Notes: generated from the sequence alone by a model not told the origin. Shown: positions 1 to 36,031, counted from the stretch's first letter. The stretch: 36,031 nt of DNA from a virus (IMGVR_UViG_3300042355_000652:1-36031), one strand, 5' to 3'. Made by a program: numbers and translations.

Positions 1-211
1 CATCAGTGCGCCCGGCGGCACGCGCCTGGCACTCACCAAAACCTATCACGCGATTCGTGGCGTGCACCTGACGGTGCAAGACGATGGTGGCGACGCCCGC
101 ACGGCACGCGTGATGGACAAGAACGAAACCCTCGGCCCGCTCATCAAGACATTCGATTCAACCAGCACCGCGACCGCCGGCACGGTGGACGCAATCATTC
201 AAGGATACTGA
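1..211 (+). CDS. C-terminus of tail tip (host specificity) protein J-like, partial
   Basis: An open frame (codons from base 2) enters from the left edge and stops at TGA 209-211. The translated tail contains ISAPGGTRLALTKTYHAIRG, then HLTVQDDGGDA, then TLGPLIKTFD and ends VDAIIQGY. This pattern (a TVQDDG stretch, a DKN..LGPL stretch and a VDA.IQGY end) is what I know as the extreme C-terminus of lambda-J-like tail tip proteins, which form the distal tail hub and contact the receptor. The gene that runs off the right edge (from 32718) encodes the N-terminal part of such a protein. These are therefore probably two pieces of one gene. The family call is by remembered pattern, not by search. Confidence 0.75.
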   Translation, partial: ISAPGGTRLALTKTYHAIRGVHLTVQDDGGDARTARVMDKNETLGPLIKTFDSTSTATAGTVDAIIQGY

Positions 212-213
212 CC

Positions 214-636
214 ATGCCCACCGCATTGCCCCCCGCAGCAGACTTTACCGGCGCCACCGTCACCGAAGGCCAATTCAAGACCGCGCTGACATCCTTGCGC
301 ACATTCCTGGCTGAACTGCTGGGCGCCGACGGCAGCGTTGCCACCGCGCTTGGCACGCTTGGTGCCGCAACGCCTGCGGAAATGCAAGGTTATGTCGCCG
401 AGGTTGACGCCGATCGCGTTGCGGCGCAGGCGGCTGCCGTCGCGGCACAAGCCGCATGGACGGCGGCACTCGCGGCCAACCCGGACCTTAACCCGTTCGG
501 GCGCATGAACCCCTCCACGCTGTCGGCGGATGTCACGCTGGCAGCCGGATACAACGCCGTCTCTGCCGGCCCCCTGACCATCGGCGAAGGGGTGGAAGTC
601 ACCCTGGCTGATACCTCCAACTGGACCATCGTTTAA
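214..636 (+). CDS. Small tail fibre-associated protein upstream of the DGR target
   Basis: A 140-residue protein. Its ATG follows an AAGGA ribosome site (201-205) and lies 2 bases after the J stop. Residues 1-60 are a helical, alanine-rich segment. Residues 61-95 are very alanine-rich and probably coiled-coil. The C-terminal ~43 residues (STLSADVTLAAGYNAVSAGP, then LTIGEGVEVTLADTSNWTIV) match a short beta-strand motif often seen at the ends of phage tail-fibre and fibre-connector proteins. It sits between J and the DGR target gene, 11 bases before the latter, so it may link the variable protein to the tail tip. That role is inferred from position. No enzymatic motif is visible. Confidence 0.6.
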   Translation: MPTALPPAADFTGATVTEGQFKTALTSLRTFLAELLGADGSVATALGTLGAATPAEMQGYVAEVDADRVAAQAAAVAAQAAWTAALAANPDLNPFGRMNPSTLSADVTLAAGYNAVSAGPLTIGEGVEVTLADTSNWTIV

Positions 637-647
637 GGAGCTTCATC

Positions 648-2000
648 ATGAGCAATCTCAACCTTCGCAGCGTCACCGGCATAGATGGCGGCCCGGTCAT
701 GTTCCCCTCCGGCATCAGTATCGGCGCCGGCGCCCCTGGCGGCGTGAATAACATCGGCACCGCCGGCGGCCAGGGCTTCGGCGTCGGCGTCTGCCCCGGC
801 CCGCTGCCGGCCGGCATGGGCGCGCTGTTCGGCTACAGCGATCCATCGTCGGACAACTACGGCAACTACCAGTACAGCGACGGCAGCGTCATGTGCTGGA
901 TTCCGGCTTTCTATTACAAATGGGGCACGGGCGCCAACGGAGTCACGCTTAACCAGGTGGTCATCAAGGCATTCAGCGAATATGCCGATGTGGCCACCGC
1001 CAATGCCGCCGGCTACGCCTTGCATCGGGCTTTCTATGATGGCGGCGCGGTGCAGCAGGGCGTGTTTGTCGACAAGTACCTGCCGAGCTATAACGGCGGC
1101 GTTGCCTCGTCGATCAAGAACGGCATCGTGCTTACCAGCGCCGCACGCGGCAGCCTGAGCAATGAAGTGTTCTCCGATCTGACCGGCGCGCCATCGGCCA
1201 CGTATGGCGGCGCCATCGCGGCCGCCAAGACGCGCGGCAGCGACTTCTTTTGCTCGTCACGCTTCATTTTCTCAGCGCTGGCCATGCTGGCTTACGCGCA
1301 CGGGCAGGCCAGCGTTGCCACCACCTATTGCGCCTGGTATCACGCCACCAACAACTTTCCGAAAGGCAACAACAACGACGCCCTGGGCGATGCGCAAGAC
1401 GCCACCATTGCCTACACCTATGACGGCAACGGGACCTACACCGGTGTCGGCAAGACCGGTTCAGCCAACATCTTTGCGCGCACCACCCATAACGGCCAGA
1501 ACAGCGGCGTGGCCGACCTCAATGGCCTGGTGTGGGAAATCACGCCGGGCCTGACCAGCAACGGCACGAACCTCTACATCCTCAAGACATCGGCCCGAAT
1601 GAAGGATGTCACCGGCAGCAACACGCTCGCCACCGACTTGTGGGGTGCTACCGGCATTGCGGCGCTGTATGACGACCTCGGCACCGCCTACGAGGTGTGG
1701 CGTGAAACCGGGGCGGATCGCTCGATCAGCTATGGTGCGGCGACTCAGGTATTCAGCGCATCGACCAGCGGCAATGGCTGGAATTGGGCCGGTGCTGGCG
1801 GAATGCTGACGACTGGCGATGGCGGGACCAATGCGTTTGGAAGCGATATTTTCTACGATTACAAGCCGAACGAAATGTGCCCGGTCTCGGGCGGCTACTG
1901 GACCTACTCGTCGTACGCCGGGGTGTGGGCGTTGAATCTCTTCGGTGTGCGGGCGGCCTCCTACCTCTACGTGGGGTTTCGCGCGGCCTTGTATCTCTGA
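648..2000 (+). CDS. DGR target protein: C-type-lectin-fold (FGE-sulfatase-like) receptor-binding protein
   Basis: A 450-residue protein with an AAGGAG ribosome site at 635-640. The N-terminal ~70 residues are glycine-rich. The rest looks like the formylglycine-generating-enzyme/C-type-lectin fold of DGR target proteins: RFIFSALAMLA, a tryptophan-containing AWYHATNN stretch, ADLNGLVWEITPGL, and a C-terminus ending VGFRAALYL. Residues 410-447 are encoded by the variable repeat (1875-1989). That segment aligns with the template at 2429-2543, with every difference at a template adenine. Fifteen of 17 adenine-containing codons differ, giving Tyr, Phe, Leu, Ala, Gly and Thr where the template has Asn. 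By analogy with BPP-1 Mtd, it is expected at the tail tip as a tunable receptor binder. The fold is inferred from pattern; target status rests on the repeat alignment. Confidence 0.92.
   Translation: MSNLNLRSVTGIDGGPVMFPSGISIGAGAPGGVNNIGTAGGQGFGVGVCPGPLPAGMGALFGYSDPSSDNYGNYQYSDGSVMCWIPAFYYKWGTGANGVTLNQVVIKAFSEYADVATANAAGYALHRAFYDGGAVQQGVFVDKYLPSYNGGVASSIKNGIVLTSAARGSLSNEVFSDLTGAPSATYGGAIAAAKTRGSDFFCSSRFIFSALAMLAYAHGQASVATTYCAWYHATNNFPKGNNNDALGDAQDATIAYTYDGNGTYTGVGKTGSANIFARTTHNGQNSGVADLNGLVWEITPGLTSNGTNLYILKTSARMKDVTGSNTLATDLWGATGIAALYDDLGTAYEVWRETGADRSISYGAATQVFSASTSGNGWNWAGAGGMLTTGDGGTNAFGSDIFYDYKPNEMCPVSGGYWTYSSYAGVWALNLFGVRAASYLYVGFRAALYL
1875..1989 (+). repeat. DGR variable repeat (VR)
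   Basis: This 115-bp segment covers the last codons of the target gene and aligns without gaps to 2429-2543 (offset 554). I compared the two copies base by base. All 87 non-adenine template positions are identical, and 19 of the 28 adenine positions differ (to G, T or C). The right end is a 16-bp adenine-free block identical in both copies (1971-1986). This is where the initiation-of-mutagenic-homing element lies in known DGRs. Homology stops 3 bases later. Confidence 0.96.
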
Positions 2001-2025
2001 GCCCTGAGCGATAGCGATGGGGCTC
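1999..2025 (+). other. Candidate hairpin just downstream of the VR
   Basis: GAGCCC at 1999-2004 is the exact reverse complement of GGGCTC at 2020-2025, leaving a 15-base loop. It begins about 10 bases after the end of VR homology and overlaps the target stop codon and the avd start. BPP-1 and some other DGRs need a DNA hairpin or cruciform just 3' of the VR for target recognition. The stem here is shorter and the loop larger than that example, so the assignment is tentative. Confidence 0.3.
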
Positions 2026-2427
2026 CATGACGAAGCCAAGCTGGACCGCAAATTCATGGAATTCGCGAAGCTGATGAACATTCATCTGAATCACTTTCCG
2101 AAACACGAAAAGTACGGCCTCGCGCTGGAAATCCGGCGCACGGCCTATGCGGTGTATGGCTTCATCGTGGAGGCGCAGAAGCGCTATCACAAGAAAACCG
2201 CGCTTTCCAGTCTCGATGTCGAACACGAGAAGCTGCGCATGCTGGTTCGCCTGGCGTTCGAGTTGGGCTACTTCGAGTTTAAGGATGGCAAGCGCGAGCA
2301 GAAATCCCCGGCAGCGGCAGGCGAGCATCGCTACCTCGCCTTGTCGCGGTTGGTGGATGAGTTGGGCAGGATGATCGGCGGCTGGATCGTCGTCGATCGG
2401 CAGTTAGCAACACGGGAGGCGTCTTAA
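2017..2427 (+). CDS. avd: DGR accessory variability determinant (Avd-like)
   Basis: A 136-residue, strongly helical and basic protein lying between the variable repeat and the template repeat. This is the same place as avd in the BPP-1 order target-avd-TR-RT. Four amphipathic helices are apparent (roughly residues 5-27, 34-58, 67-90 and 104-128). The last contains LSRLVDELGRMIGGWI, which resembles the conserved end of Avd proteins. In known DGRs, Avd forms a pentameric four-helix-bundle barrel that binds the reverse transcriptase and template RNA. The start ATG has no clear ribosome site and lies 17 bases after the target stop, so translational coupling is likely. The stop is 1 base before the template repeat. 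Confidence 0.88.
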   Translation: MGLHDEAKLDRKFMEFAKLMNIHLNHFPKHEKYGLALEIRRTAYAVYGFIVEAQKRYHKKTALSSLDVEHEKLRMLVRLAFELGYFEFKDGKREQKSPAAAGEHRYLALSRLVDELGRMIGGWIVVDRQLATREAS

Positions 2428-2428
2428 C

Positions 2429-2543
2429 ATGTGCCCGATCTCAGGCGGCAACTGGAACAACTCGTCGAACGCCGGGGTGTGGACGTTGAATCTCAACAAT
2501 GTGCGGACGAACTCCAACAACAACGTGGGGTTTCGCGCGGACT
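2429..2543 (+). repeat. DGR template repeat (TR)
   Basis: The invariant donor copy, located between avd and the reverse transcriptase gene. It contains 28 adenines in 115 bp. Read in the frame of the target gene, 11 codons are AAC or AAT, the codon type favoured in DGR templates because adenine mutation of AAY cannot create a stop. In this frame the repeat starts with ATG and encodes an Asn-rich peptide. An open frame continues to 2692. A GGGAGG sequence at 2414-2419 could even allow translation, but the function is presumably as RNA template. The 150 bp to the RT start probably belongs to the template RNA. Confidence 0.95.
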
Positions 2544-2693
2544 CGATTTCACCTCACGGGTCGGTTACAGGCCGCAGTGGAATCAAGGGAGACGCTTTCC
2601 GGCGCGCCGCGGTATCAGCAGTCGAGCGGCGGCGAAATCGGTGGGCTTCCACGATTCTGGTAGGCGCCATGTCGCGCTCGAAGGTCTCGTGAC

Positions 2694-3710
2694 ATGAAGC
2701 GCATCGGATTCTTGTACGAACAGGCATTTACGCCAGAGGCACTGCTGGCGGCGTTTCATATGGCCGCCAGACGCAAGCACGGCAAGCGGTCCTGCTTCAA
2801 CTTCGAAACGCGGCTAGGCAACAACCTGGACAGCTTGCACCGCGAACTGGCGGACGGCAGTTATCAGCCGCGCCCCTACTACAGCTTCATGGTCTATGAG
2901 CCGAAGCCGCGTCGCATCTACGCGCCAGCCTTCCGTGACCTGGTGGTGCAGCACGCCATCTACGCCGCGGCCGGGCCGATCTTCGAGCAGACCTTCATCG
3001 ATCAATCGTTCGCCTGTCGCATCGGACGTGGCACGCACAAGGCTGCCGACTACGCGCAGGCGGCACTGCAGGCCGTGCCGCGCGACAGCTACACACTGAA
3101 GCTTGATATTCGCAAGTTCTTCTACCGCATCGATCGGCCGATTCTGCGCAGGCTTATCGAAGCGAAGGTCAAGGACAGTCGCTTCGTTGATTTGATGATG
3201 CAGTTTGCCGACCACGGCGAGCCGGTTGGCATCCCCATCGGCAATCTGTTGAGCCAGCTTTACGCGCTGATCTACCTGAACCCGCTGGATCACTTCATCA
3301 AGCGCGAGCTTGGTATCCGGCACTACTGCCGCTACGTCGATGACTTCGTGCTGTTCGGCATCAGCCGCGACGAGGCGATCAGCTACCGCGAGCGGATCGT
3401 CATGTTCCTGACCGGTCTCAAGCTAGAGCTATCAAAATCGACCATCGCGCCCGTCTCGCGCGGCGTGAATTTTGTCGGCTACCGCACCTGGGCGAGCTGC
3501 CGCTTCGTTCGCCGGCACAGCCTTTACACCTTTCGCAGCGCCCTCAAGCGCGGCCGGATGGACAGCGCGGTATCCGTGCTTGGCCATGCGCGCCGCACCC
3601 ATTCCTTGCAGCACATGCTGCGCCATTTGAAGGAGCACCACCATGCCTACACTCATCAGCTACCGCAAGCATATCGACGCCCTGGTCACCCGCGAGCTGC
3701 GGCTGCCTGA
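2694..3710 (+). CDS. DGR reverse transcriptase
   Basis: A 338-residue group-II-intron-like reverse transcriptase of the DGR class. Visible motifs in order: YEPKPRRIYAP near residues 68-78; LKLDIRKFF at 135-143 (motif A, Asp138); IPIGNLLSQ at 180-188 (the DGR/retron-type motif B with SQ); YVDDF at 214-218 (catalytic Asp pair); and VNFVGYR at 258-264. It would copy the template-repeat RNA into adenine-mutagenised cDNA that replaces the variable repeat. The start follows a weak GAAGG site. The last 68 bases overlap the next gene, whose strong ribosome site lies inside this coding sequence. The domain is complete, with no frameshift or missing catalytic residue. Confidence 0.96.
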   Translation: MKRIGFLYEQAFTPEALLAAFHMAARRKHGKRSCFNFETRLGNNLDSLHRELADGSYQPRPYYSFMVYEPKPRRIYAPAFRDLVVQHAIYAAAGPIFEQTFIDQSFACRIGRGTHKAADYAQAALQAVPRDSYTLKLDIRKFFYRIDRPILRRLIEAKVKDSRFVDLMMQFADHGEPVGIPIGNLLSQLYALIYLNPLDHFIKRELGIRHYCRYVDDFVLFGISRDEAISYRERIVMFLTGLKLELSKSTIAPVSRGVNFVGYRTWASCRFVRRHSLYTFRSALKRGRMDSAVSVLGHARRTHSLQHMLRHLKEHHHAYTHQLPQAYRRPGHPRAAAA

Positions 3711-4059
3711 GGGCGATAATCACCAGCGCATCGGCACTGAGCTGGCCACCATCGACGGCACGACCTACGTCAGCCTGCCCGATGACGCCACCCTACCGGC
3801 TAGCCAGCCGGCAGAAATTGCGGCAAGCATCCAGACGGTTACGCTCACTGTTGCCTTGCGTGAGGCCATCAAGTCCGCCAGCCCGCAGGTGCGCGTGATC
3901 CACGCAATGGTGGCCGAGAAGATTGCCGAGCAGTACAGCCTGGCCGACGAGATCAAGCTGCTGCGCACGGCGCCAAGCGCGGAATTCGAAGCGTACAACT
4001 TGCACGCCGAGGCGTGCCGTGGCTGGGGGCGTGCGCAGAAGGCGGCACTCGGGTTGTGA
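3643..4059 (+). CDS. Hypothetical protein following the DGR
   Basis: A 138-residue protein of unknown function. The start is supported by AAGGAG at 3630-3635, seven bases before ATG, inside the reverse transcriptase gene. The N-terminal half is mixed and includes TELATIDGTTYVSLPDDATL. The C-terminal half (about 68-135) is helical, with RVIHAMVAEKIAEQYSLADE and an aromatic/basic end. The stop overlaps the next start in an ATGA arrangement, so it belongs to the same late transcript as the lysis genes. Proteins in this position near tail-fibre genes are sometimes fibre assembly or structural proteins, but no motif supports that here. Confidence 0.7.
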   Translation: MPTLISYRKHIDALVTRELRLPEGDNHQRIGTELATIDGTTYVSLPDDATLPASQPAEIAASIQTVTLTVALREAIKSASPQVRVIHAMVAEKIAEQYSLADEIKLLRTAPSAEFEAYNLHAEACRGWGRAQKAALGL

Positions 4060-4220
4060 TGAAGCGCGCTGTCTTGATCCTGCTGCTGGCCTTTGTGGGC
4101 GTGTGGGCCGCGCTGCTGCTGGGCGGCTGCGCCACCAGCCCGGCACCGATCGAGATCGGCGCCGAAGCGCCGCCACCGGCAGGCTGCATCGAGGGGAGGG
4201 CGCGCGGTGTCGACTGCTGA
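4059..4220 (+). CDS. Small lipoprotein
   Basis: A 53-residue protein starting in an ATGA overlap with the preceding stop. It opens with Met-Lys-Arg and a hydrophobic stretch (about residues 4-20, LILLLAFVGVWAALLLGGC) ending in a lipobox-like LLGGC, with the lipidated Cys near residue 22. The mature part is only ~30 residues and is Pro/Ala-rich. It lies at the head of the lysis cassette. It resembles an Rz1-type outer-membrane lipoprotein, yet a clear Rz1 is nested in Rz at 6069. It could therefore be a second envelope-active lipoprotein or a superinfection-exclusion factor. The signal and lipobox are visible; the role is not. Confidence 0.65.
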   Translation: MKRAVLILLLAFVGVWAALLLGGCATSPAPIEIGAEAPPPAGCIEGRARGVDC

Positions 4221-4680
4221 TCTGTTCATTCCCACCGCCGACCAGGTCGACGCCTTTGCCGCCGCGCACCGGCGCGTGCATGAGGGCTTCCGGTACGTGC
4301 ACGACATCGAGCGCTGGCGCACACCGGAGCACTGGCTATCCACGCAGGACATGCTGGCCATGGACGCCGCCGACAACTACAGCGACGACTGCGATGGCCA
4401 CGCCCTGCTGGTGCGCCGCGAATGCCGCGAGATCGCGCTGCCCAACCGCCTGGCGTTTTGCTACGTCCCGCCCCGAGGCGACTTTAAGGGCGGCTACCAC
4501 CTCGGCACCGAATGTGGCGGCTGGTGGAGCTGCTGCAATCACGCCCACATCATCGACGTCAAGCGCACCGGCTACGAGCTGATCAGCGTCTCCGGCTTCA
4601 ACGCCGGCGAGCCGTGGCACTACGTCAAGGGATTCGACATGGCCGCAGGCTGGCCGCATGAAAGGGACCACCGTGGCTGA
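4207..4680 (+). CDS. Transglutaminase-like cysteine peptidase family protein (tentative)
   Basis: I place the start at GTG 4207 because GAGGGGAGG lies just upstream, giving 157 residues. The open frame extends further left without a better site. NYSDDCDGHALL resembles the catalytic-Cys motif of bacterial transglutaminase-like cysteine proteinases (Asp-Cys-x-Asp-x-Ala). A downstream NHAHIIDV stretch could supply the catalytic His and Asp. Such proteins cleave or modify peptides in the envelope. Here it may help virion entry or lysis, since it sits in the lysis cassette and overlaps both neighbours. The match is by motif only, and a structural tail-associated protein cannot be excluded. Confidence 0.5.
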   Translation: MSTADLFIPTADQVDAFAAAHRRVHEGFRYVHDIERWRTPEHWLSTQDMLAMDAADNYSDDCDGHALLVRRECREIALPNRLAFCYVPPRGDFKGGYHLGTECGGWWSCCNHAHIIDVKRTGYELISVSGFNAGEPWHYVKGFDMAAGWPHERDHRG

Positions 4681-5062
4681 AAGCACAACCGGCAGCCTGA
4701 TGGCCAGCACCGCCGCCAAATCCGCCGCCAGCGGCAGCGGCATTGCCGCCACCTTGCCGCTGGACCCCGTAACCATGGGCATCGGCCTCGTCGCCGCCCT
4801 GGTGGCCCTGCTGCACACCGCCCCGCCACCCGGCGAAAACCGCACGCCGCTGCGCATCTTTGCCCTGGTCGCCGGCAGCGGCTTCCTGGCCGGCGTGTTC
4901 GTGCCCGTGGCCGTGGCCGGCGGCACCGCCTACCTGCCCTGGCTCACCGGCGCCGGCGATCGCCCGCTGCAGCTTGCCGCCGCCGCCCTGATCGGCGCGG
5001 CACCGCACGTCGCGCCCGTGCTCTGGCGCCTGTGGCGCGAAACCAAAGGGGCCCCACGATGA
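4673..5062 (+). CDS. Membrane protein, holin-like
   Basis: About 129 residues from GTG 4673, preceded by AAAGGGA. An in-frame ATG at 4658 would add five residues and overlap the previous gene further. The N-terminus is Ser/Ala/Thr-rich. It is followed by hydrophobic segments around MGIGLVAALVALLH, FALVAGSGFLAGVFVPVAVA and QLAAAALIGAAPHVAPVL, so three membrane passes are plausible. The end is basic (WRLWRETKGAPR), as is common for holins. It directly precedes another small membrane protein in an ATGA overlap and the endolysin gene, as in holin or holin/antiholin pairs. No holin family signature was recognised. Confidence 0.55.
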   Translation: MAESTTGSLMASTAAKSAASGSGIAATLPLDPVTMGIGLVAALVALLHTAPPPGENRTPLRIFALVAGSGFLAGVFVPVAVAGGTAYLPWLTGAGDRPLQLAAAALIGAAPHVAPVLWRLWRETKGAPR

Positions 5063-5388
5063 ACCTGCTGCAGATCCTTGCCGACCTCGTCGCCGTGCTG
5101 ATGGCCGGCGCCGTATTCGCCCGCGCGCTGTGCGTGGTCTACCGCACCACGCCGCGCCACCACCGCAACCCGCTGCTGTTTCTTGGCTTCGGCTACAGCT
5201 ACGTCGTGCTCGGCGCCGGCGCCGTCTTTGCCGCCATCGAGATCATCGCCAACCAGCACCTGGGCGAGCTGCCGCTGTGGCTGCTGCTGATCGGCAGCGC
5301 CGGTCTGATCGCCTTCGACCGCCGCGCGGTGCGCTGCTGGAGCCTGACCGAATGCCCAGCCGACAAGGAGCGCCGCCCACCATGCTGA
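5059..5388 (+). CDS. Putative holin
   Basis: A 109-residue membrane protein beginning at the ATGA overlap at 5059. It has three hydrophobic segments, around residues 5-23 (LADLVAVLMAGAVFARAL), 41-62 (FLGFGYSYVVLGAGAVFAAI) and 74-88 (LWLLLIGSAGLIAF). Charged, Arg/His-rich loops lie between them, and the C-terminus is hydrophilic with charged residues. Size, topology and position immediately upstream of the M15 endolysin (7-base overlap) fit a holin that permeabilises the inner membrane. The neighbour at 4673 is also membrane-bound, so one of the two may be an antiholin. Assignment is by context. Confidence 0.6.
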   Translation: MNLLQILADLVAVLMAGAVFARALCVVYRTTPRHHRNPLLFLGFGYSYVVLGAGAVFAAIEIIANQHLGELPLWLLLIGSAGLIAFDRRAVRCWSLTECPADKERRPPC

Positions 5389-5861
5389 TCGCCACCGACT
5401 ACTTCATGGGCCGCGACCGGGCCTACCCGCAGCACCTCACCGACGAGATCCGCACCAACGCCGCCGAGCTGCTGGGCCGCGTTAATCTGCTGCTGACTTG
5501 GGCGCTGCGCGACAACGTCCGCCCAGCGATCGACCAGCGCACCATCAGCCACGTCGCCAGCGGCTGGCGCCCGCCCGAAATAAACGACGCCACCGCCAAC
5601 GCGGCCAAGCAAAGCCGCCACCTCACCGGCGAAGCCATCGACCTGCGCGACAACGGCAACCGCGACCTGGCGCGCTGGTGCCTGAAGAGCATCGACGCGC
5701 TGGAGGAAATCGGCCTCTGGATGGAAGACCCGCAGTGGACCCCGAGCTGGGTCCACCTGCAGATCGTGCCGCCCGGCAGCCGCCGCCGCGTCTATTGCCC
5801 GAGCAGCAAGCCGGCGCTGGTGGCCCGGCTGCCCGAGCAGGAAGGGCAGGGTGTGGCATGA
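5382..5861 (+). CDS. Endolysin, M15-family peptidase (D-Ala-D-Ala carboxypeptidase type)
   Basis: A 159-residue peptidase. ATG 5382 follows AAGGAG at 5365-5370. It shows the M15_3 signature: SGWRPPEIN near residue 60, then the zinc-binding SRHLTGEAIDLRD (His80, Asp87), then Glu109 as candidate catalytic residue and the third zinc ligand in WVHLQI (His125). Members cleave peptide cross-links of peptidoglycan. No signal peptide is present, so release depends on the adjacent holin. Length is typical for single-domain phage lysins of this type. It overlaps the spanin gene by ATGA. Confidence is high in the family and in the lysis role. Confidence 0.9.
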   Translation: MLIATDYFMGRDRAYPQHLTDEIRTNAAELLGRVNLLLTWALRDNVRPAIDQRTISHVASGWRPPEINDATANAAKQSRHLTGEAIDLRDNGNRDLARWCLKSIDALEEIGLWMEDPQWTPSWVHLQIVPPGSRRRVYCPSSKPALVARLPEQEGQGVA

Positions 5862-6328
5862 ACCCGCTGACCATTCTCGGCATCAAGGCGCTGGTGGTGA
5901 TGGCCGCCCTCGCGGCGCTGGCCTGGGGCGTCCATGCCCTCGACCAAAGCCGCCAGCAGATCGGCTACGACCGCCGCGTGGCCGAAGACAACGCCGCGCT
6001 GATCAAAGCCCAAGCCGAAGCGCTTGCCACCGAGCGCGCCCTCAACCAGAAACTGGAGACTGCCCGAAATGAAGCCACAAAACGCGACCAGGCCATCACT
6101 CGCCATGCTGCTGCTGCTGATACCGCTGCTGAACGGCTGCGCCTGGCTCTCGACGCGATCCGCGACCTCCGTGGCCTGCCCGGCGATCCCCTCACCGCCG
6201 GCGATCAGCGAGCCGGCACCCTCGCCGAGTTATTTGGAGACTGCGCAGACCGTTATCGAGGGCTGGCACAAAAAGCTGACCGACACGCCAGCGACACCAG
6301 GACGTTAAGCGAGGGATGGCCGAAGTGA
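5858..6328 (+). CDS. Rz-like inner-membrane spanin
   Basis: A 156-residue protein starting at the ATGA overlap with the endolysin. An N-terminal membrane anchor (about residues 5-25, ILGIKALVVMAALAALAWGV) is followed by a long Ala/Glu/Lys/Gln-rich coiled-coil (about 30-100). The C-terminal periplasmic part contains two-residue Leu-Arg repeats and ends hydrophilic. This is the i-spanin architecture: anchored in the inner membrane and reaching across the periplasm to the outer-membrane lipoprotein. A gene encoding such a lipoprotein is nested inside it in another frame (6069-6308), the classic Rz/Rz1 arrangement, which strongly supports the call. Confidence 0.88.
   Translation: MNPLTILGIKALVVMAALAALAWGVHALDQSRQQIGYDRRVAEDNAALIKAQAEALATERALNQKLETARNEATKRDQAITRHAAAADTAAERLRLALDAIRDLRGLPGDPLTAGDQRAGTLAELFGDCADRYRGLAQKADRHASDTRTLSEGWPK
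6069..6308 (+). CDS. Rz1-like outer-membrane lipoprotein, nested within Rz
   Basis: Seventy-nine residues in the +1 frame relative to, and wholly inside, the Rz-like gene. A leader of about 20 residues (LAMLLLLIPLLNGC) ends in a lipobox with lipidated Cys24. The mature protein is proline-rich (PAIPSPPAISEPAPSPS), as expected for o-spanins. An earlier in-frame ATG at 6024 would place 15 more residues before the hydrophobic stretch, so 6069 is preferred. It pairs with the i-spanin to fuse inner and outer membranes at the last step of lysis, implying a Gram-negative host. Confidence 0.87.
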   Translation: MKPQNATRPSLAMLLLLIPLLNGCAWLSTRSATSVACPAIPSPPAISEPAPSPSYLETAQTVIEGWHKKLTDTPATPGR

Positions 6329-6660
6329 GACGATCAGCGGACCACCATGCAAAGCGCTGCCGGGAGATGGCTGACATTTTGATCGTGCCATTGCGGGAGG
6401 TTGCGCGTCGGCACGGATACGCCCTGGCTGTTCATGGCTCGCTGTCTTACGACATCGATCTGCTGGCCTGTCCTTGGCACGACATGGCAACAAGCCCTGA
6501 GTCTCTGGCGGACGCAATTCAGGAAGCCGTAAAGGCGATTAGCGGTACGTCAAAAATGGAAGGCCCGGAGAAAAAGCCGTTTGGTCGCCTGGCGTGGTCG
6601 TATCACATGGGCGGCGGGCCTTATGTCGATCTAAGCGTGATGCCCGGAGTGCGGGCATGA
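6316..6660 (+). CDS. Hypothetical protein, possible minimal nucleotidyltransferase-like fold
   Basis: A 114-residue protein overlapping the spanin gene by 13 bases. It contains AVHGSLSYDIDLLACPW near residues 38-54. This is reminiscent of the Gly-Ser...Asp-x-Asp core of minimal nucleotidyltransferases, although the spacing is shorter than usual. It continues with GRLAWSYHMGGGPYVDLSV, where a further Asp could complete an active site. It is the last rightward gene of the lysis region and converges on the integrase. Similar small proteins occur in tailed phages without a known function. The NTase link is a suggestion from one motif. Confidence 0.6.
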   Translation: MAEVRRSADHHAKRCREMADILIVPLREVARRHGYALAVHGSLSYDIDLLACPWHDMATSPESLADAIQEAVKAISGTSKMEGPEKKPFGRLAWSYHMGGGPYVDLSVMPGVRA

Positions 6661-6748
6661 GATCCGGCATCCTGCGTGCGCGGGTGGCTGCGCTGCGGCT
6701 CAACCGATGGGCGCCGTGGCCGAGCCAGATCCGGCGCCGGCATGGGTA

Positions 6749-6771
6749 TAAAATGCGAGCGCTGCGAAGCG
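6749..6771 (-). terminator. Possible weak terminator after the integrase
   Basis: Reading leftward from the integrase stop, CGCTTCGCAGCG (6771-6760) can form a short stem with a four-base loop and is followed within a few bases by ATTTTAT. The stem is only four base pairs, so this is a weak candidate. A terminator is expected here because the lysis genes and the integrase converge. Confidence 0.25.
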
Positions 6772-8313
6772 TCAGGCCGCCTTCCGGCCCTGGGCTTGAA
6801 AAGACCGGATAACTCGTAATGCGGGGAATTGTGCGGATAGCCGTGGGGACGCCAAGAAATCCCCGGCTGCGAATTTTAGATGCAGCCGGGCGGTGAGCGC
6901 AGTCGGGCATAGCTCGATACGCTCCACCAGGCCGCCGATCAGCTCCTTGAGGGCTTCGCGGTCGACCGCCTGCAGGTTTTCTGCCAGCGCGGCCAGCATC
7001 GCCCGCACATCCTTTTCGCCTATCGCCCGAAAGACTTCGGCCGCCTGCTGCTGATCTTCCAGGCCCTGCAGCTCGCTGGCGATCTTCTCGCGCTGGCGCT
7101 CCAGTTCCTCGATCTTTTCCAGGAATGGCCGCGGCGCGGTCGATTCGCTCGCCAGCTCAGCCATGCGCCCGATCTTGACGGTGATCGCCGTCACCTGGCT
7201 GCGTAGCGGTTTCAGGCGCTCGTCGGGCGGCGGCGCGCTCATGCGGCGCGCTTCCTTGACCAGTTCGGCGACAAATACATCCGACACCATGTCGGCCTGC
7301 AGCATGCCGATCACGGCGGCCTCGATGGCTTCCTGGCTGACCCTGCGCCCCTTGCCGACCCGGTAGCTGCCGTCGCCGTCACCGTGCCATGGCTTGCCGT
7401 CTGGCGTCACCATCAAGCCGGAAAGCAGGTAGTCCGCCTTGGTGCGGTAGGTCTTGGCGCGGCCGGTGTCGAGGTGAGCCAGGATGGCCTCGGCCTGCTC
7501 GGTGCTGATCAGTTGGGCGTGGGTATCGTACTGGATCACCCAATCGGCCCGCGGCCGGCGCTTGGTGCCGCCCTTGTAGCCGCCACCGGGCAGGCGTTCG
7601 GTGTGGACGTTCCAGACAGTGTGCCCGGCATAAGTCAGCGCATTCCACTCCATGCCGATCAGGGACGAATCGCTGGCGGTCATTCCGGCCTCGCTGGATG
7701 CCTGCCGCCGGCTTACGCCGGCCGCACGGGCTTGCAGATAGACGCAGACCTTGTGCGCGTCATCCGACGGCACAAGGCGCGATTTGGTGACCGCCTCGCC
7801 TTCGCGCAGGGCGCCGGTGGCGATGTGCTCCAGCCGGTAGCCGGTCGGTGCCCTGCCGCCGGCGCGCCACCCTTGGCGCACGTTCTCCGCCATGCCGGCG
7901 ATCCCCTTTTCCCGACTCATCAGGCTGTGCAGCTCGTCGAAGCTCTGCATGACGGCGCGGATGACCACATCCATCACCGTGTTCGTTTCTGGCACTTTGG
8001 CATAGAGGATCTTGATGCCGCGCTTTTCGCACTCGTAGTGCAGGGCGTGCGCCAGGTACTGGTTGCGGGCAATGCGCGAGGTGTCGAGCGCAAGCAGGTG
8101 ATTCCAACGGCGATCCTTGTCCTTGATCTGCCGCAGTAGGGCCTGGAAGCCGGGGCGCTGGTCGTCCTTGCCGGATTCGACCGCGTCCTGGAAGGTTTCA
8201 ACGATCGAGAGGTTGCGGGCCTTGGCCAGTTCGATCAGCTCGCGGCGCTGTGCGTCCAGGCTGACGTCGTGCCGGTCCTTGCTTGATCTCAGGTAGATCG
8301 CTGCGCTGTCCAT
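6772..8313 (-). CDS. int: Large serine integrase (site-specific recombinase)
   Basis: A 513-residue protein. The N-terminal resolvase domain has YLRSSKDRHDVSLDAQ (catalytic Ser about residue 11) and ALDTSRIARNQ with the expected active-site arginines. It is followed by a recombinase domain (GRAPTGYRLEHIATG onward). A charged coiled-coil region follows (EKIEELERQREKIASELQ). The length is typical of large serine integrases that integrate phage DNA between attP and attB without high-energy cofactors. Unusually, the region after LLSGL, where the zinc ribbon normally has paired cysteines, reads MVTPDGKPWHGDGDGSYRVG and contains none. It is encoded leftward, away from the repressor, at the end of the early minus-strand cluster. 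No attP core could be identified. Confidence 0.93.
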   Translation of the reverse strand: MDSAAIYLRSSKDRHDVSLDAQRRELIELAKARNLSIVETFQDAVESGKDDQRPGFQALLRQIKDKDRRWNHLLALDTSRIARNQYLAHALHYECEKRGIKILYAKVPETNTVMDVVIRAVMQSFDELHSLMSREKGIAGMAENVRQGWRAGGRAPTGYRLEHIATGALREGEAVTKSRLVPSDDAHKVCVYLQARAAGVSRRQASSEAGMTASDSSLIGMEWNALTYAGHTVWNVHTERLPGGGYKGGTKRRPRADWVIQYDTHAQLISTEQAEAILAHLDTGRAKTYRTKADYLLSGLMVTPDGKPWHGDGDGSYRVGKGRRVSQEAIEAAVIGMLQADMVSDVFVAELVKEARRMSAPPPDERLKPLRSQVTAITVKIGRMAELASESTAPRPFLEKIEELERQREKIASELQGLEDQQQAAEVFRAIGEKDVRAMLAALAENLQAVDREALKELIGGLVERIELCPTALTARLHLKFAAGDFLASPRLSAQFPALRVIRSFQAQGRKAA

Positions 8314-8421
8314 GATGTTCCCACAATGAGATGATGACCGGGGCCATTAGCCTAGCCGCTGTCTTCGGATCTAGCAACCCGATAGACGGCAGCATGGTGA
8401 TGGTGGTCGGACGCGGCATGG

Positions 8422-8775
8422 TCAGCGTCCAGCTTCCTCGCGCCGATATTCAGCGATCTGCTGCAGCAGGCTTTGACGGCCGCCAAGCTCGTAGCAAAAA
8501 CCTAGCTCGGCAATCGAGTCAGCCAGATCGCCGCAGGTCTCGCACAAATACCAGTCGGACATCGGCACTTCGTCGCAGGCGATGCCGCGCATTTCCTCAA
8601 ACTCTGTTGCCGGCCGGTAGCGCGCAATCTTTCGCGCCGTGTCGCCAACGCCGACTTTTGTGCCGCATGAGCAGCATTTGCGACTGCGTTTTGTTGCCAG
8701 CGGCGCCTCGTCCGCTGGTGCGTGCCACCACCAGTCGAAGCCGCCATCGTTGTCAATTGGACAGTACAGGCTCAC
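8422..8775 (-). CDS. Zinc-ribbon-like hypothetical protein
   Basis: I place the start at GTG 8775, which overlaps the upstream stop (GTGA), giving 117 residues. A longer upstream extension in the same frame would run through the neighbouring gene. It contains two Cys pairs, CCSCGTKV near residue 33 and YLCETCGDLAD near residue 77, consistent with one split zinc-binding site, plus a Trp-rich N-terminus (FDWWWHAP). The C-terminus is helical. Function is unknown. It belongs to the leftward early gene chain ending just before the integrase, where small modulators of host functions and recombination are common. Confidence 0.65.
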   Translation of the reverse strand: MSLYCPIDNDGGFDWWWHAPADEAPLATKRSRKCCSCGTKVGVGDTARKIARYRPATEFEEMRGIACDEVPMSDWYLCETCGDLADSIAELGFCYELGGRQSLLQQIAEYRREEAGR

Positions 8776-8990
8776 AGCGGCCTCCAATGATTGACCAGCC
8801 CGCGCGCGTAGATAGCGGTGAAAACCAGCGCATTGGCGAACATTCCCCACTGCGCGGCGTGCCAGGTCTCGTAGATCCAGAAAGGCTGCGCGGAAAGCCC
8901 GACAATCCAGCCCCAGCGGCCAGCGTCGCGGCACGACAGCAGCCAGATGCCGATGGCGGAAAGGATCAGGATGGCGGACTGCGCGATCAT
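8772..8990 (-). CDS. Small membrane protein
   Basis: Seventy-two residues from ATG 8990; a longer in-frame extension overlaps the previous gene and lacks support. Hydrophobic segments span residues about 2-18 (IAQSAILILSAIGIWLL), 26-36 (GWIVGLSAQPFW) and 47-62 (WGMFANALVFTAIYA). Three transmembrane passes with many aromatic residues are therefore likely. It overlaps the downstream zinc-ribbon gene by four bases and follows the upstream stop by four bases. The role is unknown. Small membrane proteins in early phage clusters are often exclusion or host-interaction factors. Confidence 0.65.
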   Translation of the reverse strand: MIAQSAILILSAIGIWLLSCRDAGRWGWIVGLSAQPFWIYETWHAAQWGMFANALVFTAIYARGLVNHWRPL

Positions 8991-8994
8991 GGCT

Positions 8995-9336
8995 TCACGC
9001 GATCGAGCGGACTGACAACGCCCCGCGGTTAGGGTTTTCCAGCGCATCCCACAACGCCACTACCGCCGCCCGGTGCTTGTCGTCGTAGCACAACTCCGGA
9101 TCGTCCGATTCGTCACGAAGGTAGTTGTCGCAGTAGTGCCGCGCTGAATCCAACAGGCGCCTCAGTTGGTCGCTTTGTGCGTCGTGGTGATCGAGCCGGA
9201 GCCGGTACGTTTCAATGTCTCGCTGCCAGTTATTCAGTTGCAGCGCAGCGGCCCGCATAGCATTGGCCCAATGGGGTTTGTTGCCGGCCTCTGCTTTGTC
9301 AGCAATGTCGCGCAGTTCTTCTGCTATCGCATTCAC
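8995..9336 (-). CDS. Hypothetical helical protein
   Basis: I choose GTG 9336, which overlaps the upstream stop as GTGA, giving 113 residues beginning VNAIAEELRDIADKAEAG. Most of the protein is predicted helical and rich in Ala, Asp, Leu and Arg, with likely coiled-coil between about residues 30 and 75 (TYRLRLDHHDAQSDQLRRLL). The final third is acidic, then ends ENPNRGALSVRSIA. It shows no recognisable domain and is flanked by other small overlapping early genes read in the same direction. Confidence 0.65.
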   Translation of the reverse strand: MNAIAEELRDIADKAEAGNKPHWANAMRAAALQLNNWQRDIETYRLRLDHHDAQSDQLRRLLDSARHYCDNYLRDESDDPELCYDDKHRAAVVALWDALENPNRGALSVRSIA

Positions 9337-9911
9337 GCCGCCACCCCAACAATCCCGCCCACGATCTTGCGCGCCCGGCCCCAGCTCCACACATGCGCCA
9401 GGTGCCGCAAATAATTGGCAAACTCGTTTTCATCCATCGACTGCACGCGCTCGAGAATGCTGATTTCCGGGTCCGGCTCGCCGGCCCTGGTGTGCTTCTT
9501 CGCCAGCAACTGCGGCACCTCGATGTCGGCCGCGCCGCGCAGCACTGGCGGCGGCGGGAATGGTGCGGCTGGCGTGGTCACCGGCAGCGGCTTCATCGGC
9601 TGCCCGATAGCGATGCCGGCGCGCTTTGTGTTCAGCGGGTGGAATTCCGGCTGCACCATGCCCGAGCCAAGGCGGTATTCGTATGTGGCATTGCCCGTGG
9701 CCGGCTGCACCTTGCAGCGCGTCACCAGCCCACGCTCGACCAGCTGCTGCCCCAACGCGCTCAAGCTGCCGTGATTGACCTTGGCGCGCTCGGCCAGCTC
9801 GGCGCTGCGGATGCTGACAGGCCGGAATTCCTTGTCCCGGCCCAGCGCCCGCAGCACCGCCAGTACGCGCTCGGTCGGGCCGTCTGGTGTTGGCTTGCGC
9901 CCGCGGCTCAC
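9333..9911 (-). CDS. Winged-helix DNA-binding protein, putative early regulator
   Basis: A 192-residue protein. The N-terminal ~80 residues look like a winged helix-turn-helix: RVLAVLRALGRDKEF, then SIRSAELAERAKVNHGSLSA (helix-turn-helix), then LVERGLVTRCKV and a beta wing ending TYEYRLG. A Pro-rich linker (about 105-125, AAPFPPPPVL) leads to a helical C-terminal segment. The start is in an ATGA overlap with the upstream gene. It could regulate early or integration genes. Target sites are unknown, and the HTH call is from the sequence pattern only. Confidence 0.65.
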   Translation of the reverse strand: MSRGRKPTPDGPTERVLAVLRALGRDKEFRPVSIRSAELAERAKVNHGSLSALGQQLVERGLVTRCKVQPATGNATYEYRLGSGMVQPEFHPLNTKRAGIAIGQPMKPLPVTTPAAPFPPPPVLRGAADIEVPQLLAKKHTRAGEPDPEISILERVQSMDENEFANYLRHLAHVWSWGRARKIVGGIVGVAA

Positions 9912-10171
9912 GGGTTAACCTCGACCACGGCAGCGCTGACCAGGCGCGGCGCCATGCCCGTGCTGGTGCTGGCGCTGCTGTAAATGCGGCAGCGCGCGCT
10001 GCGGCCGTTCGACACGATGATCGATGTCTCGCCGGCGCTGGGCATGCAGCCCTTCTCGAAAGATTCCGCGGCGGCGATCTTGGCCTCGGTGTTCTGCTCG
10101 ATGCGGTCGGTGATGTTGTACGCGATCAGGATCACGGCGACCAGCATGGCGGCGTGGGCGATGTTCTTCAT
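9908..10171 (-). CDS. Membrane-anchored small protein
   Basis: Eighty-seven residues. An N-terminal hydrophobic segment (about 5-20, AHAAMLVAVILIAYNI) is followed by a short helical charged stretch (DRIEQNTEAKIAAAESFEKG). A small domain with two cysteines (KGCMPSAGE and ARCRIYSS) follows, which could form a disulfide if it is periplasmic. The predicted topology is an uncleaved anchor or signal with the C-terminus outside. It overlaps both neighbours by four bases. Function is unknown. Confidence 0.6.
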   Translation of the reverse strand: MKNIAHAAMLVAVILIAYNITDRIEQNTEAKIAAAESFEKGCMPSAGETSIIVSNGRSARCRIYSSASTSTGMAPRLVSAAVVEVNP

Positions 10172-10443
10172 GCGGCCACCCGATCGACGGCATCGGATTC
10201 GACAACGCGCAGCGGCGCGCGCGTCGTGTCGATCACCGGGCCCTCGCCTTCACCGGCCAGATGCGCGCCCTCCGGGTAGGCTTTGGACACCACCGCCAAC
10301 CCGATCGCGTTCTCGATCGCCGGCACATCGCATTCCAGCAGATCGAGCGCGCAGCAGATGGCATCGAGCGTGCCCAGCGCGTTGACGATGTAGGTGCGGC
10401 TGTTGCCCTGGTGGATAAATCGGACCGCGTGCTTTCTCAGCAT
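10168..10443 (-). CDS. Hypothetical protein
   Basis: A 91-residue protein with a basic N-terminus (MLRKHAVRFIHQGNSRTYIV). The central segment DAICCALDLLECDVPAIENA carries three closely spaced cysteines, and the C-terminus is mixed. No family was recognised. It sits in the leftward early chain with a four-base overlap to the following gene and a 9-base gap from the preceding one, so it is likely co-transcribed from the promoter at 10857-10886. Confidence 0.6.
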   Translation of the reverse strand: MLRKHAVRFIHQGNSRTYIVNALGTLDAICCALDLLECDVPAIENAIGLAVVSKAYPEGAHLAGEGEGPVIDTTRAPLRVVESDAVDRVAA

Positions 10444-10452
10444 GTCAGGCTC

Positions 10453-10641
10453 CTAGATAAGGCGCGGCTGCGCCGGGTGGTGTTCAGATTGACGACGAGA
10501 CAAGGCCGAGCGCTCCAGCGCCCAGCGCAGCACCGGCACCGCCAGCGCCCGCTCGAAAGTCCAGCCGTGGAATCGCAGCAGGCGCGCACGGCCAAAGGCG
10601 GCACGCAGCTCGTCGGTGGTGATGGGTGGATTGACACTCAC
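10453..10641 (-). CDS. Small hypothetical protein
   Basis: Sixty-two residues beginning MSVNPPITTDELRAAFGRAR and ending QSEHHPAQPRLI. It is basic and helical. The start overlaps the stop of the zinc-finger gene upstream (ATGA). The short length and lack of motif leave the function open. Its place in a tightly overlapped chain and a consistent reading direction are the main support for it being a gene. Confidence 0.55.
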   Translation of the reverse strand: MSVNPPITTDELRAAFGRARLLRFHGWTFERALAVPVLRWALERSALSRRQSEHHPAQPRLI

Positions 10642-10826
10642 GGCAGCCGCCTGGCGTCACGGCACGGAGCGCAAGCGCCACCGACCAGCCGGCCGGACCA
10701 CTCGCCGCAGAAGTCGCAGTCGCCGGCGTTCCCTTCAGGAATCGCGGCCTGCGCCCGCACCGCCGCCACATTCCGCGCCAGCTCTGCCTCGCTATGCGCC
10801 TGCGCCTGGTCGATCTCGTCTGCCAT
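10638..10826 (-). CDS. TraR/DksA-like C4 zinc-finger protein
   Basis: Sixty-two residues. The N-terminal helix (MADEIDQAQAHSEAELARNV) is followed by CDFCG...CAPC, the four-cysteine zinc finger of small TraR/DksA proteins. The TraR family binds RNA polymerase in the secondary channel and mimics DksA with ppGpp, altering transcription from selected promoters. Many phages carry such short versions. It is the first gene after the strong leftward promoter at 10857-10886, so it would be among the earliest leftward products. The ribosome site is GGAGG about eight bases upstream of ATG 10826. Confidence 0.82.
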   Translation of the reverse strand: MADEIDQAQAHSEAELARNVAAVRAQAAIPEGNAGDCDFCGEWSGRLVGGACAPCRDARRLP

Positions 10827-10856
10827 TGCTGCCTCCGTCGGTGTTCGATGGCGGCA

Positions 10857-10886
10857 AGTATAGGCAGGCTAAACAGCAGATGTCAA
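10857..10886 (-). promoter_or_regulatory. Leftward early sigma70-type promoter
   Basis: On the minus strand, TTGACA (10886-10881) and TATACT (10862-10857) are separated by 18 bases. This is a near-consensus promoter about 30 bases upstream of the zinc-finger gene. The spacer holds GCTAAAC (10868-10874 on the plus strand), and a related GCTTAACC lies just upstream of -35 (10892-10899). Both resemble elements at the rightward promoter, so repressor control is likely. It would drive the chain from 10826 leftward. Confidence 0.82.
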
Positions 10887-10914
10887 GGGGCGCTTAACCT
10901 TTTGTGCAAAAAAA

Positions 10915-11271
10915 TTAGACCAGCTTGACTCCGCAGCGCGGGCAGGTTTTGTCGGCCTTTGTGACCACCCGGCCGCAATCGCATTGAAGCGGGGCCGCGC
11001 CGAGATCCGCCTGGCAATGTTTGCACCGTGTCGCGGCGGCATTGATCGGCTCGGCGCAGTAAGGGCAGGCGCGCGCTTTTGTGATTCCGCGCGCGGTCTG
11101 GACATTGGAAGTGCACGCCCACACAAGCGCAAGAATCCAACCGATAGCTGTCCAGCCTAAAAGAATGTTCAGCACCCCGATGGCCAGCTGGCTGCGGTGC
11201 TTGCGGTAAATGGCCACCCAGCACGGAACGAAATAGACCGCCGCCGCTATGACAAAAAGAACCCAGCCCAT
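10915..11271 (-). CDS. Superinfection immunity (Imm-like) membrane protein with C-terminal zinc ribbons
   Basis: A 118-residue protein. Two hydrophobic segments (about 2-20, GWVLFVIAAAVYFVPCWVA, and 32-54, GVLNILLGWTAIGWILALVW) match the T4 Imm/superinfection immunity family, including the GWTAIGW motif. In T4, Imm blocks DNA injection by later phages. The C-terminal ~50 residues add CPYC...CKHC and CDCG...CPRCG, two zinc ribbons that T4 Imm does not have. It lies directly behind the repressor in the same direction, so it would be expressed in the lysogen as a resistance factor. The stop precedes the next promoter. Confidence 0.82.
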   Translation of the reverse strand: MGWVLFVIAAAVYFVPCWVAIYRKHRSQLAIGVLNILLGWTAIGWILALVWACTSNVQTARGITKARACPYCAEPINAAATRCKHCQADLGAAPLQCDCGRVVTKADKTCPRCGVKLV

Positions 11272-11320
11272 CTATGCCTTTCGTATGGCGGCACGCTTGC
11301 CGCGTAGGCGTCAAGCTACA

Positions 11321-11665
11321 TCAGGCCGAGCGCTTTGTCGATATTTTAGGCTTTACGGAATAGGCCGATTCCGACTCCGCAACGCGGAAGACGGCATCCT
11401 GGCCGCGCTCGTCGAGATCGCGGAATAATCCAGAAAGCCGTTGCAGCCGCACATCCTCCATTCTGCAATCCGTGCCCGTCAGTAGCCAGTCGATCGAACA
11501 ATCAAGCGCGTCGCGCAGCAGCAAAAGCGTGTCGACCGACGGCATGGTGCCGCCAGATTCCCACTGGCTTACCGCGCTTTTGCTGGCGTTGCACAGTTCC
11601 CCGAGCTGGTCCTGGGTAAGGTTACGCTCGAGGCGGCGCGCTTTGATTCGGGTCTTGAAGTCCAT
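11321..11665 (-). CDS. CI-like repressor (XRE-family HTH)
   Basis: A 114-residue protein. The N-terminal ~65 residues form an XRE helix-turn-helix: RIKARRLERNLTQDQLGELC, then NASKSAVSQWESGGTMPSVD, then LLLLRDALDCSIDWLLTG. The C-terminal part (about 70-114) is short, helical and charged, without the LexA-like protease domain of lambda CI, so induction may not be by RecA-stimulated cleavage. It is divergent from the Cro-like gene at 11747 and is expected to maintain lysogeny by binding the intergenic half-sites. No good ribosome site is seen ahead of ATG 11665. A weak -10-like TTTTAA lies close upstream. Confidence 0.85.
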   Translation of the reverse strand: MDFKTRIKARRLERNLTQDQLGELCNASKSAVSQWESGGTMPSVDTLLLLRDALDCSIDWLLTGTDCRMEDVRLQRLSGLFRDLDERGQDAVFRVAESESAYSVKPKISTKRSA

Positions 11666-11672
11666 GGCTTGA

Positions 11673-11740
11673 GCTTAAAACCGACGGATCAAAAAAAGGT
11701 TTAGTAGGGCTTGACAATTAAAGTGCAGCGGCGCTAAACT
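11673..11740 (+). promoter_or_regulatory. Candidate repressor/Cro operator half-sites in the divergent region
   Basis: Three similar elements occur between the divergent regulators: GCTTAAAACC (11673-11682), TACTAAACC (minus strand, 11698-11706) and GCGCTAAACT (11731-11740, covering the -10 of the rightward promoter). Related GCTAAAC and GCTTAACC lie at the leftward promoter (10868-10899). Repeated motifs placed on both early promoters fit operators shared by the repressor and the Cro-like protein. This is pattern-based and I cannot give a statistical weight. Confidence 0.5.
11711..11740 (+). promoter_or_regulatory. Rightward early promoter (PR-like)
   Basis: TTGACA (11711-11716) and TAAACT (11735-11740) are 18 bases apart, a good sigma70 promoter. 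The -10 ends just six bases before ATG 11747, so transcription should begin at or beside the A of the start codon. The -10 overlaps a candidate operator half-site. Confidence 0.8.
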
Positions 11741-11746
11741 TGGTCC

Positions 11747-11992
11747 ATGGATCTTGTAAAGCGCATCTGCCAGCACATGGGAATCACGAAATCCGAGCTT
11801 GCCGTTCGGCTCGGCGTGACCAAGGGGGCGGTCAGTCAATGGCCGCCGATTCCATTCCAGCACGCCATCCCCATCGAGCGGATGACCAATGGCGCCTTCC
11901 GCTGCGAAGAAATCTATCCCGACGCTGACTGGACGTACCTGCGCACCACCGATTGCCCTGCCACAACGCAGCAGGAAAAGAAGGCAGCGTGA
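11747..11992 (+). CDS. Cro-like regulator (YdaS-type HTH), probably leaderless
   Basis: An 81-residue protein. The N-terminal ~35 residues, VKRICQHMGITKSELAVRLG then VTKGAVSQW, form a helix-turn-helix of the Cro/YdaS type. The remainder contains IPIERMTNGAFRCEEIYPD, typical of these small regulators, and an unstructured tail. The start has no ribosome site and coincides with the predicted transcription start of the promoter at 11711, implying a leaderless message like lambda cI from PRM. It is the first rightward early gene and probably opposes the divergent repressor. A strong terminator follows within about 40 bases. Confidence 0.82.
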   Translation: MDLVKRICQHMGITKSELAVRLGVTKGAVSQWPPIPFQHAIPIERMTNGAFRCEEIYPDADWTYLRTTDCPATTQQEKKAA

Positions 11993-12030
11993 CCACCGAC
12001 CTCCTGTGCCTGGCGCAAAGCCGGGCCTTC

Positions 12031-12065
12031 CCCACGCGCCGCCTATTCGCGGCGTGTGGGTTTTT
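12031..12065 (+). terminator. Strong rho-independent terminator after the Cro-like gene
   Basis: CCCACGCGCCGC (12031-12042) pairs with GCGGCGTGTGGG (12049-12060), with one G-U pair and a six-base loop, and is followed by five T. Its position after the first rightward early gene resembles lambda tR1. Downstream replication genes may therefore need read-through or antitermination, or a second promoter. Confidence 0.88.
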
Positions 12066-12103
12066 CTATTCGACACCATTCCAACAACAACAAGAGGGAA
12101 CCC

Positions 12104-12325
12104 ATGCTGGAACGAATCGAGGAAGCCATGGCCGCTGACCTGGTGGACCTGCGCGCGAAGATCACCGACAAGACCAACCAGGTCCTCGAGGCGCATGCCA
12201 TTGCCTACAAGCTCGAAAAGTCCGAGGTAGTGCGCAAGGCGCTCGAGCAGTGGGCTGACGATCAGATCCATATAGCCACTGTAGTCGTCCGCCTCACGCG
12301 CGGCGAGGGAGCCACCCCGTCGTGA
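12104..12325 (+). CDS. Small helical protein, possibly DNA-binding
   Basis: Seventy-three residues from ATG 12104, preceded by AGAGGGA; an upstream in-frame ATG at 12056 lies inside the terminator hairpin. The sequence is mostly helical. KLEKSEVVRKALEQWADDQI resembles the second helix and following region of ribbon-helix-helix regulators, but the preceding strand is unclear. It is located just past the early terminator, where lambdoid phages carry CII-like or N/Q-like regulators. Exact role is unknown. Confidence 0.6.
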   Translation: MLERIEEAMAADLVDLRAKITDKTNQVLEAHAIAYKLEKSEVVRKALEQWADDQIHIATVVVRLTRGEGATPS

Positions 12326-12342
12326 GAGGGAGAGCCGGGCGC

Positions 12343-12474
12343 ATGACACCAACCCCGCACCCCTCTGGCGTGCTGCTGCTGGCGCTGGTGGCAATGCAAC
12401 ACCACGCAACCAAGCGCGCGGGTCCTCCCTGGGCTTTTCTACTGGGGGTCATTGCGAGCGCGACATCGCGCTAG
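12343..12474 (+). CDS. Possible short hydrophobic peptide
   Basis: Forty-three codons from ATG 12343, preceded at a suitable distance by GAGAGGGAGAG, to TAG at 12474. The product has two hydrophobic stretches (SGVLLLALVAM and PWAFLLGVIASA) around a short basic loop, so it could be a small membrane peptide. It fills the gap between the small helical protein and the gpZ-like gene. The ribosome site is good but the length is too short to be confident. Confidence 0.35.
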   Translation: MTPTPHPSGVLLLALVAMQHHATKRAGPPWAFLLGVIASATSR

Positions 12475-12514
12475 GGTTTGGCTATTTAACATAGGCAACC
12501 GATAGATTGGGACT

Positions 12515-13258
12515 ATGATTAAGGTTGAGATTAAGGGGCTGGACAAGACGCTGGCCTACCTTTCGGGGGCGCAGAAACAGGTTCGATTCGCGGCGGCGAA
12601 GGCGCTGACGCAGACGGCGGTGGCGGTAAAGGCCGAAGTCGGGCGGAACATGCCGGCGGAACTGGACCGGCCGAAGCCTGGGACGACCAGGGCGCTGCGG
12701 GTGGAGAAGGCGACGCGCGACAGCCTGACGGCAGTGGTGCGATTGAACCAGCGCGGCGAGGGCGTGCCGGCGCAGGAGTTTATCGGGCACAACGTCACCG
12801 GCGGGAGGCGCGGCATGAAGCGCTCCGAGATCATGCTGCGGCGTGCCGGCATCCTGCCGGACGGGATGTACACCATTCCCGGCAAGGAAGCGCAGCTCGA
12901 CGCCTACGGCAACATGAGCCGCGGCCAGATCGTGTCGATCCTGTCCTACTTCCGCACGTTTGGTGCCACGCCGCTCAACTCGAAGCGCATAAACATGACG
13001 GACAAGACGCGCGCGCGGCGGGCAAGGCAGCGCACTGACTACTTCGTGGTGCCGATCCGCGACCGCAAGTTGAAGCTGTACCCCGGCATCTGGCAGCGCA
13101 AGGGCGACAACACGCTGGCGCCGGTGCTCATGTTCGTGCGGCCCGGCACGCACCGCAAGCTGGTGAAGCTGTACGAGACCGGCGACAAGGTGGTGAAGCG
13201 CGACTTCAACCGGCTGTTTGACGCCGCCTTCGCCGACGCCATGAGGACGGCCCGATGA
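12515..13258 (+). CDS. Phage minor tail protein Z-like
   Basis: A 247-residue basic protein that begins MIKVEIKGLDKTLAYLSGAQ. Next comes VRFAAAKALTQTAVAVKAEV, the layout I associate with the gpZ/tail-completion family: an N-terminal strand, then long helices, then beta-rich basic parts such as RHYFVVPIRDRK-like and KLYPGIWQRKGDN segments. The end is helical (DKVVKRDFNRLFDAAFADAM). In lambda, gpZ acts late in tail assembly. Here the gene lies outside the tail module, directly upstream of the primase with a four-base overlap. It may be displaced, or may be a different DNA-binding structural protein. The family is a tentative recognition. Confidence 0.5.
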   Translation: MIKVEIKGLDKTLAYLSGAQKQVRFAAAKALTQTAVAVKAEVGRNMPAELDRPKPGTTRALRVEKATRDSLTAVVRLNQRGEGVPAQEFIGHNVTGGRRGMKRSEIMLRRAGILPDGMYTIPGKEAQLDAYGNMSRGQIVSILSYFRTFGATPLNSKRINMTDKTRARRARQRTDYFVVPIRDRKLKLYPGIWQRKGDNTLAPVLMFVRPGTHRKLVKLYETGDKVVKRDFNRLFDAAFADAMRTAR

Positions 13259-15735
13259 GCTGGATCAACTTCCGCGATGCCGAGGCGCAGATCCTCGCTG
13301 CCGGAATTCTGCCGGACAAGGATCTGGCGATCGACGGCCGCATTCAGCGCTGGAAGACGGCGGACAGCAAGGGCAACGAAAAGCCGGGCTGGACGCGGCT
13401 GCGGGAGTGGCAGTCAAAGGCCGGGCACCGCTACGTGGTCGGCTGCTTTGGCATCTGGTCAGGCAACCATGACGGCTACACCAAGATCGAGCTGCCGAAG
13501 AAGGATGACGACCCGCAGCGGCCGGCCCTGTCCGACGAGGACATCGTGGCCGCGCGCGAGGCGCAGAAGGCCGCGGCCAAGGCCGTCGCCGACGAGCGCA
13601 AGCGCGAAGCCAAGGTCGCCGCCGGCTGGGCCGCGCAAGTTTGGTCCGCCTGCGCGCCTGTCGCCGAGCACGAATACCTGGCGCGCAAGCAGATCCCGCC
13701 TTCCGGCACGCGCGTATTTGGCGGGCTGGGCGAGCTGCGCCTGGCCGGCATTGATGACGGCAATCAGTGGCGCCTGCAGAAGTCGGTCGGCGCCCTGGTG
13801 GTGCCGATGCACGACACCAACGGCAACGTGTGCGGCATTCAGTTCATATTTCCCGCCGCGCATGAGCGCACCGGCAAGGAATTCTGGCCCACCGGCATGG
13901 CCATGGGCGGCAGCTTCGGCATCATCGGCCACCTGCGGCGCAATGGGGTGCTGCTGCTGACCGAAGGATTCGCCACCGCGGCGAGCCTCGCCGCCGCCAC
14001 CGGGCAGGCCGTGGCCTACGCCTTCAGCGCCAACAACCTGGGCAAGACCGCCAAAGAGATCCGCGCCAAGTACAAGCAGCTGCGCATCCTAATCTGCGCC
14101 GATGACGACTACCTCACCGAAGCCAAGCAGGGCACCAACCCCGGCGTCGCCGCCGCGCAGCTTGCCGCCAGCAGCATCGAGCTGGCCGACTGGATCAAGC
14201 CTGACTTCATCGCCGCTGATGGCACCGATCTGCGCAACGGCAAAAAGCTCACCGACTTCAACGATCTGCACGTGCTCACCGGGCTACCCCTCGTCCTGGC
14301 GAACCAGATCAACGCCAAGCTCGACGCGCTGAAATGGAAAGACGCGCAACCCGTCGCGCTGCCCGGCAACCAGGGGGGCGGGGAAGGCGACGGCGGCAAG
14401 GGCCGGCGCGGCGCCATGTCCGTCATGCCGCTGGACGACATCGTCGCGCGCTTCGTGCCGCTGGACGACGGCACCGGCAAGTACGTGTTTGACGCCTGGA
14501 CCAACAAGATCGCGCACCGCGAGCAGATGATCACCCTGCTGCCGGCCGGCGTTCGCGGCGACGACATCAAGCGGCACCCGGTGTATGTCGAGCGCGGCGC
14601 CTACTACCTCGACCAGGTCGGATTCGATCCGTCGGGCAACGATCGCACCGTCAAGCTCAACACCTGGCAGGGCTGGCCGATGGAGCCGAAGGCCGGATGC
14701 TGCGACCGCATCCTCGAGCTGCTGGCCTACCTGTGCAGCGGCGACCCGAACAGCGACGCGCTGTATCGCTGGGTGCTGCGCTGGATGGCCTACCCGCTGC
14801 AGAACCCCGGCGCCAAAATGTCCAGCGCCATCATCATGCACGGCCCGCAGGGCACCGGCAAAAGCACCGTCTGGCAATGCCTGGCCAAGATTTATGGCGA
14901 CTACGCCACGGTGCTGAACCAGCGCGGCCTCGAGGATCGCTTCAACAGTGATTGGGTCGATTCCAAGCTGTTCATCCTGGCCGAAGAAGTCGTCACCCGC
15001 GCCGAAATGTGGCACATCAAAAACGAGCTGAAAGAGCTGATCAGCGGCGAATGGATACGGGTCAATCCAAAGAACGTCGCCGCCTACCGCCAGCGCAACC
15101 AGGTCAATGGCGTGTTCCTGTCGAACGAGAACCAGCCGCTGCCACTGGATAACGACGACCGCCGGCACTGCGTCATCTACACCCCGCCCGCCGTCAGCGA
15201 GGGCTACTACGACGAAGTGCATCTGGAGATCGAGCGCGGCGGCGTGGCGGCGCTTTACCACTACCTGATGACGCTCGACCTGGGCGACTTCCACCCTAAA
15301 AAGCGCCCGCCGATGACCGAGGCCAAGGCCGCGCTGATCGCGCTCTCCACGCCCAGCGAAATGCGCTTCGCCCTCGAATGGGTCGCCGGCGAGCTTGGAC
15401 TGCCGGTCTGCCCGGCGATCAGCACCGACGTTTATGCCGCCTACCTGCGCTGGTGCCGCACGCACGGCGAAAGCCGGCCGCGGCCGGACAACCAGTTCCA
15501 CGGCGCCCTGGCGCGCATGGCCGGCTGGTCGAAGGGGCGGCACCGCATCTACCTGGACACCACCTTCACCGGCGGCACCGAACCGCGCGTGCTGGTGCTG
15601 CCGCCCGACACCGCCATCAGCCCGCAGCACGTCATGAAGCCCGGTGGCAGCCAGGCCGTGTGGCTGACCGAGTGCGTGCAGGCGTTTTCTGAGGCGCTGG
15701 CGGACGCCGGCGGCGACAAGAGGGCCTTCGGATGA
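13255..15735 (+). CDS. Primase-helicase (TOPRIM primase plus superfamily 3-type helicase)
   Basis: An 826-residue replication protein. The N-terminal ~130 residues resemble an archaeo-eukaryotic-primase-associated zinc-free region. A TOPRIM domain follows with LLLTEGFATAAS (Glu237) and ICADDD (Asp283-285). A linker rich in Gly (about 372-385) leads to a C-terminal ATPase with Walker A GPQGTGKST at 530-538 and an acidic Walker B-like LFILAEE near residues 577-583. NGVFLSNENQPLPL and the following Arg-rich DDRRH fit the phage/plasmid primase-helicase family related to P4 alpha. It likely initiates and unwinds phage DNA at an origin, and a repeat array lies immediately downstream. Confidence 0.9.
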   Translation: MSWINFRDAEAQILAAGILPDKDLAIDGRIQRWKTADSKGNEKPGWTRLREWQSKAGHRYVVGCFGIWSGNHDGYTKIELPKKDDDPQRPALSDEDIVAAREAQKAAAKAVADERKREAKVAAGWAAQVWSACAPVAEHEYLARKQIPPSGTRVFGGLGELRLAGIDDGNQWRLQKSVGALVVPMHDTNGNVCGIQFIFPAAHERTGKEFWPTGMAMGGSFGIIGHLRRNGVLLLTEGFATAASLAAATGQAVAYAFSANNLGKTAKEIRAKYKQLRILICADDDYLTEAKQGTNPGVAAAQLAASSIELADWIKPDFIAADGTDLRNGKKLTDFNDLHVLTGLPLVLANQINAKLDALKWKDAQPVALPGNQGGGEGDGGKGRRGAMSVMPLDDIVARFVPLDDGTGKYVFDAWTNKIAHREQMITLLPAGVRGDDIKRHPVYVERGAYYLDQVGFDPSGNDRTVKLNTWQGWPMEPKAGCCDRILELLAYLCSGDPNSDALYRWVLRWMAYPLQNPGAKMSSAIIMHGPQGTGKSTVWQCLAKIYGDYATVLNQRGLEDRFNSDWVDSKLFILAEEVVTRAEMWHIKNELKELISGEWIRVNPKNVAAYRQRNQVNGVFLSNENQPLPLDNDDRRHCVIYTPPAVSEGYYDEVHLEIERGGVAALYHYLMTLDLGDFHPKKRPPMTEAKAALIALSTPSEMRFALEWVAGELGLPVCPAISTDVYAAYLRWCRTHGESRPRPDNQFHGALARMAGWSKGRHRIYLDTTFTGGTEPRVLVLPPDTAISPQHVMKPGGSQAVWLTECVQAFSEALADAGGDKRAFG

Positions 15736-15740
15736 CGCCT

Positions 15741-16005
15741 GTTCAGGGTACACGGCCCCGTGTTCAGGGTACCCTGAACAGCGCAAAGCCTTGCGGCACT
15801 AGGGCTGTGCAGGGTGTGCAGGGTGTGCACGCCAAACGCGCCCGTGTGCGCGTGCGCACGGGTTTTTCCTCGCGCGCGCCTGCGCACATATTCTTCACGT
15901 GCGCGCTTAGGGGGTATACCCACCACACCCTACACAGGGCAGTCGTGGCGCGGGTTTCCGGCGTTCAGGGTACCCTGAACATACCCTGCACACCCTGCAC
16001 ACCCC
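15741..16005 (+). repeat. Inverted and direct repeat array, candidate origin or cos site
   Basis: The 292 bases between the primase and terminase small-subunit genes contain nine CAGGGT/ACCCTG cores. Two are paired as perfect palindromes: TGTTCAGGGTACCCTGAACA (15761-15780) and GTTCAGGGTACCCTGAAC (15963-15980). Direct repeats with a 9-base period (GTGCAGGGT at 15808 and 15817) are mirrored as ACCCTGCAC at 15983 and 15992. A variant palindrome GGGTATACCC lies at 15912-15921. Such an array could bind the primase-helicase (origin iterons) or the terminase small subunit (cosB-like R sites). No real gene is supported in this interval. Confidence 0.85.
15841..15867 (+). terminator. Rho-independent terminator inside the repeat region
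   Basis: CCCGTGTGC and GCGCACGGG can form a stem of about nine base pairs with a small loop (one G-U pair), followed by TTTTT at 15863-15867. It is placed after the primase stop, so it would end the early rightward transcript. The adjacent CG-alternating DNA makes the exact stem boundaries uncertain. Confidence 0.75.
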
Positions 16006-16027
16006 GTTTTATCCTGGGCCGGCGGCC

Positions 16028-16660
16028 ATGATCGAAACCCGCGCCGCCTTCGCCCGCCGCATCGGCATCAACAAAAGCAACGTCACCCGCGCCGCGCAGG
16101 CCGGGCGCATCGTGCTCACGCCTGGCGGCATGGTCGACGTCGAAAAAAGCATTGAGCGCTGGTACGCCACCAAGGGCGGTCGGGACGACGTAGCCGCGCG
16201 CCACGCCGAAAGCAGGGGCGCGGTGGGGTCCGTGGCCCAGCCAACCGCAGAAAACGGCACAGCGGGCCGGGAAACCGCAACGGCGGCGCAACCCGACGTT
16301 GCGCCTTCCGGCGACGGTGGCACCCGCACCCGCTACAAGGCCATGGGCCTGCACTTCGAGAACCAGTCCATCAAGCTCGAAATGGCCCTGCGCCGCGGCC
16401 TGCGCTACCCGGTCGCGCTGGTCAAACGCGAGGCCCTGGGCATCGGCAGCAGCTTTCGCGCCGCTGTCGAGCGCGTGATTGACCAGACCGCCCCGCGCCT
16501 GGCCGTGATGCCCGACGACCTGAGCCGCCGCCGCCTGATCGATGCCGAACTTCGCCGGCTGCGCTGGATGATCAAGTCCGAACTGCCCAAAGCCCTGCGC
16601 CGCATGCGCGCCAGCGGGCAGGCAGGGGCAAAAGTCGGCGCTGGCGGGGCGGCGGAATGA
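16028..16660 (+). CDS. Terminase small subunit (Nu1-like)
   Basis: A 210-residue protein. The N-terminal part (RAAFARRIGINKSNVTRAAQ, then AGRIVLTPGGMVDVEKSIER) is a winged helix-turn-helix of the kind in small terminase subunits that bind cos. A low-complexity linker (about 55-100) follows. The C-terminal helical region (VKREALGIGSSFRAAVERVI, then RRRLIDAELRRLRWMIKSEL) resembles the part that contacts the large subunit. Its position upstream of a gpA-type large subunit supports the call. The repeat array just 5' of it may contain its binding sites. Length is near that of lambda Nu1 (181). Confidence 0.72.
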   Translation: MIETRAAFARRIGINKSNVTRAAQAGRIVLTPGGMVDVEKSIERWYATKGGRDDVAARHAESRGAVGSVAQPTAENGTAGRETATAAQPDVAPSGDGGTRTRYKAMGLHFENQSIKLEMALRRGLRYPVALVKREALGIGSSFRAAVERVIDQTAPRLAVMPDDLSRRRLIDAELRRLRWMIKSELPKALRRMRASGQAGAKVGAGGAAE

Positions 16661-16845
16661 ATAAATCACCGTATCCGCGCAAGTGTTCCCATGGCGCGCC
16701 GTTTTTCCCCGTGCAGCGGTGCATTGATTGCGAGATCGCGTGGGAAAAGGAAATGCTGATCGACGCAAAGAAATCGGTCGAAAAGCACCGCGCAAAACTT
16801 CACTGGCTGCAGCGCGAAAAACGCGGCGCGCCGTACCCGAAATGA
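16657..16845 (+). CDS. Small Cys-containing hypothetical protein
   Basis: Sixty-two residues starting at an ATGA overlap. It contains KCSHG and QRCIDCEIAW in the N-terminal half, a possible small zinc site (three Cys plus His), followed by a helical lysine-rich segment. It is basic, with no family match recognised. It overlaps the next gene by ATGA and belongs to the packaging operon. Confidence 0.6.
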   Translation: MNKSPYPRKCSHGAPFFPVQRCIDCEIAWEKEMLIDAKKSVEKHRAKLHWLQREKRGAPYPK

Positions 16846-17102
16846 CCAAAGCCGCTCGCGCCGCCATGCCGCTGGTCACCGCCTGGATCGACGACCTGCG
16901 CGGCGCCTTCGGCACGGACCTGATCGACGGTCTGATCCGCAAGGCCACCGTCGAGGGACTGCCAACGTTTTACGCCAGCGAGAACGGGCGCACCGTCGGC
17001 GTGCCGTTGCCGGCGCTGCGCGGGGTCGAGATCAGCGCGGCCGACATGGCTATCAACCCACCAAAAAAGGAATCCGATGCAGATCGAAACCGTCGCCATT
17101 GA
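16842..17102 (+). CDS. Hypothetical protein in packaging operon
   Basis: Eighty-six residues from ATG 16842, overlapping the previous stop. It begins MTKAARAAMPLVTAWIDDLR, continues with RKATVEGLPTFYASENGRTV and ends in a charged tail that overlaps the methyltransferase start by 26 bases. The composition is ordinary. Proteins of this size between small terminase and methyltransferase genes occur in related phages without known function. Confidence 0.6.
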   Translation: MTKAARAAMPLVTAWIDDLRGAFGTDLIDGLIRKATVEGLPTFYASENGRTVGVPLPALRGVEISAADMAINPPKKESDADRNRRH

Positions 17103-18447
17103 GCGGCTTATACCCTACGCCCGCAACAGCCGCACGCACAGCGAGGCGCAAGTGGCGCAGATCGCGGCCAGCATCCGCGAATTCGGCTTCACCAACCCGG
17201 TGCTGATCGACGCCGAGGGCGGCATCATCGCCGGCCATGGCCGGGTGATGGCCGCGCGCACCATTGGCTTGGCCGAGGTACCCTGCATCCGCCTGGGCTA
17301 TCTCACCGACACGCAGAAACGCGCCTACGTCATCGCCGACAACAAACTGGCGCTGAACGCCGGCTGGGATGAGGCGATGCTGGCGCTGGAATTCCGCGAC
17401 CTGATGGAGGCCGGATACGACGTCGGCCTGACCGGCTACGCGCTGCCAGAGATCGACGAGCTGGTGGCTGGGCTGGATGCTACGCCGAAAGGCAACACCG
17501 ACCCCGACGCCACGCCGCCGTTGCAAGCCGAGGCCATCACGCGCCCTGGCGACGTGTGGGGGCTTGGGCGGCATCGGCTCATGTGCGGCGACAGCACCGA
17601 CACAGGGGCGATGGCGATGTTGCTGGGGGGGGGTATGGCGGATGCTTGCTGGACAGACCCGCCCTACAACGTCGCGTATGGCGACAAAGCCGAGATGCTC
17701 AACAACTACGGCGGCAAGGGGCACAGAAACACGTCACGCATTCTCAACGACGACATGCCAGACGCCGACTTCAAAAAGTTTCTTGGAGGATTCTACCGGG
17801 CCGCGCATTCGGTGATGCGCCCTGGCGCGGCGATCTATGTCGCGCACGCGGAAACCGAGCGGACGAATTTTACGCAGCAGTTTTTATCGGCCGGTTTCAA
17901 ATTGTCGGGCGTCGTCATCTGGCGCAAGGACACCCTGGTGTTGGGGCGCTCGGATTACCAGTGGATCCACGAGCCGATCCTGTACGGATGGAAAGAGGGC
18001 GGCGCGCACAAGTTTTACGGCGGCCGGGCACAGACCACGGTCAACGATCTAGGGGCCAGCGGATCCCCGTTTGTTTTGCGGCCGGACGGGAAGTGGCAGA
18101 TAACCATCGGCGAGGAAACGATGATTGTTGCCGGCGACGCAAAGGTGGATTGGGTCGAGGACTCAATCATGCGTGAATTGAAGCCAAAGCGGAACGACAT
18201 CCACCCGACCATGAAGCCGGTGGCTTTGATTGAGCGTTTGCTGAAAAACTCAGCCCGACCAGGTCAGGTCGTGCTCGACCCGTTTGGCGGAAGCGGATCC
18301 ACAATGATCGCCGCAGAGCAGCTCGGAATGTCTGCGCGGCTGATGGAGCTGTCGCAAAACTACTGCGACGTGATCATCCGTCGCTGGCAGCAATTCACCG
18401 GAAAGACCGCCGTCCACGCCGTTACTGGCGCCGCCTTCCCCGGATAA
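17077..18447 (+). CDS. ParB-domain DNA methyltransferase (beta-class N6-adenine/N4-cytosine type)
   Basis: A 456-residue protein. The N-terminal ~95 residues are ParB/sulfiredoxin-like (LIPYARNSRTHSEAQVAQIA, then GIIAGHGRVMAA), a fusion often seen in phage methylases. The methyltransferase part has TDPPY (Asp194-Tyr197) and, near the C-terminus, DPFGGSGST (401-409), the SAM-binding motif. DPPY preceding the FxGxG motif indicates beta-class circular order. It may protect phage DNA from host restriction or mark it for packaging. A nine-G run at 17625-17633 encodes Leu-Gly-Gly-Gly only eight codons before DPPY. A one-base slip there would truncate the enzyme. The reading frame is intact here. 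Confidence 0.9.
   Translation: MQIETVAIERLIPYARNSRTHSEAQVAQIAASIREFGFTNPVLIDAEGGIIAGHGRVMAARTIGLAEVPCIRLGYLTDTQKRAYVIADNKLALNAGWDEAMLALEFRDLMEAGYDVGLTGYALPEIDELVAGLDATPKGNTDPDATPPLQAEAITRPGDVWGLGRHRLMCGDSTDTGAMAMLLGGGMADACWTDPPYNVAYGDKAEMLNNYGGKGHRNTSRILNDDMPDADFKKFLGGFYRAAHSVMRPGAAIYVAHAETERTNFTQQFLSAGFKLSGVVIWRKDTLVLGRSDYQWIHEPILYGWKEGGAHKFYGGRAQTTVNDLGASGSPFVLRPDGKWQITIGEETMIVAGDAKVDWVEDSIMRELKPKRNDIHPTMKPVALIERLLKNSARPGQVVLDPFGGSGSTMIAAEQLGMSARLMELSQNYCDVIIRRWQQFTGKTAVHAVTGAAFPG
17625..17633 (+). repeat. Nine-G homopolymer in the methyltransferase gene
   Basis: Codons CTG GGG GGG GGT span this run. In a GC-rich genome G runs of this length inside coding DNA are prone to slipped-strand mispairing. 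Located between the ParB-like and catalytic parts, slippage would switch the catalytic domain off. No population data are available here, so phase variation is only a possibility. Confidence 0.7.
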
Positions 18448-20598
18448 ATGGCCTCCCTCGCCGACCTTCAAACCGAACGCGAAACCCTGCGCGCCGCGCA
18501 GGCCAAAGCCGATTTTGAAGCCGCCCACGCCCAAACCTGCAGCCAGCCTGACCTGATCGCCGCCGGTGCGGCGGTGCGGGCGGTGCTGCTGGACGCGATC
18601 GACAGCATGGCCGCGCGCTTTTTGGACGCCATCCGTGGCGAGCGGGACGAAACGCGGGTGCATTACCTGATGTCGGATGCCGCGCACGACCTGCTCGGCA
18701 CCATCGGCGAAACCGCGGCGAAGGTATCGACGTCGCTGCCCATCGTCGGCGAGCGCGTTAAGCGTGGCGTCAAGCCGCGCGACCTGCTTACCGTGTCGCA
18801 ATGGGCCGATCGCCACCGCGAGCTGAAGTCCGGCACCAACGCGCCGGGGCGCTGGCATACCGCGCTGACGCCCTACCTCGAGGAAATCATGGATTCCCTG
18901 TCCGAGCATTCGGCGGTGCGGCAGGTGACGTTCATCAAATCGTCCGGCGTCGGCGGCACCGAGGTCATATTCAACTGGATCGGCTACATCATGCAGCACC
19001 TGGCCAACAAGGATCTGCTGGTAGTGATGCCGACCCTCGAGCTGCGCGACCGATCTTTTAACCCGCGCCTGGCCAAGATGCTGGACGAATCCGCCGGCCT
19101 GGCCGATCTGGTAAATACCGCCAGCCGCAACAAGGCCAACCGCGGCGACCTGCTCGAATACGGCGCCCGCGCCCGCGTCATCAAGGCCGGATCGAATTCG
19201 CCCGACAGCCTGCGCTCGGACCACCTGCCCTACGTGATCTGCGACGAGGTCGATGCCTTCCCGTGGGACGTCGGCGGCGAGGGCGACCCGATGACGCTGA
19301 TCGAAAACCGGCAGCGCACCTATTCGCGTGCCAAGACCTACCTGGTCAGCACGCCGACCATCGCCGGCGCCTCGCGCATCGATCTGCAGTACCAGCGCAG
19401 CGACCGGCGCCGCTACCATGTGCCGTGCCCGCATTGCGGCGAGCTGCAGCACCTGGAATTCGGCGGCAAAGACAAGCCGCACGGCCTGAAATGGCGCACC
19501 GCGCCCAAGGCCGACGATGATCACGGCCTGGCGCAGGTGGTGTCCGCCTGGTACGTCTGCCGCGAGTGTGGCGCCGAGATCGACGAAGGCCACAAGGCCG
19601 ACATGCTGTCCGCCGGGCGCTGGATCGCCGAGCGGCCCGCCATCCGCCACCATCGCGGCTACCACCTCAATGCCCTGTATGCGCCGGTCGGCCTTGGCCT
19701 CAACTGGCGCGCCGTGGCGCAAAAGTGGATCGACAGCCAGGGCGACACCGCCGAGCTGAAGGGCTTTGTGAACACCTACCTTGGCGAAGTGTGGAAAGAG
19801 CAGGGCGACAGCATCGAGGACATCAGCCTGATTTCGCGCTGCGAGGACTACCCCGAGAACCTGCGCGCCACGCACATCGCCCTGATCACCAGCTTCACCG
19901 ACGTGCAAAAAGACCGGCTCGAGACCACCATCGTCGGCTGGGGGCCGGGCGAGGAAGCCTGGGTGCTCGACCACGAAATCCACCCCGGCGACACCGCGCG
20001 CCCCGAGTGCTGGGAGGATCTGGACGGCTACCTGCGCGCCGAGGGCGTGCAGGTAGCCGGCATCGACGCCGGCTACAACACCAGCATGGTGCAGGCGTTT
20101 GTCGAAAAGCGTCGCTGGTGCGTCGCCACCAAGGGCGTCGCCGGGCTGGGCCGGCCGCTGATCGAAGACCGAAAGAAGCGCCTGCAGCGCCTGCGCACCC
20201 GGCGCAAGAAAGGCCAGCCGCTCGAGCCGCTGGGCGTCGATCAGGGCAAGGCGCTGGTGTATGCGCGCTGCAAGCTGCTGGCGCCGGGGCCGGGCTATAT
20301 CCATTTTCCGCGAAGCGCGGCATTTGACGACGAATGGTTCGCCCAGCTGGCGGCCGAAAAGCTGGTCACCAAGATCAAGGGAACGCGGCCGTTTCAAGAG
20401 TGGGTGCAAACCCGCCCGCGCAACGAAGCGCTGGACTGCATGGTCGGCAACCTGGCGATGATGCGCTTGAGTGGTAGTTCGCTGGTGGCGGAAGTCGGCG
20501 CTGGAGATACGGCGATGCAGCAGCTCGTCGCCGCCAACGCCAAAGCAAAACCCAAACCCCGCCACCCCGGCGGCTTCGTGAAAGGCTGGAAAGCATGA
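18448..20598 (+). CDS. Terminase large subunit (gpA family)
   Basis: A 716-residue ATPase/nuclease for DNA packaging. After an N-terminal ~115-residue helical extension, the canonical gpA start appears (LLTVSQWADRHRELKSG, then APGRWHTALTPYLEEIMDSL). The Walker A-like KSSGVGGTE (164-172) and Walker B CDEVDAFPWD follow. A CPHCGELQHLEF zinc motif and a second Cys pair (YVCREC) are present, and the C-terminal nuclease part has GIDAGYNTSM. It packages DNA into preformed heads and fits cos-type packaging. The start ATG abuts the methylase stop. The N-terminal extension is unlike typical gpA and resembles a small-subunit-like helical domain. Confidence 0.93.
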   Translation: MASLADLQTERETLRAAQAKADFEAAHAQTCSQPDLIAAGAAVRAVLLDAIDSMAARFLDAIRGERDETRVHYLMSDAAHDLLGTIGETAAKVSTSLPIVGERVKRGVKPRDLLTVSQWADRHRELKSGTNAPGRWHTALTPYLEEIMDSLSEHSAVRQVTFIKSSGVGGTEVIFNWIGYIMQHLANKDLLVVMPTLELRDRSFNPRLAKMLDESAGLADLVNTASRNKANRGDLLEYGARARVIKAGSNSPDSLRSDHLPYVICDEVDAFPWDVGGEGDPMTLIENRQRTYSRAKTYLVSTPTIAGASRIDLQYQRSDRRRYHVPCPHCGELQHLEFGGKDKPHGLKWRTAPKADDDHGLAQVVSAWYVCRECGAEIDEGHKADMLSAGRWIAERPAIRHHRGYHLNALYAPVGLGLNWRAVAQKWIDSQGDTAELKGFVNTYLGEVWKEQGDSIEDISLISRCEDYPENLRATHIALITSFTDVQKDRLETTIVGWGPGEEAWVLDHEIHPGDTARPECWEDLDGYLRAEGVQVAGIDAGYNTSMVQAFVEKRRWCVATKGVAGLGRPLIEDRKKRLQRLRTRRKKGQPLEPLGVDQGKALVYARCKLLAPGPGYIHFPRSAAFDDEWFAQLAAEKLVTKIKGTRPFQEWVQTRPRNEALDCMVGNLAMMRLSGSSLVAEVGAGDTAMQQLVAANAKAKPKPRHPGGFVKGWKA

Positions 20599-20909
20599 GC
20601 ACCTGGTTCTCGGAATACCGTGTCCGCATCCTGGCCGAACGCATAGCGCCGCGCATCGCGCCAAAGGTCGAGGCCGCGCTGCTGGCCTGCATCCGGGATG
20701 AGCTGCCCGGCATGCTGATGGAAGAACTCAGAAACGAGATCCCCGACTACACCCCAAAGCTAAGCAACTCGGTATCCCTGCGCCGCACGCGCGACAACCT
20801 GATCCGTGCGCGCTACAACGGCAGCAACTCGACAGAGCTTGCGCACCAGTTCGGCCTGTCGGTGCGCCACATCCGTAACATTGTGGGCGTGCGGAAATCA
20901 TCCCCCTGA
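20595..20909 (+). CDS. Mor-like transcription activator
   Basis: A 104-residue protein overlapping the terminase stop by four bases. The N-terminal part is helical and acidic (AERIAPRIAPKVEAALLACI). The C-terminal ~40 residues, RTRDNLIRARYNGSNSTELA then HQFGLSVRHIRNIVG, form a helix-turn-helix similar to the DNA-binding end of Mu Mor/C activators. Mor-like proteins activate middle or late phage promoters. This gene lies immediately before the first copy of the duplicated element at 20893 and its stop is inside it. It may therefore act on the head operon. Assignment is from motif resemblance. Confidence 0.6.
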   Translation: MSTWFSEYRVRILAERIAPRIAPKVEAALLACIRDELPGMLMEELRNEIPDYTPKLSNSVSLRRTRDNLIRARYNGSNSTELAHQFGLSVRHIRNIVGVRKSSP

Positions 20910-20946
20910 ACATTTCCGCCTGAGCCGAGCAAAGTGCGAGCATGAC
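20893..20946 (+). repeat. Duplicated 55-bp element, copy 1
   Basis: GGAAAT...TCCCCCTGAACATTTCCGC followed by a less conserved stretch, AGCAAAGTGCG and ATGAC. It closely matches 24474-24528. GGAAAT (20893-20898) and ATTTCC (20912-20917) form an inverted repeat around a C-rich loop. The preceding gene stops inside it (TGA 20907-20909) and the element ends at the start codon of the gpW-like gene. Possible regulatory or RNA-processing element. Confidence 0.75.
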
Positions 20947-21499
20947 TGCTCCCGTCCCAACTACTGAGCCGGCCTCCGTCGTTGCCGGCGATACCCTGAC
21001 CTGGAAGCGTTCACTGTCAGATTACCCGGCCACGACCTGGACGCTCAAATACCGCCTTATTAACAGCGCCGGAAAGTTCGACATCACCGCAGCCGCATCT
21101 GGCACAGATCACCTGGTGACGGTCATCAGCACCACGTCGGCGACCTATACCGCCGGCGATTACACATGGACCGCCTGGGTTGAAAAAACCGGCGAGCGGG
21201 TTACCGTCGGCAGCGGCACCATCACCATCAAGCCGAACATCGCCGCCCTGAACACACTGGACGGTCGTACCGAGGCCGCCAAGATCCTCGACCAACTGAT
21301 GGCGGCGTACACCAGCTACACCGCCAGCAACGGCCATGTCGCCGAGTACGAAATCGCAGGGCGGCGCATGAAATACCGCAGTGCCGCCGAAATCCTGACG
21401 CAGATCAACTTATGGGAGGCCCGCGTGGCATCCGAAAAACGTGCTGAACGCATCGCCTCCGGCCTGAGTGCAGGCAACAAAGTGCTGGTGAGATTCTGA
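20942..21499 (+). CDS. Head-tail connector protein with gpW-like domain
   Basis: A 185-residue protein. Residues ~1-100 are beta-rich and Thr/Ser-rich (TTWTLKYRLINSAG, SATYTAGDYTWTAWVEKTGE), suggestive of an Ig-like or decoration fold. The C-terminal ~80 residues, EYEIAGRRMKYRSAAEILTQ then INLWEARVASE, resemble gpW, the lambda head-tail joining protein. The gene precedes the portal with a one-base overlap, as gpW does in lambda. It starts at the end of the duplicated element, without a strong ribosome site. The gpW relation is by motif and position. Confidence 0.68.
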   Translation: MTAPVPTTEPASVVAGDTLTWKRSLSDYPATTWTLKYRLINSAGKFDITAAASGTDHLVTVISTTSATYTAGDYTWTAWVEKTGERVTVGSGTITIKPNIAALNTLDGRTEAAKILDQLMAAYTSYTASNGHVAEYEIAGRRMKYRSAAEILTQINLWEARVASEKRAERIASGLSAGNKVLVRF

Positions 21500-23421
21500 T
21501 GCGCTGGCTGGATCGAATGCTTGGCCGCGCACCGGCCGGGCCTGTCATCGCGCCGCCATCGAAGCGCGCCGAAGCCCTGATCTCCGCCACTCTCAAGGCG
21601 CAGGCGCGCAACTTTGAGTCGGCCATGTCCGACCGCCTCACTGCGTCATGGAAATCGCCGGCGCTCACCGCCAACGAAGAAATCCGCAACGCGCTGGAAA
21701 CCACCCGCAACCGCGCCCGCGACCTGGCCAAAAACAACGAATTCGCCCGCAAGTATCTGCAGCTGGTGGTCGCCAACGTCGTCGGCCCGTCGGGATTCGC
21801 CTTGCAGTGCCTGGCCGCCGAAGCCGGAAAGCCCGACACCGTCGCGCGCAACCTGATCGAGGCCGGCTTCGCGCAGTGGGGCCGCCGCGGTGTGTGCGAG
21901 ATCAGCGGCCGCTTCTCCTTTGCCGACGTGGAGCGAGCCGTGATCGAAACCTGGGCGCGCGACGGCGAGGCCCTGGTGCTGCAGCTCACCGGCCGCGAAG
22001 CTGGCAACGGCTGGGGCTACGGCCTGCGCCTGCTCGAGGTGGAGCGCCTGCCGGTGCAGTATTGCAAGGATCTGCAAAACGGCGCGCAGGCCATCATGGG
22101 CGTCGAAGTCGACGACCTCAACCGACCCGTCGCCTACTGGCTCAACCTCGGCCGGCTGGCCTCGGCAGGCTATGCGCCGCAGGCCACGCTCACACGCGTG
22201 CCGGCCGACCAGGTGCTGCACGTCTATAAACCCTACCGGCCCGAGCAGGTCCGCGGCTTCCCCAGCATGCACGCCGTTATCTCCGGCCTGAAAATGCTGG
22301 ACGGCTACGAAGAAGCCGCGATCGTGGCTGCCCGCACCGGCGCCGCCAAGATGGGATTTTTTACCAGCCCCGACGGCGATGGCGCCGCGCTTGGCGACGA
22401 TAAAGACGACGACGGCAACTTCATCACCGACGCCGATCCGGGCACCTTCAACGTCCTGCCCAAGGGCTACGGCTTCGAGAGCTTCAACCCCGACTACCCA
22501 CACGCGAACTACCAGGCATTCATGAAAACCCGCCTGCGCTCCATCGCATCGGGCCTTGGCGTCACCTACCACGGCCTGGCCAACGATCTGGAAGGCGTAA
22601 ATTTCAGCAGCATCCGCAGCGGCACGCTGGAGGAACGCGACGCCTGGATGGTGCTGCAAAACTGGTTTGCCGAGTCCTTCATGCGCCCGGTCTATCGCGG
22701 CTGGCTGCTGCACGCCCTGACGCAGGGCCGGCTTGCATTCCCCTCCGGCTCGGTGCTGCCGATCCAGAAGTTCGACAAGTTTGCCGAGCATACCTGGCTT
22801 GGCCGGCGCTGGGGCTGGGTCGATCCGCTGAAGGACATCGAGGCCAGCCGCCTGGCCATCAAGTCCGGCATCGCCAGCCCGCAGATGATCGCCGCGCAGG
22901 CCGGCGTCGATGTCGAAGACGTGATCCAGGCCATTGCCGACTTCGAACAACTGGTCGCCGCCAGCGGCATCACCACCGTCAATTATGCCGATAACGCCGC
23001 GCAGCAGGCCGAACCGCCGCCGCCGGATCCAGTCGTCGGCAAGGCGCTGGCCGCATTGATGGCCCGCGCCGCCGAGCCGGCCGTGTTGCCGGCCGCGCCC
23101 ACCTTCGTCATCAACAACGCTCCGCCATCGACCACCGTCAATATGGCCGAAACCCGCAACGAAATCACCGTGCATCCATCCCCGGCGCCGAGCGTGCAGG
23201 TCGATGTCGCCGCGCCGCGGGTCACGGTGGAACCGGCTGCCATCGAGGTGCGCGTCGATGCCATCATGCCCGAGCAGGCCGCGCCGGTCGTCGAAGTCAA
23301 TGTAGAAATGCCGGACGAGCTGCGCATCGCCAGCCTGCCGGAGCGGGTCACCACCACCACCGTCACGCGCGACACGAATAACAACATCGCCTCGTCGAAG
23401 CAGACCGAGAAAGACGCCTGA
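21499..23421 (+). CDS. Portal protein (lambda gpB-like family)
   Basis: A 640-residue portal. Conserved features: LARKYLQLV-type segment near 90 (NNEFARKYLQLVVANVVG), then an acidic stem region, YKPYRPEQVRGFPSMHAVIS near 245, RSIASGLGVTYHGLANDLEG near 350 (the conserved portal helix) and a C-terminal part rich in Val/Glu/Pro (about 515-640). The first ~500 residues match the typical lambda-portal length; the rest is an added extension. Portals form a dodecameric ring at one capsid vertex, docking terminase and connector. It is preceded by gpW-like and followed by a head protein, as expected. Confidence 0.92.
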   Translation: MRWLDRMLGRAPAGPVIAPPSKRAEALISATLKAQARNFESAMSDRLTASWKSPALTANEEIRNALETTRNRARDLAKNNEFARKYLQLVVANVVGPSGFALQCLAAEAGKPDTVARNLIEAGFAQWGRRGVCEISGRFSFADVERAVIETWARDGEALVLQLTGREAGNGWGYGLRLLEVERLPVQYCKDLQNGAQAIMGVEVDDLNRPVAYWLNLGRLASAGYAPQATLTRVPADQVLHVYKPYRPEQVRGFPSMHAVISGLKMLDGYEEAAIVAARTGAAKMGFFTSPDGDGAALGDDKDDDGNFITDADPGTFNVLPKGYGFESFNPDYPHANYQAFMKTRLRSIASGLGVTYHGLANDLEGVNFSSIRSGTLEERDAWMVLQNWFAESFMRPVYRGWLLHALTQGRLAFPSGSVLPIQKFDKFAEHTWLGRRWGWVDPLKDIEASRLAIKSGIASPQMIAAQAGVDVEDVIQAIADFEQLVAASGITTVNYADNAAQQAEPPPPDPVVGKALAALMARAAEPAVLPAAPTFVINNAPPSTTVNMAETRNEITVHPSPAPSVQVDVAAPRVTVEPAAIEVRVDAIMPEQAAPVVEVNVEMPDELRIASLPERVTTTTVTRDTNNNIASSKQTEKDA

Positions 23422-24230
23422 TGGCAGTCCAGGTAACCCACGCGACGCAGACCTCCAAGCCGAACGACAGCAGCAAGGACGTATCCGCCAATGCCTGGAA
23501 TGAAGCGCATACGATCACCGGCCTGGGTGACGCCGCCGGCAAGGACGTCGGTACCGGTGCCGACGACGTAGCGGCCGGCGACCACGCCCACGCCAGCCTG
23601 CCTGGGCTGGAGCTTACCGACAACCTGGTGCTGCCGAAAACATCCGGCAAGGGCATCCTGATCGACGACACTTACGGCTGGCGCGACCTGCTCGGCCCGA
23701 TCAACATCCGCGATACCGCCTCCGTGCTGAATCCCGGTTACAACGTCTACCGTGGCGGGATTCGCGGCTACCAGTTCGCGGTCAACGATGAATGTTTTAT
23801 CGAGTTTCACCTACCGCACGACTACGCGCCAGGCACCGACCTGCACATCCATGCCCACTGGTCGCACATCGCCACCACCGTCACCGGCGGCTCGGTCACC
23901 TGGGGCTTTGAAGTTACCTATGCCAAAGGCCACCAGCAGGCCCCATTCCGGGCGCCGGTTACCGCCAGCGTGCTGCAATCGGCCAGCGCTACGAAATACC
24001 AGCACATGATCGCCGAAACGCAAATGTCTGCCGCCTCGCCGTCGATCGCCCAGCTCGACACCGACGACATCGAGGTCGACGGCCTGATCCTGGTGCGTGC
24101 TTTCCTGCAGGCCAATGCCATGACCGTCTCTGGCGGTGGCGTGCCCGAGCCATTCCTGCACATGGTCGATATTCACTACCAGTCCACCGGCGTACCGACC
24201 AAGAACAAGGCGCCGAACTTCTACACCTGA
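23421..24230 (+). CDS. Putative virion structural protein (head-associated)
   Basis: A 269-residue beta-rich protein overlapping the portal stop by one base. An N-terminal segment (about 1-60) is Asp/Ala-rich and repetitive (AHTITGLGDAAGKDVGTGAD). The central segment includes YNVYRGGIRGYQFAVNDECF and HIHAHWSH, a His-rich strand reminiscent of jelly-roll folds. The end is PNFYT. Position between portal and capsid suggests a head decoration, fibre or portal-associated protein. I do not recognise a named family, and no catalytic motif is visible. Confidence 0.6.
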   Translation: MAVQVTHATQTSKPNDSSKDVSANAWNEAHTITGLGDAAGKDVGTGADDVAAGDHAHASLPGLELTDNLVLPKTSGKGILIDDTYGWRDLLGPINIRDTASVLNPGYNVYRGGIRGYQFAVNDECFIEFHLPHDYAPGTDLHIHAHWSHIATTVTGGSVTWGFEVTYAKGHQQAPFRAPVTASVLQSASATKYQHMIAETQMSAASPSIAQLDTDDIEVDGLILVRAFLQANAMTVSGGGVPEPFLHMVDIHYQSTGVPTKNKAPNFYT

Positions 24231-24238
24231 CCCTGCCC

Positions 24239-24466
24239 ATGGGCCGCCTGTTTGACCGCGCGATTTACGACTCGCGCATCTTCGATACCGGAATCAGCGA
24301 GGGCAGCTGCGTATTCGATCCGGCCATATTCGACCACGGCATCTTCGCTGTATGCCTGCCATCCGGCGGCATTCCGCAGCCATGGCCGAAACCAGAAAAA
24401 CCGCGCCCGCCGCCGGACCTGCGGCGCGAGAACGACGAAGCCTTCTGCATCGCGGCACTTTGGTAG
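24239..24466 (+). CDS. Small hypothetical protein with FD-repeats
   Basis: Seventy-five residues. The N-terminal half repeats a FD-x(2)-I-[FY] pattern: LFDRAIYDSRIFDTGISEGS, then CVFDPAIFDHGIFAVCLP. A Pro-rich basic middle (PKPEKPRPPPDLRREN) follows, and it ends EAFCIAALW. The short repeated motif resembles small phage structural peptides of unknown function. It sits between the virion protein gene and the duplicated element before the capsid gene. The start is 8 bases after the previous stop. Confidence 0.6.
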   Translation: MGRLFDRAIYDSRIFDTGISEGSCVFDPAIFDHGIFAVCLPSGGIPQPWPKPEKPRPPPDLRRENDEAFCIAALW

Positions 24467-24473
24467 CGGTTTA

Positions 24474-24528
24474 GGAAATGCTCCCCCTGAACATTTCCGC
24501 GCATGGCCGGCAAAGTGCGGCCCATGAC
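24474..24528 (+). repeat. Duplicated 55-bp element, copy 2, with a short upstream reading frame
   Basis: Matches 20893-20946: GGAAATG, C-rich loop, CATTTCCGC (7-bp inverted repeat), then CAAAGTGCGG and ATGAC. The ATG at 24524 starts a seven-codon frame (MTKGTAP), ending at TGA 24545-24547, which overlaps the ATG of the protease-capsid gene (24544). It could couple translation of the capsid gene. Confidence 0.75.
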
Positions 24529-24543
24529 CAAAGGAACCGCCCC

Positions 24544-26433
24544 ATGAGTGAAACCCGCAAGATCAAGACCGGCACCCTGCATCGCAGCGCCAGTTTCGAT
24601 CGCGCCGCGATCAACGAAGAATCGCGCACCGTCGATCTGGCCTTCTCCAGCGAGGAACCCTACGGACGCTGGTTCGGCACCGAGATCCTCGACCACGACA
24701 AGAAATCCATCCGCCTTGGCCGCCTGAAGAACGGCGGCCCGCTCTTGCTGGACCACGATGCCCGCAGCCATGTGGGCGTCATTGAACGTGTGGACATCGG
24801 CCCGGATCGCGTCGGACGCGCCGTGGTGCGTTTCGGAAGAAGCGCCGCCGCCGAAGAAGCGTTCAACGATGTCAAGGATGGCATCCGCCAGCACGTCAGC
24901 GTCGGCTACCGGGTGCACAAGATGCGCCTGGAAGAAGAAGGCGAAGACGGCGCCGACTCCGTCTATCGCGTCACCGATTGGGAACCGCTCGAAGTTTCCA
25001 TCGTCGCCGTGCCGGCCGACGCCACCGTCGGCATCGGTCGCGCCGACGAGTCCGCCGACTTTGAAACCGAAATCGAGGGCGAGGCCATCCCGGCGCAGCC
25101 CGCTGCAGCCCCCCCCGACCTTTCCATAAGGAGCAACACCATGAACACCGCCACCGATTCCGCCGTCCTCGAAGCCCAATTCCGCGCCGACGCACAAAAG
25201 GCCGAGCGCGCCCGCACCAACGACATCGCCGCCCTGGGCGAGGCCCACGCCAAGCGCGGTGGCGACAAGCTCGCCATGCAGTTCATCCGCGACGGCAAGA
25301 GCGTCGACGAATTCCGCGCCGCCCTGCTCGATCTGGCCGCCGCTGCGCCGCAGACCGACGTGATCGACCTCTCGGCCAAGGAAGTCAAGCAGTACAGCTA
25401 TGTCCGCGCCCTCGCTGCCGCCCTGGCGCGCGCCGAAGGCCAGAACGTGTCCGGCTTCGAGGTCGATATTTCGCAGGAGATCGAGCGCGGCATGCCTGCG
25501 AACACCAAGCGCAACGGCGGCATCTTCGTCCCGCTGCAGCTACAGCGCACGGCCATCGCCGAAGCCCTCTACAACACCAGCGGCAAGGGCGCCTCGACCG
25601 TATTCACGCAGGCCGGAGAATTCATCGACATGCTGCGCAACGCCTCGGTGTCCGTCGGCCTTGGCGCCCGCGTCATGTCCGGCCTGACCGGCCCGGTCAG
25701 CTTCCCCTCGCAGACAGCCGGCGCCACCGCCTACTGGATGCCGGAGAACGACGGCACCGACGTCACCGCCAGCAACGCCACGCTGTCCAACGTCAGCCTG
25801 TCGCCCAAGACCCTGCAGGGCACGACCGCATTCAGCCGCCAGTTGATGGCGCAGTCCAGCATGGACGTCGAAGCCTTCATCCGCGGCGATCTGGCCGCCG
25901 CCCACGCCCTGGCCTGGGACGTCGCCGTGATGCACGGCACCGGCAGCAACAACCAGCCCACCGGCATCTACACCGCGGGCAGCGTCAACGCGGTCGCCAT
26001 GGGCGGCGTGCCCACCTTCGGCAAGCTGGTCGACATGGTCACCGAAGTCCTCAAGGACAACGCCCTGAACGGCTCGCTGGCCTTCGCCACCACACCCGGC
26101 ATGGCCGGCAAGCTGGCGCAGACCGTCGTGGCGGCTTCCACCGACACCCGCATGATCTGGTCCGGCGCCCTGGACAACGGCAACCTCGCCGGCTACAAGG
26201 CGATCGCCAGCAACCAGGTCAGCGCCGTCCTGGGCGGCGGCTCCGAACACGGCCTGATCTTCGGCAACTGGTCGGAGGCCATGATCGGCATGTGGGGCGC
26301 GCTCGAGCTGGTAGTCGATCCTTACAGCAAAAAGAAGCAGGGCATGATCGAGGTGACCAGCTTCCAGCTCTGCGACGTGGCCCTGCGCCATGTTGGCAGC
26401 TTCTGCAAGGCCACCGGCGCGACGATCGCCTGA
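24544..26433 (+). CDS. HK97-family prohead protease fused to major capsid protein
   Basis: A 629-residue fusion. ATG 24544 is preceded by AAAGGAACC. Residues 1-190 are an HK97-type prohead protease with LLLDHD (His71) and HVSVGY (Ser119) as likely catalytic residues. From residue 200 on is an HK97-type major capsid protein (VPLQLQRTAIAEALYN, YWMPENDGTDVTASNATLS, VAVMHGTGSNNQPTGIY). An internal AAGGAG (25128-25133) sits seven bases before ATG 25141, in frame, so free capsid protein of 430 residues is likely made too. In HK97-like phages the protease removes the scaffold-like delta segment. Both halves are complete. Confidence 0.94.
   Translation: MSETRKIKTGTLHRSASFDRAAINEESRTVDLAFSSEEPYGRWFGTEILDHDKKSIRLGRLKNGGPLLLDHDARSHVGVIERVDIGPDRVGRAVVRFGRSAAAEEAFNDVKDGIRQHVSVGYRVHKMRLEEEGEDGADSVYRVTDWEPLEVSIVAVPADATVGIGRADESADFETEIEGEAIPAQPAAAPPDLSIRSNTMNTATDSAVLEAQFRADAQKAERARTNDIAALGEAHAKRGGDKLAMQFIRDGKSVDEFRAALLDLAAAAPQTDVIDLSAKEVKQYSYVRALAAALARAEGQNVSGFEVDISQEIERGMPANTKRNGGIFVPLQLQRTAIAEALYNTSGKGASTVFTQAGEFIDMLRNASVSVGLGARVMSGLTGPVSFPSQTAGATAYWMPENDGTDVTASNATLSNVSLSPKTLQGTTAFSRQLMAQSSMDVEAFIRGDLAAAHALAWDVAVMHGTGSNNQPTGIYTAGSVNAVAMGGVPTFGKLVDMVTEVLKDNALNGSLAFATTPGMAGKLAQTVVAASTDTRMIWSGALDNGNLAGYKAIASNQVSAVLGGGSEHGLIFGNWSEAMIGMWGALELVVDPYSKKKQGMIEVTSFQLCDVALRHVGSFCKATGATIA
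25128..25143 (+). promoter_or_regulatory. Internal ribosome site and start for free capsid protein
   Basis: AAGGAG at 25128-25133 followed by seven bases and ATG at 25141-25143, in the same frame as the protease-capsid fusion. It would produce the capsid domain alone (430 residues), the more abundant form needed to build heads, while only some ribosomes make the fused form. Confidence 0.75.
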
Positions 26434-26438
26434 TTACC

Positions 26439-26654
26439 ATGACCCGCGTCCGCTTCCTGCGCGGCACGGCCCTGGGCGGCGTCGGCAACGACGCCGCCCC
26501 AGGCGACGAGCGCGACCTGCCCCACACGCAGGCTGCCGCGCTGGTGGCCACGCACCGTGCCGTATTGGTTACAGAAGCGCCCCACGACACCCCGCCCGCG
26601 ACAGCAGTCACGGCCACCCCGGCCGCCGGCGTCACGCGCAAGAAAGGCAAATAA
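26439..26654 (+). CDS. Small hypothetical head-region protein
   Basis: Seventy-one residues from ATG 26439, five bases after the capsid stop. A longer left extension of this frame overlaps the capsid gene and is unlikely. The N-terminal segment MTRVRFLRGTALGGVGNDAA and a middle PHTQAAALVATHRAVLVTEA show no clear family. The end is Lys-rich and basic. Short proteins of this type (one or two strands plus a helix) between capsid and decoration genes are common in lambda-like phages, often as head completion or stability factors. Function is not established. Confidence 0.6.
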   Translation: MTRVRFLRGTALGGVGNDAAPGDERDLPHTQAAALVATHRAVLVTEAPHDTPPATAVTATPAAGVTRKKGK

Positions 26655-27290
26655 ATGGACATCATCGGCGATTCGACCCTCACCACCCTCAAGGCGCCAG
26701 GCGCCGTTGCCGCCGACGCTAGTACCGCCGGCGTCGACTGTCGCAGCCTGATCGGTCAGGGCGCGATCATCCTCACCGCGCTCAATACCGCCGGCACCAA
26801 CCCAACGATGGCCATCAAGCTGCAGGGCACGCAAGACGCCGACGTGGTCACCAGCGTCACTCCGGGCACAAACGCCGGAAACGGCACCTGCACGCAGGTC
26901 TATGGCGGTCCCGATGCCGTCGCCGAAGACATCACTCTGACATTTTCCAATGCCACGACCGCCGCCGTCGTCGGTGCCGTGAGCGGGGCGCGTGGCAACG
27001 CCACGGTCGGCACACTGTTCTCCGACGCCGTGGTGGAATTTATGCTTACCAGCGGATCGGCCGCCTTCGAGTCCGGTGATACCTTCGTCATCGTCACTAC
27101 GGCGCGCACGTATGCCGACGTCGCCGGCGGCGACTTTACCAGCCTCACCGGCGCCAACCAGGCCAGCATCCAGAAGAAGTCCATCAACTTCGACCAGGCG
27201 CCGCGCTACCTGCGGGTGAACTTCGACATCGGTGGCACCGTGTCGCCATCCTACACCCTCGCCGTGGCCGCGCAAAGCCTGACGAACTAA
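26655..27290 (+). CDS. Putative head decoration or structural protein
   Basis: A 211-residue beta-rich protein. It has the look of a virion surface protein: Thr/Gly/Ala-rich, with strands such as GAIILTALNTAGTNPTMAIK and FDIGGTVSPSYTLAVAAQSL. It lacks cysteine pairs and has no enzymatic motif. It begins immediately after the previous stop and ends where the gpFII-like gene starts. Position after the capsid fits a decoration protein such as gpD or a head-stability protein. This is inference from context and composition. Confidence 0.58.
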   Translation: MDIIGDSTLTTLKAPGAVAADASTAGVDCRSLIGQGAIILTALNTAGTNPTMAIKLQGTQDADVVTSVTPGTNAGNGTCTQVYGGPDAVAEDITLTFSNATTAAVVGAVSGARGNATVGTLFSDAVVEFMLTSGSAAFESGDTFVIVTTARTYADVAGGDFTSLTGANQASIQKKSINFDQAPRYLRVNFDIGGTVSPSYTLAVAAQSLTN

Positions 27291-27562
27291 TGGCCTTCGT
27301 TGAAGATACCGCGCCACTCCTTGCTGACTTCGGCGTCGCCGCCACGGTCGGCGGGGTATCGCTGACCGGTATTTTCGACAACGCCTATGCCGACCCGTTC
27401 GGCATAGTGGCCAGCGCCTCCCCCGTGCTGCTGATCGTCTCATCGGCGGCACCTTCTGCCGCCGTCGGCAACACCGTTGTCGTCGGCGGCATTACTTACA
27501 CCATCGCCGAGATCCAGCCCGATGGCACCGGCATGACCCGCCTGATGCTTAAAACCGCATGA
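27290..27562 (+). CDS. Head-tail joining protein (gpFII-like)
   Basis: Ninety residues starting in a one-base overlap with the previous stop. The N-terminal strand MAFVEDTAPLLADFGVAATV and the middle VSLTGIFDNAYADPFGIVAS, followed by VGNTVVVGGITYTIAEIQPD, resemble lambda gpFII and head-closure proteins that link the portal complex to the tail. It overlaps the tail terminator gene by four bases. Length is similar to gpFII (117) but shorter. The match is by pattern. Confidence 0.7.
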   Translation: MAFVEDTAPLLADFGVAATVGGVSLTGIFDNAYADPFGIVASASPVLLIVSSAAPSAAVGNTVVVGGITYTIAEIQPDGTGMTRLMLKTA

Positions 27563-27960
27563 CCATCCGCGAATCCATCCTCGCCGCCTTCGCCACGCAG
27601 CTCGCCAGCGTCGCCTCGGGCCGCGTCTATCGCAGCCGGCGCGAGCAGCTGCCCACGCTGCCCGCCGTCATCATCGAGCCCGCCGCCGCGCGCAGCGAGG
27701 AAATCGCGCTTGGCGCCATGGATCACGAATTGACCGTGTCGGTCGCCGTGTTTGCCAAGGGCGACACGCCAGACAACGCCGCCGATTCCACCCTGCTGGC
27801 CGCGCATACCGCGCTGATTGCCGACCGCAGCCTAGGGCTGGGCAATGGCATCACCCTGCTGCCGGATTTCGAGTCCGACTGGAGCTTTGAAGACTACGAC
27901 CACGTCCGCGCGGAACACCGCTACCGCGTCACCTACCGCACCACCGGCAACGATTTCTAA
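27559..27960 (+). CDS. Tail terminator protein (gpU-like)
   Basis: A 133-residue protein beginning MTIRESILAAFATQLASVAS, a helix typical of gpU-like tail terminators, then RVYRSRREQLPTLPAVIIEP. The later strands (ELTVSVAVFAKGDTP) and WSFEDYDHVRAEHRYRVTYR end are also characteristic. gpU caps the tail tube after assembly and joins it to the head. It lies between the joining and tube genes as in lambda. The next gene follows after nine bases with its own AAGGAG. Confidence 0.75.
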   Translation: MTIRESILAAFATQLASVASGRVYRSRREQLPTLPAVIIEPAAARSEEIALGAMDHELTVSVAVFAKGDTPDNAADSTLLAAHTALIADRSLGLGNGITLLPDFESDWSFEDYDHVRAEHRYRVTYRTTGNDF

Positions 27961-27969
27961 GGAGCTACC

Positions 27970-28953
27970 ATGCCCGCGCTCACCCCACGCTATGTCCGCA
28001 ACTCAGCGATTCTGGCCAAGACCGAAACCACCTACGGCTCTGACCCAACGCCCACCGGCCTCTCCAATGCCATTCTGGTCAGCAACCTGTCGATCACGCC
28101 GCTGAACGCGCAAAACGTCAGCCGCGACCTGATCCGCGGCTTTTTCGGCGGGTCCGAGCAGCTCGTCGGCAACGCTTACGTCGAATGCGCGTTTGACGTC
28201 GAATTGTCCGGCAGCGGCACCGCCGGCACCGCACCAGCCTATGGACCACTGCTGATCGGCTGCGGCATGGCGGAGACTGTCACCGCGAGTTACCACGTTG
28301 TCTATGACCCGATCAGCGCCAGCCAGAAAGGCACTACGATCTGGTACTACGTGGATGGCGTCAAGCACATCCTGAACGGCGCGCGCGGCACGGTCAGCTT
28401 CAAGATGGGCCTGGGCGAGCGCCCGGTGATGTCCTTCCGCTTCATCGGCCTAGACGGCGGCGTCAGCGCCACCGCGCTGCCTAGCCAGACGCTCACCGCC
28501 TTCAAGGCGCCGATCGCCATCACCGACAGCAACACCAGCGACTTCACCCTGGGCAGCACACTCACCCTTGGCAGCCAGATCCCGGCAATCACCGGCGGTA
28601 CCGTGTATCCATCGCGCGGGCTTTCCGTTGATCTTGGCAACACGCTGCAGCATGTGCCGCTGCTCGGTGGCGAATCGGTCGACATCACCAACCGCGAAAC
28701 CGTCGGCAAGGTCAGCCTGGACCTCACCGCCGCGCAGCAGGCCAGCTTCCACACCGACATCAAAGCCAACACCACCACCACCGCAACATTCCTGCACGGA
28801 ACCACCGCCGGCTACAAGGTGATCCTGTCCAGCCTGGTGGTTCAGCGCATCAACCCGGTCTACAGCGAGTACAGCGGGCGCGTGATGACCGACATGGATC
28901 TGCGCTTCCTGCCCAGCAGCGGCAACGATGAAATCAAGCTGGTGGTGTTCTGA
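27970..28953 (+). CDS. Major tail tube protein
   Basis: A 327-residue protein. AAGGAG precedes the ATG. It starts MPALTPRYVRNSAILAKTET, includes YGPLLIGCGMAETV and the conserved FKMGLGERPVMSFRFIG, then VPLLGGESVDITNRETVGKV. These segments resemble the phage tail tube/major tail protein family, which polymerises around the tape measure. Beta-rich composition and gene order support this. It overlaps the chaperone gene by one base. Confidence 0.85.
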   Translation: MPALTPRYVRNSAILAKTETTYGSDPTPTGLSNAILVSNLSITPLNAQNVSRDLIRGFFGGSEQLVGNAYVECAFDVELSGSGTAGTAPAYGPLLIGCGMAETVTASYHVVYDPISASQKGTTIWYYVDGVKHILNGARGTVSFKMGLGERPVMSFRFIGLDGGVSATALPSQTLTAFKAPIAITDSNTSDFTLGSTLTLGSQIPAITGGTVYPSRGLSVDLGNTLQHVPLLGGESVDITNRETVGKVSLDLTAAQQASFHTDIKANTTTTATFLHGTTAGYKVILSSLVVQRINPVYSEYSGRVMTDMDLRFLPSSGNDEIKLVVF

Positions 28954-29282
28954 TGATCAAGCTGGTGCCAGATCCCACCTTCAAGGCGCGGGTGCCCTTC
29001 ACGGTGCCGGGCGCCACCGAGCCCGCGATCATCGAGATCGAATTCGCGCACCGCTCGCCTGTCGCGCTGGATGCATGGTGGCAATCGGCCAAAGGGCGCC
29101 CGGTCGCCACGGGCATGGTGGAGGTCATAAAAGGCTGGTCCGGCGTGGTGGATGAAACCGGCGCCGAGGTGCCCTACAGCCCCGCCGCGCTTGCGCAATT
29201 CATCGGCAACAGCAGCACGCGCGGCGAGGAACTGCTGCGCGCCTACCTGAAAGAGCTGACCGAAAGCCGACTAAAAAACTGA
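28953..29282 (+). CDS. Tail assembly chaperone G-like (upstream part)
   Basis: A 109-residue protein starting at a one-base overlap with the tail tube gene. Sequence such as LVPDPTFKARVPFTVPGATE, FAHRSPVALDAWWQSAKGR and EELLRAYLKELTESRLKN fits the phage tail assembly chaperone. The stop TGA (29280-29282) immediately follows the slippery heptamer A AAA AAC (29273-29279), a canonical site for -1 frameshifting. It would yield both this short form and a longer fused form with the 29282 frame, the lambda G/GT strategy. These proteins are not part of the virion and guide tube and tape measure assembly. Confidence 0.85.
   Translation: MIKLVPDPTFKARVPFTVPGATEPAIIEIEFAHRSPVALDAWWQSAKGRPVATGMVEVIKGWSGVVDETGAEVPYSPAALAQFIGNSSTRGEELLRAYLKELTESRLKN
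29273..29279 (+). other. Canonical -1 ribosomal frameshift site (A AAA AAC)
   Basis: In the frame of the G-like gene the codons are CTA AAA AAC TGA, so the heptamer is X XXY YYZ. A one-base backward slip at this site continues as CTG then ATG GAG, the frame of the T-like gene (29282-29608). This is the same direction and location used by many siphovirus chaperone genes. Confidence 0.85.
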
Positions 29283-29608
29283 TGGAGGCTGCCCGCCGCC
29301 TGGTCAAAGGCGACGCCGGCAGCCCGATCAACGACGAAGCGCTGGCCGCCTTCGGTCTGGTGCAGGTAGGTGAAGAACCAGACCGCCATTTCGGGGTCTG
29401 GCCGGAAAACTGGAAGACGGTCGAGGTATTCGGGGCGATGGGGACTCAATGGAACGCGGTCGGCATGGGTGGCGTGGTCGGGCTGCGCTATGAATCGCTG
29501 CCGGCCGTCATGCGCTATTGCGCCGTGCCGCCCGCGGATCGGGCCCACGTATTCCATGGCCTGCGCACCATGGAGCGCGCCGCCCTCGAGGTGATCAATG
29601 GCCGCTAA
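29282..29608 (+). CDS. Tail assembly chaperone T-like (reached by frameshift)
   Basis: A 108-residue reading frame in the -1 frame relative to the G-like gene. ATG 29282 overlaps the G stop but has no ribosome site, so production as a GT fusion is more likely. It contains NDEALAAFGLVQVGEEPDRH, then FGVWPENWKTVEVFGAMGTQ, and WNAVGMGGVVGLRYESLPAV, features of small phage proteins that occupy this slot (DUF1799-like). The fusion would be about 218 residues. In lambda, GT binds the tape measure and recruits tube protein. It overlaps the tape measure gene by 11 bases. Confidence 0.8.
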   Translation: MEAARRLVKGDAGSPINDEALAAFGLVQVGEEPDRHFGVWPENWKTVEVFGAMGTQWNAVGMGGVVGLRYESLPAVMRYCAVPPADRAHVFHGLRTMERAALEVINGR

Positions 29609-31376
29609 CGACACCAAGATCGTCATCACCGCCGAAGACCGCGCCACCGCGGTATTCGGCAAGATGCAGCAGTCGCTCGGCTCGCTGACGGCATCCATGC
29701 CGGCGCTCGGCGCGGCGCTGTCGGCCGGCGGCTTTTCGGCCATGATCAAGGGCACCATCGACGCCGCCGACAATCTCAACGACCTGTCGCAGCGGATCGG
29801 CATCGGCATCAAGGACCTCGGCGGCTGGACGCTGGCGGCCAACCAGTCCGGCACCAGCATCGAATCGGTGGCCAAGGGCGTCAAAGGCCTGTCGACCTAC
29901 ATGGTCGAGCATAGCGACAAACTGCGCGCCGCCGGCATCACTGCCACCGATGCCAACGGCGCCATGGTGCAGCTGGCCGACCTGTTCGCCAGCATGCCCG
30001 ATGGCGTCGAAAAGACGGCGCTGGCCGTGCAGCTGTTCGGCAAGGCCGGCATGGACATGATCCCCATGCTGAACCAGGGCAGCCGGGGCCTGGCCGAAGC
30101 GCAGGAAAAGGCCGCGGAATACGGCCAGCGCATGGCGGAACTGGCGCCGGATGCCGATCGCTTTAATGATCAGATCGCAGAAATGGCGCTGCACTCCAAG
30201 GCGCTTGGCATCAACGTCACGCAATACGTGATCGGCCCGCTGAACAACATGGCCGAGGCGCTGAACAACCTGGCCTCCGGCGGCGCAAAAGCCGAGAAGC
30301 AAATGGCCTGGCTGGCTGATCATGGGCACCCGATCGCCAAGGCGGTGATGGCCTGGTCCGGCGTATTCAAAAGCATGGGCCTCGGCGAAACCCGCAGCCA
30401 GGGCTACACCGGGCCCAAAAACGCCGCCGGGCTGCCAGCAAGCGAGGAAGAATTGTTCTCCGCGGCCACCGACGCCTATGAAGCGCAGCGCGGATCGCGC
30501 GCCCGCGCCGCCGGCCTGCTCGACAAATCCAAGGCCGGCAGCGCCGGCGCCGCCGCGAAATACAAGCGCGGCTTCGACCCCGAAGCCGACTTCTGGTTCG
30601 CCGTCGAGGAAGCCCAGCGCAAGGCCGCCAAGGCGACGATGGACGCCAACGACAAGGAAATGGAAGCCCTCGAGAAAAAGCGCATCGCCATGGAAGAAAT
30701 GGCCGAGAAGCGCATGGAGACCAATCGCATTGAAATGGAAGGCGAAGAAGCCATCCGCGAATCACTCGAAAAAACCAGCAAGGTCGGCAAGGATGGCTTT
30801 GTTGACCTGACCAACGCCATCGAATCGTGGGGCAACAAGGCCGCCGACACTTTCGCCGAGTTTGCGGTGACCGGCAAGGCATCGTTCGGTGACCTGGTTA
30901 ATTCGATGCTTATGGACATCGCCCGGCTGCAGGCCAAGCAGATGCTCGACCCGATCACCAAGGGCGCCAGCAGCTGGCTAAGTGGTGCGTTGAGCGGTAG
31001 CTTTGGCGGCCTGTTCGGCGGCGGCGGATCTGCCGGCGGCGAGTGGGACTTCGGCCCGGCCGCGCCCGACATGAGTGGCTTTAGCTTCGCCGGCGGCGGC
31101 TACACCGGTGGCGGCTCGCGCTCGGGCGGTCTCGACGGCCAGGGCGGCTTCATGGCCATGCTGCACCCGCAGGAGACGGTTATCGACCACGCGCGCGGCG
31201 GCGGCTCGGGCGCGCCCAATGTCGCGGTAAACATCATCAACCAGAGTGGCCAGCCGGTCACGGGCAAGCAACAGGGCGCCCCATCGTTTGACGGTAGCAA
31301 TTGGGTGATCTCGGTGGTAATGGAAGCCGCCGGCAGCAACCCAGGCTTTCGCGCCGCGATGGGGTTAGGCCGATAG
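29598..31376 (+). CDS. Tape measure protein
   Basis: A 592-residue protein. The N-terminal ~230 residues have a tape-measure domain (AEDRATAVFGKMQQSLGSLT, then GQRMAELAPDADRFNDQIA). A charged coiled-coil (about 335-395) follows. The lambda-H-like C-terminal part (FGDLVNSMLMDIARLQAKQM, then a Gly-rich stretch to FAGGGYTGGG and HPQETVID) is present. The protein sets tail length. By the usual ~0.15 nm per residue the tail would be near 90 nm, shorter than lambda (853 residues). Location after the chaperones is diagnostic. Confidence 0.93.
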   Translation: MAANDTKIVITAEDRATAVFGKMQQSLGSLTASMPALGAALSAGGFSAMIKGTIDAADNLNDLSQRIGIGIKDLGGWTLAANQSGTSIESVAKGVKGLSTYMVEHSDKLRAAGITATDANGAMVQLADLFASMPDGVEKTALAVQLFGKAGMDMIPMLNQGSRGLAEAQEKAAEYGQRMAELAPDADRFNDQIAEMALHSKALGINVTQYVIGPLNNMAEALNNLASGGAKAEKQMAWLADHGHPIAKAVMAWSGVFKSMGLGETRSQGYTGPKNAAGLPASEEELFSAATDAYEAQRGSRARAAGLLDKSKAGSAGAAAKYKRGFDPEADFWFAVEEAQRKAAKATMDANDKEMEALEKKRIAMEEMAEKRMETNRIEMEGEEAIRESLEKTSKVGKDGFVDLTNAIESWGNKAADTFAEFAVTGKASFGDLVNSMLMDIARLQAKQMLDPITKGASSWLSGALSGSFGGLFGGGGSAGGEWDFGPAAPDMSGFSFAGGGYTGGGSRSGGLDGQGGFMAMLHPQETVIDHARGGGSGAPNVAVNIINQSGQPVTGKQQGAPSFDGSNWVISVVMEAAGSNPGFRAAMGLGR

Positions 31377-31377
31377 C

Positions 31378-31725
31378 ATGGCCGCCTTCCCGACCCTGAC
31401 GCGCGGGCCGATCTACCCGCTTTCGCCGGATGGTGATCTTGAGGATGCCGCGCTGCGCAGCGACTTCACCGCCGGCTACGAGCAGACCCGCCCAAAATTC
31501 ACTCGCGCCCGGCGCAGCTTTGGCCTTAGCTACCGGCTGGAGGATGCCGATGTCGCCACCTTGCGCGCCTTCGAGCTAACCACGCTGGTGAACGGGTCGG
31601 ACGCATTTGTCTGGACGCACCCGCTGCGCGCCACCAGCCACACCGTGCGCCTGACAGCGCCAATCAAGTACGGCAAATCATCGTTCGGCCTGACAGACGT
31701 CAGCTTTACCATCCGGGAGGTCTGA
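31378..31725 (+). CDS. Minor tail protein (gpM-like)
   Basis: A 115-residue protein starting just after the tape measure stop. It contains FPTLTRGPIYPLSPDGDLED, SFGLSYRLEDADVATLRAFE, and ends YGKSSFGLTDVSFTIREV. These patterns resemble the minor tail proteins (gpM or equivalent) that form the distal tail ring beneath the tape measure. It is followed by the gpL-like gene after two bases. Family assignment by order and partial pattern. Confidence 0.7.
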   Translation: MAAFPTLTRGPIYPLSPDGDLEDAALRSDFTAGYEQTRPKFTRARRSFGLSYRLEDADVATLRAFELTTLVNGSDAFVWTHPLRATSHTVRLTAPIKYGKSSFGLTDVSFTIREV

Positions 31726-31727
31726 TC

Positions 31728-32342
31728 GTGCTGAACCTTCCACTCGCACTGCGCATCGAAAAAAACAAGCTGGTCTCCACCGCGCCGTGGCTGCTGCTGC
31801 TCGATGTGACCCTGCCGGATGCTACGCACATCCGGCTGGCGCGCAATACCGACGACGTGGTGTTTGGCGGCAACACCTACACCGCCTTCGCCTTCGAGCT
31901 GGACGAGGTCAAGACCGGCGGCGATGGCCGCATCCAGGGTGTGGGCCTGCGCGTGGCCAACCCGGCGCGGGCGCTGCAGCCCTACCTTGAGGCATACGAA
32001 GGCCTGATCGGCTGTGCCGTCACGCTGGCCGTGGTACATGCCGCCAACCTGGCAGAAGACTACACCGAGCTGACGCTATCGTGGGAGATTCTGGCCGCGC
32101 AGCCGGATGCCAACTGGATCAATTTTACGCTGGGCGCCATGAACCCGCTGCGGCGCCGCTTTCCGCTGCTGATGGCGGCGCCGCGCTCGTGCCACTGGAT
32201 GTACAAGGGGGCCGAGTGCGCCTCGACGAACGTCGCCACCACTTGCGCCCGCACGCTGGATGCGTGCCGCACGCTGGGCAATTCGCACCGCTTTGGCGGG
32301 CGCCCAGGCGTCGCCGGCGCACCAAGGTTTTCTTCGCGATGA
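31728..32342 (+). CDS. Minor tail protein L-like (Fe-S cluster binding type)
   Basis: A 204-residue protein. The N-terminal ~150 residues are beta-rich (LLLLDVTLPDATHIRLARNT, then VFGGNTYTAFAFELDEV). The C-terminal part carries four cysteines in CHWMYKGAEC...CARTLDAC, the arrangement of gpL, which binds a [4Fe-4S] cluster in lambda-type tails. It overlaps the gpK-like gene by four bases. Order M-L-K-J is the classic one. It functions in the tail tip initiator complex. Confidence 0.82.
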   Translation: MLNLPLALRIEKNKLVSTAPWLLLLDVTLPDATHIRLARNTDDVVFGGNTYTAFAFELDEVKTGGDGRIQGVGLRVANPARALQPYLEAYEGLIGCAVTLAVVHAANLAEDYTELTLSWEILAAQPDANWINFTLGAMNPLRRRFPLLMAAPRSCHWMYKGAECASTNVATTCARTLDACRTLGNSHRFGGRPGVAGAPRFSSR

Positions 32343-32728
32343 AGCATATCGAACCCAACCTGGGCGACCTGGTTTTTTCCGACTACGCCGCCGGTGGGCG
32401 TGGCGCGGGTAAATATGACTGCTTTGGGCTATTTGCCGAGGTCTGTCGGCGGCGCGGTGTTGCCGTGCCGGCGCACCCGACGCCGGATGATCTCGGCCTG
32501 CGTGAGGCGGCGATACTCGATGGTGCTGCGCACTGGGTGCCGCTGATCAAGCCCGAGCCGTGGTGCGGCGTCGCCTTTCGCATCGGCCCCTTTGTGGCGC
32601 ACATGGGCGTAGTGCTGGAAGACTGCGAGCAGTTCATTCACGCCGACCGCAAGATCGGCATCACCATCGATCGGCTCGACAGCCCGCGCTGGGCGCGGCG
32701 CATTGCGGGGTTTTACCGTGCGCCCTGA
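32339..32728 (+). CDS. Tail tip NlpC/P60-like peptidase (gpK-like)
   Basis: A 129-residue protein from ATG 32339. KYDCFGLFAEVCRRRG supplies the catalytic Cys of the NlpC/P60 family; the His is likely in VAHMGVVLED and the third residue in FIHADRK. NlpC/P60 enzymes cut peptidoglycan peptides. gpK acts in tail assembly or DNA injection. It lacks the N-terminal JAB1-like domain of lambda gpK, so it is the short version. It overlaps the J gene by 11 bases. Confidence 0.82.
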   Translation: MKHIEPNLGDLVFSDYAAGGRGAGKYDCFGLFAEVCRRRGVAVPAHPTPDDLGLREAAILDGAAHWVPLIKPEPWCGVAFRIGPFVAHMGVVLEDCEQFIHADRKIGITIDRLDSPRWARRIAGFYRAP

Positions 32729-35700
32729 TCAGGTAATCATCAACCCGCCGACAGCGCTGGACCCGGTGCGCCTGATCGTCGTGCGTAATCCGTTCGATCG
32801 GCGCGAGCGCGATGAGCGGCTGATCGCCGTGCCGTCAGCGCCGACTATCGAGGCGCTGGTCGGTGAATACCTGCCCGCTGGCACCAGTGACGGCGCCAGT
32901 AATGGCACTGAGTTGGTGGTGTCGGTCAATGGCGAAGTTGTGCCGCGCGACGCCTGGGCCAGCCGCACCATCACCGCCGGCGACCAGATGATAGCCATGC
33001 CGGTAGTGCATGGCGGCGACAACGGAATTCTCGGCGCCGTGCTGTCCGTGGCGTTGATGGTGGTGGCGCCAGGCATTGGCGCTGCCATTGCTTCGTCGAT
33101 GGGGCTTGGCGCCATTGCCACCATCGGCAGCTTTACGCTCACCTGGGGCACGGTGATCGGCGTTGGCGTCAGCATGCTCGGCTCGGCCCTGATCGGCTCG
33201 CTCACCGCGCCGGATCATCCGCAACTACCATCTGCCGCGCCCCTGCAGTCGTATGACGCCAGCCCGTCCTATTCCTGGCAGCCGGTCACCACGCAAGAGC
33301 CCGGCGGCGTCGTGGCCCGCGCCTATGGCCGCGTCAAGCTGCATGGCAACATCATTGCCGGCTATATCGAAAACACCGGCGACACCGGAGCCAAGCAGGT
33401 GGCGCATGTGCTGATCGACCTTGGCCTTGGCCCTTATGCGGCGCTGACTGATTTCAAAATCAACGACCAGGCGCTGGCCAACTATGCCGGGGTAACCTTG
33501 ATCGAGCGGCTTGGCGAACTGGATCAGGAGCTCATCCCCGACTTTTCCGATACGCGCCTGACGCGCCAGATCGGCGCCAAAGTCGTCAAGGACTCCCCTG
33601 TAACCAGAGCCACGGTCGGAAACGATTACGACGCCCTTGATGTCGTGGTGGTATTCCCCCAGGGCCTGTTTTACGCAAACGACTCGGGCGGCCTGTCAAC
33701 GCATACCGTGGATTTCACCATCGAGGTGTCCGTGGATGGCGGCCGGACATGGTATCAGGCGGCCACGCGCGTTTATGAAACCACGACACTCACCAGTGCA
33801 GGCGTCTGGACTCTCGGCCGATGGGCCGCCGATCGCCCGGATGTCTGGATTGAGCGTGAGCGCGGCAGCACCGTGCGCACCGATCACACCGAAGGCGAGC
33901 TGCAATACAACGACTTTTTCGGGCAGTACCACCTGTGGCACTGGGTAACCGGAACCATCACGCTGCGCGTCAATGCGCTGGTTGGCTGGACCGTTTCTGC
34001 CGCCAGCCAGCAACCGATCCGCAAGACCCTCAACATCCCCCGCCTGCGGCGCGGCACCACGTATCAGGTGCGCGTCACCAACCTTACCACCGACCAGACC
34101 AGCAACCGCTACGGCGACGACATGTATCTCGCCGAAATCAACGAGATCCTCTACGACGATTTCCAGTACCCACGCACCGCGCTGGTTGGCATCAAGGCGC
34201 TGGCCACCGATCAGCTTTCGGGCGGCATCCAGTTCTCCTGCCTGGCGGATACCGCCATCGTCCGCGTCTGGAACGGCACGGCTTGGTCGGCCAGCTTTAG
34301 CCGCAACCCGGCATGGATCTGCTGGGACATCCTGACGCAGCCGGTGTTCGACAACAACCACGCCGTGGTGCGCTACGACGGGCTGGACCCCTCGCGCCTT
34401 AATCTTTCCGCCTTTTACGCCTGGGCGCAGTGGTGCGATGCCGACGTGCCTGGCCCGGCCGGCATGGAGCCCCGCTGCCAGTTCGACGGCATCTTCGACA
34501 CGCCAACGTCGGCCTGGGAAGCCGCGCTTGAGGTTGCCGCCAGTGCCCGCGCCACGGTATTGATGCGCGGCACCACCGTCACCGTGGTATGGGATCGCGC
34601 CCGCACTCTGCCGGCGCAGGTATTCAGCGTTGGCAATACGCTGGCCGACTCTTTCAAGGAAACCTTCCTGCCGATGCAGGACCGCGCTGGCGCCATCGAA
34701 GTCGAATTCATGAACGCCGCCGACGATCACGTGCGCGACAAGATCGTCGTCGTCAATTCCGGTGTGGTCGAGGCCGCTGCAGAGCGTGTGCAGTTTTCCA
34801 ATCGCGGCATCCGCCGCGCCTCGCAAGCCTGGCGCGAAGCCATGTTCCGCCTGAAGCGCAACGAGCTGCTGCGCCGCACGGCAGAAATCAGCGTGGAAAT
34901 CGACGCCCTGGCCTGTGAAGTCGGCGACATGATCTACGTGCAGGATGATGTCGCGCGCTGGGGTGAAGGCGGGCGCATCATCAGCGGCACCACCACCACG
35001 CTGGCGCTGGACAAAGAGGTCGCGCTGGTGGGCGGCACCGCCTATACCGTCACGCTGCGCATGGCCGACGACACCATCGCCACGCGCTCGATCACCACAC
35101 CGCCCGGCACCGTCAGCAGCATCACCGTCAGCAGCGCATTCCCGGCCACGCCAGCAGCGCATGACGTGTGGGCCATTGCCACCACGGACCGCACCATCAA
35201 GCCATTTATTGTGATCGCCGTCAGCCGCGATGGCGACCAGCGCGCCACGCTCTCGCTGATCGAATACAACGCCAGCCTGTACGGCATCGACGCTGGCGCG
35301 GCCACTATCCCCACCGCTGATGTCTCCTGGCGACCGGCGGCTACGGTATCGGGCCTGACGCTGCGTGAAGGCATGTTCCGCGCCGCGGACGGCGCCATTG
35401 TGGTGTACATCGACGTGCATTTCGACAAATCGGCCGATTGCCGGGCGGGCCGCGTCAGCGTCGCCGGCTGGGCCGATGAAGACGCAACGGCCGGGTATCG
35501 GCGCCTGATCGGCGCAGTATCCGGCGAGACCTACACCGTACAGGTGGCACCAGTCGACCACCTGGGCCGGCTTGCTGCGCCCGCTACATGGCAGACCGCC
35601 AGCATTGCCGTGGTGGGCAAGCTCGCACCGCCGGCCGATGTGCCCTGGTTCTCAATCGAAGGCACAACCGTATCATGGGGCGCCGTATCCGATGTGGACG

Positions 35701-36031
35701 TGGCTGGCTACCGCCTGCGCTGGATACCAGGAACCTCGACCGACTGGGGGCAGGCACAGCCGCTGCACGAAGGCTTGGTGACCGAATCACCCTGGGGGCT
35801 GCGGATCACGCCATCAGGCGAGGCCACGCTGCTGATAAAGGCGGTCGACACCTCAGGCAACGAATCACTGGAGCCCGCTGCGATCGCGGTCAATCTTGGC
35901 GATCCGGTGGTCGCCAACATCATCGCCACGGAAGACCTGTACGCCAATGGCTTTCCCGGCCTGATCGCCGGCGCGTCGATCTCCGGCGGCGATCTGCTGG
36001 CCGACAGCACAGCGTCGATCTGGAATCCAAA
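32718..36031 (+). CDS. Tail tip (host specificity) protein J-like, N-terminal part, runs off window
   Basis: The reading frame starts at GTG 32718, overlapping the gpK-like gene by 11 bases, and stays open to the right edge (1104 codons visible). Early hydrophobic segments (ILGAVLSVALMVVAPGIGAA and neighbouring) are typical of the I-like/J N-terminus. The body contains conserved J features (RAYGRVKLHGNIIAGYIENT, EVSVDGGRTWYQAA, NPAWICWDILTQPVFDNN). Late fibronectin-like domains follow (VSWRPAATVSGLTLREGMFR, then DVDVAGYRLRWIPGTSTDWG). J forms the tail tip fibre and binds the receptor; its C-terminus is at bases 1-211 if the ends belong to the same gene. Confidence 0.9.
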   Translation, partial: MRPDQVIINPPTALDPVRLIVVRNPFDRRERDERLIAVPSAPTIEALVGEYLPAGTSDGASNGTELVVSVNGEVVPRDAWASRTITAGDQMIAMPVVHGGDNGILGAVLSVALMVVAPGIGAAIASSMGLGAIATIGSFTLTWGTVIGVGVSMLGSALIGSLTAPDHPQLPSAAPLQSYDASPSYSWQPVTTQEPGGVVARAYGRVKLHGNIIAGYIENTGDTGAKQVAHVLIDLGLGPYAALTDFKINDQALANYAGVTLIERLGELDQELIPDFSDTRLTRQIGAKVVKDSPVTRATVGNDYDALDVVVVFPQGLFYANDSGGLSTHTVDFTIEVSVDGGRTWYQAATRVYETTTLTSAGVWTLGRWAADRPDVWIERERGSTVRTDHTEGELQYNDFFGQYHLWHWVTGTITLRVNALVGWTVSAASQQPIRKTLNIPRLRRGTTYQVRVTNLTTDQTSNRYGDDMYLAEINEILYDDFQYPRTALVGIKALATDQLSGGIQFSCLADTAIVRVWNGTAWSASFSRNPAWICWDILTQPVFDNNHAVVRYDGLDPSRLNLSAFYAWAQWCDADVPGPAGMEPRCQFDGIFDTPTSAWEAALEVAASARATVLMRGTTVTVVWDRARTLPAQVFSVGNTLADSFKETFLPMQDRAGAIEVEFMNAADDHVRDKIVVVNSGVVEAAAERVQFSNRGIRRASQAWREAMFRLKRNELLRRTAEISVEIDALACEVGDMIYVQDDVARWGEGGRIISGTTTTLALDKEVALVGGTAYTVTLRMADDTIATRSITTPPGTVSSITVSSAFPATPAAHDVWAIATTDRTIKPFIVIAVSRDGDQRATLSLIEYNASLYGIDAGAATIPTADVSWRPAATVSGLTLREGMFRAADGAIVVYIDVHFDKSADCRAGRVSVAGWADEDATAGYRRLIGAVSGETYTVQVAPVDHLGRLAAPATWQTASIAVVGKLAPPADVPWFSIEGTTVSWGAVSDVDVAGYRLRWIPGTSTDWGQAQPLHEGLVTESPWGLRITPSGEATLLIKAVDTSGNESLEPAAIAVNLGDPVVANIIATEDLYANGFPGLIAGASISGGDLLADSTASIWNP

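Follow-up and report, generated by a model that had tools for sequence, protein, structure and literature searches.

Does the virus recorded as IMGVR_UViG_3300042355_000652:1-36031 carry a complete diversity-generating retroelement (DGR), is that element still at work, and which of the neighboring genes belong with it? The window, i.e., the whole stretch of DNA that was analyzed, is 36,031 bases long, and the repeats, the genes and the relatives of the element are considered below in turn.

The repeat pair and the DGR genes

The following features, all found on the same strand, make up the element:

648..2000, +, DGR target, a 450-aa tail protein, presumed to be receptor-binding (PHROG tail/unknown families, structural model, Foldseek)
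1875..1989, +, variable repeat (VR), 87 of 87 non-A positions the same as in the template
1971..1987, +, IMH-like adenine-free 3' end of the VR, GTGGGGTTTCGCGCGG, whose last base is the C of the fixed C/A mismatch 1987/2541
1999..2025, +, hairpin behind the VR, GAGCCC...GC(GATA)GC...GGGCTC, with a loop of the GRNA type; it overlaps both the stop of the target and the start of avd
2017..2427, +, avd (accessory variability determinant), 136 aa (Pfam PF22296 bAvd, E 2.2e-16; phrog_3206, E 1.2e-23)
2429..2543, +, template repeat (TR), with AAC-rich codons in the target frame
2544..2693, +, TR–RT spacer RNA with a conserved, covarying secondary structure (42-locus alignment, covariance model)
2694..3710, +, DGR reverse transcriptase (RT), 338 aa (RVT_1, E 3e-16; PHROG 1423 RT, E 6e-102)

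A repeat search of the first 5 kb revealed 1875-1989 and 2429-2543 (115 nt, 83%) as the sole long repeat. When the two copies were compared base by base without gaps, all of the 87 non-adenine template positions proved identical, and 19 of the 28 template adenines were changed in the VR (eight to T, seven to G and four to C), exactly as counted by hand in the preliminary description. The same description had named many non-adenine VR–TR differences as grounds for abandoning the element, and the computed alignment gave 0 of 87. One of the 19 changes requires a different reading: TR position 2541 is A, VR position 1987 is C, and the same A/C mismatch is present in 80 of the 80 readable loci. Being fixed, it marks the IMH/IMH* boundary rather than mutagenesis, so that the mutagenic count is 18 of the 27 informative adenines. 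The earlier reading of 19/28 as a mutagenic signature is therefore right in that the differences lie on adenines only, and too high by this one position.

The TR is open in the target frame over 87 codons, as might be expected if the repeat were a plain gene duplicate whose copies had diverged under selection. However, all 19 differences fall on TR adenines (hypergeometric p = 2.8e-15 for chance placement), and the same A-only asymmetry is repeated in about 90 loci. With no non-adenine differences between VR and TR, a duplication is refuted, and its probability is considered negligible. The VR is in frame with the target, whose stop codon ends 11 nt beyond it; the changed adenines are located mostly within AAC codons of that frame, so that stops are avoided. 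A search of both strands of the whole window found no second VR for this TR, the next best candidate agreeing at 44 of the 87 non-A positions.

The hairpin directly behind the VR has a GAGCCC/GGGCTC stem with an inner GC-GATA-GC and an internal mismatch, because of which the stem is not a perfect one of 7–10 bp. A GRNA loop is the rule for the hairpin of BPP-1-like DGRs (PMC3240598), and similar hairpins with GRNA-type loops are located behind the VR in many relatives. Both parts of the BPP-1-type arrangement, an IMH and a GC-rich GRNA-loop hairpin behind the VR, are present in this phage.

The RT has a YVDD active site and the motif IGNLLSQ, as read from the translation. Its nearest solved structure is 8ub7 (E 2e-51), which ranks well above the group II intron RTs, and BPP-1 Brt is 40% identical to the RT of this phage; by its sequence, the RT is a member of the DGR clade. 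The gene order target-Avd-TR-RT is that of BPP-1. Target, VR, Avd, TR and RT, the set claimed in the preliminary description, were thus all recovered by repeat, Pfam and PHROG searches, and we are highly confident that this phage carries a complete BPP-1-type DGR.

An AF2 model of the target based on 30 relatives (pTM 0.84; pLDDT 77.6, which limits its reading to the fold level) gave a C-type-lectin-like fold for the C-terminal variable domain. The best Foldseek hit of the model was TaqVP (5vf4; E 8e-11), the variable protein of a DGR in Thermus aquaticus; weaker hits were Mtd (1yu0/1yu3), PvdO and formylglycine-generating enzyme (FGE), all of them weak matches. A profile search with the target also matched 5vf4 (E 5e-7). 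The target is thus modelled as a DGR variable protein with TaqVP as the nearest, and it is presumed to bind the host receptor.

Activity, spacer RNA and tail context

Relatives of the RT were found in 292 IMG/VR stretches and in 36 loci of prokaryote genomes, the closer ones coming from Proteobacteria where a host is named. The preliminary description implied a rarity that finds no support: there are these hundreds of relatives, and GenBank already contains a phage in which target, Avd and RT follow a tail tip gene in the same order (vB-Vv-ZX4290). About 90 loci contain a TR/VR pair with differences at adenines only, or nearly so, and with near-constant spacing. The comparison of relatives' VRs against a fixed TR, which had been suggested as a check, turned up identical DGR cassettes with VRs that differ at adenines. 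Some contigs fall into groups with an identical avd-TR-RT block and as much as 600 nt of identical target sequence before it; within such groups, the VR differs at up to 21 adenines. Pairs of relatives sharing 5–9 kb show 7–20 adenine differences in the VR and 0–1 at other VR sites, with 0–17 differences in all of the remaining sequence. Such a pattern gives direct evidence that mutagenic homing took place recently in the clade to which the phage belongs.

This exact phage is represented by one sequence, and the polymorphism was compared among its relatives. The earlier argument that a VR already diversified from its template means an active system holds for the past of this genome; recent activity is seen in relatives, which have identical DGR cassettes and different VRs. 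That the activity is seen in relatives of a genome known from a single sequence, and that the core has been lost repeatedly among them, would agree with a silent relic, diversified once and inactive now. Against this, the element is intact in its RT, Avd, TR, spacer RNA, IMH and hairpin, no non-A differences between VR and TR have accumulated, and the nearest relative, L002, differs at one position of the TR and at 19 adenines of the VR. A relic is thus very improbable, and the DGR of this genome is genuine, intact and probably active.

The spacer between TR and RT is 150 nt long, and the first helix of its RNA extends back into the last bases of the TR. In the alignment of 42 loci, eight helices were found, with double-sided changes in 22 of the 34 pairs. 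The covariation was 0.475, compared with 0.162 in shuffled alignments (0 of 500 as high) and 0.06–0.09 in slid controls; since the structure was derived from the same 42-locus alignment and the shuffles do not keep relatedness, the argument is the effect size and not the shuffle count. A covariance model of the first part of the spacer matched directly behind the TR in Pseudomonas phage Bise and in most of a wider, more distant set; it was weak in some Campylobacterota and did not detect BPP-1. The spacer of BPP-1 serves to recruit RT-Avd and to prime cDNA synthesis (PMC12875486), and by analogy we infer that the spacer RNA would do the same here. That the TR-spacer frame (2429-2692) might code for a protein was considered and rejected: this frame is not open from the TR start in many relatives and the RNA pairs are conserved, which favors RNA over protein.

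Outside the element, three features describe its tail and lysis context:

32703..36031 and on to 1-211 across the record ends, +, J-like central tail fiber/tip attachment protein (phrog_31 central tail fiber J, E 7e-147; GpJ FNIII Pfam)
214..636, +, 140-aa tail protein with a C-terminal motif of about 45 aa
5130-5861, endolysin-like gene (weak match, E 4e-6)

The J-like frame that begins at 32703 leaves the right end of the record and, resumed at base 1, reaches its stop at 209-211, three bases upstream of the next gene. At residues 1116-1179, this J matches L005-L007 at 55%, in sequence that directly follows the remainder of J in those loci. No end repeat is present in the 36,031-base record. 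The closing of the J frame across the ends and the match to L005-L007 therefore suggest that the record is most likely a complete, circularly permuted genome. Lambda-type TerL, portal, a fused protease/head protein, tape measure and J, together with serine integrase and repressor genes, identify the phage by gene content as a temperate lambda-like siphovirus, and no sheath or baseplate families were found among the phage proteins scanned. The earlier description of a lambda-like, J-containing siphovirus is thus borne out by the portal, TerL, tape measure and J. Of the lysis genes said to adjoin the DGR, one endolysin-like gene does lie nearby, with a weak match. A tRNA search found none, and an Rfam search gave no match at either threshold.

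The gene order is J (to 211), the 140-aa protein and the target, which agrees with the suggestion in the preliminary description that tail-tip diversification may act together with J. Many related targets are preceded by a protein with the same C-terminal motif as the 140-aa protein; this is usually so where the target shares the N-terminus of this phage's target. That the motif serves in docking is a guess. Local tblastn of the relatives' flanks, which assigned a tail type in a minority of them, revealed J-type genes in L005-L007, L049, L051 and L071, and sheath/baseplate genes in L037, L043, L098 and L101. Thus, the target module sits in different tails, contractile ones included.

dn138 and the avd-TR-RT core among relatives

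One more gene adjoins the element:

3643..4059, +, dn138, an undescribed 138-aa protein; overlaps the RT end and lies directly 3' of RT in more than 100 loci

By strict criteria, dn138 was found behind the RT in 100 loci, and in further ones whose layout departs slightly, with a conservation of 34–86% identity. It has no family in Pfam or PHROG, no match in 50,697 phage records and no counterpart in the PDB below E 0.001; one unnamed viral protein (A0A516LIE3; E 5e-5) is similar. The AF2 model of dn138 (pLDDT 95.8) has a small beta domain and a helical domain. Comparison with tail assembly chaperones gave no convincing fold or family match (PHROG E 0.009 in 2 of 49 members), and a literature search for a DGR-linked chaperone found nothing relevant. 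No homologues of dn138 were present in the DGR stretches of BPP-1, ACA1, VP58.5, ZX4290, YPCBV-1 and Magia. Among 369 genomes of the class of L082, dn138 occurs at one true DGR locus, with one further weak match at a contig end. In Campylobacterota, another protein, partly of PHROG families of unknown function, is found in its place.

The same search of DGR stretches gave a partial match to dn138 in L110 only.

A search with the target revealed ten loci that keep target and dn138 side by side in the absence of a working avd-TR-RT, i.e., this linkage persists independently of the DGR. The last 36–85 codons of the RT are retained in L150, L166, L175 and L141, the middle of the latter being replaced by an inserted segment with an antisense frame; a shorter RT piece with a stop is retained in L182, and the hairpin persists in L150, L166 and L182. 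Between target and dn138 of L155, L169/L172, L193 and L198, no trace of DGR remnants was found. Some of the core-less contigs are fragments, so that another part of the same virus may carry an RT. The target tree has 84 rows; core absence requires at least eight changes on it, and a single clade of DGR-less rows is rejected (p 8e-37).

The loci with no remnant would fit DGR-less target-dn138 pairs that are ancestral, the core having been inserted between them many times. However, RT pieces, avd starts or the hairpin remain among L141, L150, L166, L175 and L182, the DGR-less rows are interspersed with DGR-bearing ones (L169/L172 is sister to L023, and L193 to L095), and 75 of the 84 rows carry the core, all of which makes repeated insertion improbable. 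On a slight balance of probability, the gene content of these loci points to avd-TR-RT as a discardable mutator within a two-gene receptor module.

The place of dn138 in such a module depends on whether it belongs with the target or with the mutator. That dn138 stays with the target when avd-TR-RT is lost suggests that it probably goes with the target. An accessory factor of the DGR, acting, e.g., in cDNA integration, would be in line with the overlap of dn138 with the RT gene and its position next to RT in more than 100 loci, as well as with its divergence, which, in a co-evolution test meant to link it with the target, followed the RT better (partial r of pairwise distances, 0.46 for the RT vs. 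0.16 for the target). Such tracking of the RT would be predicted by linkage alone or by a DGR role, and physical linkage could explain it. Unrelated small genes are also found behind the RT elsewhere, namely ACA1 gp45 and VP58.5 gp21 (PMC10612066). On the other hand, dn138 is still beside the target in the ten loci with no working RT, Bise and some other full DGRs lack dn138, and BPP-1 retrohoming has been rebuilt in E. coli from avd-TR-brt and a target (PMC12875486). An accessory factor is thus rather unlikely, and we consider it reasonably likely, judging from gene neighborhoods, that dn138 is the assembly partner of the target and not a part of the mutator.

Taken as a whole, the unit may consist of a lectin-tipped receptor-binding protein and its dedicated partner dn138, with a removable mutator between them that is repeatedly discarded, which would freeze specificity; we hold this reading to be somewhat more probable than its negation.

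Proposed mechanism and known systems

Each homing step in this phage is inferred by homology to BPP-1. The 150-nt spacer of the TR transcript would fold into the conserved structure and recruit RT and Avd; the RT would copy the TR into cDNA with errors opposite adenines, and the cDNA would replace the VR, with the IMH and the GRNA hairpin directly behind the VR as guides. Because AAC makes up most of the changed codons, some twelve residues in the lectin-like tip of the tail receptor-binding protein would vary without stops. The target would be assembled with the help of its partner dn138, and the two stay side by side where avd-TR-RT is gone.

The element is of a known kind: DGRs of phage tail receptors are well known, so that it adds by itself one clear example. 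What is new is the occurrence of dn138 behind the RT in more than 100 loci and the absence of the core from loci that keep target and dn138, for which the target tree requires eight changes or more. The loci form a large comparable set for asking how often phages drop targeted hypermutation yet keep the receptor protein, and in which the function of dn138 and the spacer RNA pairs needed by RT-Avd outside BPP-1 can be tested. The core-less target-dn138 pairs offer natural controls against which the costs and benefits of a DGR can be weighed.

In the parts of the 2021 catalogue of Roux et al. that were consulted, viral DGRs are described on tail receptor proteins with a C-terminal C-type-lectin VR, as in this phage, and as broadly active (PMC8144416). 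The words accessory, chaperone and Avd occur nowhere in its main text, and repeated core loss with target retention was not found in the parts consulted (PMC8144416).

The DGR of Bordetella phage BPP-1 (mtd-avd-TR-brt) is similar in gene order, Avd, RT, IMH, GRNA hairpin and spacer length (144 nt, compared with 150 nt here). BPP-1 is a short-tailed phage. It differs in that the target of our phage resembles Mtd weakly (Foldseek E 0.1), the spacer RNA model of this clade has no BPP-1 match, and the BPP-1 stretch searched holds no dn138 homologue. Pseudomonas phage Bise has the closest RT in the 50,697 phage records (59.5%), an Avd and a match to the same spacer RNA model (40 bits), whereas its tail is contractile, its target is 29% similar over the C-terminal half only, and dn138 is absent. 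In Vibrio phage vB-Vv-ZX4290, the RT is 39% identical and there is no dn138 homologue, but the tail tip gene is likewise followed by target, Avd and RT. The P2-like Pseudoalteromonas phages ACA1/ACA2 have a contractile tail, and their gp45 (phrog_5714) is unrelated to dn138; nevertheless, as in the phage described here, their DGR acts on a separate antireceptor polypeptide, was acquired as a module, and is followed by a small gene of unknown function behind the RT (PMC10612066).

Motifs and domains around the target gene

A C-terminal motif of about 45 aa (GYNAxSxGPLTIGEGVxVTLxDxSxW) was detected in the protein encoded at 214–636 of the window, as well as in the products of genes located just upstream of many related targets of the diversity-generating retroelement (DGR). 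The proteins that share this motif otherwise differ, and it is possible that it represents a docking site for the N-terminus of the target. Behind the variable repeat (VR), the sequence GAGC-GATA-GCGA lies in the hairpin at 1999–2025, where tandem G-A mismatches could form between the inner and outer stem; this same pattern was found again in several relatives.

In locus L122 (3715–3918), the C-terminal domain of the 138-aa protein dn138, the inferred partner of the target, is present a second time, behind the full gene. In the dn138 relatives of L034, L036, L029 and L123, the N-terminal domain is kept and the helical C-terminal domain is different, as if it had been exchanged.

State of the DGR core in relatives

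In L141 (6000–6600; the same contig as L119, 2315–2960), Avd is truncated after residue 58, and the template repeat (TR) and most of the reverse transcriptase (RT) have given way to a segment carrying a long antisense frame; the target, VR and dn138 are all intact. In L081 and L197, RT lies almost directly 3' of the target, and no avd, TR or dn138 was found, possibly another state of decay.

Two contigs that were placed in different Campylobacterota genera (Aliarcobacter and Sulfurimonas), L103 and L106, have an avd-TR-RT block that is 99.6% identical. Their VRs differ at 17 of 23 adenines, and 33 differences in 600 positions were counted upstream. This likeness would reflect either a recent transfer or one phage binned into two genomes.

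Other genes of the window

17077–18447, fusion of a ParB-like domain and a DNA methyltransferase, immediately preceding the large terminase
6772–8313 (−), integrase, a large serine recombinase of resolvase type

Lambda, in contrast, has a tyrosine integrase.
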